From the NCBI GenBank assembly GCA_017513125.1, contig JAFWDI010000008.1, positions 1-64,000 on the forward strand: a stretch of 64,000 bases of DNA, written 5' to 3'. This document shows, in pieces, positions 1 through 64,000 of the stretch (position 1 is the first letter of the stretch; the number at the start of each line of letters is the position of its first letter). The position numbers and the translations under genes were made by a program. This DNA is from Lachnospiraceae bacterium (GTDB lineage Bacteria; Bacillota; Clostridia; Lachnospirales; Lachnospiraceae). The notes beneath the pieces are model-generated. The model searched no databases. It saw nothing but the letters and a program-made list of their open reading frames with translations, and was not told the DNA's origin.

Positions 1-1
1 G

Positions 2-604
2 ATGAACGCGGAGGCGACGATCATCACGACGCCGTGGGACCAGATCTCCGGCGACACGATCCTCGCGGCGATGAATCACCACTCGCTGGCCGACGAGCTC
101 ATGAACGAGGCGCGCGAGGCGGCGGAACGGCTGGATGAGGAGGAGTGCGACGATCCGGAGTGCAGCTGCCACGATCATCATCACCATCACCATCACCACC
201 ATGATCATGACCACGACGGCCATGACCATGAGGAGCATGAGCACCATCACCATCATCACGATGAGGAGTGCGATGATCCGAACTACTCGTGCCATGATCA
301 CCACCATCATCACCACCACGGCCATGACGCCGACGAGGTATTTATCAGCTGGGGCGTCGAGACCCCGAAGAAGTTCTCCGCGGAGGAGCTCGAGGAGATC
401 CTCGCGAAACTCGACACCGGCGACTACGGCCTGGTCCTGCGCGCGAAGGGCATCGTTCCTTCGGCCGAAGGAAAGTGGCTGCAGTTCGATATGGTCCCGG
501 AAGAGCACGAGGTGCGCGAGGGGACCGCGGACTACACCGGCCGTCTCTGCGTGATCGGTTCGGAGCTGAAGGAAGAGGCATTGCCCGGACTGTTCGGGCT
601 GTAA
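2..604 (+). CDS. CobW/COG0523 family GTP-binding metallochaperone, C-terminal part (gene begins upstream of the window)
   Basis: Seen: 200 residues open at the window edge. Two very His/Asp-rich stretches, each preceded by an acidic Cys-containing motif (EECDDPxxSCHD, near residues 48 and 88), link an N-terminal piece to a compact C-terminal domain (from about residue 112) that looks like the CobW C-terminal domain. The G domain with its Walker A motif is absent and presumably lies upstream, since the family is normally 300-400 residues. Family knowledge: such His-rich COG0523 proteins bind zinc, cobalt or nickel and use GTP hydrolysis to deliver metal. The next gene is a second CobW-type GTPase 52 bases downstream, so the two probably form one metal-handling operon. 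The duplicated His/Cys segment looks like an internal duplication. Which metal is handled cannot be read from the sequence. Confidence 0.8.
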   Translation: MNAEATIITTPWDQISGDTILAAMNHHSLADELMNEAREAAERLDEEECDDPECSCHDHHHHHHHHHDHDHDGHDHEEHEHHHHHHDEECDDPNYSCHDHHHHHHHGHDADEVFISWGVETPKKFSAEELEEILAKLDTGDYGLVLRAKGIVPSAEGKWLQFDMVPEEHEVREGTADYTGRLCVIGSELKEEALPGLFGL

Positions 605-655
605 AGCCGCGCGGAAAGCGCGGACATGCGGGCGCTGCCCGCGGAGGAGCGAGAC

Positions 656-1600
656 ATGGCTGACCAGGTCATACCGGTATATGTCTTTCTGGGATTTCTG
701 GATTCCGGGAAGACCACGTTCATCACCCCGCTGGTGATGGGAACGGATTTTACGGAGAACGAGAAGACCCTGCTGATCCTGACCGAGGAGGGCGAGGTCG
801 AGTATAACGTCGAGGGCGTGCGGAAGCAGAACGTCGCGGTCGAGGTGATCGACGACGAAGAGGATTTCAATGACTTCACCCTCATGCAGCTGGCGGAGAA
901 GCACCGCCCGACGCAGGTCGTGATCGAGTATAACGGCATGTGGCTGATCGAGACGCTGAACCGCGCGATCTCCGAGCCCTGGCAGATCTACCAGGTCGTC
1001 ACGACCGTGGATGCGCGGACGTTCGACGTGTATGCGAAAAACATGTCACAGCTGATGATGCAGCACATCTCGAACGCCGGCATGGTGATCTTCAACCGCT
1101 GCACGGATGAGCTCGTGACCGCGCTCCGGGCGCGGAACCTGAAGATGCTGAACCGCCGCTGCGACATGTACCTCGAGTACGAGAACGGCCGGAGCGACAT
1201 TTATGACGACGGCACTCCGCCGTTCGACCTGAGCCAGCCGGTTCTGGAGATCCCCGATGAGGATTACGGCGTCTGGTACGTGGACGCGATGGACCACCCG
1301 GAGAACTACGACGGGAAGGAACTCGCGTTCCTCGGCATGATCGCGCAGTCGGACCGCTTCCCGAAGGACTGCTGCGCCATCGGCCGCTTCGCGATGGTCT
1401 GCTGCGCCGAGGACACGACGTTCCTGGGCGTGCTTCTGAGAGGAAAGCAGACCCGGCCTCTGGCGACGCGCCAGTGGGTACGCGTCCGCGCGAAGGTGAA
1501 GCTCGAACGGAACCGCTTTTATCGCGGAAAAGGCCCGATGCTGGACGTGATCGAAGTCACGCCGGCCGAGGTGCCCGAGAATGAACTGATCTATTTCTGA
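656..1600 (+). CDS. CobW-type GTPase fused to a YcgQ/TIGR03943-like C-terminal domain
   Basis: A 314-residue protein. The ATG at 656 is preferred over an in-frame ATG at 626 because GGAGGAG lies just before it. The N-terminal half is a P-loop GTPase domain with Walker A GFLDSGKTTF near residue 12. The usual COG0523 CxCC motif after the P-loop is not present. The last 90 residues (GRFAMVCCAEDTTFLGVLL... WVRVRAKVKL...) resemble the soluble end of YcgQ/TIGR03943 proteins, which in Bacillus are paired with a permease and belong to zinc-limitation regulons. I infer a metal-homeostasis role in company with the His-rich CobW protein just upstream. The domain assignment for the C-terminal half is by eye and less secure than the GTPase call. 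Confidence 0.75.
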   Translation: MADQVIPVYVFLGFLDSGKTTFITPLVMGTDFTENEKTLLILTEEGEVEYNVEGVRKQNVAVEVIDDEEDFNDFTLMQLAEKHRPTQVVIEYNGMWLIETLNRAISEPWQIYQVVTTVDARTFDVYAKNMSQLMMQHISNAGMVIFNRCTDELVTALRARNLKMLNRRCDMYLEYENGRSDIYDDGTPPFDLSQPVLEIPDEDYGVWYVDAMDHPENYDGKELAFLGMIAQSDRFPKDCCAIGRFAMVCCAEDTTFLGVLLRGKQTRPLATRQWVRVRAKVKLERNRFYRGKGPMLDVIEVTPAEVPENELIYF

Positions 1601-1666
1601 CCTGCGGGTCGGACAGGACCCGCGCACGTTGAGACGGCGCGGGTATTTCATATAAGGAGGAATGTC

Positions 1667-2668
1667 ATGGCTTTAAAAAAGATCATTAACGCCCCTGAAA
1701 CCTATACCGACGATATGCTGAAGGGAATCTACGCGGCGTACCCGGACGAAGTGAAGTACGTCGCGGACGACCTTCGCTGTTACTGCACCGCGAAAAAGAA
1801 GGAAGGAAAGGTCGCCATCATCACCGGCGGCGGCACCGGCCACCTTCCGTTGTTCCTCGGCTACGTGGGCGAGGGCCTGCTCGACGGCTGCGGCGTGGGC
1901 GGCGTTTTCCAGAGCCCTTCTGCTGAGCAGATCTTTAACGTTTCGCAGGAGGTCGAGGCAGGCGCCGGCATCCTTTATCTTTACGGAAACTACACCGGCG
2001 ACATCATGAATTTCGACATGGCTGCCGAAATGTGCGAGTTCGAGGATATCGAGACCCGCTCGATCGTGGGTGCGGACGACGTGAACTCCGGCGAGGACGT
2101 GAACATCCGCCGCGGTGTGGCCGGCATCTTCTTTATGTATAAGTGCGCCGGCGCGAAAGCCGCGCAGATGGGAAGCCTGGACGAGGTCCTGGCCGCCGCG
2201 CAGATCGCGAAGGATAACACCCGCACGGTCGGCTTCGCGCTGACGCCCTGCATCATCCCCGAGGTCGGGCATCCGAACTTCACGCTCGGCGAGGATGAGA
2301 TGGCCATGGGCATGGGCATCCACGGCGAGCCCGGTATCTGGAACGGCCCGATAAAGACCGCGAAGGAGATCGCGGCGGAGTCCATGGATACGATCCTGAA
2401 CGACATGCCAGTGGCCGCGGGCGAGGAGGTCTGCGTGCTGATCAACGGTCTCGGCGCCACCTCGGTCGAGGAGCTTTACATCCTCAGCGGCGAGGTCGCC
2501 GATATCCTGAAGGAAAAAGGCATCGGCATCTATCGGACGTTCGTCGGAGAGTATGCGACTTCGATGGAGATGGCGGGCGCTTCGATCTCGATCTGCAGGA
2601 TGGCGGATCAGGAGATGAAGGACTGGATCGATATGCCCGTGAGCACACCGTTCTACTGCCAGAAGTGA
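1667..2668 (+). CDS. dhaK: dihydroxyacetone kinase-like subunit DhaK
   Basis: A 333-residue DhaK-family protein with a strong AAGGAGG site. It carries the GGGTGHLPLFLGYVGEG loop near residue 50 and the substrate-anchoring histidine in MGMGIHGEPG (His219), the residue that forms a hemiaminal bond with dihydroxyacetone in characterised DhaK proteins. Family members phosphorylate short ketoses (dihydroxyacetone, also erythruloses) together with DhaL, using ATP or, in PTS-type systems, phospho-DhaM. dhaL follows after 10 bases; no dhaM is visible. The DHAP-producing aldolase cluster lies downstream, so both modules feed the same triose phosphate. The exact ketose substrate is open; loop residues after GHLPLF differ from the common GHEPAH form. 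Confidence 0.9.
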   Translation: MALKKIINAPETYTDDMLKGIYAAYPDEVKYVADDLRCYCTAKKKEGKVAIITGGGTGHLPLFLGYVGEGLLDGCGVGGVFQSPSAEQIFNVSQEVEAGAGILYLYGNYTGDIMNFDMAAEMCEFEDIETRSIVGADDVNSGEDVNIRRGVAGIFFMYKCAGAKAAQMGSLDEVLAAAQIAKDNTRTVGFALTPCIIPEVGHPNFTLGEDEMAMGMGIHGEPGIWNGPIKTAKEIAAESMDTILNDMPVAAGEEVCVLINGLGATSVEELYILSGEVADILKEKGIGIYRTFVGEYATSMEMAGASISICRMADQEMKDWIDMPVSTPFYCQK

Positions 2669-2678
2669 GGGGAAGACT

Positions 2679-3323
2679 ATGAAGACATTGGGAGTTTTGC
2701 AGCTGCCGGAGATGTTCCGCTGCGTGGGAGAACTGTTCGCGGAGAAGAAGGAAGAGCTCTGCGAGATGGATGCGAAGATGGGCGACGGAGACCTGGGCCT
2801 TACGATGAGTAAGGGTTACACGGCATTGCCCGATCTGCTGAAGGATAATGCCGAGGATGGCGACGTCGGCAAGACCCTCGCGAAGGGCGGAATGAAGATG
2901 TCCTCCGTGGTCCCGTCCACGATGGGGACGCTGATGTCTTCGGGCATCATGGCCGGCGGAAAGGCGCTGAAGGGCCTGGCCGAGATCAATGCCGCGTCGA
3001 TGGTGCTGTTTCTGAACGCGTTCGCGGAGGGTATCGCGAACCGCGGGAAATGCCAGCGCGGCCAGCGCACCATCCTGGATTCCGTGGGAGCGGCGGCGGA
3101 CAGGGCGTCCGCGTATCTGAAAGAGCACCCGGACGCGGACCTGAACGAGATCATGGACGCGGCGGTGAAGGGCGCCGAGGAGGGCGTCGAGGCGACGCGG
3201 GACATGAAGCCCGTGTTCGGAAAGGCGGCCGTACACGCGAACGTCGCGGCCGGCGTGCCGGACCAGGGCGCGGTCGCGGGCCTGTACCTGATGAAGGGCA
3301 TGCGGAATTATATCTGCGGATAA
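2679..3323 (+). CDS. dhaL: dihydroxyacetone kinase-like nucleotide-binding subunit DhaL
   Basis: A 214-residue DhaL-family protein, the nucleotide-binding partner of the DhaK protein encoded 10 bases upstream. The Mg2+-binding aspartates are kept in the motif DAKMGDGDLGLTM near residue 31, where most relatives have GDGDHG. A second conserved segment, the CQRGQRTILDSV region, corresponds to the usual GDKTMLD loop but is altered. The all-helical barrel is consistent with the many amphipathic Ala/Gly-rich segments. It is translationally close to dhaK and followed 57 bases later by an RbsD/FucU mutarotase gene, which suggests that the substrate is a sugar with slow anomer or ring exchange. Altered loop residues in both subunits fit a substrate other than plain dihydroxyacetone. 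Confidence 0.88.
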   Translation: MKTLGVLQLPEMFRCVGELFAEKKEELCEMDAKMGDGDLGLTMSKGYTALPDLLKDNAEDGDVGKTLAKGGMKMSSVVPSTMGTLMSSGIMAGGKALKGLAEINAASMVLFLNAFAEGIANRGKCQRGQRTILDSVGAAADRASAYLKEHPDADLNEIMDAAVKGAEEGVEATRDMKPVFGKAAVHANVAAGVPDQGAVAGLYLMKGMRNYICG

Positions 3324-3380
3324 TGCCCCGGCTGAACGCGCGCGGGACGGATGGGACCGGCGCGGGGAAAGGAGCGTGAA

Positions 3381-3815
3381 ATGTTAAAGGGAATTCCGGA
3401 CGTCATTTCGCCCGAACTACTGAAAGTCCTGGCCGAGATGGGCCATGGCGACTGCCTCGTGATCGGCGACGCGAACTATCCCGCGGCTTCGAACGCGAAG
3501 GACAATATCCTGGTCCGCTGCGACGGCGTCGGCGCGACGACCATGCTGGACGCGATCCTGACCCTGTTCCCGCTGGACGAGGTCGAACATCCGGTCCTGA
3601 TCATGAATAAGCAGCCGCAGCATCAGGACCTCGAATGCCCGGTCTGGGACGAGTTTAAGGAGATCGTCGCGAAGCACGACCCGCGCGGCGCGGACGCCGT
3701 CGGGTTCATCGAGCGCTTCGATTTTTACGAGAAGGCGAAGAAGTCCTACGCGATCGTCGCGACGACCGAGAAGGCCTTTTATTCGTGCCTGATCCTGCAG
3801 AAGGGCTGCCTGTAA
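3381..3815 (+). CDS. RbsD/FucU family sugar mutarotase
   Basis: A 144-residue protein starting at the ATG with AAAGGAG ahead of it (an ATG 30 bases upstream lacks a site). The signature EMGHGDCLVIGDANYPA near residue 20 is the RbsD/FucU hallmark, with the catalytic histidine in GHGD. Family enzymes interconvert ring forms or anomers of ribose or fucose so that a kinase or isomerase gets the right form; they are small ring-shaped oligomers. It ends the dhaK-dhaL group and precedes a ribose-type importer. It could supply the correct anomer to the MtnK-like kinase downstream or work with DhaKL. RbsD versus FucU specificity cannot be settled here. Confidence 0.9.
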   Translation: MLKGIPDVISPELLKVLAEMGHGDCLVIGDANYPAASNAKDNILVRCDGVGATTMLDAILTLFPLDEVEHPVLIMNKQPQHQDLECPVWDEFKEIVAKHDPRGADAVGFIERFDFYEKAKKSYAIVATTEKAFYSCLILQKGCL

Positions 3816-4151
3816 GGGCCGCTGGCCGCGGACCGGGGCCGGCCGCGGGCGCCGCGCGATTTTGTGAACAAACCATGAACGCGCCGTGAACGCGCCGGAC
3901 GGGCCTCCGAAACAGGGTTTTTCCGCCGAATCCGTCGAAATGCTGACATTAGTACCTACGGATTGGAGAGGACGGGGTATTCTTTTTGTGAAACATTGCT
4001 AATAGCCAAAACTAAAAATTGGCGTCACTCACCAAAAAAATAAACAGGCGGAAAAGATACGTTAATAATTATAAACGGAATGGTATAATTTACTCGTAGT
4101 GTTGCGCGGGGCAGTATCCCGCGGATCAAATATTTTAAGGAGGAGACACTA
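3816..4151 (+). other. intergenic control region ahead of the sugar-transport operon
   Basis: 336 bases without a gene. It begins GC-rich, then has an 11-bp tandem duplication TGAACGCGCCG at 3876-3886 and 3887-3897, and turns AT-rich from about 3980. A promoter with a good -10 box is at 4062-4089, and the binding-protein ribosome site AAGGAGGA lies at 4137-4144. I see no riboswitch and no clear rho-independent terminator after the mutarotase gene. Confidence 0.5.
4062..4089 (+). promoter_or_regulatory. promoter of the sugar ABC transporter operon
   Basis: A -35 box TTAATA (4062-4067) and a perfect -10 TATAAT (4084-4089) are separated by 16 bases in a distinctly AT-rich pocket. The start would be near 4096, giving a leader of about 55 bases to the binding-protein ATG. 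Confidence 0.65.
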
Positions 4152-5363
4152 ATGAAAAAAATCGTAGCTTTGTTACTGGCATTGGCTATGGTGTTCTCGC
4201 TGGCTGCCTGCGGCGGCGGTGGCGGCGGCGGACAGCAGGGCGGCGGCGATGACCAGGGCAGCGCTCCCGCGGCTCCCGCTGAGCAGGAGACCGGCGCGGC
4301 TCCCGAGGCATCGGTCGATTCTCCCATCGCCGGAAAGAAAGTCGCTTACATCATGTCCATGGCCCCTTCGGACATCTTCATGATGTGGGATGAGAACGCG
4401 CGCGCGACGGCCGAGGCTCTCGGCATGGAGTATAACTCCTACTTCTGCGGCGGCAGCGACTCCGACTTCCAGGATACCATTTCCAGCTGCGCGGCTTCCG
4501 GCTATGACGGACTGCTGATCTCCCACGGCGGACAGGATTACGCATGGCGCTTCCTGACCGATCTGCTGGCTCAGTATCCGGATCTGCGGATCGTCACCTT
4601 CGATACTCCTTTCAAGGATGAGAACGGTGAAGTGCAGACCATCGACGGCGTGACCCAGTTCTTCCAGCAGGATGCCGGCTTCGCTGAGATCCTTCTGAAC
4701 TACATCTGCGAAGAGCTGTATCCGGATAAGGATACCGTCAACGTCCTGAAGGTCTGGCTCGGCCCGAACTTCAACAGCCCGTTCGACCGCCGTCAGGTCG
4801 GTTATGCTCCTTTCGAGGAGGACGGCCGGATCCACACCGTGGACACCATCGGCCCGACCGATCTTGCGAACATGGAGAACTCCACCGCTGACGTCGCGAC
4901 CAGCTACCTGGCACAGTTCGGCTCGCCCGACGCTGCCGCGGAAGCCATCGATGCGATCTGGTGCGCATATGACGCGTTCGCAGCCGGCGTCTACACCGCT
5001 CTGACCCAGGGCGGCTATGACATCCCGCTCGTGACCGTTGATATCTGCAACGCCGATATCGATAAGATGGCCGCTGAGAACTCGCCCTGGATGGCCTGCG
5101 CCACCACGAACTGGAACTATAACGGCGAGTTCGGTATGAGAGTCCTGGCTCTGGAGCTGGCTGACGAGTATGACCGCATCATCGACCCGATCACCGGCGT
5201 GGCCAGCAACTGGCTTGAGCTGCCTACCACCATCGTGACTCAGGATATGGTCTCCGGCGGCGGCATCACCGTTCTGAACCTCGACACCGTGGCGGGCGAA
5301 GGCTACAGCGATCGTTCCTGGATGCCTACGACCGACTGGATGGCCGCGATTCTGGGTGACTGA
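4152..5363 (+). CDS. ribose-type sugar ABC transporter substrate-binding lipoprotein
   Basis: A 403-residue extracellular lipoprotein. The signal peptide is followed by lipobox SLAAC (Cys20), then a Gly/Ala/Pro/Glu-rich linker to about residue 58 that holds the domain off the membrane. The body has the two-lobe pattern of periplasmic binding protein family 4 (ribose, galactose, AI-2), for example KKVAYIMSMAPSDIF at the start of lobe 1 and an IWCAYDAFAAGVYTAL segment. It is the first gene of the importer with ATPase and permease behind it, and a hairpin with a T-run between this gene and the ATPase fits higher expression of the binding protein. From the downstream catabolic genes I infer a 5-methylthioribose or 5-deoxypentose ligand, which is not shown by sequence. 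Confidence 0.88.
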   Translation: MKKIVALLLALAMVFSLAACGGGGGGGQQGGGDDQGSAPAAPAEQETGAAPEASVDSPIAGKKVAYIMSMAPSDIFMMWDENARATAEALGMEYNSYFCGGSDSDFQDTISSCAASGYDGLLISHGGQDYAWRFLTDLLAQYPDLRIVTFDTPFKDENGEVQTIDGVTQFFQQDAGFAEILLNYICEELYPDKDTVNVLKVWLGPNFNSPFDRRQVGYAPFEEDGRIHTVDTIGPTDLANMENSTADVATSYLAQFGSPDAAAEAIDAIWCAYDAFAAGVYTALTQGGYDIPLVTVDICNADIDKMAAENSPWMACATTNWNYNGEFGMRVLALELADEYDRIIDPITGVASNWLELPTTIVTQDMVSGGGITVLNLDTVAGEGYSDRSWMPTTDWMAAILGD

Positions 5364-5429
5364 TCATCTGAATGAGTAAATATTAAGATCGCGGGACGGC
5401 GATCGTCCCATGATCGGAACGTGAGACCG

Positions 5430-5469
5430 GGGGGAACGGAAGAACTGCCTTCCGTTTCTCCCGATTTTT
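5430..5469 (+). terminator. attenuating hairpin between binding-protein and ATPase genes
   Basis: An AACGGAAG/CTTCCGTT stem with an outer GGG/CCC extension is followed by five T at 5465-5469. A smaller GGGACG/CGTCCC hairpin is at 5395-5411. Its position inside the transporter operon suggests partial termination or mRNA stabilisation that favours the binding protein. Confidence 0.6.
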
Positions 5470-5489
5470 CTGAGGGAAGGAACCTGCCC

Positions 5490-7022
5490 ATGGAAAAGGA
5501 AAACAGTACGCTGGAATGCAGGAATGTATCCATTGAATTCCCGGGTGTCAAGGCTCTTACCAATGTAAACTTCTCGATCGGCTCCGGCACGATACACGCG
5601 ATGCTGGGCGCAAACGGCGCGGGTAAATCCACGCTGATGAAGGTCTTCGCGGGCGCAAATCCCGGATATACCGGAGAGGTGCTCGTGAACGGAGAAGTCG
5701 TGGAGCTTCGCGACACGAATACAGCCAAGAGACTCGGAATCCAGATCGTCTATCAGGAGGTCGATACCGCCCTGATCGGTTCCATGTCCGTAGCGGAGAA
5801 CGTTATGATCAACTCTCTGGTCATGGACATGGGGAAACGCCAGTTCGTCAACTGGCCCAACATCAGAAAACGCGCGAAGGAGACGCTGGAGCGCCTGAAC
5901 GTTCACCTGAACGTGAACGAGCTGTGCTCGAACCTTTCCCTCGCTGAAAAGCAGATGGTGCTCATTGCCCGCGCGATCGTCCACGAGTGCAAATTCCTCA
6001 TTCTGGACGAGCCGACGGCGCCTCTGAGCGACACGGAGACGAAAGAGCTCTTCAAGATGGTCCGCCATCTGCGTGAAACATATAACATGACCGTCATCTT
6101 CATCACTCACAGACTCTACGAGGTCCTGGAAGTCTGCGACGCCTACACCGTCATGAGAAACGGCGAGATCGTGGGCGGCGCGCCGATCACCGAACAGACC
6201 ACGACGAAGGAGATCGTCGAGATGATGCTCGGACACTCCTTCGACGAGAGCTTCCCGAAGGAAGCGACCGAGATCGGTGAGGAGGACTTCGAGGTCTCGC
6301 ACCTGTGCGACACCGAAGGCATGGTGAACGACGTTTCGATCCACTGCCGGAAGGGCGAGATCATCGGCATCGCGGGCCTGGTCGGCGCCGGAAAGACCGA
6401 GCTCTGCAAGACCATCTTCGGCGCGATGAAGGCCGGGTCCGGCGAAGTGAAGCTGCACGGAAAGACGCTGAAGATAAAGAATCCTTCCGACGCGGTGAAG
6501 GAGCGGATCGCGCTCGTGCCCGAGGAGCGCCGCAAAGAAGGCGTTCTGATCACGGAGACCGTCGAGTTCAACCTCGCCGCGGGCAGTCTGGGGCAGTTCT
6601 GCAACGCCTCGTTCGTGAACCGGGCGAAGACCGCCGCGAACGCGAAAAAGTACGTGGAGGAGCTCGGCATTAAGACTCCTACGATCAAGCAGGTCGTGGC
6701 GAACCTCTCCGGCGGTAATCAGCAGAAGGTGGCGGTCGGAAAATGGATCGCCGCGGACAGCGACGTCTACATCTTCGACGAGCCTACGAAGGGCGTCGAC
6801 GTGAACGCGAAGACGGAGATCTTCCGTCTGATCAATGACATTGCCAAACTCGGAAAGTGCGTGATCTACGCGTCCTCCGAAAACCAGGAGCTGCTCTCGA
6901 TCTCGGACCGCATCTACGTCATGTATGACGGAAAGATCATGGCCGAACTGGAGACGGCGAAGACGTCGGAAGACGAGATCATGCATTATTCGGTCGGCGC
7001 TACCGAAGCGTATGCAGGCTGA
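5490..7022 (+). CDS. ribose-type sugar ABC transporter ATP-binding protein (two fused ATPase domains)
   Basis: A 510-residue RbsA/MglA-type ATPase with two nucleotide-binding domains in one chain. The start at 5490 is set by GAGGGAAGG. Domain 1 has Walker A GANGAGKST near residue 38 and Walker B FLILDEPTAP, but its signature is a degenerate LSLAE in place of LSGGQ. Domain 2 has Walker A GLVGAGKTE, a full LSGGNQQ signature and Walker B VYIFDEPTKGVD. Such asymmetry is usual in this family, where only one composite site hydrolyses fast. It sits on the inner face of the membrane with the permease encoded 14 bases downstream and the lipoprotein upstream. Confidence 0.93.
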   Translation: MEKENSTLECRNVSIEFPGVKALTNVNFSIGSGTIHAMLGANGAGKSTLMKVFAGANPGYTGEVLVNGEVVELRDTNTAKRLGIQIVYQEVDTALIGSMSVAENVMINSLVMDMGKRQFVNWPNIRKRAKETLERLNVHLNVNELCSNLSLAEKQMVLIARAIVHECKFLILDEPTAPLSDTETKELFKMVRHLRETYNMTVIFITHRLYEVLEVCDAYTVMRNGEIVGGAPITEQTTTKEIVEMMLGHSFDESFPKEATEIGEEDFEVSHLCDTEGMVNDVSIHCRKGEIIGIAGLVGAGKTELCKTIFGAMKAGSGEVKLHGKTLKIKNPSDAVKERIALVPEERRKEGVLITETVEFNLAAGSLGQFCNASFVNRAKTAANAKKYVEELGIKTPTIKQVVANLSGGNQQKVAVGKWIAADSDVYIFDEPTKGVDVNAKTEIFRLINDIAKLGKCVIYASSENQELLSISDRIYVMYDGKIMAELETAKTSEDEIMHYSVGATEAYAG

Positions 7023-7036
7023 GGAAGGAGTTTCTC

Positions 7037-8026
7037 ATGACAGCTACAATGAAATCCAATAAAAGCTTGACCAGGGTCCTGATGGACTGGGCGGCGGTCA
7101 TCGTTATGATCGCGGCTATCATCATTTTCACGGCTGTGAAGGGAACGTCCTTCTTCTCGCCGGTAAATGCCATCAATATCCTCCGAGCGATGTCCATTAC
7201 CACGATATTCGCGATCGGTGCGACCGTAACGATGGCGCCTGACGGCTTCGACATGTCGGCGTGTACGCTGGCATCCTGCTCGGGATACATTTTCGCTTCC
7301 ACCTTCCTGTGGTGGGGCCTTCCGATCCCGGTGGCGGTCATCATTACGATCATCGTGACGATGGTCCTGTATCAGCTCACGATGCTGCTGATCCTGGTCT
7401 GCCACATCCCTGACATGCTGGCCACCTGCGCACTGATGTTCGTGCATCAGGGCCTCGGCCTGTTCTACACCGGCGGCGGCGCGGTCTCCGCGGGCATGTC
7501 CACCCGCTGGGGCGCGGCTCCGGTCCGCCCGGGCTGGACCACCAGCTTCCTGGCGATCGGCAAATCCCCGTACTGCATCATCATCATGCTGGCGGTCGTC
7601 ATCTTCGCGCACATCTTCCTGACCTACACGAAGCACGGCCGTTACCTGTACGCGATGGGCGGAAACAAGATCGCCGCGAAGCTCTCCGGCATCAACACCA
7701 CGAAGTACCGCTACATGGCCGGTATGATCACCGCCGTGATCGTCGCGATCGGCGCGATGGTCGTTACGTCCCGCAACTCCGCGGCTCAGATCCAGGGCTG
7801 TGATAACTACCTGATGCCTTCGCTGGCCGCCGTGTTCGTCGGCCGGTCCGTGGGAGGACAGGAAAAGCCGAATGCCCTGGGCACGCTGATCGGCGCGGCG
7901 CTGGTCTGCGTGCTGGATAACGGACTGACACAGGTGGGCGTCGCATACTACGTGCTGCCGGCCGTCCGAGGCGCGGTCATGGCATTGGCCCTGGTCCTGG
8001 CTTACATTACGAAGAAGCAGGATTAA
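7037..8026 (+). CDS. ribose-type sugar ABC transporter permease
   Basis: A 329-residue integral membrane protein of the RbsC/BPD_transp_2 family with about eight to ten hydrophobic segments. Recognisable family features are the NILRAMSITTIFAIGATVTMAPDGFDMS segment in the first third, where most relatives have GGIDLS, and the conserved GRYLYAMGGN motif that contacts the ATPase. There is one permease gene only, so it presumably forms a homodimer. It closes the transporter part of the operon; a strong hairpin follows 30 bases after the stop, and the kinase gene starts 97 bases after it. Confidence 0.92.
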   Translation: MTATMKSNKSLTRVLMDWAAVIVMIAAIIIFTAVKGTSFFSPVNAINILRAMSITTIFAIGATVTMAPDGFDMSACTLASCSGYIFASTFLWWGLPIPVAVIITIIVTMVLYQLTMLLILVCHIPDMLATCALMFVHQGLGLFYTGGGAVSAGMSTRWGAAPVRPGWTTSFLAIGKSPYCIIIMLAVVIFAHIFLTYTKHGRYLYAMGGNKIAAKLSGINTTKYRYMAGMITAVIVAIGAMVVTSRNSAAQIQGCDNYLMPSLAAVFVGRSVGGQEKPNALGTLIGAALVCVLDNGLTQVGVAYYVLPAVRGAVMALALVLAYITKKQD

Positions 8027-8055
8027 GACCGTAAAAAGCCTTACATGACTTGAAG

Positions 8056-8090
8056 AAGGGCTGCTGTGGAAGATCTGCAGCAGCCCTTTT
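8056..8090 (+). terminator. hairpin between permease and kinase genes
   Basis: A perfect 11-bp stem, AAGGGCTGCTG with CAGCAGCCCTT, around an 11-base loop. The T-run is only four bases long, so this is more likely a partial terminator or RNA-processing/stability hairpin than a full stop. Confidence 0.6.
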
Positions 8091-8123
8091 CCCGAGAAAC
8101 ACCAGAGGAAGGAGATATCAGAT

Positions 8124-9332
8124 ATGGGAAAGTATGATGAGTATTTCCTGATGAACGCGAATCAGGCGGCAGAGTATGCCATGGCGAAGATCCCGGAGAT
8201 CGGGTGGGACGCCGCCACGATCACCAGCAAAGAGATCGGAGACGGAAACCTGAATTACGTGTTTAAAGTGCATGATGAGAAAGGACATTCCGCGATCATC
8301 AAGCAGGCCGGTTCGGCGCTGCGCATCTCGGCGGACATGCACCTTCCCGTCGACCGGAACCGCATCGAGTCGGAGATTCTGATCCTTCAGGAGAAGCTGG
8401 CCCCCGGATATGTTCCGCACATCTATTTCTACGATACGGTCATGAGCGCCTGCGGCATGGAGGACCTGAGCGACCACCAGCTGATGCGCTACGCGCTGAT
8501 GGAGCATAAGATCTTCCCGCTGTTCGCGGACCAGATCTCCACGTTCATGGTAAAGACGCTGCTCGGCTCGTCCGACATCGTCATGAATCATAAGGAGAAG
8601 AAGGAACTGAACAAGACCTTCTGCAACCCGGATCTCTGCGACCTGACCGAGGACGTGGTCTACACGGATCCGTACAATGACTTCCGCGGCCTGAACCATG
8701 TCTATCCGCCGAACGCGGAATTCCTGACGAAAGAGCTTTACGAGGACGAGGAGCTGCATCTCGAGGTCGCGAAGCTGAAGATGGACTTCATGACGAACGC
8801 GCAGTCGCTGATCCACGGCGACCTGCACACCGGATCGATCTTCATCAAAGAGGACAGCACGAAGGTGTTCGACCCCGAGTTCGCATTTTACGGACCGATG
8901 GGCTACGACATCGGCAATGTCATCGCGAATATGATCTTCGCCTGGTGCAACGGCGACTTCTACGGAAAGAAGGAGTTCTGCGGCTGGGTCGAGTCCGTGA
9001 TCGTCGACGTCATTGACCTGACCATGTCGAAGATGGATACGTATTTCGACGAAAATGTCACGGATGTGATGGCGAAGACCCCGGGATACAAAGAGTATTA
9101 CCTCGGCACGATCCTCGCGGATACCGCCGGCGTGACCGGCCTGGAGCTGAACCGCCGGATCATCGGCACCGCGAACGTGAAGGACATCACCACGATTCCG
9201 GACGAGGCCGGCCGCGTGAGAGCGGAGCGCATCTGCGTGCTCGCCGCGAAGCGCTTCATTAAGGAACGTGCGCAGCTGAAGAACGGCGCGGACTTCCTCG
9301 CGATCCTGAAGGACGCGATCGCGAAAGCCTGA
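8124..9332 (+). CDS. mtnK: 5-methylthioribose kinase (MtnK-like)
   Basis: A 402-residue kinase of the aminoglycoside-phosphotransferase fold, close in length to the roughly 397-residue Bacillus MtnK. The strongest evidence is the catalytic block HGDLHTGSIFI followed by DPEFAFYGPMGYDIGN near residues 232-265, which is characteristic of MtnK. It phosphorylates the C1 hydroxyl of 5-methylthioribose with ATP; related enzymes act on 5-deoxyribose. GGAAGGAGATAT precedes the ATG. Directly upstream is a ribose-type importer and directly downstream an MtnA-like isomerase and a class II aldolase, so it should carry out the trapping step after uptake. I see none of the other methionine-salvage genes (mtnB, mtnW/C, mtnD), which argues for the aldolase route. 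Confidence 0.93.
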   Translation: MGKYDEYFLMNANQAAEYAMAKIPEIGWDAATITSKEIGDGNLNYVFKVHDEKGHSAIIKQAGSALRISADMHLPVDRNRIESEILILQEKLAPGYVPHIYFYDTVMSACGMEDLSDHQLMRYALMEHKIFPLFADQISTFMVKTLLGSSDIVMNHKEKKELNKTFCNPDLCDLTEDVVYTDPYNDFRGLNHVYPPNAEFLTKELYEDEELHLEVAKLKMDFMTNAQSLIHGDLHTGSIFIKEDSTKVFDPEFAFYGPMGYDIGNVIANMIFAWCNGDFYGKKEFCGWVESVIVDVIDLTMSKMDTYFDENVTDVMAKTPGYKEYYLGTILADTAGVTGLELNRRIIGTANVKDITTIPDEAGRVRAERICVLAAKRFIKERAQLKNGADFLAILKDAIAKA

Positions 9333-9407
9333 ATTGCGCCGCAGCATAGAGTGGCCGCGGAGTCGCCGTTCGGCCGCAAGGCAATTTCATTAAAAAAGGA
9401 GACACAC

Positions 9408-10475
9408 ATGAACGCATTGAGTTTGGACACCGTTCTCCTGGCTGAGAACGAAAAAGAGATGATCATCCTCGACCAGACTCTGCTTCCCGGAGAGATCAAG
9501 TATCTGAATCTCTCGAAAGCGGAGGACATCTGGGAGGCCATTTATTCGCTGCGGGTGCGCGGTGCGCCCGCGATCGGCGTGGCCGCCGGATACGGCATCT
9601 ACCTGCTGGCGGATCAGATCGAGACCGAAGACATGGACGAGTTCGTCGCGAAATTCCAGGAGCAGAAGGCTTATCTGGACTCGGCCCGCCCGACCGCGGT
9701 GAACCTGTCCTGGGCGCTGAACCGCATGGAGAAGGTCCTTCTCGCGGAGAAGGACGGAAAGACCGTCGCGGAGATGAAACAGCGCCTGAAGGAAGAGGCG
9801 CACGCGATCCGCGAGGAGGACATCGCGATCAGCCGGAACATCGGCCAGTACGGCTTCGAGCTGCTGCGCCACGGCGACGGCATCCTCACGCACTGCAATG
9901 CCGGCACCCTCGCGACCGCGAAGTACGGCACCGCGCTGGCGCCGATCTACATTGCCCTTGAGAACGGCTGGGACGACCTGCACGTATTCTGCGACGAGAC
10001 CCGTCCGCTGCTGCAGGGCGCGCGCCTGTCCGCGTTCGAGATGCAGACCGCCGGCGTCGACACGACCCTGATCTGCGACAACATGGCCAGCATCACGATG
10101 AAGCGCGGAAAGATCGACATCGTGTTCGTGGGCTGCGACCGTGTGGCCGCGAACGGCGATTTCGCGAATAAGATCGGCACGAGCGGCGTCGCGATCCTCG
10201 CGAAGCACTACGGCATCCCGTTCTACTGCTGCGCGCCGAGCTCGACCATCGATATGTCGATCAAGTCCGGCGACGAGATCGTGATCGAGGAGCGGAAGCC
10301 CGAGGAAGTCACGGAGATGTGGTACGAGAAGCGCATGGCGCCGGAGGGCGTGAAGGTGAACAACCCCGCGTTCGACGTGACCGACCACACGCTGGTGACC
10401 GGCATCATCACCGAGAAGGGCATCGCGTACCCGCCGTTCGACCAGGCGTTCATCCGCATGGGCATCGGTAAATGA
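9408..10475 (+). CDS. mtnA: 5-methylthioribose-1-phosphate isomerase (MtnA-like)
   Basis: A 355-residue isomerase; the ATG at 9408 has AAAAAAGGA ahead of it, and a 57-base in-frame extension upstream lacks a site. Conserved blocks: [16 protein letters not shown] (from about residue 48), the catalytic cysteine in THCNAG (Cys163), [14 protein letters not shown], and the catalytic aspartate in [11 protein letters not shown] (Asp244). These match the Cys/Asp pair of Bacillus MtnA. It converts the aldose-1-phosphate made by the kinase upstream into the ketose-1-phosphate, which is exactly what a class II aldolase can cleave. The kinase gene ends 75 bases upstream, and the PfkB kinase start codon overlaps its stop. 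A 5-deoxyribose-1-phosphate isomerase (DrdI-type) is an equally possible specificity. Confidence 0.93.
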
Positions 10476-10477
10476 CT

Positions 10478-11371
10478 ATGAAGATTTTGAATTTCGGTTC
10501 GCTGAACATCGACTATACCTATCAGGTGGATCACGTGGTCCAGGAGGGGGAGACGATCACATCCCCCGTCCTGGAGATCTTCCCGGGCGGAAAGGGCCTG
10601 AACCAGACGATCGCGCTCGCGAAGGCGGGCTCGGATGTGTGGCACGCCGGGCTGATCGGCGAGGACGGCCGCTTTCTGAAGGAGCTCTGCGCGGAGGCGG
10701 GCGCCCACACGGAGTACATCCGTGAGAGCGAGGTCCGCTCGGGCAATGCCATCATTCAGGTCACGCCCGCGGGAAACAACTGCATCATCGTGTTCCCGGG
10801 ATCGAACCGGCAGATGACGCCGGAGTTCATCGACGAGGTGCTCGCCGGCTTCGGGGAGGGCGACGTGATCGTGCTGCAGAACGAAGTAAATCTGCTGGAC
10901 GTGATCATCGACCGGGCGTACGCGAAAGGCATGAAGATCGTCCTGAACCCCTCGCCGTTCGATCATTTCATCGACGAGTGCGACCTGGCGAAGGTGAGCC
11001 TTTTCATGATCAATGAGATCGAGGGGAAGCAGCTCACCGGGCTCACGGATCCGGAGGCGATCCTCGCGAAGATCGCGGAGCTCTATCCGGGCGCTGCGGC
11101 GGTCCTGACACTGGGTGAGGACGGCAGCATGTTCTCGGACGGGCATACGGCCGTGCGGCAGGCGGCGGTCCCGACGAAGGCAGTGGATACGACCGCGGCG
11201 GGCGATACGTTCTCCGGCTTTTTCCTGACCGCGTGGCTGTCGGGGAAGAGTCCCGAAGAGAGCCTGAAGATCGCCTCGACGGCTTCTTCGATCGCGGTGT
11301 CGCGGAAGGGCGCGTCGATCTCGATCCCGCTCGCGGAAGAGGTGGAGAGGGCTCTGGCGGACCTTCATTGA
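10478..11371 (+). CDS. PfkB-family sugar kinase (ribokinase-like)
   Basis: A 297-residue ribokinase-fold protein. An ATG at 10472 overlaps the isomerase stop (ATGA), and a second ATG at 10478 gives the more typical MKILNFGSLNIDYTY start; either is possible. Family motifs are the N-terminal FPGGKGLNQTIALAKAG and the C-terminal DTTAAGDTFSGFF, which holds the catalytic Asp and anion hole (AAGD rather than GAGD). Such kinases add phosphate to a primary hydroxyl of a pentose or nucleoside. Translational coupling to mtnA puts it inside the salvage operon, but its step is not obvious because MtnK already phosphorylates C1. It may accept a second pentose brought in by the same importer. Confidence 0.88.
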   Translation: MKILNFGSLNIDYTYQVDHVVQEGETITSPVLEIFPGGKGLNQTIALAKAGSDVWHAGLIGEDGRFLKELCAEAGAHTEYIRESEVRSGNAIIQVTPAGNNCIIVFPGSNRQMTPEFIDEVLAGFGEGDVIVLQNEVNLLDVIIDRAYAKGMKIVLNPSPFDHFIDECDLAKVSLFMINEIEGKQLTGLTDPEAILAKIAELYPGAAAVLTLGEDGSMFSDGHTAVRQAAVPTKAVDTTAAGDTFSGFFLTAWLSGKSPEESLKIASTASSIAVSRKGASISIPLAEEVERALADLH

Positions 11372-11393
11372 CGAAACATGACCGAAACTTGAA

Positions 11394-11430
11394 CGGCGCC
11401 TCCCGCGAAAGCTTGACCGCGGGGGCGCCG
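11394..11430 (+). terminator. GC-rich hairpin after the PfkB kinase
   Basis: A long GC-rich stem (CGGCGCC plus CCCGCG, with one bulged T) closes over a 10-base loop. No T-run follows, so it may slow or process transcripts rather than end them. The aldolase gene starts 140 bases further on. Confidence 0.4.
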
Positions 11431-11571
11431 CGCATTATCATAGCAAAGACTGCACCTGACAGGCTGCCGACATTGCCGGGAGCCTGTTTCGGGACGTTTT
11501 AAGACCGAAAAGGACCGCCGGGCCCGCGCGTGCCGCGGACGCAGGCGGAGCATATAAAGGAGAAGGAGAGC

Positions 11572-12237
11572 ATGAGCGTTCAGTATCCAGGAGATTACGA
11601 GGCGAAGAAGCTCATCGTCGAGCTCGGAAGACGGCTCTATGAGCGCGGCTTCGTCGCATCGAACGACGGAAATATCAGCTGCAAGGTTTCTGAGAACGAG
11701 ATCTGGTGCACGCCCACCGGCGTTTCGAAGGGCTATATGACCGAGGATATGATGGTGAAGATGGACCTCGACGGGAACATCCTGAAAGGTACCGCGAAGC
11801 CTTCGAGCGAGATCAAGATGCACATCCGCGTGTATCAGGAGAACCCGGAAGTCGGCGGCGTCGTGCACGCGCATCCGCCGATCTCCACGGCCTACGCCTG
11901 TGCGGGCGTTCCGCTGGACGTCCCGATCCTGGCCGAGGCGGTCGTGCAGCTGGGCGAAGTCCCGCTGGCGCCCTACGCGGTGCCGGGTACGCAGGAAGTG
12001 CCGGATTCGATCGCGCCTTTCTGCCGCACGCATAACGCGGTGCTCCTCGAGAACCACGGCGCACTGGCCTGGGGCCCCGACGCCCTGACCGCGCTGCACC
12101 GCATGGAGTCCGTCGAGTTCTACGCGACGACGCTCCTGAACACGAAACTGATCGGCCGCATGGCGCAGCTCGACCGCGAACAGATCGACGTCCTGGCCAT
12201 GCGTGCGATGGGAACCACCCGTCCGGGCCCCCGCTGA
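11572..12237 (+). CDS. class II aldolase, FucA/Ald2-like, probable ketose-1-phosphate cleavage to DHAP
   Basis: A 221-residue class II aldolase/adducin-fold enzyme starting after AAGGAGAAGGAG. Metal ligands and the catalytic acid are visible: Glu80 in KPSSE, His99 and His101 in VHAHPP, and His162 in NHGALAWG. Relatives include L-fuculose-1-phosphate aldolase. In the DHAP shunt (Ald2) and in 5-deoxyribose disposal (DrdA), such enzymes split 5-methylthioribulose-1-phosphate or 5-deoxyribulose-1-phosphate into DHAP plus (methylthio)acetaldehyde. The placement after MtnK- and MtnA-like genes supports that role strongly. It might instead be an MtnB-like dehydratase, which shares this fold, but the SSE-HAHPP layout and the absence of later MtnB-pathway genes favour the aldolase. 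Confidence 0.85.
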   Translation: MSVQYPGDYEAKKLIVELGRRLYERGFVASNDGNISCKVSENEIWCTPTGVSKGYMTEDMMVKMDLDGNILKGTAKPSSEIKMHIRVYQENPEVGGVVHAHPPISTAYACAGVPLDVPILAEAVVQLGEVPLAPYAVPGTQEVPDSIAPFCRTHNAVLLENHGALAWGPDALTALHRMESVEFYATTLLNTKLIGRMAQLDREQIDVLAMRAMGTTRPGPR

Positions 12238-12297
12238 GCGGAAGGAAGGACAGAACACGCCGGCGTGTGACGCGGGCGCTTCGGAAACAGAGAGATT

Positions 12298-13395
12298 ATG
12301 GCTAAGAAGAAGAATAAAACCAAACACACATCCTCCGCGCCGGTGATGACCCAGGCGGAGAAGCAGGCTGCCGAGGCGGCGAAAAAGAAGAAAAAGCGGA
12401 CCGGGATCATTGCCGCCTGCATCGCGGGCGTCATAGCGGTGATCGTGATGGTCCTGCTCGGTTCCGCCGATACCGGCATCTTTGCCGCGCATACGAACGC
12501 GGCAACGGTCGGAGGCGTGCGCGTGCCTACGACCATCTACGACTATTATTATGAGCAGACTTACTATGCCCTCATCAGCGGCTACGGCGAAAACGCCGAA
12601 TCCGTGCTGGGCAGTGACTGGAGGGATCTCGTGATCTCCTACGCGGATGAGAACTGCCGGCAGGACGTCGCGTTTTACACCGAGGCGGTAAATGCGGGCA
12701 TGGAACTCTCCGAGGCGGGGCGGCAGTCCGTGGAGGCAGCCGTGGAAGAGATGCGCTCGAAAGCCGTCGAGAACGGCGTCGAAGATGTGGACCGGTATCT
12801 GGCCGGCTCCGTAGGTGCGGGCTGCAATCTCGAGAATTACCGGCAGTACGAAGAGATGCGCACGCTCGCGGACGAGTACTCGAGAGCGCACCGCGACAGC
12901 CTGACGTTTACGCAGGACGAGATCGACGCGCGTTATAACGAGGATCCGGACCGCTATGTGATGTATACGTTCTATTCGTATTATCTGGAGGGCGCCACTC
13001 AGGAAGAAGCGGAGGGCGTCGCCGCGCAGATCCATGATATGGACAGCTTCAACAGCGCGATCCGCGACTTTCAGGGCGAGGATGCTCCCGAAGTTCCCTC
13101 GGATACCTGCCTGCGCCATAACCTGCGTGTGGGCTATGTCAATACCGGTGTTCTGGAATGGATCGAGGCGGCTCCCCGGTCGGAGGGCGACGTCGCGGCT
13201 GTGGACTATAATGGGCGCGGCTATTTTATCGTGTATTACGTTTCGAAGAATGAGGATCGTTCGGTCATCGACAGCGAGGTCACGGAAGACCTCCGGGCAG
13301 ACGCCATGTCGGCATGGACGAATGAGATTCTGGATCGATACCCTATCGAACATAACTGGCTCGGCATGCAGGGAGTGGGTGCGTACGACAGATAA
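12298..13395 (+). CDS. membrane-anchored SurA/PrsA-like N-terminal domain protein
   Basis: 365 residues. A Lys-rich cytoplasmic tail (to about residue 38) precedes one transmembrane segment (about 39-58), followed by an extracellular helical domain that opens with AATVGGVRVPTTIYDYYYEQ. That resembles the start of SurA/PrsA-type foldases, where it reads as a chaperone segment. A clear parvulin PPIase block is not evident, although the region near residues 215-330 with QEEAEGVAAQI...SFNSAI has parvulin-like spacing. I infer an envelope protein-folding helper or a degenerate relative. It lies 27 bases ahead of the RND exporter, so the two may be co-transcribed. Confidence in function is limited. 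Confidence 0.55.
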   Translation: MAKKKNKTKHTSSAPVMTQAEKQAAEAAKKKKKRTGIIAACIAGVIAVIVMVLLGSADTGIFAAHTNAATVGGVRVPTTIYDYYYEQTYYALISGYGENAESVLGSDWRDLVISYADENCRQDVAFYTEAVNAGMELSEAGRQSVEAAVEEMRSKAVENGVEDVDRYLAGSVGAGCNLENYRQYEEMRTLADEYSRAHRDSLTFTQDEIDARYNEDPDRYVMYTFYSYYLEGATQEEAEGVAAQIHDMDSFNSAIRDFQGEDAPEVPSDTCLRHNLRVGYVNTGVLEWIEAAPRSEGDVAAVDYNGRGYFIVYYVSKNEDRSVIDSEVTEDLRADAMSAWTNEILDRYPIEHNWLGMQGVGAYDR

Positions 13396-13422
13396 ACCTG
13401 AAACGATCACAGGGGTATTCGC

Positions 13423-16400
13423 ATGATCAAATTCAGTGTGAAAAAACCGCTCACGATCTTCGTGGCGGCCATCGCGGTCGTTCTGGTCGGCGTGATCGCG
13501 TATCTTCGGATGACGCCGGATCTTATGCCGAACATGGACTTCCCGTACGTCATGATCATGACGACCTATCCGGGTGCGAGTCCCGAGGTCGTCGAGGAAG
13601 AAGTCTCGAAACCCCTCGAGGCTTCCATGGCTACACTCGAACATATCGACCAGGTCATGTCGGTCTCTTCGGAGAATTATTCCATGGTCACGCTCGTCTT
13701 TCAGGACGGAACGGATCTGGATACGGTCACTCTGGACATCCAGCAGAACATCTCGCTTCTGCAGGCCGGCTGGAACGACATGGTCGGTACCCCCTATGTT
13801 TTAAAGATCAATCCGTCCATGCTCCCTGTCGCGATGATCGCGATCTCGCGCGAGGGCATGGATATTATTGAGCTGTCCGAATTCGTCGAGGACACGCTTC
13901 AGCCGCAGCTGGAGGGCGTGGACGGCATTGCCCGGATCTCGGCCACCGGTCTGGTGGAAAACCAGATCCATGTGGTCATCGACCAGGATAAGATCGATCT
14001 GCTCAATGCCGCGATACTCGAAGCGGTCGAGGGCAAACTCGACGACGCGCAGAGCGAGCTCGACAGCGCGCTGGCGCAGCTGAACGCCGGACGGAGCCAG
14101 CTGGAGGCGGCACAGACCGAGCTGGCGAACCAGACGTCGCAGGCGCAGGGGCAGATGAACGCACAGCAGATGGAACTTCTGCAGACCGAGATCGAGCTCC
14201 GCAGCCAGCTCAGTGAGCTGAACGCGGCGAAGACCCAGCTGCAGACCCTGCTTACGCTGATGGAGACCGCGCGGTCGACGCTGAACGATCTGCAGACGAG
14301 ACTTGCGGAGGCGGAGGCGCAGCTGCCGGCGCTGGAGGCCCTGCAGACGCAGGTGAACGAGGCGGACGCTGCGATGGCGGCAGCGATCGCGGCGGGGTTG
14401 GGTCCTGACGACGAGCAGTATCAGCAGGCGGCCGCCGCGGTGCAGGCCGCGGAGGATGCGCTCGCGGCCGCGGGGCTGAACAGAGCGACGCTTCCTGCGG
14501 CGATCGAAACGCTCCGGCAGGCAGAGAACGTCATCCGCACGTCGATCGCGGAACTGGAGCAGACGCTGGCGGAGAACGGCATCACTGTGGAAGAACTGGA
14601 CGCGCGGATCGCCGAGACCCGGGACGGGATCGCGCAGGTCGACGCGGGCATCGCGCAGATACAGGACGCCATCACGCAGATCCAGAACGGTACGATGCAG
14701 ATCGCGGACGGGATGACCCTGCTGAGCCAGATGCAGACCACGGGCATCCTTACGATCGCACAGAACACCGCCGCCCTGACGGCCGCGCTCACACAGATCG
14801 AGCTGGGGCAGGCGCAGCTGGACGGCAGCCGCGACGCGGCGCTGGACCAGGCGGATATCTCCGGGACCGTGACGATCCAGATGGTCGCGCAGATCCTCGC
14901 CGCCCAGAACTTCAATATGCCCGCGGGCTACGTCGAGGAAGACGGCCTGCGCTACATGGTCTCGGTCGGCGATAAGATCGAGGATCTGGACGAGATGCAG
15001 GATCTCCTGCTGTTCGACACCGGACTCGAGGGAGTCGGCGAGGTCCATCTCACCGACGTCGCCGAGGTCTTCGTGACGGATAACTCCGAAGATTCCTACG
15101 CGATCCTGAACGGCTTTGACGGCGTCGTCCTTTCGTTTGAAAAGCAGTCCAATGCCGCGACCGCCACGGTCTGCGATTCCCTTGAATCGCGCCTGACCGA
15201 GCTCGAGGAAGAGTACCCCGGACTGCAGTTCGTGGCCCTGATGAACCAGGGCGACTATATCCATCTGATCATTAACGCGATCATGTCGAGTCTGCTGTTC
15301 GGCGCGCTGTTCGCGATCATTGTTCTGTTCCTGTTCCTGCGGGATCTGAGGCCGACGGTCATCACGGTCGTCGCGATCCCGATCAGCCTGCTGTTCGCGC
15401 TGGCTCTGATGTATTTCTCGGGAATGACATTGAACATGATCTCGCTGGCGGGCCTGGCCGTGGCGGTCGGCATGCTGGTCGATAACTCGATCGTCGTCAT
15501 CGAAAACATCTATCGTCTCCGCTCGAAGGGCGCCACGGTCGCGCAGGCTGCGGCCACCGGCACGAAGCAGGTCGCGGGCGCGGTCGCCGCGTCGACCCTG
15601 ACGACGATCTGCGTGTTCGTGCCGATCGTATTCACGCATGGCACCACGCGCGAACTGTTCCAGGATCTGGGCCTCACGCTGGGGTTCTCGCTGGCGGCCA
15701 GTCTGATCATTTCCCTGACGCTGGTCCCGGCGATGGCTGTGAAGCTGCTGAAGAGCGAAAAGCCGTTCGAGAAGAAACGCGGACGGAAGGAAAACGTGGT
15801 CTACCGGACTTACCGGAAGGCGTCCGCCTGGTCGCTGAACCATAAAAAGATCGTGCTGCCCGGCGCGATGGCGCTGGTGGTGCTGACGGCGGGGCTGGCA
15901 TTGCTTCGCGGCTTCAGCTTCCTGCCGAACGTCGATACCGAGCAGCTGACCCTGACGATCACGATGCCCGAGGAGACGACCCGCGAAGAGGCGATCGGAT
16001 GGGCCGAGCAGGTCATGGACTATGTGTCGAACGAAGTCCCCGAGGCGCAGGAGATCGGCGCGATGATGGGAAGCTCCGTGAGTTATCAGTCCTTCTCGGG
16101 GAGTTCCGCGACTGCCGGTTCCTATGACGTGACGATGTATGTCGAGCTCGAGGAAGGAACTTCGGGCGCGGCGGTCGGCCGAGATATCATCCGGGCGATG
16201 GAAGATCTGCCGTGCGAGATCACGGCGGACTCGTCGTCGGGCCTGAATATGGGGTCGTATTTCGGCAGCGGCATCTCGCTGAACGTCTTCAGCGACGACA
16301 TGGAAGAGATGCAGCAGGCGGCGCGGGATATCGCCGAGCGGATCGCACAGGTCGACGGCGTGACTTCCGCGGATAACGGTCTGCAGGACGCGGAGACCGC

Positions 16401-17625
16401 GATCCACGTGACCGTGAATAAAGACGAGGCGATGCGGAAAGGCTACACGGTCGCGCAGGTCTACATGCAGATCTCCGAGGCGCTGAGCGGCAGCGTGACC
16501 GCGATGGACCTGAACATCGATGAGCAGACTGCGGACGTTCTCGTCGAAAACGCGGACGGTGTGAGCCCGGACGATCTGCGGGCCATGGAATTTGCCTGGA
16601 CGGACCCCGACGGCGAGGAACAGACCGTGCGCCTGGACCAGATCGCGACGATCCGCGAAACGACGAGTCTGACTTCGATCAACCGCGAGGACCAGGAGCG
16701 CTACGTGCAGGTCACCGCGCAGATCGAGGACGGCCGGAACATCACGAAGATGACGGCCGCGGTGCAGGAGGCGGTCGCGGGCATGAATCTTCCGGACGGC
16801 GTCCGCTATGATTTCGGCGGCGAGAACGAGGAGATCATGACTTCGGTGCGGCAGCTCGGGCTCATGCTCGTGCTCGGCGTCGTGCTCGTGTACTTCGTCA
16901 TGGTCGCGCAGTTCCAGAGCCTGAAGAGCCCGTTCATCATCATGTTCACGATTCCGCTCGCGTTCACGGGCGGCTTCCTGGCGCTGCTGATCGCCGGGTT
17001 CGACGTGAGCATCATCTCGCTGATCGGCTTCGTCATGCTGACCGGCGTTATCGTGAATAACGGCATCGTGCTGGTCGACTACACGAACCAGCTGCGCGCC
17101 GCGGGCATGGAGCGCCGCGCCGCGCTGACCCAGGCGGGCGTCACGCGTATGCGCCCGATCTTCATGACGACCCTGACGACCGTGCTCGGACTGATCGTGA
17201 TGGCGGCCGGCGGGAACATCGGCACGAAGCTGATCCAGCCGATGGCGCTCGTGTGTATCGGCGGCCTGCTTTACGGAACGGTCATGACATTGTTCGTGGT
17301 GCCCTGCATCTACGACATCATGAACCGGAAGCCGATCGTCGTGCTGGCGGACGAGGACCTGTACTTCGAGGACGATCCGAACGACGTGTCGGACGAGATT
17401 CCGGAAGAGGACGCAGAGGAGGCGCCCGCGGACAATGCCGGCGAGCCCGCGGAGGAGGCGCCCGCGGAGGAGACACCGGAGGCGGAAGACGCCGCTGCGG
17501 AAGAAGCGCCCGAGACGGTTTCGGGAGATCTTTCGGAAGATAATGATAATGGTTCTCAGAATCAGACATTGTCAGACAGCGAAACCGTGATAGAATCGGA
17601 CATGGGGGATTCCCCCGAAGAATAA
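13423..17625 (+). CDS. RND superfamily exporter (HAE1/SwrC-like) with a long coiled-coil insert and acidic tail
   Basis: A 1400-residue RND pump. It starts MIKFSVKKPLTIFVAAIAVVLVG and keeps the family landmarks PDLMPNMDFPYVMI, PGASPEVVEEEVSKPLE and the TM4 region with GLAVAVGMLVDNSIVVIENIYR, then a second repeat with GVIVNNGIVLVDYTNQLR. Between the first porter subdomains (about residues 200-485) is an inserted helical region rich in Gln, Ala, Leu and Glu that reads as a long antiparallel coiled coil with a short break near residue 325. The last 60 residues form an acidic Ala/Pro/Glu tail predicted to be disordered in the cytoplasm. There is no membrane-fusion protein or outer-membrane gene beside it, as expected in a monoderm. 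Substrates are unknown; SwrC relatives export surfactin-like lipids. Confidence 0.9.
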   Translation: MIKFSVKKPLTIFVAAIAVVLVGVIAYLRMTPDLMPNMDFPYVMIMTTYPGASPEVVEEEVSKPLEASMATLEHIDQVMSVSSENYSMVTLVFQDGTDLDTVTLDIQQNISLLQAGWNDMVGTPYVLKINPSMLPVAMIAISREGMDIIELSEFVEDTLQPQLEGVDGIARISATGLVENQIHVVIDQDKIDLLNAAILEAVEGKLDDAQSELDSALAQLNAGRSQLEAAQTELANQTSQAQGQMNAQQMELLQTEIELRSQLSELNAAKTQLQTLLTLMETARSTLNDLQTRLAEAEAQLPALEALQTQVNEADAAMAAAIAAGLGPDDEQYQQAAAAVQAAEDALAAAGLNRATLPAAIETLRQAENVIRTSIAELEQTLAENGITVEELDARIAETRDGIAQVDAGIAQIQDAITQIQNGTMQIADGMTLLSQMQTTGILTIAQNTAALTAALTQIELGQAQLDGSRDAALDQADISGTVTIQMVAQILAAQNFNMPAGYVEEDGLRYMVSVGDKIEDLDEMQDLLLFDTGLEGVGEVHLTDVAEVFVTDNSEDSYAILNGFDGVVLSFEKQSNAATATVCDSLESRLTELEEEYPGLQFVALMNQGDYIHLIINAIMSSLLFGALFAIIVLFLFLRDLRPTVITVVAIPISLLFALALMYFSGMTLNMISLAGLAVAVGMLVDNSIVVIENIYRLRSKGATVAQAAATGTKQVAGAVAASTLTTICVFVPIVFTHGTTRELFQDLGLTLGFSLAASLIISLTLVPAMAVKLLKSEKPFEKKRGRKENVVYRTYRKASAWSLNHKKIVLPGAMALVVLTAGLALLRGFSFLPNVDTEQLTLTITMPEETTREEAIGWAEQVMDYVSNEVPEAQEIGAMMGSSVSYQSFSGSSATAGSYDVTMYVELEEGTSGAAVGRDIIRAMEDLPCEITADSSSGLNMGSYFGSGISLNVFSDDMEEMQQAARDIAERIAQVDGVTSADNGLQDAETAIHVTVNKDEAMRKGYTVAQVYMQISEALSGSVTAMDLNIDEQTADVLVENADGVSPDDLRAMEFAWTDPDGEEQTVRLDQIATIRETTSLTSINREDQERYVQVTAQIEDGRNITKMTAAVQEAVAGMNLPDGVRYDFGGENEEIMTSVRQLGLMLVLGVVLVYFVMVAQFQSLKSPFIIMFTIPLAFTGGFLALLIAGFDVSIISLIGFVMLTGVIVNNGIVLVDYTNQLRAAGMERRAALTQAGVTRMRPIFMTTLTTVLGLIVMAAGGNIGTKLIQPMALVCIGGLLYGTVMTLFVVPCIYDIMNRKPIVVLADEDLYFEDDPNDVSDEIPEEDAEEAPADNAGEPAEEAPAEETPEAEDAAAEEAPETVSGDLSEDNDNGSQNQTLSDSETVIESDMGDSPEE

Positions 17626-17661
17626 TGTTTACAGACCCGAAGAGCCGAAAGGAGACCATAC

Positions 17662-20121
17662 ATGCATCAGTTTAAACCCGTGACCCCGCGCATGCAGTTG
17701 ATGCACGATAAAGTCCGCGACCGCGTCATGAAGACCGACGCCGAGCGCGCCATGATCGTGACCGAGTGCGCGAAAGAGAATGAGTCTGTCATTCCTTACC
17801 TGAAGAAGGCCCTGTATTTTAAGGCCATCTGCGAGAAGATGACCGTCCGCGTCGAGGACTGGGAGATGATCGTCGCAAATAACGCGACGACGTTCTGCGG
17901 CACCTCGATCACTCCGGACTGGAACGGCGCGACGTTCGCGACATTGCCCGTGGACAGCGGACAGTGGACGCTGCGCGAGGACGGTTATTATCATAACCCG
18001 GACACCGACGAGATCGACCTGGCCATCCATCCCGACGAAGTCGAGAAGCTGCGCTCGATCGCTCCGTACTGGCGCGGGAAGACCTACAGCGACATCGCGG
18101 CGGCCTGGACCCCGCTGGGATACGAGGAGCTGTGCGGCATGCAGTGCTCCGCGACGCAGCCCGGCGCGCCTCTGATGATGCTGCCTTCGGGCCATATGAC
18201 CCCCGGCTATAAGAAGATCCTCGAGGTCGGCTACGGCGCCATTAAGAAAGAGGCGCAGGACTGGCTCGACGCGCACGTGAACGACCTGATGGGCGAGGAC
18301 GCGCGGAAGGTCCTGTTCTACCAGGCGGTCGTCTATGTCTGCGAAGGCGCGACGACCCTGCTGAACCGCTACGGCGACAAGTGCCTGGAGAAGGCCGCCG
18401 AGTGCACCGACCCCGAGCGGAAGGCCGAGCTTGAGTCCATGGCGGACTCGCTGCACTGGATCAGCGAGAACCCGGTCCGCACGTTCCGCGAGGCGCTGCA
18501 GGGCGCGATCTCGTACGCGTACATGATCCACGACTACGCTTATGTTCCGGACGTGTCCTCGTTCGGCCGCATCGACCAGTATACCTGGCCGTATCTGAAG
18601 GCCGATCTCGAAGCCGGCCGGATCAATGAAGAGCAGGCCCAGGAGATGATGGACTGCTATTTCATGAAGATCAACAGCATGTACAGCGTCGGAAATCTGA
18701 CCGCGCTGTCCCGGATCATCGGCATCGGAAACACCTATATGCACAACACCATCGGCGGCGTCGACCCGAAGACCGGCGAGGACGCGTCGAACCCCGTGAC
18801 CTACATGGCGCTGGAGTCCGTCGGCCGCCTGAGCCTGCACGATCCGACGATCTCGCTGCGCGTGAATAAGAACACCCCGGACGACCTCTGGAACCTCGCG
18901 ATCGAGACGTCGCGTCTGGTGGGCGGTCTGCCGCTGTTCCAGAACGACGAGGTGATCATCCCCGGCATCATGAAGGAACTCGGGTTCACGCTTGAGGACG
19001 CGCGCGACTACGCGATCATCGGCTGCCAGGAGATCACGGGATCGGGCAATGACTACGCCGCGTGCAACGGCGTGGCCCCGCCCCACTCCTCGATCCACTA
19101 CAGCACGCTGCTGGCGTCGTCGCTGAACGACGGAAAGAATCCGATGAACGGCCACCAGAGCCCGATCCACACCGGCTTCCTCTATGAGAAGAAGAGCATG
19201 GACGAGGTCCGCGAGGCGTGGCGGCAGCTGGCCGAGTACTACACGAAGGCGCAGGTCTCCATGAATAACTATCTGGAGAACATCGTCCAGCAGTACACGC
19301 CGCACCCGATCATCTCGATCTCGGTGGAGGGCTGCATGGAGAAGGGCCTCGACGTGACCGCGGGCGGCGCGAAGTATAACAGCTACGGCGGCACGGCGAC
19401 CGGTCTGGCGACCGTGGCGGACAGCTTCGTGACGATCAAGTACATGTGCTTCGACCACGACTACTGCACGCTGAAGGAACTCTACGACGCGGTCATGGCG
19501 AACTGGGAAGGCAAGGAGTACGAGTCGCTGCGGCAGCGGATCATCAACGAAGTCCCGTTCTTCGGGAACAACGACCCTTACGCGGACGAGGAGATGACCT
19601 ACGTCATCAATGCCTACTACGACATCTGCAAAAAGTGCTATTCGATGCGGACCCGCACGTTTAAGGCCGGTCTGTACGGCGCGGCGGATCACGTGGGCCA
19701 GGGCTACACGACGTGGGCGACCCCGAACGGCCGGAAGGCCGGTACGCCGATCGCGGACGCTGCGTCGCCGACGCAGGGCGCGGATAAGAACGGCCCGACG
19801 GCGATCTTCTCGAGCTCGCTGTGCTACGACCATTCGAAGTTCATGGACGGCGTGTGCCTGAATATCCGGATCCATCCGACGGCGCTGTCGCGGGAGGACG
19901 GCATTGCGAAGCTGCGCGATACCGTGAAGGCGTATATGGAGGACGGCGGAGCCGAGGCCCAGTTCAATGTCGTGTCGACGGAGAAGATGAGGGCGGCGCA
20001 GGAGAACCCGGATGAGTATAAGAACCTCGTCGTGAGAATCGCGGGGTATTCGGCGTACTTTATCGAGTTGAGCAAGGACTGTCAGGAAGACCTTATTAGC
20101 AGGCATGAAAACATGATCTAA
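17662..20121 (+). CDS. glycyl radical enzyme (PFL-like, C-x-E dehydratase/lyase type), substrate unknown
   Basis: An 819-residue PFL-family enzyme, full length. The active-site cysteine lies in IIGCQEITGSG (Cys455, Glu457), the Cys-x-Glu pair typical of glycyl radical dehydratases and C-N lyases rather than pyruvate formate-lyase, which has Cys-Cys. The glycyl radical site is VRIAGYSAYF (Gly795), 25 residues from the end. It needs a radical-SAM activase, and none is encoded in this window. A terminator follows at once, so it is the last gene of its unit and ends a run that starts after the RND pump stop 36 bases upstream. The substrate cannot be assigned to diol, choline, hydroxyproline or isethionate by eye. 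Confidence 0.88.
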   Translation: MHQFKPVTPRMQLMHDKVRDRVMKTDAERAMIVTECAKENESVIPYLKKALYFKAICEKMTVRVEDWEMIVANNATTFCGTSITPDWNGATFATLPVDSGQWTLREDGYYHNPDTDEIDLAIHPDEVEKLRSIAPYWRGKTYSDIAAAWTPLGYEELCGMQCSATQPGAPLMMLPSGHMTPGYKKILEVGYGAIKKEAQDWLDAHVNDLMGEDARKVLFYQAVVYVCEGATTLLNRYGDKCLEKAAECTDPERKAELESMADSLHWISENPVRTFREALQGAISYAYMIHDYAYVPDVSSFGRIDQYTWPYLKADLEAGRINEEQAQEMMDCYFMKINSMYSVGNLTALSRIIGIGNTYMHNTIGGVDPKTGEDASNPVTYMALESVGRLSLHDPTISLRVNKNTPDDLWNLAIETSRLVGGLPLFQNDEVIIPGIMKELGFTLEDARDYAIIGCQEITGSGNDYAACNGVAPPHSSIHYSTLLASSLNDGKNPMNGHQSPIHTGFLYEKKSMDEVREAWRQLAEYYTKAQVSMNNYLENIVQQYTPHPIISISVEGCMEKGLDVTAGGAKYNSYGGTATGLATVADSFVTIKYMCFDHDYCTLKELYDAVMANWEGKEYESLRQRIINEVPFFGNNDPYADEEMTYVINAYYDICKKCYSMRTRTFKAGLYGAADHVGQGYTTWATPNGRKAGTPIADAASPTQGADKNGPTAIFSSSLCYDHSKFMDGVCLNIRIHPTALSREDGIAKLRDTVKAYMEDGGAEAQFNVVSTEKMRAAQENPDEYKNLVVRIAGYSAYFIELSKDCQEDLISRHENMI

Positions 20122-20151
20122 GTCTACGGTGCGATCACAGGAAGAAAACGA

Positions 20152-20182
20152 CCCGGGCGAGTTTACTCGTCCGGGCGTTTTT
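20152..20182 (+). terminator. rho-independent terminator after the glycyl radical enzyme
   Basis: A 10-bp stem, CCCGGGCGAG with CTCGTCCGGG (one G-U pair), a TTTA loop and five T at 20178-20182. Confidence 0.9.
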
Positions 20183-20384
20183 CTGACTGGGATCATAGCG
20201 TCGGCGCTCTTCATCGAGCGGTTCGAAGCGAAGCGGAGAACTGCGAGATGGGGCGTCGGCGCATCCCGCCGGAGGCGGGAGCACCGTGGGTGAGGCTGAC
20301 GAGAGCTCGCTCTCATGCGGGCGCTTCTGAGTTAGGTTATACCGTGGGCGCTCCTCATCGAGCGGACCGGAGGTCTGCGAGATG
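20166..20384 (-). repeat. two degenerate copies of a roughly 70-nt unit
   Basis: Read on the minus strand, copies from 20384 and from 20250 share CATCTCGCAG, a small hairpin, CCGCTCGATGARGAGCGCC, then a TATRA...TCAGAA tail. The hairpin arms differ between copies but stay paired (GGT/ACC versus GAA/TTC). The proximal copy runs into the terminator at 20152-20182. The rest of the 354-base gap (20122-20475) holds nothing else I recognise. Confidence 0.55.
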
Positions 20385-20475
20385 ATCGGTGCGCCGGCAC
20401 GCACCGTAGACGGCGCGCCCCATAGAATTGACCCGCTTTTTGTATTACAATATTGCAAAAATGAGGAGATCTCCC

Positions 20476-21042
20476 ATGATAACCCTGATCACAGGCGCCG
20501 GCCGCACAGGAAAAACACTTCTGGCCCAAAAACTGCTGGAAGAATACCATTGCCCCTATCTCTCCATTGACCACCTCAAAATGGGGTTGATCCGCAGCGG
20601 AATGACCGACCTCACGCCGGAGGACGACCAAGCGCTGACGGACTATCTCTGGCCCATTGTTCGCGAGATGATCAAGACTGCGATCGAGAACCGCCAGAAT
20701 CTGATCGTGGAGGGCTGCTATGTCCCGTTTGGCTGGAGGAGAGATTTTGACGAGGATTACTTACCGTTCATCCGGTTTATATGCCTGGCATTCTCCGAAG
20801 GATACATTGAAACCCATTTCGCCGAGATCATCGCGCATGAGTCGGACATCGAACGCAGAGCGTTCGAAGCCGACTGCACAGCTGCCGGCTTGAAAGAGGA
20901 TAATCGAAGAACGGCAGACGGATTCCGAAAAGCCGGCGAGCATGTCACGATGATCGATTCGGATTATGAACAGGCCATACGGGCATTGATCGATAAATCC
21001 GCCGCAAAACATTGCCCCGTCCCGGAAGATAAAGAAAAATGA
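20476..21042 (+). CDS. P-loop kinase-like protein of unknown substrate
   Basis: A 188-residue protein with Walker A GAGRTGKT near residue 7 and the start MITLITGAGRTGKTLLAQKLLEE, then a lid-type region with several Arg residues near IERRAFEAD. This is the layout of small P-loop kinases (adenylate kinase/2-phosphoglycerate kinase/zeta-toxin-like). AGGAG at 20464 supports the ATG at 20476 over an in-frame upstream ATG at 20461. Codon use looks less GC-rich than in the neighbours, which hints at a different origin. The next gene overlaps its stop by four bases. I cannot name the substrate. Confidence 0.6.
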   Translation: MITLITGAGRTGKTLLAQKLLEEYHCPYLSIDHLKMGLIRSGMTDLTPEDDQALTDYLWPIVREMIKTAIENRQNLIVEGCYVPFGWRRDFDEDYLPFIRFICLAFSEGYIETHFAEIIAHESDIERRAFEADCTAAGLKEDNRRTADGFRKAGEHVTMIDSDYEQAIRALIDKSAAKHCPVPEDKEK

Positions 21043-21365
21043 CAGGAATGAAGAAACCGTCGGAAAACCTCATAATGATCTTCATACCCCTGATCATGGG
21101 GCTGCTGTCCCTGCTGTTCTTCGTGATCTATCTGTGGGGCGCCAACCACGCACCGTATCATCACATCGACGTTATCATTTTCAGCCCGATCTGCTCCGTG
21201 ATCGGAGTGATCTTTATGATCATCACCAGGAAGAGCAGAAACCGGTACCCCATGATCTGGCTGAGTGGCCTGGTGCTCTGCCTGCTCGGCCTCGCCATCT
21301 GCATCCTGGTCTTCCTGCTGCTGGCGAGCATCATGATCGCTGCGTTTAATGGGGAGTGGCTGTAA
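21039..21365 (+). CDS. small membrane protein, unknown function
   Basis: 108 residues with three hydrophobic segments (about 11-33, 46-61 and 72-101) separated by short basic or polar loops (TRKSRNRYP). The ATGA overlap with the P-loop kinase gene indicates translational coupling, so the two may act together. I recognise no family. A downstream -10 element indicates that the racemase gene has its own promoter. Confidence 0.5.
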   Translation: MTGMKKPSENLIMIFIPLIMGLLSLLFFVIYLWGANHAPYHHIDVIIFSPICSVIGVIFMIITRKSRNRYPMIWLSGLVLCLLGLAICILVFLLLASIMIAAFNGEWL

Positions 21366-21370
21366 AAAAA

Positions 21371-21379
21371 TGATATAAT
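21371..21379 (+). promoter_or_regulatory. extended -10 promoter of the racemase gene
   Basis: TG-A-TATAAT (21371-21379), a full extended -10 with no convincing -35. A CCGGC/GCCGG hairpin follows in the leader. Confidence 0.5.
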
Positions 21380-21462
21380 ACCTTTATCCGGCCGAAAGCC
21401 GGGACCATTGAAGATCCGGAGAACCCATCAAACCCAGTATCGTTCATCAGTCAGGAGCCCTC

Positions 21463-22155
21463 ATGAAAAAGATCGGCCTTGTCGGCGGCACCGGCCCCGA
21501 GTCCACCCTCATGTACTATAAAGAACTGAATACGAGGATCGACCGGCTCACGTCCGGCGAACAGATGCCCGAGATCGCTGTCGAGAGCGTCGATTTTCGA
21601 AAAGCCTGGCGGTACGTCGTCTCCGAAAGATACGATCTCCTGACGGATCTTCTCGCGGAAAAGATCGCCTGCCTGAAAGCGGGCGGCGCCGAAGTCATCT
21701 CGCTGACCGCCGCGACCATGCACATCGTTTTCGACGATCTGTCGGAGAAGACAGGAGTGCCGCTGGTCAGCATTCCCGCCGCGGTCGCCCGTGCGGCCCG
21801 GACCGGAGGATACCGCAGGGTCGGTCTCCTGGGGACGAAGTTTACCATGGAACAGGACTACATGAAGAAAGATCTCCGGGAAGCGGGGATCGAAGTGTGC
21901 GTGCCGGACCCGGCGGACAGGGAACTGATCGCGAAACGGATATTCGAAGAGCTGGAGAATGGTATAATAAAAGAGACCACACTGACCGAGTTTCAGCAGA
22001 TCATAGAAAAGATGCATGAGCAGTCCGGCATCGACGCTGTCATTCTGGGATGCACGGAACTGCCGCTCCTTCTGAACGAAGGAAATTGTCCCGTGGCATG
22101 CCTGGACAGCGTCGACATTCATATCGCCGAGCTGATAAGCAGGGCCATGGAGTGA
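21463..22155 (+). CDS. aspartate/glutamate racemase family protein
   Basis: A 230-residue Asp/Glu racemase-fold protein starting MKKIGLVGGTGPEST, with a family-typical start and length. The C-terminal catalytic cysteine is present in ILGCTELPLLL (near residue 193). At the N-terminal catalytic position the usual CNT is replaced by AATMH (near residue 86). This resembles YgeA-type L-Asp/L-Glu racemases, in which a threonine takes the place of the first cysteine and turnover becomes one-directional. It may supply D-amino acids for cell wall or act as a broad racemase. Small unknown and cupin genes follow on the same strand. Confidence 0.85.
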   Translation: MKKIGLVGGTGPESTLMYYKELNTRIDRLTSGEQMPEIAVESVDFRKAWRYVVSERYDLLTDLLAEKIACLKAGGAEVISLTAATMHIVFDDLSEKTGVPLVSIPAAVARAARTGGYRRVGLLGTKFTMEQDYMKKDLREAGIEVCVPDPADRELIAKRIFEELENGIIKETTLTEFQQIIEKMHEQSGIDAVILGCTELPLLLNEGNCPVACLDSVDIHIAELISRAME

Positions 22156-22179
22156 TCAGTCGAAAGAGAGGTGCCCGCC

Positions 22180-22431
22180 ATGATGATCAGCCCCGATTAC
22201 TACATCGAACAGTTAAAAGACCGTCCCTACAGCGAACTCATCGAAGAGAGAGATCAGCTCATCCTCAGCATCCGGGAATTCGAGGAGGCGGAGAAAGCCG
22301 GAGACCGCTCCGGGGACGCCTGGATGATCATGCCGTCGCCCGGGACGCGGTATCAGATGAATCTGGAGTATCTGTCCAGACTGTGCGCCTATATGAGGGA
22401 GAAGTACCGCGAAGAAGAAGACGCGGAATAA
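22180..22431 (+). CDS. small acidic protein, unknown function
   Basis: 83 residues, starting at the ATG after AAAGAGAGG (a further ATG is at 22183 and an in-frame GTG at 22171). The first 40 residues (YYIEQLKDRPYSELIEERDQL) look amphipathic helical; the C-terminus is EKYREEEDAE. It is cytosolic and has no known motif. It sits 24 bases after the racemase stop and 58 bases before the cupin gene, probably in the same transcript. Confidence 0.6.
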   Translation: MMISPDYYIEQLKDRPYSELIEERDQLILSIREFEEAEKAGDRSGDAWMIMPSPGTRYQMNLEYLSRLCAYMREKYREEEDAE

Positions 22432-22489
22432 CGGCCCGACGAGGAGATCGGGCTGGGACAAATCTCAAAAGAGAGCAGGAGGAAATAGT

Positions 22490-22960
22490 ATGGAAGAAAA
22501 ATATGTCATGAACGACGAAGGCGAATACGGTCAGTACATTATCCAGACCCTGCACGAGCCGCCGGTCAGCCCGGAGTTTAAGGAGATGTATAAGCTCTGG
22601 GGGAAGCGCCTCCTGTGGATGGACGGCAATGTCGTCCCCGGCGCGTTCCAGATGAACACGACCTGGTATCACTCCGCGCCGGACATGCGTCCGCTCTATA
22701 TGCACGATGAGCACAGCCATGACTATGACGAGATGATCGGCTTCATCGGCTCGAACCCGGACGATCCCTACGACCTGGGCGGAGAGATCGAGATCGGCAT
22801 CAACGGCGAGCTGCACCGGCTCACGAAGACCTCGATCATCTTTATGCCGGCCGGCATGAGGCACCTTCCGCTGTCGATCATCAGCCTGGAGCGGCCGATC
22901 CTGCATTTCTCGATCTCGATGAATCCGACATATGCCATGAAACCGACGAAGGAAGACTGA
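22490..22960 (+). CDS. cupin-fold metal-binding protein
   Basis: 156 residues with a single cupin barrel. Likely metal ligands are the HDEHSHDYDE cluster near residues 69-78 (two or three His plus Glu) and the later PAGMRHLP motif (His near residue 125), in the order of cupin motifs 1 and 2. GGEIEIGINGELHRLT reads as the intermotif strands. AGGAGG lies ahead of the ATG. The UvrA paralogue gene follows after four bases, so the two are probably coupled. Enzyme activity or ligand is unknown. Confidence 0.7.
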   Translation: MEEKYVMNDEGEYGQYIIQTLHEPPVSPEFKEMYKLWGKRLLWMDGNVVPGAFQMNTTWYHSAPDMRPLYMHDEHSHDYDEMIGFIGSNPDDPYDLGGEIEIGINGELHRLTKTSIIFMPAGMRHLPLSIISLERPILHFSISMNPTYAMKPTKED

Positions 22961-22964
22961 CGAA

Positions 22965-25487
22965 ATGACTCATGAACTCACCGAGCCGCAGAAGATCCTG
23001 ATCCGCGGCGCGAAAGTCCATAATCTGAAAAACATCGATGTCGACGTTCCGCTGAACCGGATCGTCGGCATCGCCGGCGTTTCCGGATCCGGAAAATCCT
23101 CGCTCGCGCTCGGGGTCCTCTACGCGGAGGGTTCCAGGCGCTACCTCGAGTCGCTCTCGACCTACACCCGAAGGCGCATGACGCAGGCCGCGCGGGCCGA
23201 CGTCGACGAAGTGCTCTACGTCCCCGCGGCGCTCGCGCTGCACCAGCGGCCCGGCGTTCCCGGGATCCGTTCGACGTTCGGGACCGGGACCGAACTGCTG
23301 AACAGCCTGCGGCTCATGTACTCGCGGCTCGCGTCGCACCGCTGCCCGAACGGGCATTATCTGGCGCCGAGCCTTGCGGTAGCGGCCGGGCAGGATCTGG
23401 TCTGCCCGGAGTGCGGGGAACATTTCTACGCACCGGGCGCCGAGGAGCTCGCGTTTAACAGCCAGGGCGCCTGTGCCTGCTGCGGCGGCACCGGGATCGT
23501 GCGCACTGTGGACGAGACCACGCTCGTGCCGGACGAGTCGCTCTCGATCGACGAGGGCGCCGTGCTTCCGTGGCAGACTCTGATGTGGTCGCTGATGAAA
23601 GATCTCGCCAGGGAGCTCGGCGTCCGGACCGACGTTCCGTTCCGGGAGCTGACCGAAAAGGAGCGGGACATCGTGTTCCACGGGCCGGCCGAGAAGCATC
23701 ACATGATCTACCAGAACCGCACGAGCGGAGCCGCGGGCGAGATGGATTTCACGTATTTCAATGCTGTCTACACGGTCGAGAACGCCCTCGCGAAAGTGAA
23801 AGACGAGAAGGGCATGAAGCGCGTCGAGAAGTTCCTGAAGGAAGATCTCTGCCCGGAGTGCGGAGGCAGCCGGCTCTCGGAGGCCGCGCGTGCCCCGAAG
23901 CTGCGCGGGATCGGGCTGGACGAGGCCTGCCGCATGACGCTCGCGCAGGCTTCGGCGTGGGTCGACGGCGTGCCCGCGTCGCTGCCGGAGGAGATGCGGC
24001 CCATGGCGGAGAGCATCTGCGAGTCGTTCCGCGACGTGGCCCGCAGACTGACGGACCTGGGACTGTCGTATCTGGCGCTCGACCGGGCGGCGTCGACGCT
24101 CTCGACCGGAGAGCGGCAGCGCATGCAGCTGGCCCGCGCGGTCAGAAACCGCACGACCGGGGTCCTTTATGTGCTGGATGAGCCGTCGATCGGCCTGCAT
24201 CCGGCGAATATCGTCGGGCTGAACGCGGTCATGCATGACCTGGTGAGAGACGGAAACTCCGTGCTGCTCGTGGATCATGACACACAGATATTGAAAGAGG
24301 CAGACTGGATCATCGAGATGGGTCCGGGAGCCGGAGCCGGAGGGGGCCGTGTGGTCGCGGAAGGGACCGTGGAAGACCTGAAAGGCCGTGCCGGTTCCGC
24401 GATCGGGCCGTTTCTGGCAGGGACGGCCGGGGTGCGGAGAAAACGCGGGACGGCAGACGCTGCGCTTTCGGACGATGTGTTCGCCGACGGCGTGATCCGG
24501 ATGTCGACCGGAGCCATCCACACGGTAAAGCCGCTCGAAGTGGAGATCCCGAAAGGCAGGCTGACCGTGATCACCGGAGTGTCCGGTTCGGGGAAGACGA
24601 CGATGATTCTGGAGAGCCTGGTGCCGGGGCTCGCGGCATTGACCGCCGGAAAGCGGATGCCCGAACATGTCAGGAACATCGAGGCGGAGGGCATCGAACA
24701 TGTGAAACTGATCGACGCCACACCCATCGGTATCAATATCCGCTCGACTGTCGCAACCTACGCGAACGTGCACGATGAGCTGCGGAAGATCTACGCGCGG
24801 ACGAAGGACGCGAAGGAGCGCGGGCGGAAAGCCGGAGACTTTTCCTATAATACCGGCGATCTGCGCTGCCCGGTCTGCGATGGGACCGGTTCGATCAGCC
24901 TGGATGTGCAGTTCCTGCCGGACGTCGAGATCCCCTGTCCGGAGTGCCGCGGATCGCGGTACTCGAAGGCGGCATACAGTATCCGGTATACGAACAAGGC
25001 CGGCGAGGCGAAGTCATTGCCCGAGCTGATGGATATGGACGTGTCCGATGCGCTGAAGTTCTGTGCGGACATGAAGACGGTCCGGCAGCGGCTGGAAGTG
25101 CTGGACAGCCTGGGGCTGGGTTACCTGACACTGGGCGAGGAAACGCCGAGCCTGTCGGGCGGCGAGGCGCAGCGGCTGAAGCTGGCGAGCGAGATGGGCC
25201 GGCTGCAGACGGATTCGGTCTTCGTGTTCGATGAGCCGACCATCGGCCTGCATCCGCTGGACGTTCAGGCGCTGCTGGGGGTGTTCGGAACGCTGATCGA
25301 AAACGGAGCGACGGTCATCGTGATCGAACATGACCTCGACGTGATCGCGAACGCGGACCGGGTCATCGACATGGGACCGGGCGGCGGAGAGGACGGCGGA
25401 ACGATCGTGGCCGCCGGGACGCCGGAGGAGATCGCGGCGTGCGCAGAGAGCGTGACGGGGCGCTTCCTGGCGGAGCGGCTCGGCTGA
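22965..25487 (+). CDS. UvrA-like ABC ATPase (UvrA2-type paralogue)
   Basis: 840 residues, about 100 shorter than canonical UvrA. Both ATPase halves are present: Walker A GVSGSGKSS near residue 37 and GVSGSGKTT in the second half, signatures LSTGERQRM and LSGGEAQRLKLA, Walker B VLDEPSIGLHP and FDEPTIGLHP. Zinc-type CxxC pairs remain (CPECGEHF, CACCGG, CPECGGS, CPVCDG, CPECRG). The shorter length and the missing parts of the UvrB- and DNA-binding insertions point to the UvrA2 class, which has been linked to DNA-damage or antibiotic tolerance rather than core repair. It lies beside a cupin and not beside uvrB or uvrC. A bidirectional terminator follows. Confidence 0.88.
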   Translation: MTHELTEPQKILIRGAKVHNLKNIDVDVPLNRIVGIAGVSGSGKSSLALGVLYAEGSRRYLESLSTYTRRRMTQAARADVDEVLYVPAALALHQRPGVPGIRSTFGTGTELLNSLRLMYSRLASHRCPNGHYLAPSLAVAAGQDLVCPECGEHFYAPGAEELAFNSQGACACCGGTGIVRTVDETTLVPDESLSIDEGAVLPWQTLMWSLMKDLARELGVRTDVPFRELTEKERDIVFHGPAEKHHMIYQNRTSGAAGEMDFTYFNAVYTVENALAKVKDEKGMKRVEKFLKEDLCPECGGSRLSEAARAPKLRGIGLDEACRMTLAQASAWVDGVPASLPEEMRPMAESICESFRDVARRLTDLGLSYLALDRAASTLSTGERQRMQLARAVRNRTTGVLYVLDEPSIGLHPANIVGLNAVMHDLVRDGNSVLLVDHDTQILKEADWIIEMGPGAGAGGGRVVAEGTVEDLKGRAGSAIGPFLAGTAGVRRKRGTADAALSDDVFADGVIRMSTGAIHTVKPLEVEIPKGRLTVITGVSGSGKTTMILESLVPGLAALTAGKRMPEHVRNIEAEGIEHVKLIDATPIGINIRSTVATYANVHDELRKIYARTKDAKERGRKAGDFSYNTGDLRCPVCDGTGSISLDVQFLPDVEIPCPECRGSRYSKAAYSIRYTNKAGEAKSLPELMDMDVSDALKFCADMKTVRQRLEVLDSLGLGYLTLGEETPSLSGGEAQRLKLASEMGRLQTDSVFVFDEPTIGLHPLDVQALLGVFGTLIENGATVIVIEHDLDVIANADRVIDMGPGGGEDGGTIVAAGTPEEIAACAESVTGRFLAERLG

Positions 25488-25541
25488 CCGGATGAAGAGC
25501 GGCCGCACGGGATGCGGAAACGGAAGAAAACCGAAGTAAAG

Positions 25542-25574
25542 AAAAAGAGAAGGAACCGCGTTCCTTCTCTTTTT
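25542..25574. terminator. bidirectional terminator between the uvrA paralogue and the tRNA pair
   Basis: A perfect 14-bp stem (AAAAAGAGAAGGAA with TTCCTTCTCTTTTT) around a CCGCG loop; T-runs on both strands serve the gene from the left and the tRNAs from the right. Confidence 0.95.
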
Positions 25575-25575
25575 A

Positions 25576-25659
25576 TGCGGGTGGCCGGGCTCGAACCGGC
25601 ACGGTGTCGCCACCGAGGGATTTTAAGTCCCTTGCGTCTGCCAATTCCGCCACACCCGC
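25576..25659 (-). tRNA. tRNA-Leu, anticodon UAA
   Basis: On the minus strand the 7-bp acceptor GCGGGTG/CACCCGC closes a class II tRNA with a D arm (TGGCGGAATTGGCAGAC), anticodon stem GGGAC and loop CTTAAAA (anticodon TAA), a long variable arm and a GGTTCGAGCC T arm. The 3' CCA is not encoded. It is second in a two-tRNA unit. Confidence 0.96.
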
Positions 25660-25806
25660 GATTCGTCGTGAGGAGGGGCCCGCGGCGCTGGCGCCGTGGG
25701 AGGAGTCCTGACGACAGGGCTCCGTTCGCGCAAAGCGCGAATGGAGTGTTCTCAGCCAACTGGCGAGCTGATGCAATGAACAGGGGTAAGCCCCGCACAT
25801 TATCGA

Positions 25807-25879
25807 TGGACCCTCGGGGATTCGAACCCAGGACCGACCGGTTATGAGCCGGCTGCTCTAACCGCTGAGCTAAGGGTCC
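25807..25879 (-). tRNA. tRNA with anticodon CAU, probably tRNA-Ile2 (lysidine type)
   Basis: On the minus strand, acceptor GGACCCT/AGGGTCC, D arm TTAGCTCAGCGGTTAGAGCA, anticodon stem-loop GCCGGCTCATAACCGG, and T arm GGGTTCGAATCCC. The loop CTCATAA and the GGACC start resemble the Bacillus tRNA-Ile2 that carries lysidine, and differ from elongator Met (TTCATACC) and initiator Met. A naive caller would label it tRNA-Met. CCA is not encoded. The 147-base spacer to tRNA-Leu contains a strong hairpin at about 25727-25753. Confidence 0.85.
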
Positions 25880-25895
25880 CAATGCAATCCAAAAC

Positions 25896-25924
25896 AGTTT
25901 ATCACAGCGTTCAAAAATACGCAA
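25896..25924 (-). promoter_or_regulatory. promoter of the tRNA pair
   Basis: Minus strand TTGCGT (25924-25919), 17-base spacer, TAAACT (25901-25896). The start would be near 25889, ten bases from the tRNA-Ile2 5' end. It diverges from the rpoB promoter. Confidence 0.55.
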
Positions 25925-25934
25925 CAATTCTTTC

Positions 25935-25963
25935 TTGACACCCCTATACCTCAGTGATAAAAT
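25935..25963 (+). promoter_or_regulatory. rpoBC promoter
   Basis: Consensus TTGACA (25935-25940), 17-base spacer, TAAAAT (25958-25963). The leader of about 115 bases contains an imperfect hairpin (GACA...GGCA/TGCC...TGTC) followed by six T near 26018-26023, which could attenuate transcription. Confidence 0.9.
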
Positions 25964-26085
25964 CTTTAGGCACTTATGGTGGAGACATGTACGCCGCAGG
26001 CAAATTATGCCCGTGTCTTTTTTGTGTCGCCATTCGTACATTTTCCAAATTAATACAGTTTAATTTTACTAAGGGTGAGGTGTCC

Positions 26086-29889
<3,804 letters not shown>

Positions 29890-29969
29890 GGATCCCGCCG
29901 CGCCGGCCGGCGTGAGACCGGCGCACCGCGTCACCGAAAACCGTTCTGTCCATATATAAGGAGGGTAAC

Positions 29970-32900
29970 ATGCCCCAGACGATAGAGAAAAACAACGCCA
30001 TTAACTTCGACTCCATCCGCATCAGCCTGGCCAGCCCCGAGAAGATCCTCGAGTGGTCCCGCGGCGAGGTGAAGAAGCCGGAGACGATCAACTACCGCAC
30101 GCTGAAGCCCGAGAAGGACGGCCTGTTCTGCGAGCGCATCTTCGGACCGAGCAAGGACTGGGAGTGCCACTGCGGAAAGTATAAGAAAGTTCATTATAAG
30201 GGCATCATCTGCGAGCGCTGCGGCGTCGAAGTCACGAAGGCGAACGTCCGCCGCGAGCGCATGGGCCACATCGCTCTCGCGACGCCCGTGTCGCACATCT
30301 GGTACTTCAAAGGCATTCCGAGCCGCATGGGCCTGATCCTCGACATCTCCCCGAAGGTGCTCGAGCGCGTGCTGTATTTCGCGAGCTACATCGTGCTGGA
30401 TCCGGGCGAGACCGATCTGGCTAAGAAGCAGGTCATGACCGAGCGCGAGTACCGCGAGGCCCGCGAGCAGTACGGACATAACGCGTTCCGCGCCGGCATG
30501 GGCGCGGAGGCCGTCCGCGAGCTCCTGGCAGAGATCGACCTTGACGACGAGTACGAGAAGCTGAAAGAGGAGATGGAGAACTCCTCCGGCCAGAAGCGCG
30601 CGCGCATCGTGAAGCGCCTCGGCGTCGTCGAAGCCTTTAAGAATTCCGGAAACCGCCCGGAGTGGATGGTCATGACCATCCTCCCGGTCATCCCTCCGGA
30701 TCTGAGACCCATGGTGCAGCTGGACGGCGGCCGTTTCGCGACCTCCGACCTGAACGATCTGTACCGCCGGATCATTAACCGCAATAACCGTCTGGCCCGC
30801 ATGCTGGAGATGGGCGCTCCGGACATCATCGTCCGGAATGAGAAGCGCATGCTCCAGGAGGCGGTCGACGCCCTGATCGACAACGGCCGCCGCGGCCGCC
30901 CCGTGACCGGTCCCGGAAACCGCTCCCTGAAGTCCCTCTCCGACATGCTGAAGGGTAAGCAGGGCCGCTTCCGCCAGAACCTTCTGGGTAAGCGCGTGGA
31001 CTACTCCGGCCGTTCCGTTATCGTCGTCGGACCTGAGCTGAAGATCTACCAGTGCGGTCTCCCCAAGGAGATGGCGCTCGAGCTCTTTAAGCCGTTCGTC
31101 ATGCGCGAGATCGTGAGCCGCAAGATGGCCCATAACATCAAGAGCGCGAAGAAGATGGTCGAGCGCATGGACCGCACGGTCTGGGATATCCTCGAGGACG
31201 TCATCCAAGAGCACCCGGTCATGCTGAACCGCGCGCCCACCCTGCACAGACTGGGCATCCAGGCGTTCGAGCCGATCCTGGTCGAAGGCAAGGCCATCAA
31301 GCTGCACCCGCTGGTCTGTACCGCGTTCAATGCAGACTTCGACGGAGACCAGATGGCGGTCCACCTGCCGCTGTCCGTGGAGGCGCAGGCCGAGTGCCGC
31401 TTCCTGATGCTCTCCCCGAATAACCTGCTGAAGCCTTCGGACGGCGGTCCCGTGACCGTTCCTACGCAGGATATGGTCCTGGGCATCTACTACCTGACCC
31501 AGGAGCGCCCCGGCGTGACCGGCGAAGGCAAGTACTTCCGGAACCTGAACGAGGCGATCCTGGCCCACGAGAACGGCATGTGCGACCTTCACGCGCGGAT
31601 CCACGTCCGCATGAAGGGCACGGACGCCGAGGGGAACGCGGTCACCCGCATCGTCTCTTCGACGCTGGGCCGCTTCCTGTTCAATGAGATCCTGCCGCAG
31701 GATCTGGGCTATGTTGACCGCAGCCTGCCCGGAAACGAGTGCGCGCTCGAGGTCGACTTTATGGTCGGAAAGAAGCAGCTGAAGACGCTGCTTGAGAACA
31801 TCATCAACATCCACGGCACGTTCAAGACCGCCGAGGTCCTGGACGACATCAAGGCCATGGGTTACCACTACTCGACGATCGCGGCCATGACCGTATCCAT
31901 TTCGGATATGATCATTCCCGAGACGAAGGATGAGATCCTGGACGCCGCGCAGGCCGAAGTCGACGAGATCACGAAGAACTTCCGCCGCGGTCTGATCAAT
32001 GAAGAGGAGCGCCACGAGGAAGTCATCCGTGTCTGGGAAGGCGCGGATAAGGCTCTGCTGAACGACCTGCTCGAAGGTCTGGACGCATATAATAACATCT
32101 ACATGATGGCCGACTCCGGCGCCCGTGGTTCGAACCAGCAGATCAAGCAGCTGGCCGGCATGCGAGGCCTGATGGCCGACACGACCGGTAAGACCATCGA
32201 GCTGCCGATCAAGTCGAACTTCCGTGAAGGTCTGGACGTTCTGGAGTATTTCATCTCCGCGCACGGCGCCAGAAAGGGTCTGTCCGACACCGCGCTTCGT
32301 ACCGCTGACTCGGGTTACCTGACCCGCCGTCTGGTCGACGTTTCGCAGCACGTGATCATCCGCGAGGACGACTGCTGCGAGGAGGGCGAGGAGATCCCTT
32401 ACATGGAGATCCGCGCGTTCCGCCTGCCCATTAAGGGCCAGGACGGAAAGATCAGCTATGAGCCGATCGAGATGCTCGACCAGCGCATCACCGGCAGAAC
32501 GATCGCCGAGACCATCGTCGATCCGGAGACCGGCGAGACCGTCTGCGAGGCGAACGAGCTGATCACGCCCGTGAAGGCGCCGAAGGTCATTGCCGCGCTG
32601 GAGAAGCTCGGACGCGAATCCGTGAAGATCCGCACGGTCCTGTCCTGCAGATCCAGAAAGGGCATCTGCGCGGCCTGCTACGGCGCGAACATGGCGACCG
32701 GCAGAGCGGTGCAGATGGGTGAAGCGGTCGGCATCATTGCCGCGCAGTCCATCGGCGAGCCCGGCACACAGCTGACCATGCGTACGTTCCACACCGGCGG
32801 CGTCGCTTCCGATCAGGATATCACTCAGGGTCTTCCCCGTGTCGAGGAGCTCTTCGAGGCCAGAAAGCCGAAGGGCCAGGCGCTCATCTGCGAGTTCGGC

Positions 32901-33950
32901 GGCACCGTGTCGATCAGCGACACGAAGAAGTCGAAAGAGGTGACCGTCACCGACTCCGAGGAGGGCAGAAGCAAGACCTACCTGATCCCTTACGGTTCGG
33001 AAGTCCTGGTGAAGGAAGGCGACGTCATCGAGGACGGCGCCCAGCTGACGAAGGGTTCGATCAACCCGCACGACATCCTGAAGATCAAGGGCGTGCGCTC
33101 CGTGCAGGACTACATGCTGCAGGAAGTGCAGCGCGTCTACCGTCTGCAGGGCGTAGAGATCAATGACAAGCACATCGAGATCATTGTCCGCCAGATGATG
33201 ATGAAGGTGAACATCGAGGATCCGGGCGACACCGAGTGGCTCCCGGGCGCGAGCGTGAACGTCCTGGATTACAATGACGTGAACGCGCAGATGGAAGCCG
33301 AAGGAAAGACCCCCGCGGACGGAAAGCAGGTCATCCTGGGCATCACGAAGGCTGCCCTGGCCACGAATTCCTTCCTGTCCGCCGCCTCCTTCCAGGAGAC
33401 CACGAAGGTCCTTACCGAGGCTGCGATCAACGGCCGCGTGGACCCGCTGCTGGGCATGAAGGAGAACGTCATCATCGGTAAGCTGATCCCTGCCGGCACC
33501 GGCATGAAGATCTACCGCGATCCGAAGCTCGACTGCGACGCGATGGTCGAAGTCCAGCTGGCCAGAAAGAAGGCCGAGATGGAGCGGAAGCGTCAGGAGG
33601 AAGAGGCCGCCAGACGCAGAGTGGCCGAGGAGGCCCGCGCGAAGAAAGCCGCGCAGGCTGCCGCCGAGTTCGAGGAAGCCTCTCCTGAGATGAGCCTGCT
33701 GAGGGCCATCGCGGGGGGCGACGCGGACTATGATGCGGAACAGTCTGATTTCCAGGATAACTGGGAAGAGGAAGGCCCCGACAGCGCCGAGCTGGAAGCA
33801 CTTGAGAATGAAGAGCCTTCGGACGCCGAGCTCGAAGCGATGAGCGCGGAAGAAGCTGACTCTGATGCGGACGGAGACGCCGGCATGGCAGACGGTCTGG
33901 ATGACCTCGGCATTGATGTTGACGGCGCTCTGGAGGATATTGACGACTGA
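29970..33950 (+). CDS. rpoC: DNA-directed RNA polymerase subunit beta prime
   Basis: 1326 residues, ATAAGGAGGG ahead of the ATG. The N-terminal zinc ribbon (CHCGKYKK...CERCGVEVT), the catalytic loop [10 protein letters not shown] (residues 454-463, with the three Mg-binding aspartates) and the trigger-loop region with [16 protein letters not shown] are all intact. Beyond the usual end (about residue 1200), the chain continues with a basic/acidic coiled segment [19 protein letters not shown] and a strongly acidic Asp/Glu/Ala tail of about 90 residues. Such tails vary among Clostridia; a role in regulator contact or solubility is only a guess. The aminotransferase gene follows after 20 bases. 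Confidence 0.99.
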
Positions 33951-33970
33951 CGGACAAAGGGAGGCTGACA

Positions 33971-35188
33971 GTGAGTAAACTCGTTACCGCATCCAGACTG
34001 GATAACGTTAATTATGACATCCGCGGAAAGGTCCAGCAGGAAGCGAACCACATGATCGCGGAAGGGATCGATGTCCTGAAGCTGAACATCGGTAATCCCG
34101 CCGCGTTCCAGATGTGGGCGCCCCCGCACACGCATGACGCGATCCGCGAACATCTGCAGGAGGCCGAGGGTTACTCGGACTCCCGGGGACTGCTCGTGGC
34201 ACGCCAGGCGGTGGCGGACTACTGCGTGAAGAGAAAAAGGATCGAAGGCGTGACCGCTGACGACGTCTTCATGGGGAACGGCGTCAGTGAGCTGATCCAG
34301 ATGACTCTGACCGCGCTCCTGAACAAGGGCGACGAGGTCCTGATCCCGAGCCCGGACTATCCGCTTTGGACCGCCTGCGTCATTCTCGAGCAGGGCACCC
34401 CGGTCTACTACGCCTGCGACGAGGAGTCGGACTGGAACCCGGACATCGCGGACATCCGCCGGAAGATCACGGATAAGACCAGGGCGATCGTCCTGATCAA
34501 CCCGAACAACCCCACCGGCGCGATCTATGACGACGAAGCGCTGAAAGAGATCGCGCAGATCGCGCGCGAGCATGACCTGATCATCCTCTCGGATGAGACG
34601 TATGACCGCGTGATCATGGACGGTCTTCCCCACACGTCGATCGCGGCGCTGGCCCCCGACGTGGTGACGCTGACCTTTAACGGCCTTTCGAAGTCGCACC
34701 GTCTGTGCGGCTACCGTGTGGGCTGGGTGGTCGTGTGCGGTCCGAAGGAAGGCACGGAGGAATTCCGCGAGGGCCTGTATCTGCTCGCGTCCATGCGCCT
34801 GTGCGCGAACGTGAATGGACAGTACGTGGTGCCGGATGCGCTCGCTGACGAGGGACCGGATCCGGTCATGATGCCCGGCGGCAGGGCCTGGGAGCAGCGC
34901 AACGCCATCTGGGAGTCGATCAATGAGATCCCCGGCGTCAGCGCGGTGAAACCGAAGGCGACCTTCTACATCTTCCCGAAGATCGACCTGAAGAAATACC
35001 CGATCCATGACGACGAGCAGTTCGCACTGGATTTCCTTCATCAGAAGCACATCCTGGTCGTAAACGGCACCGGCTTCAACTGGCCCGAGCATGACCACTT
35101 CCGGATCGTGTTCCTGGCCGAAGCGGAGAAGCTTCGCTACGCGGCGCGCGAGCTGGGGGATTTCCTGGAGGGATATCATCAGGATTGA
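33971..35188 (+). CDS. class I PLP-dependent aminotransferase (AlaA-like)
   Basis: 405 residues from a GTG start with GGGAGGCTG ahead. Fold type I motifs: INPNNPTGAIYDD, the SDETYDRV strand with the PLP-binding Asp, and the Schiff-base lysine in FNGLSKSHRLCGYRVGW. It most resembles AlaA/AlaT glutamate-pyruvate aminotransferases, which make alanine from pyruvate, but alignment would be needed to exclude aspartate or MalY-like relatives. It is probably read through from rpoC, an unusual partnership. A 13-bp hairpin follows the gene. Confidence 0.88.
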   Translation: MSKLVTASRLDNVNYDIRGKVQQEANHMIAEGIDVLKLNIGNPAAFQMWAPPHTHDAIREHLQEAEGYSDSRGLLVARQAVADYCVKRKRIEGVTADDVFMGNGVSELIQMTLTALLNKGDEVLIPSPDYPLWTACVILEQGTPVYYACDEESDWNPDIADIRRKITDKTRAIVLINPNNPTGAIYDDEALKEIAQIAREHDLIILSDETYDRVIMDGLPHTSIAALAPDVVTLTFNGLSKSHRLCGYRVGWVVVCGPKEGTEEFREGLYLLASMRLCANVNGQYVVPDALADEGPDPVMMPGGRAWEQRNAIWESINEIPGVSAVKPKATFYIFPKIDLKKYPIHDDEQFALDFLHQKHILVVNGTGFNWPEHDHFRIVFLAEAEKLRYAARELGDFLEGYHQD

Positions 35189-35208
35189 GAAAAATAACAT
35201 GCGTTATT

Positions 35209-35237
35209 GAACCTGCCGGGGCTTCCCCGGCAGGTTC
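35209..35237. terminator. strong hairpin after the aminotransferase gene
   Basis: Perfect 13-bp arms (GAACCTGCCGGGG with CCCCGGCAGGTTC) around a CTT loop. No T-run follows on either strand, so it may be a stability hairpin as much as a terminator. Confidence 0.55.
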
Positions 35238-35266
35238 GTGCATTCTGAAGGGATCGGTGCTATAGT
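35238..35266 (+). promoter_or_regulatory. promoter of the unknown gene pair
   Basis: Weak -35 GTGCAT, 17-base spacer, extended -10 TGC-TATAGT (35261-35266). The start would be about 25 bases ahead of the ATG at 35299. Confidence 0.5.
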
Positions 35267-35298
35267 AGAGGACAGATCCCTGAAAGAGAGGCTGGAGA

Positions 35299-35964
35299 AT
35301 GAGCGACATGAAAAGACCCGCAGAAGGTGAGATCTGGACCGGACCGGGCGGAGTGCGTTTCGCGGTGCTGGTAAACGCCGAACACTTCGTGACCGCGGAT
35401 CCGCTGGTGGTATACCGCGAGGTGACCGCGGAAGGAGCGGCCGACGCGGAAAAGCCCGCGTATGTCTGCACGCTCGAGGCGTTTCTCGAGTTTATGCGTC
35501 CGACCGGGAAGCGCATGGCTGCGGCCGCGGCGGATGCGGCGCGGCCGGCGGAGGTGCGCAGCGGCGCGGACCGGACTGCCGCGGACGCGGGAACCGCTTC
35601 GCGGGGAGCCGCCCCCGCGCCCGAAAAGATCCTGACGCCGGAGCAGGCCGCCTTCCGTGACGCGGTCTTCAGCCGCGGAGCTGCCCGGAAGGATGCGGCT
35701 CCGGAAGAGGAGGGCGAAGGCGTCCCGTTCTCGGAAGAGGAGTTCATGAAGAGTTTCTTCGCGGCCGCGGGCTCGGACGAGCAGATCGCCATCATTAACG
35801 AGAACTGGCGGAGCCTCACTGACCGTATCGTGGATAATATCTGCATCGTTCTGGATCTGTCCGTGCGGCAGGGGAGCATTGACGACAGGCTCATCGACCT
35901 GACCGGCTGCCTCCGCACGAAGAGCCGGTTCGAGGGCCAGCGAGGACGCCTGCGCGGCGAATGA
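35299..35964 (+). CDS. DUF1653-like domain protein with an Ala-rich linker
   Basis: 221 residues. The N-terminal 65 residues (GEIWTGPGGVRFAVLVNAE... DPLVVYREV... LEAFLEFMRP) fit the small DUF1653 beta domain, in which the (D/E)P(L/M)VVY motif is typical. An Ala/Arg/Pro-rich low-complexity linker (about 75-135) leads to an acidic helical end with FSEEEFMKSFF and IVDNICIVLDL. Function is unknown. The next gene overlaps the stop (ATGA), so the pair is translationally coupled. Confidence 0.6.
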   Translation: MSDMKRPAEGEIWTGPGGVRFAVLVNAEHFVTADPLVVYREVTAEGAADAEKPAYVCTLEAFLEFMRPTGKRMAAAAADAARPAEVRSGADRTAADAGTASRGAAPAPEKILTPEQAAFRDAVFSRGAARKDAAPEEEGEGVPFSEEEFMKSFFAAAGSDEQIAIINENWRSLTDRIVDNICIVLDLSVRQGSIDDRLIDLTGCLRTKSRFEGQRGRLRGE

Positions 35965-36611
35965 GAGATATGCTGTACGACTGGCTGAAAGAACATTTTC
36001 ATGAAAACGAGCCGATCCTGATCGAGGAGATCGCCCCGGAGGACCTTTCCGAGGTCGAAGTGCGCCATGAGATGAAGCGCCTCTGCTCGATGGGACTGGT
36101 CTGCCGGTATGACGCCGGGCTGTTTTTTCTGCCGCCGGAAGGCCTCACGCGCCAGGTGGTGCGCCCGCCCCGTTCGCTGTTCGCCGAGAAGAAGTTCATG
36201 CTCGACGCCGGACAGCCGTGCGGCTACATTTCCGGGAAGGCGTTCGCCGCGGAAGCCGGGCTCATGAAGCGCCCGCTGACGGTCATCGAGATTGTGACGA
36301 ATAAAGAACACAGACCGCACCGCGAGACCTCGCTCGGCGGACAGATCTATCTGCTGCGCCGGCCGGCGGTCCTGGTGAACGCGGAGAACCGCGATGTCCT
36401 GCAGCTTCTCGATCTGATCCGCGACATGGACGACGTGACGGATCTGAGTCCGGAGGAGACCGCCGAGAGGATACGCGCGCTCGCCCGGCGCCGGAACGCC
36501 GCGTTCGCCGACGCGGAGCCTTATCTGGAGTATTATCCCGACCGCATCTGGAAAAACCTGTACCGCTGCGGCCTGCTGATCGGAGCCGGCGGCCCTGCCG
36601 GGCGGATATGA
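35961..36611 (+). CDS. winged-helix protein, AbiEi/DUF6088-like
   Basis: 216 residues overlapping the previous gene by four bases. The first 65 residues read as a winged helix (LIEEIAPEDLSEVEVRHEMKRLCSMGLVCRYDAGLFFLP), ending in the short Tyr-Asp-Ala-Gly-Leu-Phe-Phe turn seen in AbiEi-type antitoxins and DUF6088 proteins. The middle segment QPCGYISGKAFAAEAGL also fits that group. No AbiEii-type nucleotidyltransferase toxin is next to it; the neighbour is the DUF1653-like protein. It may be a transcription regulator or the antitoxin-like half of an unrecognised pair. The pyruvate kinase gene follows. Confidence 0.5.
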   Translation: MRDMLYDWLKEHFHENEPILIEEIAPEDLSEVEVRHEMKRLCSMGLVCRYDAGLFFLPPEGLTRQVVRPPRSLFAEKKFMLDAGQPCGYISGKAFAAEAGLMKRPLTVIEIVTNKEHRPHRETSLGGQIYLLRRPAVLVNAENRDVLQLLDLIRDMDDVTDLSPEETAERIRALARRRNAAFADAEPYLEYYPDRIWKNLYRCGLLIGAGGPAGRI

Positions 36612-36652
36612 ACTGGTCGGAGCGCTCCGACAGAGAGAAAGGAAGTATACCC

Positions 36653-38068
36653 GTGAGAAAAACGAAGATCATCGGCACCATCGGCCCCGCCAGCGAGGAT
36701 CCGGCCGTTTTCCGGGCCATGTGCCTGGAGGGCCTGAATGTGGCGCGCCTGAATTTTTCCCACGGCACTCACGAGGACCATCTGAAGAAGATCCGAATGA
36801 TAAAGGCCGTGCGGGAGGAACTCGGTCTTCCCGTAGCGATCATGCTGGACACGAAAGGTCCGGAATACCGGATCGGCACCTTCCGGAACGGCGGGATCAA
36901 GCTGAAGGACGGAGACCCGTTCGTCTTCACGGCCCGCGAGGTCGAAGGAGACGGGCACATCGTCTCCGTCAGTTATAAAGGACTCACGGATGAGCTGTCC
37001 GCGGGAGACCGTATTCTCGTGAATGACGGCCTGGTCATTTTTGAGGTCGAGGAGATCGCGGGCACCGACATCCGCTGCCGGGTGATCACGGGCGGCCCCC
37101 TGACCGACCGGAAGAGTATGAGTTTCCCGGGAAAGGTCCTGAAACAGCCCTTCCTCAGCGAGCAGGATAAGGCGGACCTTCTGTTCGGCATCGAAAACGG
37201 CGTGGACTTCATCGCCGCGTCGTTCGTGTCGTGCAGGCAGGACATGCTGGACATGAAAGCGTTTCTGCGGGAGCACGGCGGTGAAAACATCGACGTGATC
37301 GCGAAGATCGAGAACCGGTCCGGCGTGGATGAGATCGACGGCATTTGTTCCGCGTGCGAAGGCATCATGGTGGCGCGCGGCGATCTGGGCGTCGAGGTTC
37401 CGTTCGTGGAGCTCCCCGCCATTCAGAAGTATCTGATCACGAAATGCCGCCTGCTCGGAAAGCGCGTGATCACCGCGACCGAGATGCTGGAAAGCATGAT
37501 CGGGAAGCCCCGGCCTACGCGGGCGGAGATCAGCGACGTGGCCAATGCCGTGTACGACGGCACGTCCGCCGTCATGCTTTCCGGCGAGACCGCTTCGGGC
37601 CAATATCCGGTGGACGCCGTGCGGGTCATGGGCGAGATCGCGGAGGAGACGGAGCGGAACATCGATTACGAGGAACGCTTCCGCAGGGAACACTTCGTTA
37701 TCCGGGACCGAGTGGACGCCATATCTCACGCGGCGTGCACGATGGCGATCGATCTGAAAGCCAGCGCGGTGGCGGTCACCTCGCTCAGCGGCCTGACCGT
37801 CCGGATGGTCTCGCGTTTCCGCGCGCCCATTCCCATCGTGGGCCTGGCGACCAGCCGCGAGACCTGGTATAAACTGGCGCTGTCCTGGGGCGTCATTCCG
37901 GTGATGACGGAACAGTTTCCCAGCATGGACGTGCTGATCTATTACGCGGTCCGCGCTGCGCGGGATACGCTGGATCTGCAGAAAGGCGACACGATCGTTT
38001 TTACCGGCGGCGATACCAGCGGGACCAGCGGAAACACGAATATTCTGCGAATCGAGACGATTCCGTAA
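36653..38068 (+). CDS. pyk: pyruvate kinase
   Basis: 471 residues from GTG at 36653 with AAAGGAAG ahead; an in-frame ATG at 36608 lies inside the end of the previous gene and lacks a site. Conserved: RKTKIIGTIGPAS, VARLNFSHG, MLDTKGPEYRIG, EARGD-type MVARGDLGVEVP and the TEMLESM segment. It makes ATP and pyruvate from PEP. The length fits the form without the extra C-terminal PEP-utiliser domain found in some Firmicutes. It is the last gene before a strong terminator. Confidence 0.98.
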   Translation: MRKTKIIGTIGPASEDPAVFRAMCLEGLNVARLNFSHGTHEDHLKKIRMIKAVREELGLPVAIMLDTKGPEYRIGTFRNGGIKLKDGDPFVFTAREVEGDGHIVSVSYKGLTDELSAGDRILVNDGLVIFEVEEIAGTDIRCRVITGGPLTDRKSMSFPGKVLKQPFLSEQDKADLLFGIENGVDFIAASFVSCRQDMLDMKAFLREHGGENIDVIAKIENRSGVDEIDGICSACEGIMVARGDLGVEVPFVELPAIQKYLITKCRLLGKRVITATEMLESMIGKPRPTRAEISDVANAVYDGTSAVMLSGETASGQYPVDAVRVMGEIAEETERNIDYEERFRREHFVIRDRVDAISHAACTMAIDLKASAVAVTSLSGLTVRMVSRFRAPIPIVGLATSRETWYKLALSWGVIPVMTEQFPSMDVLIYYAVRAARDTLDLQKGDTIVFTGGDTSGTSGNTNILRIETIP

Positions 38069-38147
38069 ATGCGCCCGAGAAGGCGGGACCGCCGGCGGGC
38101 GCGGCCGCGGGACCGGCGGATAAGTGCATGATGAGTGTGTGAAAGAG

Positions 38148-38189
38148 CGTTCCTTTCTCTTCCCTTCGCGGGAGAAAGGAACGTTTTTT
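38148..38189 (+). terminator. rho-independent terminator after pyk
   Basis: A 12-bp stem CGTTCCTTTCTC with GAGAAAGGAACG, then six T at 38184-38189. Confidence 0.95.
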
Positions 38190-38206
38190 AAAATGTGAGG
38201 AAAGGC

Positions 38207-38234
38207 TTGACATTGCCTGTTTGCGTGTTATAGT
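38207..38234 (+). promoter_or_regulatory. clpB promoter
   Basis: TTGACA (38207-38212), 16-base spacer starting TTGCC, TATAGT (38229-38234). No CIRCE element is visible between promoter and gene. Confidence 0.85.
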
Positions 38235-38324
38235 ACAGATAGAACACTAAAAGGAGGAAGTCTACCCGGGGCCGCGCGAAGCGGACCTGCCGGAGCGGCA
38301 GGCACACCGGGCGGGCGAAAGCAC

Positions 38325-40913
<2,589 letters not shown>

Positions 40914-40952
40914 CGGCGAAGGACCCGCGCCGGGAGCTGAGATAAGATGACG

Positions 40953-40988
40953 GCCCGCCCTGTTCTTTTGCGGAACAGGACGGGCTTT
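40953..40988 (+). terminator. terminator after clpB
   Basis: A GCCCGCCCTGTTC/GAACAGGACGGGC stem with one mismatch, followed by a short T-run. Confidence 0.75.
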
Positions 40989-41000
40989 GTGCATTTTAAT

Positions 41001-41022
41001 GAACAAAAACGAAAACATGTTC
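41001..41022. promoter_or_regulatory. operator copy 1, GAACA-N12-TGTTC
   Basis: An inverted repeat GAACA/TGTTC with a 12-base A-rich centre, ending 8 bases ahead of the -35 box of the binding-protein promoter. Confidence 0.65.
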
Positions 41023-41030
41023 AGAAACTG

Positions 41031-41058
41031 TTGACAATGCCGGGCCCGGGAGTATAAT
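41031..41058 (+). promoter_or_regulatory. promoter of the peptide-type binding-protein gene
   Basis: Consensus TTGACA (41031-41036), 16-base spacer, TATAAT (41053-41058). It is bracketed by operator copies 1 and 2. Confidence 0.93.
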
Positions 41059-41070
41059 GGCGGTATTGAC

Positions 41071-41092
41071 GAACAAAAGATAAAAAATGTTC
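41071..41092. promoter_or_regulatory. operator copy 2, GAACA-N12-TGTTC
   Basis: The same half-sites and the same 12-base spacing as copy 1, placed 70 bases downstream and just after the predicted transcription start. Confidence 0.65.
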
Positions 41093-41165
41093 GATAACAG
41101 ACTGATTTTGAAGTTTGACCCGCATTTGCGGCGGGAATGACCCCGTTGGAAAAGGAGATCACAGG

Positions 41166-42734
41166 ATGAAAAAGAAACTTGCCATGATACTGGCCGGCGT
41201 TCTCGCGGCAGGCATGCTCTTCGCGGGATGCGGCAGAACCGGCGGAAACTCCGCGGACGAGGCTCCCGATCAGGGCAGCGCACCGGCGGCTTCGGCAGAG
41301 ACCGACAGCGCGCCCGCCGCTGCCGGCACCGGCGACAGCATCGTGATCGGCTGCAGTTTCGTCTCCGCGAACACGAACCCGATCGATTGCCCCTGGGAGC
41401 TGACCATGCAGGGCGTCAGCGAAGGCGTCTTCATGCAGAATGCGGAAGGCGAGCTGGTCTCGCGCTTCGTCACGGATATGGAGCGTGAGGAGGACGGCCT
41501 GACCTGGAACCTGGCGCTGACGAACGCGGTGAAGTTCTCCGACGGAAGCGACTGCGACGCGCAGGCGCTGGCAGACTGCATGAACTACATCCAGGCGGAA
41601 AACGCGATCGCGAACGGGACCGCGGGCGTATGTACGTTCACAGCCGCGGACGCGGACACGCTGCAGGTCGTGACAGAGCGCCCCATCACCACGCTGGATT
41701 CGCTCCTGTGCGAGTGGTGCAACGTCGTATTTAAGCAGGTCGGCGACGGCTTTATCTACACCGGTCCCTACATGGTCGACAGCCTGGACTCCGGCGTTTC
41801 GATCCATCTGGTGCCGAACCCCTATTACGATGACCGTGCGGAGCAGCGTTCCGACGTGACCATGATCGTCTTTAACGACGCCGCCGCGCAGCAGCAGGCG
41901 TTCGAGGGCGGCGAGATCGACATGATGTTCGGCCTCTCCCCCGAAGTCGCGCAGATCCTTCGCGGCGAGGGCTTCACGGTCGTGGATTACGACGCGGGAT
42001 ATCAGTATTTCGTGATCAATAACATTGCGGACGGCCCCATGGCCGATCTCGCGATCCGTCAGGCGGTCAGCCAGATCTTCGACCGCGAAGAGATGATCAC
42101 CTACCTCGGCGCGGGACGGGTCGCGACCGGCATGTTCGCGCAGTACTACAGCTTCGCCGGACATGTCGATGAGATCACCGACGTGCCTGCCGCGCAGGCT
42201 GCCCTGGAGGCCGCCGGATATGAGCGGAACGCGGACGGCATGTATGAGAAGGACGGCGAGCCGCTGACCCTGAAACTGGTCACCTACGCCGGCCGGCCGG
42301 ATCTGCCTCTGATCATGCAGATGGCTTCCTCCGAACTGACCGAGGCGGGCGTCACCTGCACGACGGAAGTCGTGGACGACATCGGCGCGGCCATCAGCTC
42401 CGGAGAGTATGACGTGATCTTCTACGCGCATCACACCGCTCCTTCCGGAGAGCCTGCCGCCATCCTGAACATGTATTACTCGGATGAAGGCGTCCAGAAC
42501 TTTTACGGTTATCACAGTGATGAGATCACGGATCTCCTCGCGCAGATCGGCAGCGTGGAGCCCGGCCCCGAACGCGATGCGATCGCGCAGCAGATCCAGG
42601 ACATCGTGGCGGAAGACCTGCCCGTGACTTTCCTGATCGATCCTCAGTGGCACGTGGCGCTGTCCGAACGCGTGGCGGATTACGTTCCGTACTGCGGCGA
42701 CTATTATATCGTCAATGCCGAGCTCGGCCTGTAA
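41166..42734 (+). CDS. peptide/nickel-type ABC transporter substrate-binding lipoprotein
   Basis: 522 residues, starting at 41166 (AAAAGGAG ahead). The signal peptide with lipobox FAGC (Cys near residue 22) is followed by an Asp/Glu/Ala-rich linker and a family-5 solute-binding body: VSEGVFMQNAEGELVSRFVTDMERE near the start and AIRQAVSQIFDREEM in the middle are typical of DppA/OppA/NikA relatives. Ligand is unknown: peptide, nickel complex or other small solute. It has its own promoter and terminator, so it is transcribed apart from the permease-ATPase unit but under the same operator sequence. Confidence 0.88.
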   Translation: MKKKLAMILAGVLAAGMLFAGCGRTGGNSADEAPDQGSAPAASAETDSAPAAAGTGDSIVIGCSFVSANTNPIDCPWELTMQGVSEGVFMQNAEGELVSRFVTDMEREEDGLTWNLALTNAVKFSDGSDCDAQALADCMNYIQAENAIANGTAGVCTFTAADADTLQVVTERPITTLDSLLCEWCNVVFKQVGDGFIYTGPYMVDSLDSGVSIHLVPNPYYDDRAEQRSDVTMIVFNDAAAQQQAFEGGEIDMMFGLSPEVAQILRGEGFTVVDYDAGYQYFVINNIADGPMADLAIRQAVSQIFDREEMITYLGAGRVATGMFAQYYSFAGHVDEITDVPAAQAALEAAGYERNADGMYEKDGEPLTLKLVTYAGRPDLPLIMQMASSELTEAGVTCTTEVVDDIGAAISSGEYDVIFYAHHTAPSGEPAAILNMYYSDEGVQNFYGYHSDEITDLLAQIGSVEPGPERDAIAQQIQDIVAEDLPVTFLIDPQWHVALSERVADYVPYCGDYYIVNAELGL

Positions 42735-42786
42735 GCGCTGTCCCGGGCTCTGACCGGGCCCTGATCAGTACTCACAAATAAAAAGG

Positions 42787-42834
42787 AAAAGGCTGTCGAA
42801 GCGCTCCGGGGGGTCCGCATTCGACAGCCTTTTT
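42787..42834 (+). terminator. terminator between the binding-protein gene and the permease unit
   Basis: Perfect 14-bp arms (AAAAGGCTGTCGAA with TTCGACAGCCTTTT), a 19-base loop and a T-run to 42834. Confidence 0.93.
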
Positions 42835-42854
42835 CGCCTCAGCCACAGGTTTAT

Positions 42855-42876
42855 GAACAAATGCACATTTTTGTTC
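42855..42876. promoter_or_regulatory. operator copy 3, GAACA-N12-TGTTC
   Basis: A third copy with identical half-sites and spacing but a different centre. It overlaps the -35 region of the permease-unit promoter, which suits repression. Confidence 0.65.
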
Positions 42877-42886
42877 GAAAACATTG

Positions 42887-42892
42887 TATAAT
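42887..42892 (+). promoter_or_regulatory. -10 box of the permease-ATPase unit
   Basis: A perfect TATAAT with no good -35; the place where a -35 box would fall is covered by operator copy 3. The ATG follows 73 bases later. Confidence 0.7.
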
Positions 42893-42965
42893 AAAAAGGC
42901 TGCCGCGGCATCCGCCCGGCGGCCGCGAATGGATCCGCAACTTTCCGAAACCACAGGAGCTTCGC

Positions 42966-43892
42966 ATGAATAAAGCCGTCCGGTTTATCATCAAATGGCT
43001 GATCGTCTTTTTTGCCGCGTCGATCCTCATCTTCCTGCTCGTGCGCATGATGCCCACCACGCCCGCGGTCAAATGGCTGGACACGCTTCACCTGCCGCGC
43101 ACGGAGGCGAACATCGAGTGGATCACGCACCGGATGGGACTGGACCGGCCGCTGGCCGTGCAGTACGGCATCTGGATGCGGAACTTCTTCCGCGGCGACT
43201 GGGGCGTGTCGCTGGTCTCCGGCGAGGACATCCGCGCGCGTTTCTTCGCGAAGATGCCTTACTCGTTCTCCATCGGCATCTCCGGCATCCTGATCGGTTC
43301 GGCGGCGGCGTTCTTTCTGGGCTTCCGTGCCGCGCTGCGCCGCGGCGGGATCTGCGATAAGATCACGACTGTTCTGACGATCTTCTCGCAGAGCGTTCCC
43401 ATGTTCATCCTGTCCATTATCATTATCAATGCCCTGGGCGTGCGCCTCCGCATCGCCCGCTTCTTCACCGGCGACGGAAAATACGCGATGCTCGCGGCCA
43501 TCCTGCTCACCGCTTTCTACAGCGTAGGCAGCCTGTCGCGCATCGTGCGGCAGGGATTCCGCGAGGAGATGGGGAAGAGCTATGTGAAGTTCGCGGTCTC
43601 GCGCGGCTTTTCGAAGGAGACCGTTCTGTTCCGGCACGCGTATAAACCCGTGCTGGCGGGCCTGATCTCCGCGGTCATCAGCCACTTCGCCTACGTCTTC
43701 GGCGGCAGCACCGTGCTGGAGTTCGCGTTCACGATCCCCGGCCTGTCCACGATGCTGGTCTCCGCCATGGACAGCCGCGACTATAACATCCTGCAGGTCT
43801 ACATCCTCGTGGTCGTCATCTGGATGTTCTTCGTACACCTGGTCCTGAACCTGGTGCTTCGGGCACTGAATGTAAGGGGGCAGGAGTCATGA
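42966..43892 (+). CDS. peptide/nickel-type ABC transporter permease 1 (DppB/NikB-like)
   Basis: 308 residues, six predicted membrane helices, binding-protein-dependent permease fold. N-terminal FIIKWLIVFFAASILIFLLVRMMPTTP is the family's first helix plus signature loop, and the segment with EEMGKSYVKFAVSRGFSKETVLFRHA is the EAA-type coupling loop that docks on the ATPase. The start at 42966 fits the family; an upstream ATG at 42861 lies within the operator/promoter and is not used. The gene overlaps the second permease by four bases. Confidence 0.92.
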   Translation: MNKAVRFIIKWLIVFFAASILIFLLVRMMPTTPAVKWLDTLHLPRTEANIEWITHRMGLDRPLAVQYGIWMRNFFRGDWGVSLVSGEDIRARFFAKMPYSFSIGISGILIGSAAAFFLGFRAALRRGGICDKITTVLTIFSQSVPMFILSIIIINALGVRLRIARFFTGDGKYAMLAAILLTAFYSVGSLSRIVRQGFREEMGKSYVKFAVSRGFSKETVLFRHAYKPVLAGLISAVISHFAYVFGGSTVLEFAFTIPGLSTMLVSAMDSRDYNILQVYILVVVIWMFFVHLVLNLVLRALNVRGQES

Positions 43893-44683
43893 AGAAGAAG
43901 ATCATCCTCTGGGCGGTCTTTGCCGCCATCGTGCTGTTTCTGTTCCTCGCGCCGCATCAGAACGTGCGGCTGGTGGACATTGCCCACACGTTCGCGGGTC
44001 CCTCCGCGGAGCACTGGTTCGGCACGGATAATCTGGGCCGCGATCTCTGGTCGCTGATGGTCGTCGGCGGCATCCGGTCGCTGGGCGTCGTGGGGCTGGC
44101 CACGGCCATCTCGTTCTCGCTGGGCACGCTCCTGGGCATGGCGGCGGCCTATGAGGGAGGGATCCTCGCGACCGTCATCCAGTTCGTCACGGACTTTACG
44201 ATGATCGTGCCTTCGTTCATCGTCGCGCTGATCCTGTCCGCGCTGTTCGGCTTCTCGCCGGTCATGGCGGGACTGATGTTCGGCATCGGGAACATGGGAT
44301 CGTATGTGAATCTGTCCCGCGGGCTCACGCTGGGCATGAAGGAGCGGGACTTCATCAGCGCCGAGATCAGCCTGGGCCTGTCGAAGCCGCGGATCGTGTT
44401 CCTGCACATCTTCCCGAACATCATGAAGCAGATGTTCGTCTACATGGGAAACCACGCGAGTTCGGTCACGCTCCAGTACGCCGGCCTGGCATTCATCGGC
44501 CTCGGCACGGACATCACGAACCCGGACTGGGGCACCCTGCTGTACTCCTACCGGCTGTACATGCTGACCTACCCGCGGCTCGTGATCATCCCGATCGCGG
44601 CGGTGTGCCTGCTGGCGCTGTTCTTCCATTTTGCTTTCGATGACGGAAGCGCGGGAAAGGAGGAACTGACGATCTATGACTGA
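43889..44683 (+). CDS. peptide/nickel-type ABC transporter permease 2 (DppC/NikC-like)
   Basis: 264 residues, the shorter DppC-type partner permease. It has WFGTDNLGRDLWSLMVVGG, a hallmark of this subunit, and a coupling loop MKERDFISAEISLGLSKPRIVFLHIFPN. It starts at the ATGA overlap with permease 1 and ends eight bases inside the first ATPase gene, so the four transporter genes are translationally chained. Compared with most DppC proteins it lacks the long N-terminal cytoplasmic extension. Confidence 0.92.
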   Translation: MKKKIILWAVFAAIVLFLFLAPHQNVRLVDIAHTFAGPSAEHWFGTDNLGRDLWSLMVVGGIRSLGVVGLATAISFSLGTLLGMAAAYEGGILATVIQFVTDFTMIVPSFIVALILSALFGFSPVMAGLMFGIGNMGSYVNLSRGLTLGMKERDFISAEISLGLSKPRIVFLHIFPNIMKQMFVYMGNHASSVTLQYAGLAFIGLGTDITNPDWGTLLYSYRLYMLTYPRLVIIPIAAVCLLALFFHFAFDDGSAGKEELTIYD

Positions 44684-45626
44684 GCAGATCAGAGACACGT
44701 CCCCGGCGCGCGAAGAGATTCTCCGCGTCGAAGGGCTCTGCGTCCGGATGCTGGACGGCAGGAAAGAGACGCAGATCCTCCACGATATTTCCTTTACGAT
44801 CCGCGAGGGCGAGCACTGGGCCATCGCGGGCGAGTCCGGAGCGGGAAAGAGCATGACCATGAACGCGATCACCGCGCTGCTGGCGGACGGCAGCACCCGG
44901 ATCAGCGGGCGGATCCTGTACCGGCAGCCGGACGGCTCCTGGCAGGATCTGCTGGAGATCCCCTATAAAAAACGTTCGGCATTCGTCGCGAAGCAGGCGG
45001 CGGTCATCTTCCAGGATTCGATCAATGCCCTGAACCCGAACGAGCGCGTCCTGCGCCAGTGGAGCGAGACCGTGCGGCTGAACGAGCCCGGCATCACGAA
45101 GGAAGACTGTCTGGCGCACCTGCTCGAGCGCATGGAGATCTTCGGCGTGCGCGGCGGGGAGGAAACGCTGCGGAAGTTCCCGCACCAGCTCTCCGGCGGC
45201 ATGCGGCAGCGGATCGCGATCGCGATGGCGCTGGAGTCGCCGGCGCGCATCCTGATCGCGGACGAGCCCACGACCTCGCTGGACGCGATCACGCAGCGCA
45301 GCACCGTGGATTTCATCGGGAAGCTGTGTGACGACACGGACCGCACGCTGCTTTACATCAGTCATAACCTCGGCATCCTGCAGTATCTGTGCGACCACAT
45401 GATGATCCTGAAGGACGGGCGTGTGGTCGAGCAGGGGCTGACCGAAGATCTGTTCTTCCGCGGGAAGGAAGAGTATACGAGGCAGCTCGTGCGCGAGACC
45501 GTGAAGATCATGGGAAATGAGGACAATGTCCCGGAGCTCTTCGCGCATAAGTCCGCCGCGGATACGCAGACCGCGGAGCCGGATGAGCGGCCGGCAGACC
45601 GTGACGGAGAGGAGGCGCAGGCATGA
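44676..45626 (+). CDS. peptide/nickel-type ABC transporter ATP-binding protein (DppD-like)
   Basis: 316 residues with Walker A GESGAGKS near 50, signature LSGGMRQRIAIAMALE, Walker B ILIADEPTTSLD and an H-loop in YISHNLGIL. It pairs with the second ATPase encoded directly downstream (four-base overlap). Past the ATPase core is an Asp/Glu-rich tail where most relatives carry the oligopeptide C-terminal domain with a Cys cluster; that cluster is not visible here. Confidence 0.93.
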   Translation: MTEQIRDTSPAREEILRVEGLCVRMLDGRKETQILHDISFTIREGEHWAIAGESGAGKSMTMNAITALLADGSTRISGRILYRQPDGSWQDLLEIPYKKRSAFVAKQAAVIFQDSINALNPNERVLRQWSETVRLNEPGITKEDCLAHLLERMEIFGVRGGEETLRKFPHQLSGGMRQRIAIAMALESPARILIADEPTTSLDAITQRSTVDFIGKLCDDTDRTLLYISHNLGILQYLCDHMMILKDGRVVEQGLTEDLFFRGKEEYTRQLVRETVKIMGNEDNVPELFAHKSAADTQTAEPDERPADRDGEEAQA

Positions 45627-46468
45627 ACGGACCGAACATGAGTGCAGCCAAAGACCGCGTTCCGGTCCTTCGGGTGCGCGATCTGTCGAAACATTTCCGG
45701 CAGTCCGGCGGAAGCGGCGGGCTGACCGCGGCCGGCCGGAAAAACACGCTCGCCGCGGTCGACGGCATCAGCTTCGACCTTTACCGGGGCGAGATCCTGG
45801 GACTTTTGGGCGAGTCCGGCTGCGGGAAGACGACGCTGGCGCGGATGCTGATGCATCTGATCGCTCCGAGCGGCGGGACGATCGTTTTTGACGGCGAAGA
45901 AGTGCAGAACATGCCGGAGCGGCAGTTTCGGAAGCGCCGCGGAAAGATCCAGATGGTATTCCAGAACCCGTTCGACTGCCTGGACCCGACCAGGCGCATC
46001 CACGGCCTGCTCGAGGAGTCGATGAAGATCTGGCATCCGGAGATGCGCGCGGACGAGCGCCTCGAACGCATCCGGACCATGCTCGCGGAGTGCGGGCTCG
46101 GCGAGGACAGCCTGAAGAAGCATCCGAAGGAGTTCTCCGGCGGACAGCTGCAGCGCATCTCGATCGCGCGGGCACTGCTCGCGGAACCGAAAGTGCTGGT
46201 GGCGGACGAGATCGTGTCCGCGCTGGACGTGCCCATCCAGAACCAGATTCTGCAGCTGCTTCTGAAGATGAAGGAAGAGCACAGCCTGACCGTGCTGTTC
46301 ATTACGCACGACCTGTCGGTCGCACGGAAAGTCTCGGATCGGGTCATGGTCATGCAGGACGGGCGGATCAAGGGCATCGGGACGCCGGACGAAGTGCTGG
46401 AAGGCTCGGAGGATCCGTATATCCGCGAACTGGCGCGGGCCGTGTTTACGTTCGCGGGCGAGGGCTGA
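45623..46468 (+). CDS. peptide/nickel-type ABC transporter ATP-binding protein (DppF-like)
   Basis: 281 residues with Walker A GESGCGKTT near 67, signature FSGGQLQRISIARAL, Walker B VLVADEIVSALD and the H-loop FITHDLSVA. The Walker B tail DEIVSALD replaces the common DEPVSALD. The start overlaps the previous gene; an MNGPNMSAAKD lead-in precedes the domain. It ends the transporter unit and is followed by a promoter-terminator overlap that sets the start of the hydro-lyase genes. Confidence 0.93.
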   Translation: MNGPNMSAAKDRVPVLRVRDLSKHFRQSGGSGGLTAAGRKNTLAAVDGISFDLYRGEILGLLGESGCGKTTLARMLMHLIAPSGGTIVFDGEEVQNMPERQFRKRRGKIQMVFQNPFDCLDPTRRIHGLLEESMKIWHPEMRADERLERIRTMLAECGLGEDSLKKHPKEFSGGQLQRISIARALLAEPKVLVADEIVSALDVPIQNQILQLLLKMKEEHSLTVLFITHDLSVARKVSDRVMVMQDGRIKGIGTPDEVLEGSEDPYIRELARAVFTFAGEG

Positions 46469-46497
46469 CGGCGCAGTCCGCCGGGGCGCCGCGGGGG

Positions 46498-46526
46498 TTG
46501 TTTTTCTTCCTCCGAAAGATTAAAAT
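46498..46526 (+). promoter_or_regulatory. promoter of the LeuCD-like genes
   Basis: TTGTTT (46498-46503), 17-base spacer, TAAAAT (46521-46526). The predicted start near 46533 falls inside the left arm of the terminator that follows. Confidence 0.65.
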
Positions 46527-46527
46527 A

Positions 46528-46559
46528 AACAGGAGTCACGGGCTCGTGGCTCCTGTTTT
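46528..46559 (+). terminator. terminator of the transporter unit
   Basis: A 13-bp stem AACAGGAGTCACG with CGTGGCTCCTGTT (one G-U), loop GGCT, then TTTT. Transcripts begun at the promoter just upstream would lack most of the left arm. Confidence 0.85.
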
Positions 46560-46585
46560 CGTCTGCCTTTTTGAGAGGAGTGCAT

Positions 46586-47848
46586 ATGGGCAAAACTTTG
46601 TCCGAAAAGATCATCGCGAAGGCCGCCGGGCTCGAAGAAGTCTCGGCCGGCGACATCGTCTGGGTCGACGTCGACTGCGCCATGACCGATGACGTTCTGG
46701 GCCCGCGCATCGAGATCGCGGACCGCATGAAGGAGATCCGCGACGAGGTCTGGGACCGTGAGAAAGCGGTCATCATCAGCGACCACTATGTCCCGCCGGC
46801 GACCCCGAAGCAGGCGGAGATCGTGAAGTTCACGCGCGACTGGAGCGTGGAGCACGGCATCAAAAACTATTTCGAGTACATCGGGCCCTGCCACCAGATC
46901 CTCGCCGAGAAAGGCTTTGACCTGCCCGGCACCGTGATCTTCGGCACGGACTCGCACACCGTGACAGGCGGCGCGTTCGGCGCGTTTTCGACCGGCTGCG
47001 GCTCGACCGAGATGGTCGGCATCTTCATCACGGGCCAGACCTGGGTGAAGGTCCCCGAGACCATCCGCGTGATCTGGAACGGTTCCCTGCAGGACCGCGT
47101 CATGGCGAAGGACATCTCGCTCGCGACGATCGGCCGCGTGGGTCATGCCGGCGCGACGTATAAAGCCGTCGAGTATCAGGGCGAAGCGATCCGCGCGCTG
47201 GAGATGGACGAGCGCATGGCGATCTCGAACATGGCGGTCGAGATGGGCGCGAAGGTCGGCCTGATCGCGGCGGACGAGGAGACCGACCGGTATCTCGCGG
47301 AGATCGGCGTGACGAAGCCCTACACGAAGTTCGCGGCGGACGGGGACGCGGTCTACTGCGAGACGCTGGAGTTCGACGCCGGCACGCTCGCACCGCAGGT
47401 CGCCTGCCCGCACGCGGTGGATAACGTCAGCGCGGTCACCGACCTCGAAAAGACCCGCGTGCATCAGGTCTACATCGGATCGTGCACCGGCGGCCGGTAT
47501 TCGGACCTGGCTGCGGCGGCCGCGATCCTGAAGGGCCGGAAGATCGACCCGGGCACGAGGCTTCTGGTCTCGCCCGCGTCGCAGAGCATTTACATCCGCG
47601 CGATGAAGGACGGCATCATGGAGACGCTCGCGGAGGCGGGCGCGGTCATCATGGCGCCGACCTGCGGCGTCTGCGCGGGCCTGCATTCGGGCCTGATCGC
47701 GAACGGCGAGAACTGCCTCGCCACGAGTAACCGGAATTTTCTGGGCCGCATGGGCTCGTCGGGCTCGTTCGTGTATCTGTCCTCGCCGGCGACGGCGGCG
47801 GCGTCGGCATTGACCGGGTATATTACGGATCCCAGGGAGATCGGCTGA
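46586..47848 (+). CDS. aconitase-family hydro-lyase large subunit (LeuC/homoaconitase-like)
   Basis: 420 residues from ATG 46586 with GAGAGGAG ahead (an in-frame TTG at 46571 is less likely). Family motifs: IFGTDSHTVTGGAFGAF, the first [4Fe-4S] cysteine in YIGSCTGGRYSDL and the CxxC pair in APTCGVCAG. These proteins hydrate or dehydrate isopropylmalate, homocitrate or similar acids. With no leuA or leuB beside it and a solute transporter upstream, I would not call it a leucine gene; 2,3-dimethylmalate- or methylcitrate-type substrates are alternatives. The small subunit is encoded 53 bases downstream. Confidence 0.85.
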   Translation: MGKTLSEKIIAKAAGLEEVSAGDIVWVDVDCAMTDDVLGPRIEIADRMKEIRDEVWDREKAVIISDHYVPPATPKQAEIVKFTRDWSVEHGIKNYFEYIGPCHQILAEKGFDLPGTVIFGTDSHTVTGGAFGAFSTGCGSTEMVGIFITGQTWVKVPETIRVIWNGSLQDRVMAKDISLATIGRVGHAGATYKAVEYQGEAIRALEMDERMAISNMAVEMGAKVGLIAADEETDRYLAEIGVTKPYTKFAADGDAVYCETLEFDAGTLAPQVACPHAVDNVSAVTDLEKTRVHQVYIGSCTGGRYSDLAAAAAILKGRKIDPGTRLLVSPASQSIYIRAMKDGIMETLAEAGAVIMAPTCGVCAGLHSGLIANGENCLATSNRNFLGRMGSSGSFVYLSSPATAAASALTGYITDPREIG

Positions 47849-47901
47849 GCCTCCGGGCGGAGACAGAAAGCATAACACTTGTTATTTAACGGAGAAACGC
47901 C

Positions 47902-48408
47902 ATGAAAAACGTCATTTCCGGAAAAGTCCATAAGTTCGGCGATAACATCAACACCGACATCATCTCGCCGCCCCAGTACATCGAGCTGACGGTCGAGGAG
48001 GCCGCGGTCCACTCGATGGAGGCGCTCGATCCGGAGTTCGGGACGAAGTTCGTCCCGGGCGAGCTCGTGGTCGCGGGCGCGAATTTCGGCTCGGGCTCGA
48101 GCCGCGAGACGTCGCCGCTTGCCCTGAAGTATCTCGGCTGCGGCGCGGTCGTGGCGAAGTACTTCGCGCGGATCTTCTACCGGAATTCGATCAATATCGG
48201 CCTGCCCCTCTTCGAGTGCGCGGACACGGACCGGATCGAAGACGGGGACGAGATCGAGATCGCGACCGGCGAAGGAGTGATCCGGAACCTTACGAAGGGC
48301 GAGACCTACGAGTGCTCGAAGATCCCGGAGCATATCATGTCGCTGATCGAAGACGGCGGACTGATCGCGCGTCTGAAGAAGCAGTACGGAGCGGAAGAGA
48401 ATTCGTGA
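47902..48408 (+). CDS. aconitase-family hydro-lyase small subunit (LeuD-like)
   Basis: 168 residues, the swivel-domain partner of the preceding gene. It has DNINTDIISPPQYI at the start and the substrate-binding loop FGSGSSRETSP, where nearly all LeuD and homoaconitase small subunits have SSREHAP. The loop after the first motif, which in this family sets side-chain specificity, reads YIEL. Both changes support a substrate other than isopropylmalate. It is the last gene of its unit. Confidence 0.85.
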   Translation: MKNVISGKVHKFGDNINTDIISPPQYIELTVEEAAVHSMEALDPEFGTKFVPGELVVAGANFGSGSSRETSPLALKYLGCGAVVAKYFARIFYRNSINIGLPLFECADTDRIEDGDEIEIATGEGVIRNLTKGETYECSKIPEHIMSLIEDGGLIARLKKQYGAEENS

Positions 48409-48518
48409 GCCGGACACCTTGCCGGCGCGTGGTCCCGGCGGAAGAGAACTTATAATGCGGCGTCCGGCCGCGGTAAAGGCATTGGCGATAGTATAAGCAG
48501 CAGGAAAGGAGGGCCGTC

Positions 48519-49877
48519 ATGGAAGAGATGACCAGGACGATGGAGTTCGAAGCATTGCAGGAGATGCTGTCGGAACGACGATACCGTGAACTGAAAGACG
48601 CCCTCGCAGAGATGAACGAGGTCGATATCGCGGAATTCATTCTGGAGCAGCCTGCCGAGAAGGCGGTACTGCTGTTCCGCATGCTGCCGAAGGAGATCGC
48701 CGCGGACGTATTTTCGAACCTCGAGTCGGATGTTCAGGAGACGATCATTGCCTCGATCACCGACTTCGAGCTGCGCGAGATCATGGACGACCTGTTCGTC
48801 GACGACGCCGTCGACATGCTGGAAGAGCTGCCCTCGAACATGGTGAAGCGAGTTCTGAAGAACACCGCGCCGGAAGACCGGAAGCTGCTGAACCAGTTCC
48901 TGCGCTATCCCGACGACTCCGCCGGCAGCATCATGACGGCCGAGTTTATCGACCTGAAGGAGACCATGACCGTCGAGGATGCGATCAAGCGCATCCGCCG
49001 GATCGGCGAGGACGCCGAGATGATCTACACCTGCTACGTCACCGACAGCCGCCGGCACCTGATCGGCGTGGTGACCGTGAAGGACCTGCTCCTGGCACAG
49101 GACGACGACAAGGTCATCGACCTGATGGAAGAGGACGTCATGAAGGTGTCCACGCAGACCGACCAGGAGGAAGTGGCCCGCATGTTCTCGAAGTACGACA
49201 TGCTGGCCATGCCCGTTGTGGATAATGAAAACCGGCTCGTCGGCATGGTCACCATCGACGACGCGGTCGACGTTCTGGAAGAAGAGGCCACCGAGGATAT
49301 CCAGAAGATGGCCGGTCAGCTGCCTTCCGAGAAGCCCTATCTGAGGATGGGCATTCTCGAGACCGTGAAGAAGCGTCTGCCCTGGCTGATGATCCTGATG
49401 ATCTCGGCGACCGTTTCCGGAAAGATCCTGCAGAATTTCGAGGCGGCCTTCGTGGCCATCCCGATGCTCGTCACCTGCATCCCGATGCTGATGGACACGA
49501 GCGGCAATGCCGGCGCACAGACCTCCGCGAGCATCATCCGCGGATTGGCGCTGAAGGAAGTCCAGACCCGGGATATCCTGAAGATCGTCTGGCGCGAGAT
49601 CCGCGTGTCGCTCTGCCTGGGTATCTGCCTGGCGGCCGTGAACTACATCCGGCTGATGATCATGTTCCCGCACCACTACCTGGAATCGCTCGTGGTGTCG
49701 ATCACGGCGGTCGCGGCCATCTGCCTGGCGAACCTGATGGCGGGCATCATGCCGATCTTCGCGACGAAGATCCATCTGGATCCCGCGCTGGTGGCGACGC
49801 CGATCATTACGACGGTGGCGGATGCGCTGGCGCTGATCTCGTATTTTATGATCGCGAAGGCGCTGCTTCCGATTTGA
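48519..49877 (+). CDS. mgtE: magnesium transporter MgtE
   Basis: 452 residues with the standard order: N-terminal superhelical domain (1-130; repeated EMNEVDIAEFILEQP-type units), two CBS domains (about 135-255), and five transmembrane helices from about residue 288, including GNAGAQTSASIIRGLAL, the selectivity segment. Cytosolic Mg2+ binding to the N and CBS domains closes the channel. The ribosome site is AAAGGAGGG. It lies alone between the LeuCD-like genes and the rpsF block. Confidence 0.95.
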   Translation: MEEMTRTMEFEALQEMLSERRYRELKDALAEMNEVDIAEFILEQPAEKAVLLFRMLPKEIAADVFSNLESDVQETIIASITDFELREIMDDLFVDDAVDMLEELPSNMVKRVLKNTAPEDRKLLNQFLRYPDDSAGSIMTAEFIDLKETMTVEDAIKRIRRIGEDAEMIYTCYVTDSRRHLIGVVTVKDLLLAQDDDKVIDLMEEDVMKVSTQTDQEEVARMFSKYDMLAMPVVDNENRLVGMVTIDDAVDVLEEEATEDIQKMAGQLPSEKPYLRMGILETVKKRLPWLMILMISATVSGKILQNFEAAFVAIPMLVTCIPMLMDTSGNAGAQTSASIIRGLALKEVQTRDILKIVWREIRVSLCLGICLAAVNYIRLMIMFPHHYLESLVVSITAVAAICLANLMAGIMPIFATKIHLDPALVATPIITTVADALALISYFMIAKALLPI

Positions 49878-49913
49878 GCGATGAGCGGATCGCTGAAACA
49901 GTGAAAAAACTGC

Positions 49914-49942
49914 TTGCAATGCCTGACCCGCATTGCTAAAAT
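49914..49942 (+). promoter_or_regulatory. promoter of the rpsF-ssb-rpsR operon
   Basis: TTGCAA (49914-49919), 17-base spacer, TAAAAT (49937-49942). GCAATGC and GCATTGC form an inverted repeat inside the promoter. The 65-base leader could hold the S6:S18 autoregulatory site, but I could not confirm it. Confidence 0.8.
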
Positions 49943-50013
49943 AATACTCCGTGATATATGATCCTTGCTCACGTGAGAACGTGGGCCACTTTAGTCCAGA
50001 AGGAGGAAAAACA

Positions 50014-50301
50014 TTGAACAAGTACGAATTATGCCTCGTGCTCAGCGCCAGACTTGAGGACGAGCAGAGAGCCGATGCGCTCGAGAGAGTGAAAGGCTAC
50101 GTCACCCGTTTCGGCGGCGAGATCGCCGACATCGACGAGTGGGGAAAGCGGAAGCTGGCTTATCCGATCCAGAAGATGGACGAGGGCTTCTACTACTTCA
50201 TTCACTTTGACGCAGAGGCTGCTGCTCCCGCGGAGATCGAAGCTCAGCTTCGCATCATGGAGCCCGTCCTCCGGTTTTTGATCGTTAAGCAGGAGGCTTA
50301 A
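50014..50301 (+). CDS. rpsF: 30S ribosomal protein S6
   Basis: 95 residues from a TTG start (AAGGAGG at 50000) beginning NKYELCLVLSARL after the initiator; an ATG-started longer frame would run into the promoter. It shows the S6 pattern with DEWGKRKLAYPIQKMDEGFYYFIHF. It binds 16S rRNA as a heterodimer with S18, encoded two genes downstream. This is the standard Firmicutes rpsF-ssb-rpsR order; 22 bases separate it from ssb. Confidence 0.97.
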   Translation: MNKYELCLVLSARLEDEQRADALERVKGYVTRFGGEIADIDEWGKRKLAYPIQKMDEGFYYFIHFDAEAAAPAEIEAQLRIMEPVLRFLIVKQEA

Positions 50302-50323
50302 CTGATTAAGAAAGAGGCACTGC

Positions 50324-50779
50324 ATGAATAAAGTGATTCTTATGGGCCGCCTGACCCGCGACCCGGACATCCGTTATTCGCAGGGCGCGAACCCTACCGC
50401 GATCGCCAGATACACGCTGGCCGTCGACAGACGTTTCCGCCGGAATAACGATGACCAGACGGCAGATTTCATCTCGTGCGTGGCGTTCGGCCGCAGCGCG
50501 GAGTTTGCCGAGAAGTACCTGCATCAGGGCACGAAGATCGCCGTGACCGGCCGCATTCAGACCGGCAGCTATACGAACCGTGACGGGCAGAAGGTCTACA
50601 CGACCGACGTGATCGTGGAAGACCAGGAGTTCGCCGAGAGCAAGGCTGCTTCCCAGCAGTCCTCGGGCGGATCCTACCAGGCTCCCGCGCGCCAGACCGA
50701 GAGACCGGCGGCGCCGCTGGACGACGGCTTTATCAACATCCCCGACGGAGTCGAAGACGACGGCCTTCCGTTTAACTAA
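50324..50779 (+). CDS. ssb: single-stranded DNA-binding protein
   Basis: 151 residues. The OB fold covers the first 105 residues, starting MNKVILMGRLTRDPDIRYSQG with TGRIQTGSYTNRDGQKVYTTDV, then a Gln/Ser/Pro-rich flexible linker and an acidic tip ending EDDGLPFN, matching the conserved DDxPF protein-interaction tail. It coats single-stranded DNA in replication and repair. It lies between the two ribosomal protein genes as in other Firmicutes. Confidence 0.97.
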   Translation: MNKVILMGRLTRDPDIRYSQGANPTAIARYTLAVDRRFRRNNDDQTADFISCVAFGRSAEFAEKYLHQGTKIAVTGRIQTGSYTNRDGQKVYTTDVIVEDQEFAESKAASQQSSGGSYQAPARQTERPAAPLDDGFINIPDGVEDDGLPFN

Positions 50780-50802
50780 TTTCGATTTAAGGAGAATAAA
50801 CC

Positions 50803-51060
50803 ATGGCTTTTAACAGAGAGGGCGGATCCCACAGAAGAAGCGGCGGTCCCCGTAAGAGAAGAAAAGTTTGCGTGTTCTGCGGTAGCGAGAAGGGCACCAT
50901 CGATTACAAGGACGTGGCGAAGCTGAAGAAGTACATCTCCGAGAGAGGTAAGATCCTCCCCCGCAGAGTGACCGGAAACTGCCAGCAGCACCAGAGAGAC
51001 ATCACGACTGCCGTGAAGCGCGCCCGTCACGTGGCCCTGCTTCCCTACACCGTCGAGTAA
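50803..51060 (+). CDS. rpsR: 30S ribosomal protein S18
   Basis: 85 residues with [20 protein letters not shown] near residue 18 (the CxxC zinc-type form) and the conserved [21 protein letters not shown]. It pairs with S6 on the platform of the small subunit. TAAGGAGAAT precedes the ATG. A terminator follows 65 bases after the stop. Confidence 0.98.
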
Positions 51061-51124
51061 GCCGCGCCGCACAGGCGGAAAGCTTTTCGACGAAAGATCC
51101 TGCGGATCATATCCATCACGTAGT

Positions 51125-51151
51125 ACCGCCGCGTTTTGCGGCGGTTTTTTT
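51125..51151 (+). terminator. terminator of the rpsF operon
   Basis: An 8-bp stem ACCGCCGC/GCGGCGGT, then seven T (51145-51151). Confidence 0.95.
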
Positions 51152-51200
51152 ATGCCGCGGGTTCTTTCGGACGCCGTCCCGGGCAGAAGAGTACAGATAT

Positions 51201-51436
51201 GTTCTGCGAGCACAGTCTCCGGAGACGGTTCGCCGCTCCCTGAAGATCTGAACCTCAAAGCATGCCGCACGAAGGGTACCGCTTATACGTCCCGGGAAAT
51301 CTCCGAAGGATTTCCCGGGACGATGCGCTGAGATCGTGATTCGGATATCACGCTCTCCCCCTTCGTTTCGGTTATGCTTTTCCGTTCGATCTTCATGGTC
51401 GCGTCTCAAGTCTCCGGAGACTGTGCTCGCAGGAAC
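51201..51436 (-). ncRNA. structured repeat element, copy C (unrecognised family)
   Basis: Read on the minus strand. Nearly identical 26/27-base terminal arms (51410-51436 with 51201-51226) close a structure with conserved words GCGACCATGAA and TTCAGGGAGCGGCGAAC, an arm ACGAAGGG/CCCTTCGT, a hairpin with an ATCCGA loop and a hairpin CGTCCCGGGAAATC/GATTTCCCGGGACG. It shares its layout with copies A and B while the stem sequences differ. No open frame of interest. Confidence 0.7.
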
Positions 51437-51500
51437 AGAGCAGGCGATTTTTCATCTTTTTCGGGGATGCGGGAAGCCGCTGCAGTCAGACTGTACGGGC

Positions 51501-51726
51501 GTTCCCGCGGCAGGGAGAAAGCCTCGAGGCGCGACCATGAAGGCCTGATCGACACACATAGAAAAAACGAAGGCGAAATGTCTGTATCCGCACAGACATT
51601 TCAGCTCGACTGAGGCGGGAAATCATGGGATTTCCCGTCGAATTCGAGCGGCGCCCTCGTTTTTTCACATGTGTGAGATCGCGGCTCTTCAGGGGACGGC
51701 GAGCGGCTTTCCGATGCCGCGGGAAC
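51501..51726 (+). ncRNA. structured repeat element, copy A (unrecognised family)
   Basis: Outer arms 51501-51523 with 51705-51726; conserved GCGACCATGAA at 51531 and CTTCAGGGG near 51687; second stem GAAAAAACGAAGGCG (51561-51575) with CGCCCTCGTTTTTTC (51652-51666); hairpin ATGTCTG/CAGACAT with a TATCCG loop; hairpin GGCGGGAAATC/GATTTCCCGTC after CTGA. It lies in opposite orientation to copy C, in the rpsR-gdpP gap. Confidence 0.72.
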
Positions 51727-51806
51727 CGCCGCAAGCGTCTTATCGCCGCCGCTGCCCGCCTCACCGCGAAAAAGATGAAAAACACAGCCGCCTGCGCCGC
51801 CATCTA

Positions 51807-51815
51807 TGCTATAAT
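51807..51815 (+). promoter_or_regulatory. extended -10 promoter ahead of gdpP
   Basis: TG-C-TATAAT (51807-51815); the start would be near 51822, about 36 bases before the ATG. Confidence 0.65.
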
Positions 51816-51857
51816 CTGACTGATTATAGGCTTTTTACAGCCCCCGGAGGATCACAC

Positions 51858-53903
51858 ATGCCGAACACTCCCGCAGGAAAAACCGAAAGCACCGGACGTT
51901 ACCGCTACCGCGGCCTGGCCATCTGGGCGGTCGCCCTCTCGGACATCTTCATCGTCTGCGGCATCCCGCTGTTTTTCTATAACCTTTACCTGGCGATCGC
52001 GATCGAGATCATTGCCGTCGTGTGCTTCGTCATCTCGGTCTGGCAGCTGTTCACCGCGAAGCGCCGCCTGCAGCGGACTTTCTACGAGCTCGCGATGAGT
52101 AATGACACGGTGCAGTCCCACGTCATCAGCCAGATGCAGATCCCCTACGCGATCGTGAACCAGGACGGCGACATCATCTGGCAGAACGACGCTTTCTCCG
52201 CGCTGGCCCGCGACGGAAAGAAACTCGGAGAGGTCATCCCCGGCTTCGGAAAGACCGAGATGCGGAAGGCCCACACCCGGGAAGGCCTGAACATCCAGCA
52301 CGGAAGCACCTCCTACCGCGTGGTCTCGGAGAACCTGAGAGAGTTCGACGAGGGCAGCGATCTCGTGAAAGAGTTCATGGGCGAGGACGTGCTCTGGGGC
52401 CTGACCTTCTACGACGAGACCGCATTGATCAGCATGAAAAAAGAGCTGGCGGACCAGAAGAACATGGTCTGTCTGCTGTATCTGGATAATTACGACGAAG
52501 CGCTCGAGAACGTCGAGCAGGTCCGCCAGTCCATCCTGATCGCCCTGATCGACCGGAAGATAAACCGCTATTTCCGCCAGTACGACGCGCTCCTGCGGAA
52601 GCTCGAGAAGGATAAGTACCTCGCGGTCATTAAGCAGAAGCACATCGAAACGATGAAGGAGACGCGCTTCTCGATCCTCGAGGAAGTGAAGGACGTGAAC
52701 ATCGGAAACGCCCAGGCGGTCACGGTCAGCATCGGCCTCGGCATGGGCGGCGACGAGTACGCGAAGAACTACGACTACGCGCGCGTGGCGATCGATATGG
52801 CCCTGGCCCGCGGCGGCGACCAGGCCGTCGTGAAGGACGCCTCCCGCATCCAGTATTTCGGCGGGCGCTCCCAGCAGGTCGAAAAGAACACCCGCGTGAA
52901 AGCCCGCATGAAGGCGCACGCGCTGGCGGAGCTGGTCCGCCCGCACGAGCAGATCTTTATCATGGGCCACCGGCTGGGCGACATCGACTGCATCGGCGCG
53001 GGCATCGGCATGTACCGCGCGATGGCGTCCATGGGGAAGCAGACGCACATCGTCATGAACGACGTGATCGCTTCCGTGAAGCAGTTCTACGACTACTTCA
53101 CGCAGAGCCCGGATTATCCGGACGACCTGTTCATCACGGGCGAGCAGGCATTGTCTATGCTGACCGATGACTCGGTCCTGATCGTCGTCGACACGAACCG
53201 CCGCTCGATCGTCGAGGAGAAAGAACTGGCCGACCGCGCGAAGACCATCGTGGTGCTCGATCACCACCGGCAGGTGGCCGATTACATCGCGGACGCGACA
53301 TTGTCCTACGTCGAACCGTTCGCTTCTTCGGCCAGCGAGATGGTCGCGGAGATCCTCCAGTATTTCGGGGACGGGGAGACCGCCCTGCGCCCCGCGGAGG
53401 CGGACGCGATCTATGCGGGCATCGTGCTCGACACGCATAACTTCACCGCGCAGACCGGCGTGCGCACGTTCGAGGCGGCGGCCTACCTGCGGAAGAGCGG
53501 CGCGGACATCACGAAGGTCCGAAAGCTGTTCCGCGACGACCTCGAGGCATATAAGGTGAAGGCGGAAGCCATCCATAACATGGAGATCATCCATAACCGC
53601 TTTGCGATCACGGTGTGCCCGCCTTACGGAGAGAGCCCGACCGTCCTCGCGGCCGAGACCGCGAACGATCTGCTGTCGATCACCGAGATCCAGGCGTCGT
53701 TCGTGCTGACCGACTACGAAGGGACCGTGTTCATCAGCGCGCGTTCGATCGACGAGGTCAATGTCCAGGTGATCATGGAGAAGCTCGGCGGCGGCGGACA
53801 CATGTCGATCGCGGGCGCGCAGCTGAAGGGCGCTTCGGTCAGCGATGCGAAGGAACTGATGAAAGAGACGATCGATCTGATGATCGAGGAAGGAGATATC
53901 TGA
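51858..53903 (+). CDS. gdpP: cyclic-di-AMP phosphodiesterase GdpP (GGDEF-DHH-DHHA1)
   Basis: 681 residues; the ATG at 51858 with CCGGAGGA ahead is chosen over a much longer frame that would run into the structured element. Two transmembrane helices (about 20-62), a PAS-like domain (about 85-185), a degenerate GGDEF domain (about 190-320) and a DHH/DHHA1 phosphoesterase: GHRLGDIDCIGAGIG, VVDTNRRS, VVLDHHRQ, and GGGGHMSIAGAQ near the end. It breaks down c-di-AMP and so affects potassium, turgor and cell-wall stress. The next gene, rplI, starts within its stop codon, as is typical of Firmicutes. Confidence 0.97.
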   Translation: MPNTPAGKTESTGRYRYRGLAIWAVALSDIFIVCGIPLFFYNLYLAIAIEIIAVVCFVISVWQLFTAKRRLQRTFYELAMSNDTVQSHVISQMQIPYAIVNQDGDIIWQNDAFSALARDGKKLGEVIPGFGKTEMRKAHTREGLNIQHGSTSYRVVSENLREFDEGSDLVKEFMGEDVLWGLTFYDETALISMKKELADQKNMVCLLYLDNYDEALENVEQVRQSILIALIDRKINRYFRQYDALLRKLEKDKYLAVIKQKHIETMKETRFSILEEVKDVNIGNAQAVTVSIGLGMGGDEYAKNYDYARVAIDMALARGGDQAVVKDASRIQYFGGRSQQVEKNTRVKARMKAHALAELVRPHEQIFIMGHRLGDIDCIGAGIGMYRAMASMGKQTHIVMNDVIASVKQFYDYFTQSPDYPDDLFITGEQALSMLTDDSVLIVVDTNRRSIVEEKELADRAKTIVVLDHHRQVADYIADATLSYVEPFASSASEMVAEILQYFGDGETALRPAEADAIYAGIVLDTHNFTAQTGVRTFEAAAYLRKSGADITKVRKLFRDDLEAYKVKAEAIHNMEIIHNRFAITVCPPYGESPTVLAAETANDLLSITEIQASFVLTDYEGTVFISARSIDEVNVQVIMEKLGGGGHMSIAGAQLKGASVSDAKELMKETIDLMIEEGDI

Positions 53904-54352
53904 TGGAGATCATTTTGCTGCAGGATGTAAAGAAGATCGGTAAGAAGGGCGAGCGGGTAAAGGTCTCCGACGGCTATGCCAGAAACTATCTGATCCCGAA
54001 GGGCCTGGGCGCCGAGCCGAAGGCTGCGGTGCTGAACGACGCGAAGCTTCACGATCAGAACCTGAAGAAAGTCGCGGCCGAAGAGCTCGCGGCGGCGAAG
54101 GAGCTCGCGGAGAAGATCGCGGCGTGCCCCGTGACGCTGGCCGTGAAGTCCGGCGTCAGCGGAAAGGTCTTCGGGTCCGTCACCACGAAGGAGATCGCGA
54201 AGGCGTTTTCGGACGCCTGCGGCATCGAGCTGGATAAGAAAAAGATCGTCCTCGCGGAGCCGATCAAGGACCTGGGCGACTACGAGCTGCCCGTGAAGCT
54301 GCATAAGGACGTGACCGCGAAACTGAAGCTGCAGGTGGTCGCGAAGGAATAA
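53903..54352 (+). CDS. rplI: 50S ribosomal protein L9
   Basis: 149 residues starting MEIILLQDVKKIGKKGERVKVSDGYARNYLIPKGLG, the diagnostic L9 N-terminal domain, then a long helix (EELAAAKELAEKIA) and the C-terminal domain with SGKVFGSVTTKEIA. The start codon overlaps the gdpP stop (TGATG). It binds 23S rRNA near the L1 stalk. Confidence 0.98.
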   Translation: MEIILLQDVKKIGKKGERVKVSDGYARNYLIPKGLGAEPKAAVLNDAKLHDQNLKKVAAEELAAAKELAEKIAACPVTLAVKSGVSGKVFGSVTTKEIAKAFSDACGIELDKKKIVLAEPIKDLGDYELPVKLHKDVTAKLKLQVVAKE

Positions 54353-54392
54353 ACGTGCCGCGGGGAGCCCCCGGCGATATGCAGGTGTGAAC

Positions 54393-55760
54393 ATGCCCGA
54401 AGAAACTTTAAGAGAACGCAGACAGCCTTATAACGAAGAGGCGGAGCGCTCGGTCATCGGCTCGATGATGAGCATGGATAAGGAAGCCATTATGGCGGCG
54501 GCGGAGATCCTCAGCGGTGAGGATTTCTATTTCCGGCGCTATCAGGTGATCTTTGACGCGGTCCTGGAGATCAATGCCGCCGGCCTCGACGCCGACCCCA
54601 TCACCGTCCAGAACAAACTCCGCGAGAAAGACATCTCCCCGGAGGTCGCGGACTTCGATTACCTGCGCAGCCTGGTCGAGGCGATCCCGACTTCGGCGAA
54701 CGTGCGCAGCTACGCGCAGATCGTCTGGGAGAAGGCGGTCCTGCGCCGCCTGATCAAGGTCTCCGAGAACATTGCCGCGGAGGCCTACACCGGGAAGGAA
54801 CCGCTCGACGACATTCTCGACCGCACCGAGCGCGCAGTGTTCGACCTCGCGCGCAGCGGCCGCACCGAGACCTACACGCCGATCTCGAAGATCGCGATGG
54901 ACGTGTTCCACCGGATCGAGGAGGCCAGCCGTTCGAAGTCGATGATCACCGGCCTGGCGACCGGATACAGCGATCTGGATTATAAGCTGAGCGGCCTGCA
55001 GAAGTCCGACCTGATCCTCGTGGCCGCGCGCCCGTCGATGGGTAAGACCGCGCTGGTCCTGAACATCGCCCAGAACATCGCCGTGAAGTCCGGAAAGCGC
55101 CGGAACGTCGCGATCTTCTCGCTCGAAATGTCGAAGGAGCAGCTCACGAACCGCCTGTTCGCGATGCAGAGCGGGATCAACTCCCAGAACCTCCGGAACG
55201 GCCAGCTCACCCCCGCGCAGTGGGGCGAACTGTCCGAGACCGTAAACGAGATCGGCCGAAGCGGCCTGATCATCGACGACACGCCCGGCATCAGCGTCTC
55301 GGAGATGCGCTCGCGCTGCCGGAAGTACGACCTCGACTGCGGCGGACTCGATCTGATCGTCGTCGATTACCTCCAGCTGATGAGCTCGGGCCGGAAGAAC
55401 GGGGACAGCCGCCAGCAGGAGATCTCCGATATCTCGCGCGGCCTGAAGAGCCTGGCCCGCGAGATGAAGGTGCCCGTCATCGCGCTTTCGCAGCTGTCGC
55501 GCGCGGTCGAAGGCCGCCAGGATAAACGGCCCATGCTGTCCGACCTCCGTGAGTCCGGCGCGATCGAGCAGGACGCCGACGTCGTCATGTTCCTGTTCCG
55601 CGACGACTATTACACGAAAGAGCAGTCGCAGCACCCCGGCGAGACCGAGCTGATCATCGCGAAACAGAGAAACGGCCCCACCGGCACGGTCTATCTCGGC
55701 TGGCTGGCGGAGACGACGCGCTTCGTGAGCCTGCAGCGGGAGCCTCGCGGCGGGGCCTGA
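54393..55760 (+). CDS. dnaB: replicative DNA helicase DnaB
   Basis: 455 residues from ATG 54393 (an in-frame GTG is six bases upstream). N-terminal domain PYNEEAERSVIGSMM; RecA-like motor with Walker A AARPSMGKTAL near 213, the SLEMSKEQL segment, Walker B LIVVDYLQLMSSG and the arginine-finger region SQLSRAVEGRQDKRPMLSDLRESGAIEQDAD. A hexameric helicase at the replication fork. It ends the gdpP-rplI-dnaB run and is followed by a clear terminator. Confidence 0.98.
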   Translation: MPEETLRERRQPYNEEAERSVIGSMMSMDKEAIMAAAEILSGEDFYFRRYQVIFDAVLEINAAGLDADPITVQNKLREKDISPEVADFDYLRSLVEAIPTSANVRSYAQIVWEKAVLRRLIKVSENIAAEAYTGKEPLDDILDRTERAVFDLARSGRTETYTPISKIAMDVFHRIEEASRSKSMITGLATGYSDLDYKLSGLQKSDLILVAARPSMGKTALVLNIAQNIAVKSGKRRNVAIFSLEMSKEQLTNRLFAMQSGINSQNLRNGQLTPAQWGELSETVNEIGRSGLIIDDTPGISVSEMRSRCRKYDLDCGGLDLIVVDYLQLMSSGRKNGDSRQQEISDISRGLKSLAREMKVPVIALSQLSRAVEGRQDKRPMLSDLRESGAIEQDADVVMFLFRDDYYTKEQSQHPGETELIIAKQRNGPTGTVYLGWLAETTRFVSLQREPRGGA

Positions 55761-55797
55761 TTCTGCCGGTGAAATCCCGGAATAATATGATAAGTGT

Positions 55798-55829
55798 GAG
55801 AGGCTCTGCGAACGCAGAGCCTCTCTTTT
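55798..55829 (+). terminator. terminator after dnaB
   Basis: Perfect 12-bp stem GAGAGGCTCTGC/GCAGAGCCTCTC, GAAC loop, TTTT. Confidence 0.93.
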
Positions 55830-55840
55830 GACGCATTTCT

Positions 55841-55940
55841 TTAGCTGGCAGCCAATTGTTTTAGCTGATGGCTAAAGTCTTTAACTAACAGCCCGGTTTT
55901 TTAGCTAACAGTTAAAGTTTTTTGCGAAATGCCACCATTT
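55841..55940 (+). repeat. tandem array of 20-bp palindromic units
   Basis: Units start at exactly 20-base steps: 55841, 55861, 55881, 55901 and a decayed one at 55921. The common form is TTAGCTRAYRGYYAAAGTYT, with TTTAGC/GCTAAA arms in the second unit. The array is AT-rich in a GC-rich genome and lies between the dnaB terminator and the vanZ promoter. Confidence 0.75.
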
Positions 55941-55979
55941 GGTAGTACCAAGCCACCCGCCTCACAGTCCCTCGCCCGG

Positions 55980-56008
55980 TTGACGAACTCCCTCCCCCGA
56001 CCTAAAAT
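55980..56008 (+). promoter_or_regulatory. vanZ promoter
   Basis: TTGACG (55980-55985), 17-base spacer, TAAAAT (56003-56008). The start is expected at about 56014-56016, on or next to the ATG at 56016. Confidence 0.7.
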
Positions 56009-56015
56009 GTCTCCG

Positions 56016-56462
56016 ATGAATAAACGTTCCCGCACCATATTTCTCATACTCACTCTCGCGGTCATGATCTTCATCTTCGTCCAGTCCGCCATGCCAGCGG
56101 ACCTCTCGGGCGCGGAGAGCGGACTGTTCGCCCGGCTGCTCGCCGGGCTCTTCGGCGCGGCCGACGATCCTGCGGCCCTGGACCTCGCGCATTTCCTCGA
56201 GTATCTGGCGCTGGGGCTGTGCCTGCGGATGGCCTTCGGCGGGAGAGCGGAAGACCGCCCCCGCCTGAACGCGGCCTTCCCGGCCTGGCTCATCGGCGCG
56301 GCCTACGCGGTCACGGATGAGATCCACCAGATCTTCGTGCCGGGCCGCAGCGGACAGGTGAAGGACGTGCTTCTGGACGCGGCCGGCGTTCTGGCCGGCG
56401 TTCTGATCGCAGCAGCCGCACTGAAGAGAGCGGGAGCTGCGGGCGCGCGTTCCCGGCATTGA
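56016..56462 (+). CDS. VanZ-like membrane protein
   Basis: 148 residues with four hydrophobic segments. The family signature YAVTDEIHQIFVPGRSGQVKDVLLDAAG is near residue 90; an earlier charged FLEYLALG segment is also typical. VanZ relatives give low-level teicoplanin resistance in enterococci, but most chromosomal ones have no defined role. ATG 56016 (or 56007) has no ribosome-binding site, and the promoter places the RNA start at the codon itself, which suggests leaderless translation. Convergent with the SDR gene. Confidence 0.85.
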   Translation: MNKRSRTIFLILTLAVMIFIFVQSAMPADLSGAESGLFARLLAGLFGAADDPAALDLAHFLEYLALGLCLRMAFGGRAEDRPRLNAAFPAWLIGAAYAVTDEIHQIFVPGRSGQVKDVLLDAAGVLAGVLIAAAALKRAGAAGARSRH

Positions 56463-56463
56463 A

Positions 56464-56510
56464 AAAAGAGTGCACGGTCATCGGACCGCACACTCTTTTC
56501 TTTTTTTTCG
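56464..56510. terminator. bidirectional terminator between vanZ and the SDR gene
   Basis: An AAAAGAGTG/CACTCTTTT outer stem and CGGTC/GGACCG inner stem with a two-base internal loop, with T-runs on both sides (eight T on the + side). Confidence 0.85.
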
Positions 56511-56561
56511 GATCCGCACCGCCGGCCCGGTTCTTCGCCGCGGGCGTATCCCGCAGGGATG

Positions 56562-57368
56562 TTACACCGCCAGCGAATATCCTCCATCGGCCGTCACGAC
56601 CACGCCGGTCACGATGTTCGAGGCTTCGGAAGCCAGGTAGACCGCCAGCGCGCCAATCTCGGAGACCTGCCCGAAACGCCCCATAGGGATCTTCTCGATG
56701 ATCTCGTCCTTCACTTCGTCGGGCATTTTCGCGGCCATGTCCGTGTAGGTGTAGCCGGGGGCGATGGCATTGACATTAATGCCGTACTTGCCCCACTCGA
56801 CCGCGAGGTCGCGCGTCAGGTGGTTCAGGGCCGCCTTCGCCGCGTGGTAGGGCGCAAAGGTCACGGGCTTATTAATGATCGCACCGGAGTTCGAAGTGAT
56901 GTTGATGACTTTTCCGCCCTTTCCGGCGTCACGCATGTACTTTCCGACGATGTAGCTCATGCGCATCGCTCCGTTCAGGTCGATGTCGATGCAGTGGAAC
57001 CAGTCCGTCAGATCCTCGTCCATGTCGAGTACGTCACCGGCGACCGCGACGCCGGCGTTATTCACGAGGATGTCCACGCTGCCGAAGTCCGCGATGAACG
57101 CGGCGACCGCGTCGCGGCACTGCTGCATGTCGGAGATGTCCACGGCGTAGCAGCGGAATGTCCCGTCATACTTTTCCGAAAACTCCGCGACGGCTGCTTT
57201 CGCGCTTTCCTGGTTTCGGCACATGATGCCGACGTTTGCTCCCTGCTGAGCGAACGCGGTGGCGATGCCCAGGCCGATGCCGCGGTTTCCGCCGGTCACG
57301 ATGGCGTTTTTACCCTTCAGGCAGTACGCGCCTTCCTGGGACATGATCGGATCTTTTACGATGCCCAT
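56562..57368 (-). CDS. short-chain dehydrogenase/reductase, gluconate-dehydrogenase-like
   Basis: 268 residues on the minus strand, starting at 57368 with AAGGAGG ahead (a 20-residue longer frame has no site). Classical SDR: cofactor loop TGGNRGIGLGIA near residue 30, NNAGVAVAG, catalytic Ser in ITSNSGA, Tyr/Lys in YHAAK, and a PGYTYTDM loop. It is a NAD(P)-dependent oxidoreductase of alcohols or sugar acids (IdnO/Ga5DH-like by pattern); substrate unknown. It diverges from the ribozyme-controlled operon. Confidence 0.9.
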   Translation of the reverse strand: MGIVKDPIMSQEGAYCLKGKNAIVTGGNRGIGLGIATAFAQQGANVGIMCRNQESAKAAVAEFSEKYDGTFRCYAVDISDMQQCRDAVAAFIADFGSVDILVNNAGVAVAGDVLDMDEDLTDWFHCIDIDLNGAMRMSYIVGKYMRDAGKGGKVINITSNSGAIINKPVTFAPYHAAKAALNHLTRDLAVEWGKYGINVNAIAPGYTYTDMAAKMPDEVKDEIIEKIPMGRFGQVSEIGALAVYLASEASNIVTGVVVTADGGYSLAV

Positions 57369-57411
57369 AGATGATACCTCCTTAAAAAACACGAAGAAAA
57401 GATTCGGTTCC

Positions 57412-57480
57412 TGTGATACTGTAATCATTATATGCCACTCGCGTCGGAAAAGCTATGTTCGCATCTTTTCAGGTATCACA
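57412..57480. promoter_or_regulatory. inverted repeat pair around the SDR promoter
   Basis: TGTGATAC (57412-57419) and its exact reverse complement GTATCACA (57473-57480), 61 bases apart centre to centre. The minus-strand -10 TATAAT (57432-57427) lies between them. Such paired half-sites could bind a dimeric or loop-forming regulator. Confidence 0.4.
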
Positions 57481-57573
57481 ATACTTCTCGCGCTGTTCAC
57501 ACGCCGGTGTGTTTTGCGATGGTAAGCGGCGGCTGAACCGCGATGCAAAGCCGGAATGCAGAGCACGAAAGTA

Positions 57574-57602
57574 TTGTTTACGCCATCTATCAGTAGTATA
57601 AT
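57574..57602 (+). promoter_or_regulatory. promoter of the ribozyme-controlled amino-sugar operon
   Basis: TTGTTT (57574-57579), 17-base spacer, TATAAT (57597-57602). The start near 57609 leaves about 90 bases before the ribozyme cleavage site. Confidence 0.75.
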
Positions 57603-57689
57603 ATTTCAGTTTAGATGTGCATATCTAGTGGAGAAGACCGCACATGGAGACACTGTAAAACAGGCACTCTTTACGGAGGTATAAACGGA

Positions 57690-57835
57690 GACCTGTTAGC
57701 GCCAGGACCGGGAACGGTTGACGAGGTCGGCAGTCATCGAAAGACTCGGCGGATGCTGCCGCGGCTCACGCGCATGAGTCGTCAGGGGAGAAGGAAAAAG
57801 CGAAATCGACATCGTAACAGAGGTCTCCCCGCATT
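57690..57835 (+). ncRNA. glmS self-cleaving ribozyme (GlcN6P-responsive)
   Basis: Core words of the glmS class appear in order: TTA|GCGCC (cleavage expected between A57698 and G57699), GGTTGACGAGG (57716-57726), then GGCAG...ATCGAAAGACTCGGCGGATG...CTGCC, i.e. the conserved catalytic core around a 5-bp stem. A P3-type GGCTCA/TGAGTC hairpin and a closing stem GGGGAGA/TCTCCCC (57785-57791 with 57824-57830) follow. Family knowledge: glucosamine-6-phosphate acts as the cofactor for cleavage, and the cut mRNA is degraded. The next start codon is 26 bases after the structure, with AAGGAGAA in between. No glmS gene lies in this window. Confidence 0.96.
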
Positions 57836-57861
57836 GCGACTTTTTAAGGAGAACACTGCGA

Positions 57862-58524
57862 ATGTATACTATTACAGATCTGTTCGATCTCAATCACACG
57901 CTGGCGAAGGATTACCTCGCACAGTTCACGTATCCCTGGGAGGCGCTCGCGGGCATTAAGGAGCTGATTCTGACGCTGGGCCCGACGCTCGGCGAGGACT
58001 ACGAGGAAGTTTCGGAGCACGTTTGGGTGCATAAGACCGCGAAGGTCTTCCCCTCGGCGTATCTGGGCGCGCCCTGCATCATCGGTCCGAACACCGAGGT
58101 ACGCCACTGCGCGTTTGTCCGCGGTTCGGCGCTGGTCGGCGCGGACTGCGTGGTCGGAAACTCCGTGGAGCTGAAGAACGTGATCCTGTTCGATCATGTC
58201 CAGACGCCGCATTATAACTACGTGGGAGACTCGATCCTGGGTTATTACAGCCATATGGGCGCAGGCTCGATCACCTCGAACGTAAAGTCGGATAAGAAGC
58301 TCGTGGTCGTGCATAACGGCACGGAGCAGATCGAGACCGGCATTAAGAAGTTCGGCGCGATGCTCGGCGACCACGTCGAGGTCGGCTGCAACGCCGTGTG
58401 CAACCCCGGCACCGTGATCGGCCGCTGGAGCAGCGTCTACCCGACATCCTGCGTGCGCGGGGTCGTTCCGGAGAACAGCATCTGGCGCGATAACGGCGAG
58501 ATCCGCCCGCGGAACGCGGAGTGA
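57862..58524 (+). CDS. GlmU-like left-handed beta-helix acetyltransferase (no uridylyltransferase domain)
   Basis: 220 residues. Hexapeptide-repeat strands fill about 45-200 (for example GAPCIIGPNTEVRHCAFVRG, GDHVEVGCNAVCNPGTVIG). The segment HYNYVGDSILGYYSHMGAGSITSN matches the GlmU acetyltransferase site, with His117 and Tyr120 at the positions of the catalytic His and the Tyr of GlmU. GlmU proteins of 450 residues carry a nucleotidyltransferase domain first; this one does not. I infer glucosamine-1-phosphate N-acetylation. It is the first gene after the glmS ribozyme and 48 bases ahead of nagB. Confidence 0.8.
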   Translation: MYTITDLFDLNHTLAKDYLAQFTYPWEALAGIKELILTLGPTLGEDYEEVSEHVWVHKTAKVFPSAYLGAPCIIGPNTEVRHCAFVRGSALVGADCVVGNSVELKNVILFDHVQTPHYNYVGDSILGYYSHMGAGSITSNVKSDKKLVVVHNGTEQIETGIKKFGAMLGDHVEVGCNAVCNPGTVIGRWSSVYPTSCVRGVVPENSIWRDNGEIRPRNAE

Positions 58525-58572
58525 GCCTCTGCCTGCCGCGAAGAGTTTTTCAATGACAGAAGGAGAGATAAC

Positions 58573-59364
58573 ATGAGAGTTGTCATTCAGGATAATTACG
58601 AGAAGATGTGCAAGTGGGCCGCGGACTACATCGCCGCGAAGATCCGCGCGCATAAGGAAGACCGTCCCTTCGTGCTGGGTCTGCCCACGGGCTCCTCGCC
58701 GATCGGCGTCTATCAGGAACTGATCCGTCAGAATCAGGCGGGCGAGCTCAGTTTCGCGAACGTCGTCACGTTTAACATGGACGAGTATCTGGGGCTGCCG
58801 CACGAGCACGACCAGAGCTACTGGTACTTCATGCATGACACGTTCTTCGATCACCTGACCGACATGAAGCCGGAGAACATTAACATTCTGAACGGCATGA
58901 CCGACGATCCCGAGGGCGAGTGCGCCCGCTACGAGGAGAAGATCGCGTCCTACGGCGGGATCGACCTGTTCATGGGCGGCATCGGCGTGGACGGCCACCT
59001 GGCGTTTAACGAGCCCTACACTTCGCTCTCGTCCCGCACCGGCGTGCGCGACTTGACCACGGACACGCGCATCGTGAACAGCCGCTTCTTCGGGGGAGAT
59101 CCCGAGGCGGTGCCGGCGAAGGCACTGTCGGTGGGCATCGGTACCGTGACGGACTCGAAGGAGGTCCTCGTGCTGATCTCGGGCCATAACAAGGCCCGCG
59201 CACTGGCCGCGACCGTCGAGGGCGGTGTGAGCCAGAAGTGGACCTGCTCGGCGCTGCAGCTTCATAACGCGGCGATCATCGCCTGCGACGAGGAAGCCTG
59301 CGGCGAGCTGACCGTGGACACGTATAAGTATTTCCTGGACATCGAGCGGAGCCAGAGACTATAA
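58573..59364 (+). CDS. nagB: glucosamine-6-phosphate deaminase/isomerase (NagB)
   Basis: 263 residues, NagB family, close to the 242-266 usual length. LGLPTGSSPIGVYQELI near residue 35, the NMDEYLGLP segment with the catalytic Asp (near 69-76), and GIGVDGHLAFNEP (near 140) with the His/Asp/Glu set of the active site. The enzyme interconverts GlcN6P and fructose-6-phosphate plus ammonia; normally catabolic, it is reversible. Here it lies between an acetyltransferase and GlmM under a GlcN6P-sensing ribozyme, with no nagA in sight, so a synthetic role is plausible. 12 bases separate it from glmM. Confidence 0.95.
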   Translation: MRVVIQDNYEKMCKWAADYIAAKIRAHKEDRPFVLGLPTGSSPIGVYQELIRQNQAGELSFANVVTFNMDEYLGLPHEHDQSYWYFMHDTFFDHLTDMKPENINILNGMTDDPEGECARYEEKIASYGGIDLFMGGIGVDGHLAFNEPYTSLSSRTGVRDLTTDTRIVNSRFFGGDPEAVPAKALSVGIGTVTDSKEVLVLISGHNKARALAATVEGGVSQKWTCSALQLHNAAIIACDEEACGELTVDTYKYFLDIERSQRL

Positions 59365-59376
59365 GAGAGGTTTTAT

Positions 59377-60723
59377 ATGGGAAAATATTTCGGAACCGAC
59401 GGCTTCCGCGGGGAAGCGAACCTGACGCTGAACTATGAGCACGCGATCAAGATCGGCCGCTTCATCGGCTGGCACTTCGGCGCGCGCGAGGGCCGTAAGG
59501 CGAAGGTCGTGATCGGCAAGGACACCAGAAGATCTTCGTACATGTTCGAGTACGCGCTCTGCACGGGCCTGATGGCCTCGGGCGCGGACGCCTACATCAT
59601 GCACGTGACGACGACGCCTTCCGTTTCCTACATTGCCCGCGCGGACGACTTCGACTGCGGCATCATGATCTCGGCTTCGCACAACCCTTATTACGATAAC
59701 GGCATTAAGATCGTAAACGGCTACGGCGAGAAGATGGACGAGGAGACGCTCCTGAAGATCGAGGATTACATCGACGGGAAGTGCGAAGTGCCTCTCGCGG
59801 AGCGCGCGGAGATCGGCCGCACCGTGGACTACGTGGCGGGCCGGAACCGCTACATCGGCTACCTGATCTCGCTTTCGAGCTTCAGCTTTAAGGACGTGAA
59901 GGTGGGCCTGGACTGTGCGAACGGCGCTTCCTGGTCGATCGCGAAGGGCGTGTTCGACGCGCTGGGTGCGAAGACCTACGTCATGAACGCGGAGCCCGAC
60001 GGCTATAATATCAATACGGACTGCGGCTCGACGCACATCGAGCACCTGCAGAAGTTCGTCGTGGAGAACGGGCTGGACATCGGCTTCGCGTACGACGGAG
60101 ACGCGGACCGCTGCCTGTGCGTGGATGAGAAGGGGAACGTCGTGACCGGCGACCACATCATCTACATCTGCGGCCTGTACATGAAGGAGAAAGGCCTCCT
60201 CGCGAATAACAAGGTCGTCACCACGGTCATGTCGAACTTCGGCCTGTATAAGGCTCTGGACGCGGTCGGAATCGAGTACGAGAAGACGAAGGTCGGCGAC
60301 AAGTACGTTTATGAGAACATGGTCGCGAACGGACACCGCATCGGCGGCGAGCAGTCGGGCCACATCATCTTCACGAAGTACGCAAACACCGGCGACGGCA
60401 TCCTGACGAGCCTGAAGCTCATGGAGGTCATGCTGGATAAGGAGAAGCCCATGAGCGAGCTCGCGGCGCCGGTCGTGTTCTATCCGCAGGTGCTGAAGAA
60501 CGTGCGCGTGAAGTCGAAGCCCGAAGCGCAGAACGACCCCGACGTTCAGGCGGCGGTCGCGAAGGTCGCGGAGGAGCTCGGCGATACCGGCCGGATCCTC
60601 GTTCGCGAGAGCGGCACCGAGCCGGTCATCCGCGTGATGGTCGAGGCGGGCACCGGGGAGATCTGTGAGAAGTATGTGGATAGTGTGATCGATGTGATCA
60701 CGCAGAAGGGTCATCTGGAATAA
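59377..60723 (+). CDS. glmM: phosphoglucosamine mutase GlmM
   Basis: 448 residues. N-terminal KYFGTDGFRGEAN is the GlmM-type start; the phosphoserine loop ISASHNPYYDNGIKIV has Ser101; the metal loop DGDADR and the sugar loop GGEQSGH follow in order, and the C-terminal phosphate loop RESGTEPVIRVM is intact. It converts GlcN6P to GlcN1P. Together with NagB and the GlmU-like acetyltransferase it would give a complete path to GlcNAc-1-phosphate. A structured repeat element follows and probably ends transcription. Confidence 0.95.
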   Translation: MGKYFGTDGFRGEANLTLNYEHAIKIGRFIGWHFGAREGRKAKVVIGKDTRRSSYMFEYALCTGLMASGADAYIMHVTTTPSVSYIARADDFDCGIMISASHNPYYDNGIKIVNGYGEKMDEETLLKIEDYIDGKCEVPLAERAEIGRTVDYVAGRNRYIGYLISLSSFSFKDVKVGLDCANGASWSIAKGVFDALGAKTYVMNAEPDGYNINTDCGSTHIEHLQKFVVENGLDIGFAYDGDADRCLCVDEKGNVVTGDHIIYICGLYMKEKGLLANNKVVTTVMSNFGLYKALDAVGIEYEKTKVGDKYVYENMVANGHRIGGEQSGHIIFTKYANTGDGILTSLKLMEVMLDKEKPMSELAAPVVFYPQVLKNVRVKSKPEAQNDPDVQAAVAKVAEELGDTGRILVRESGTEPVIRVMVEAGTGEICEKYVDSVIDVITQKGHLE

Positions 60724-60773
60724 TCTGCGGGCAATGCTTTCCTGTTCCGGAGAGTCCGGCATCCGTCGCCCAT

Positions 60774-60999
60774 GGCAGTACGGTTGGAGGAGACTTGAGC
60801 CGCGACCATGAAAGACTGACTGAACACCGAAAAAACAGAGGGAGGAATGTTTGCTTCCGGGCAAATTCATTCCGGCACAACTGAGGCGGGAAGACCCTTT
60901 CGAGTCTTCCCGCCGAATTTGTGCTGTGCCCTCTGTTTTTTCGAAGTGTGAAGTCTGTTCTTTCAGGGAGCGGTGAACGTTTCCGCCAACCGTGCTGCC
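60774..60999 (+). ncRNA. structured repeat element, copy B (unrecognised family)
   Basis: Outer 21-base arms 60774-60794 with 60979-60999 (one mismatch plus wobbles); conserved CGCGACCATGAA near 60801 and TTTCAGGGAGCGG near 60961; perfect 14-bp stem GAAAAAACAGAGGG/CCCTCTGTTTTTTC (about 60829-60842 with 60929-60942), hairpin GGAATG-TTTGC/GCAAA..CATTCC, hairpin GGCGGGAAGAC/GTCTTCCCGCC after CTGA, itself inside GCACAA/TTGTGC. The T6 and A6 tracts would make it act as a two-way terminator between the convergent glmM and dehydrogenase genes. Confidence 0.75.
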
Positions 61000-61011
61000 G
61001 TGGGGCGGGGG

Positions 61012-62532
61012 CTAGTCTCTCCGGAACAGATCCCTCGTATACACCCTGTCTGCCACATCGTCCAGCGCACTGTCGTAGCGGTTCGCGATGATGCACCCGC
61101 TCATCCGTTTAAACTCATCCAGGTCATTGACTACGCGGCTCCCGAAGAACGTGGAACCGTCCTCCAGCGTCGGCTCATACACGATGACCTCGGCGCCCTT
61201 CGCCTTGATGCGCTTCATCACGCCCTGGATGGATGAGTGGCGGAAATTGTCCGAGTTCGCCTTCATGGTCAGCCGGTAGACGCCTACGGTGACGGGATGT
61301 TCGCGGTCGCGGGCGTAGGCATTGTTCGAATAGCTGTAGCCTCCCGCCATCTCCAGCACGCGGTCCGCGATGAAATCCTTCCGGGTGCGGTTCGACTCCA
61401 CGATCGCACCGATCAGGTTCTCGGGCACGTCGCGGTAGTTCGCGAGCAGCTGCTTTGTGTCCTTCGGGAGGCAGTAGCCGCCGTAGCCGAAGGAGGGGTT
61501 GTTATAGAAGTCGCCCACGCGCGGATCCAGGCAGACTCCGCGGATGATGTCCGCGGTGGAGAGGCCCTTCACCTCGGCGTAGGTGTCCAGCTCGTTGAAG
61601 AATGACACGCGCAGCGCCAGATAGGTGTTCACGAACAGCTTCACGGCTTCCGCTTCAGTAGTGCCCATGAACAATGTCTCGGCCGGCGGTTCCTCGGCCG
61701 CCTGCTCGAGCAGTGATGCGAACACCCGTGCGTACTCCTCGCTGCCGGGCTCGCGGCCCACGATGATTCGGCTCGGGTGGAGGTTGTCGTAAAGTGCTTT
61801 CGATTCGCGCAGAAATTCCGGGCTGAAGAGGATCCGGTCGAGGCCGAAATACCGGCGCAGCTTCCGGGTGTAGCCCACGGGGATCGTGGATTTGATGACG
61901 ATCGCAGGCGGGGCCTTCCGGTCTGCTGTGCAGCTGCGGACGGTCGCTATGACATCCTCGATCGCCGAGCAGTCGAAGAAGTTCTGCTTCGGGTCGTAGT
62001 TCGTCGGCGCGCAGATGATGATGTAGTCCGCGTCGGCGTAGGCTGCGGCCCCGTCGGTCGTTGCGGTGAGGTTCAGCGTGCGGGTGCCGGCTTTCGCCTC
62101 CGCGAAGAAGCGCTCAATGTACTCGCTTCGTATCGGAGATTCGAACCGGTTCAGCATATCGACCTTTTCGGGGATGACGTCGACGGCGGTCACCCGGTGA
62201 TGCTGTGAGAGGAGAACGGCCAGCGACAGGCCGACGTAGCCTGCGCCTGCAACCGCGATCCGGAAAGTCTTTCCCACGGGGAGGCCGTCCGCTCCGGGTG
62301 CATCGGCCTGCTCCGCTGCGGGGGCCGTGAACAGGGAGGCCGGATCGAAGTCCAGGGCTTCCGCCAGCGCCGTCAGCTGCACGATCGAGGGAGTGTACTC
62401 GCGCGTCTCGATCTTACTGATCATGGAGCGGTGGATGCCGGTTATTGCGGCCAGCTGTGTCTGGGAAAGCTTCCGGGCTTTTCTCATTTCGGAGACGGTC
62501 TTCGCCAGGAGCGGGAGAGAAAAGGTCTTCAT
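61012..62532 (-). CDS. XRE-type HTH domain fused to a nucleotide-sugar dehydrogenase (UDP-glucose 6-dehydrogenase family)
   Basis: 506 residues on the minus strand. Residues 1-65 form a Cro/C1-type HTH ([21 protein letters not shown], then [12 protein letters not shown]). A short linker leads to a UDP-glucose/GDP-mannose dehydrogenase chain: Rossmann loop [13 protein letters not shown] near 93, [17 protein letters not shown], and the catalytic cysteine in GGYCLPK (Cys354) with the NNPSFGYGG lead. The enzyme half oxidises a UDP-hexose to the uronate for polysaccharide. The fused DNA-binding part is unusual and suggests that the enzyme also regulates transcription, possibly of its own gene. Reads toward glmM. 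Confidence 0.92.
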
Positions 62533-62579
62533 GGTCCGTAGAGATCCTTTCTGTTACGAATTATCACAAAACAGGTACT

Positions 62580-62609
62580 AATCTACCACCGAACAGTGGG
62601 AAAATGCAA
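62580..62609 (-). promoter_or_regulatory. promoter of the HTH-dehydrogenase gene with an internal dyad
   Basis: Minus strand TTGCAT (62609-62604), 18-base spacer, TAGATT (62585-62580). The spacer contains the imperfect palindrome CCACCGAACAGTGG (62586-62599, + strand), directly against the -10. Confidence 0.6.
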
Positions 62610-62662
62610 GCAAAAGCCACCAAACGGACGCAAATTATAACAGGAAAAATCACGAACTCTTT

Positions 62663-62671
62663 TGCTATAAT
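62663..62671 (+). promoter_or_regulatory. extended -10 promoter of the flavin reductase gene
   Basis: TG-C-TATAAT at 62663-62671, about 25 bases before the AAAAGGAGGG ribosome site. Divergent from the HTH-dehydrogenase promoter. Confidence 0.7.
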
Positions 62672-62702
62672 ACAGATGAACGAATGAAAAGGAGGGATCA
62701 TC

Positions 62703-63272
62703 ATGCCCGAAAAGAAAGCCTGGCGCCCCGGAAACATGCTCTTTCCGCTCCCCGCGGTACTCGTGACCTGCGCGGATGAGGAGGGCCGCCCGAACGTGAT
62801 GACCGCAGCCTGGACCGGCACGATCTGCTCGGATCCGGCGATGGTCTATGTGTCGATCCGGCCGGACCGGTATTCACACGATATCATCGAGCGGACCGGG
62901 GTGTATACATTGAACCTGACGACCGCGGGCATGGCGCGCGCCGTGGACTACTGCGGCGTGAAGAGCGGGGCGAACGAGGATAAGTTCGAGGCCTGCGGGC
63001 TGAAGACATGGCCCGGACAGACCGTCCCGGTCCCGTATCTGGACGCGAGCCCCGTCTGCCTGGAGTGCCGCGTGACGGAAGTAAAGCATCTGGGTTCCCA
63101 CGACATGTTCCTCGCGGAGGTCACCGCGGTGCTCGTGGACGAGCGGTACATGAACGAGAAGGGGCGTTTCTGCCTCGAAGACTCGAACCTGCTGTCGTTT
63201 ATCCACGGCGAGTATTTCGCGACCGGAGAGAAGTGCGAGCGCTTCGGAGGAAGCGTCCGGAAAAAGAAATAA
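62703..63272 (+). CDS. flavin reductase-like FMN-binding protein
   Basis: 189 residues with the split-barrel flavin reductase pattern: PLPAVLVTCADEEGRPNVMTAAWTGTICSDPAMVYVSIRP at the start, then RYSHDIIERTGVYTLNL, the typical FMN-contact block, and a conserved late histidine in SFIHGEYF. Such proteins reduce FMN with NAD(P)H or act as small flavoproteins in anaerobes. Basic tail SVRKKK. It is followed 63 bases later by the second glycyl radical enzyme and may be co-transcribed with it. Confidence 0.88.
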   Translation: MPEKKAWRPGNMLFPLPAVLVTCADEEGRPNVMTAAWTGTICSDPAMVYVSIRPDRYSHDIIERTGVYTLNLTTAGMARAVDYCGVKSGANEDKFEACGLKTWPGQTVPVPYLDASPVCLECRVTEVKHLGSHDMFLAEVTAVLVDERYMNEKGRFCLEDSNLLSFIHGEYFATGEKCERFGGSVRKKK

Positions 63273-63335
63273 TTACCCTTTTAGGCATCCCGGAGAGGCA
63301 TAACTGAAAGAAAGTTTCGGAAAGGAGATCCGGTT

Positions 63336-64000
63336 ATGTACACATTGAGTCCCATCACGGAGCGCGTGGAGCGCATCCGCGCGAAGTACCGCGACACGGT
63401 GCCGTTCGTCGACACGACGCGGTACCGCATCGTCACGGAATTTTACACGACACACAGGAACCTGTCCGGGAACCTGCGCAGGGCCTATAATTTTAAAAAT
63501 CTCTGCGAGAAGATCCCCTGCACGATCCACGACGACGAGGTCATCGTGGGCAGCTATACGCAGACGTATAAGGCGACGGCACTGTACCCGGAGAACTCGA
63601 TCGACTGGATGATCACGGAGATCCAGACCGGGTCGCTCTGGGAGCGCGAGGTCGATCCGTACCAGATCACCGAGGAGGATAAGGAGTACATCCTCGCGAC
63701 CGCCGACTACTGGCTGGGCGAGTGCATGAACTCGAAGATGGATCCGTACATTCCGCAGAAGTACCAGGACACCGCGAATAACGGCGCGCTGTACTTCACG
63801 AAGACCGGCATCTGCCCGCAGCCCGTGGGCCATTTCGCGCCGAACTACCAGAAGGTCATCCGCGAGGGCCTCGCGTCGGTGAAGGCGGAGGCGGAGCAGC
63901 GGATGCTCGACCTCGAGGAGAAGGGCTTCGAGCATGACGACGCGAAGAAGTACCGGTTTTATCGCGGCGTCGTCGCGGTCTGCGAGGGCATGATCACGTT
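63336..64000 (+). CDS. glycyl radical enzyme (PFL-like), N-terminal part, cut by the window end
   Basis: The open frame from ATG 63336 (GGAAAGGAGAT ahead) runs off the window after 221 codons. The segments TTRYRIVTEFYTTHRNLSGNLRRAYNF and IPCTIHDDEVIVGSYTQTYKATALYPEN are typical of the N-terminal helical region of glycyl radical dehydratases and lyases, and are diverged from the enzyme at 17662. The active-site cysteine and glycyl site lie beyond the window. Product and substrate are unknown; an activase gene may follow outside. Confidence 0.8.
   Translation, partial: MYTLSPITERVERIRAKYRDTVPFVDTTRYRIVTEFYTTHRNLSGNLRRAYNFKNLCEKIPCTIHDDEVIVGSYTQTYKATALYPENSIDWMITEIQTGSLWEREVDPYQITEEDKEYILATADYWLGECMNSKMDPYIPQKYQDTANNGALYFTKTGICPQPVGHFAPNYQKVIREGLASVKAEAEQRMLDLEEKGFEHDDAKKYRFYRGVVAVCEGMIT

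Follow-up and report, generated by a model that had tools for sequence, protein, structure and literature searches.

Putative TetR-type operators at a cobalt/nickel-type importer locus of a Lachnospiraceae bacterium, in place of a cobalamin riboswitch

A 64,000-nucleotide stretch of a Lachnospiraceae genome (the window) carries an ABC importer locus with two transcription units, and three copies of one palindromic site lie at the two promoters. Predicted TetR operators here stand where all examined orthologues of the importer have a B12 riboswitch. Judged from sequence, the three sites probably are operators of a TetR_C_8 (DhaS-like) regulator, most likely the homologue encoded on C14 of the same genome, that would shut off both units. 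Transporters under a TetR-type operator are a known kind of system; the apparent exchange with a riboswitch and the predicted operator of a TetR/P-type ATPase pair would set this one apart. No description of such a TetR/P-type ATPase operator was found in the part of the literature that was covered.

All the transporter genes lie on the plus strand. The first unit is the gene for a substrate-binding lipoprotein (SBP_bac_5, NikA/Opp-type; 41166–42734). The permease unit encodes two permeases (NikB/Opp-type, 42966–43892, and NikC/Opp-type, 43889–44683) followed by two ABC ATPases (NikD/Opp-type, 44676–45626, and NikE/OppF-type, 45623–46468). With one SBP_bac_5 protein, two BPD_transp_1 permeases, and two ABC ATPases, the locus resembles NikABCDE. 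The best models for these genes are nickel-type, yet all score below the NCBIfam curated cut-offs; against the nickel equivalogs, the first three genes reach 229, 193, and 156 bits where the cut-offs are 600, 350, and 300. The genome also differs from those with a NikABCDE–NikR system in encoding no NikR. The transporter appears to be a cobalt/nickel-type ABC importer, and cobalt is its presumptive substrate because the orthologues carry cobalamin riboswitches. The initial annotation had framed the locus in terms of nickel or peptides, a framing that can now be sharpened: a riboswitch on every orthologue points to cobalt- or B12-linked uptake.

The binding-protein gene is preceded by a promoter (41031–41058, plus strand) that matches the consensus at all 12 positions: TTGACA at 41031–41036; a 16-bp spacer; and TATAAT at 41053–41058. 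The leader is short, at about 100 nt. Between this gene and the permease unit lies an intrinsic terminator (42785–42835, plus strand), as the initial annotation had proposed; with a fold of −34.2 kcal/mol (z −6.7), it is real. The permease promoter, as read from the sequence, has a TATAAT −10 element (42887–42892, plus strand) and no recognisable −35 element.

Exact copies of GAACA-N12-TGTTC are found at positions 41001, 41071, and 42855, with 0.03 copies expected by chance in the window; the identical half-sites and spacing originally reported for these three positions are thus confirmed. When spacers from 4 to 23 were tested across the window, GAACA and TGTTC were found paired with a spacer of 12 only. 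Each core is part of an extended palindrome common to the three sites, TT-N3-GAACA-N12-TGTTC-N3-AA. The core of site 1 (40996–41027, core 41001–41022) ends 8 bp before the −35 element of the binding-protein promoter, and that of site 2 (41066–41097, core 41071–41092) starts 12 bp after the −10 element, so that the two sites bracket this promoter, just as had been proposed. Site 3 (42850–42881, core 42855–42876) lies over the place where the permease promoter would have its −35 element, with the TATAAT downstream, again in keeping with the original description. Such an arrangement would suit a repressor. The suggestion that only the half-sites are under selection does not hold: the three sites agree fully in TT at −5/−4, GAACAAA, TGTTC, and AAC at +4 to +6. 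A fourth exact copy (44416–44437), which the initial annotation did not list, lies within the gene for permease 2 and probably is a coding coincidence.

The initial annotation had predicted a small regulon, common to two promoters of one transporter, and had proposed a genome-wide scan for the motif. That scan covered 2.23 Mb in 36 contigs (87% complete). It returned ten exact copies, whereas the backwards control returned none. Sites 1 to 3, all at the transporter locus, are the only non-coding copies; the other seven (that at 44416 and six on other contigs) are coding. Near-matches that were checked are nearly all coding, with one intergenic (L066). In the absence of other intergenic exact copies in the genome, the prediction of a small regulon is supported.

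Related sites in other genomes point to the protein partner. A search of 397 genomes of the same family for the extended site gave many hits in fliQ coding sequence and some that were hairpin-like; the hits adjacent to TetR genes were taken further. Three copies, all intergenic, have a TetR-family gene next to them (L151, L156, and L166). With the TetR proteins beside the site in relatives as query, one clear homologue was found in the window's genome (C14:164564–165106, minus strand; E 3.6e-27), which contains TetR_N and TetR_C_8 domains, matches the query over its full length, and is 43–55% identical to the relatives' group. The next best TetR protein in this genome matches over partial length (E 2.6e-17). 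The initial annotation had spoken of an unknown dimeric repressor. A dimeric repressor remains plausible, but it need no longer be called unknown, since this TetR_N/TetR_C_8 protein is a candidate.

Another 29 of the 397 genomes encode homologues of the C14 protein (E 1e-20 or better), and the site recurs at many of their genes. Within 200 bp upstream of the 29 starts, the exact core is found in 5 and a core with at most one mismatch in 20; shuffled sequence gives expectations of 0.014 and 0.27, respectively. The commonest mismatch is TGTAC, and the palindrome takes the form TT-N3-GAACA-N12-TGTWC-N3-AA. The TetR genes with the site encode TetR_N and TetR_C_8 domains and belong to other genera of the family. 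A heavy-metal (CPC) P-type ATPase, typically divergent from the TetR gene, is encoded at 21 or more of the 30 TetR loci. A second element, RAACA-N3-TGTTC with at most one mismatch, is present in 24 of the 30 TetR upstream regions; across L186–L215 this conserved element sits some 110 bp before the TetR start, towards the divergent gene.

A weight matrix was then available from the 20 relatives' sites only, the window's genome being excluded. Over the 64-kb window it ranks site 2 first (25.6), site 3 second (23.6), and site 1 third (21.7), and the next score is 6.9, the value obtained for the copy at 44416. This ranking bears on whether the sites are chance inverted repeats in AT-rich intergenic DNA. 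If a 5-bp arm and a spacer of 0–25 are left free, 11 of 3000 shuffles of the two intergenic regions do give three or more copies. However, the extended palindrome is identical in all three sites, and ranks one to three under a matrix made from other genomes refute the chance reading for practical purposes; its probability is negligible.

A second TetR subgroup has the same site upstream; in L156 the neighbours are a MoxR/VWA pair, and in L166 a MinD/CooC-like ATPase. In L171 (4004–6486) and L172 (4073–9117), this subgroup is seen with the GAACA-N12-TGTTC site and with MinD/CooC-like ATPase, DUF3786, and MoxR/VWA genes adjoining; the TetR proteins carry a cysteine motif, CP..CSYPFC or CP..CTYPFC.

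The existence of this subgroup means that a TetR-type protein other than that of C14, or one encoded in the missing 13% of the genome, could be the regulator. The window's genome carries no fewer than five related TetR genes. The N12 palindrome found upstream of the relatives' TetR genes is missing from the promoter of the C14 TetR gene, which adjoins an EamA permease instead of a P-type ATPase. Yet the C14 protein is alone in matching the query along its entire length, and the second element singles out its gene: RAACA-N3-TGTTC occurs 15 times in the genome, 14 times in coding sequence, and the only intergenic copy sits in the C14 TetR promoter, which also contains two direct CGAACAAA half-sites. 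A different TetR regulator therefore seems rather unlikely. A regulator that acts as an activator, at least at the permease promoter, is likewise rather unlikely. It would account for a promoter with a good −10 element and site 3 in the place of a −35 element, and it has a precedent in SczA of Streptococcus pneumoniae, a TetR-family metal regulator that activates czcD. On the other side, the full-consensus binding-protein promoter has a site on each flank; this layout, in which one site lies past the start, suits repression.

Known metal or SOS regulators such as NikR or LexA are very improbable owners of the sites. The transporter is Nik-like, and GAAC/GTTC half-sites resemble the LexA boxes of Gram-positive bacteria. 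However, no NikR_C domain is encoded in the genome, which speaks against NikR. The sites do not have the GAAC-N4-GTTC core of LexA; with a spacer of 12 only in the window, their spacing is wrong for LexA. LexA-like hits in the family, beside uvrB, have different flanks (AGTACA..TGTACT). The PurBox of Bacillus subtilis PurR was also considered; PurBoxes are spaced further apart. As a separate observation, a LexA-like long palindrome, AGTACAGAACAAA-N8-TTTGTTCTGTACT, lies upstream of uvrB-like genes in several genera of the family (L120, L121, L124, and L138).

The C14 TetR protein, the favoured regulator, resembles known proteins in part. Its best NCBIfam model is the DhaS-type TetR (TIGR02366; E 9.8e-19), but it scores 68 bits against a cut-off of 129 and has no dihydroxyacetone kinase context. 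Its relatives in the PDB are 2iu5 and 4mk6. SczA, the closest described analogue, shares with the relatives' TetR proteins membership of the TetR family and an adjoining metal exporter gene, and responds to Zn, Co, and Ni; this likeness is drawn from published descriptions of SczA, and the paper examined gives no binding motif. The two differ in that SczA is a reported activator of a cation diffusion exporter gene, whereas the partner of the relatives' TetR is a P-type ATPase and the target in the window is an ABC importer.

Comparison with orthologous loci supplies the evolutionary setting. Loci with the same gene order and permeases 55–72% identical were compared in genomes outside the window's genus: L041–L045, and one in G232 (L048/L054). 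Since L041 and L042 nearly duplicate each other, these six loci represent five distinct lineages. In each locus the binding-protein gene is preceded by a cobalamin-type riboswitch, RF00174 for L041–L045 and RF01689 for L054. No cobalamin riboswitch was detected at 40900–43000 of the window, even at a relaxed E of 5, and no operator of the GAACA-N12-TGTTC type was found near the transporter promoters of the six orthologous loci. Footprinting of the transporter itself therefore lends no support to the sites. Three cobalamin riboswitches are present at other loci of the window's genome, so this genome has not lost the B12 riboswitch system. At L055 (G000:C32:18000–34000), beside larB/larC/larE-like genes, a cobalamin riboswitch precedes a paralogous nickel/peptide-type ABC operon; another importer of metal type is thus still under B12-riboswitch control in this genome.

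Control of cobalt importers by B12 riboswitches is established (PMC7689651). The orthologues of the window's transporter share a cobalamin-type riboswitch with CbtJKL of Sinorhizobium meliloti. The window copy differs in having DNA operators and no riboswitch, and CbtJKL is reported to be BtuF-like, not NikA-like.

These observations suggest a model for control of the importer. The C14 TetR protein would occupy sites 1 and 2, on either side of the binding-protein promoter, as well as site 3, where the permease promoter has its −35 region. Bound TetR would block RNA polymerase and thereby turn both importer units off together; release of TetR by a ligand would turn both on. Binding, repression rather than activation, and a metal or metal-linked ligand are what we infer; a metal is suggested because the relatives' TetR loci neighbour P-type ATPases. 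Joint control of both units by TetR, as a repressor, probably replaces B12 feedback through RNA. A more tentative scenario, possible but held with less confidence, is that a TetR metal sensor, paired with a P-type ATPase in relatives, captured a cobalt/nickel importer from the B12-riboswitch regulon. End-product (B12) feedback through RNA would thereby have given way to control of two promoters by a protein, one of these promoters having arisen anew behind the terminator.

The orthologous transporters would provide a clean case of regulatory exchange, from riboswitch to DNA operator. An importer that is under B12 in relatives is apparently under TetR here, and the cell may now respond to the metal or some other signal rather than to the cofactor. 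The analysis also predicts an operator and a regulator for a widespread TetR/P-type ATPase pair, and the operator should be usable for regulon assignment in many uncultured relatives.

Two further features were noted in passing. A glmS ribozyme/riboswitch (RF00234, 70 bits) lies at 57687–57840 of the window. Regions near 58602–64479 of G000:C27 and near 24953–30830 of G000:C28 (L007 and L008) contain the same stretch in opposite orientation, reflecting either a repeat or redundancy in the assembly.
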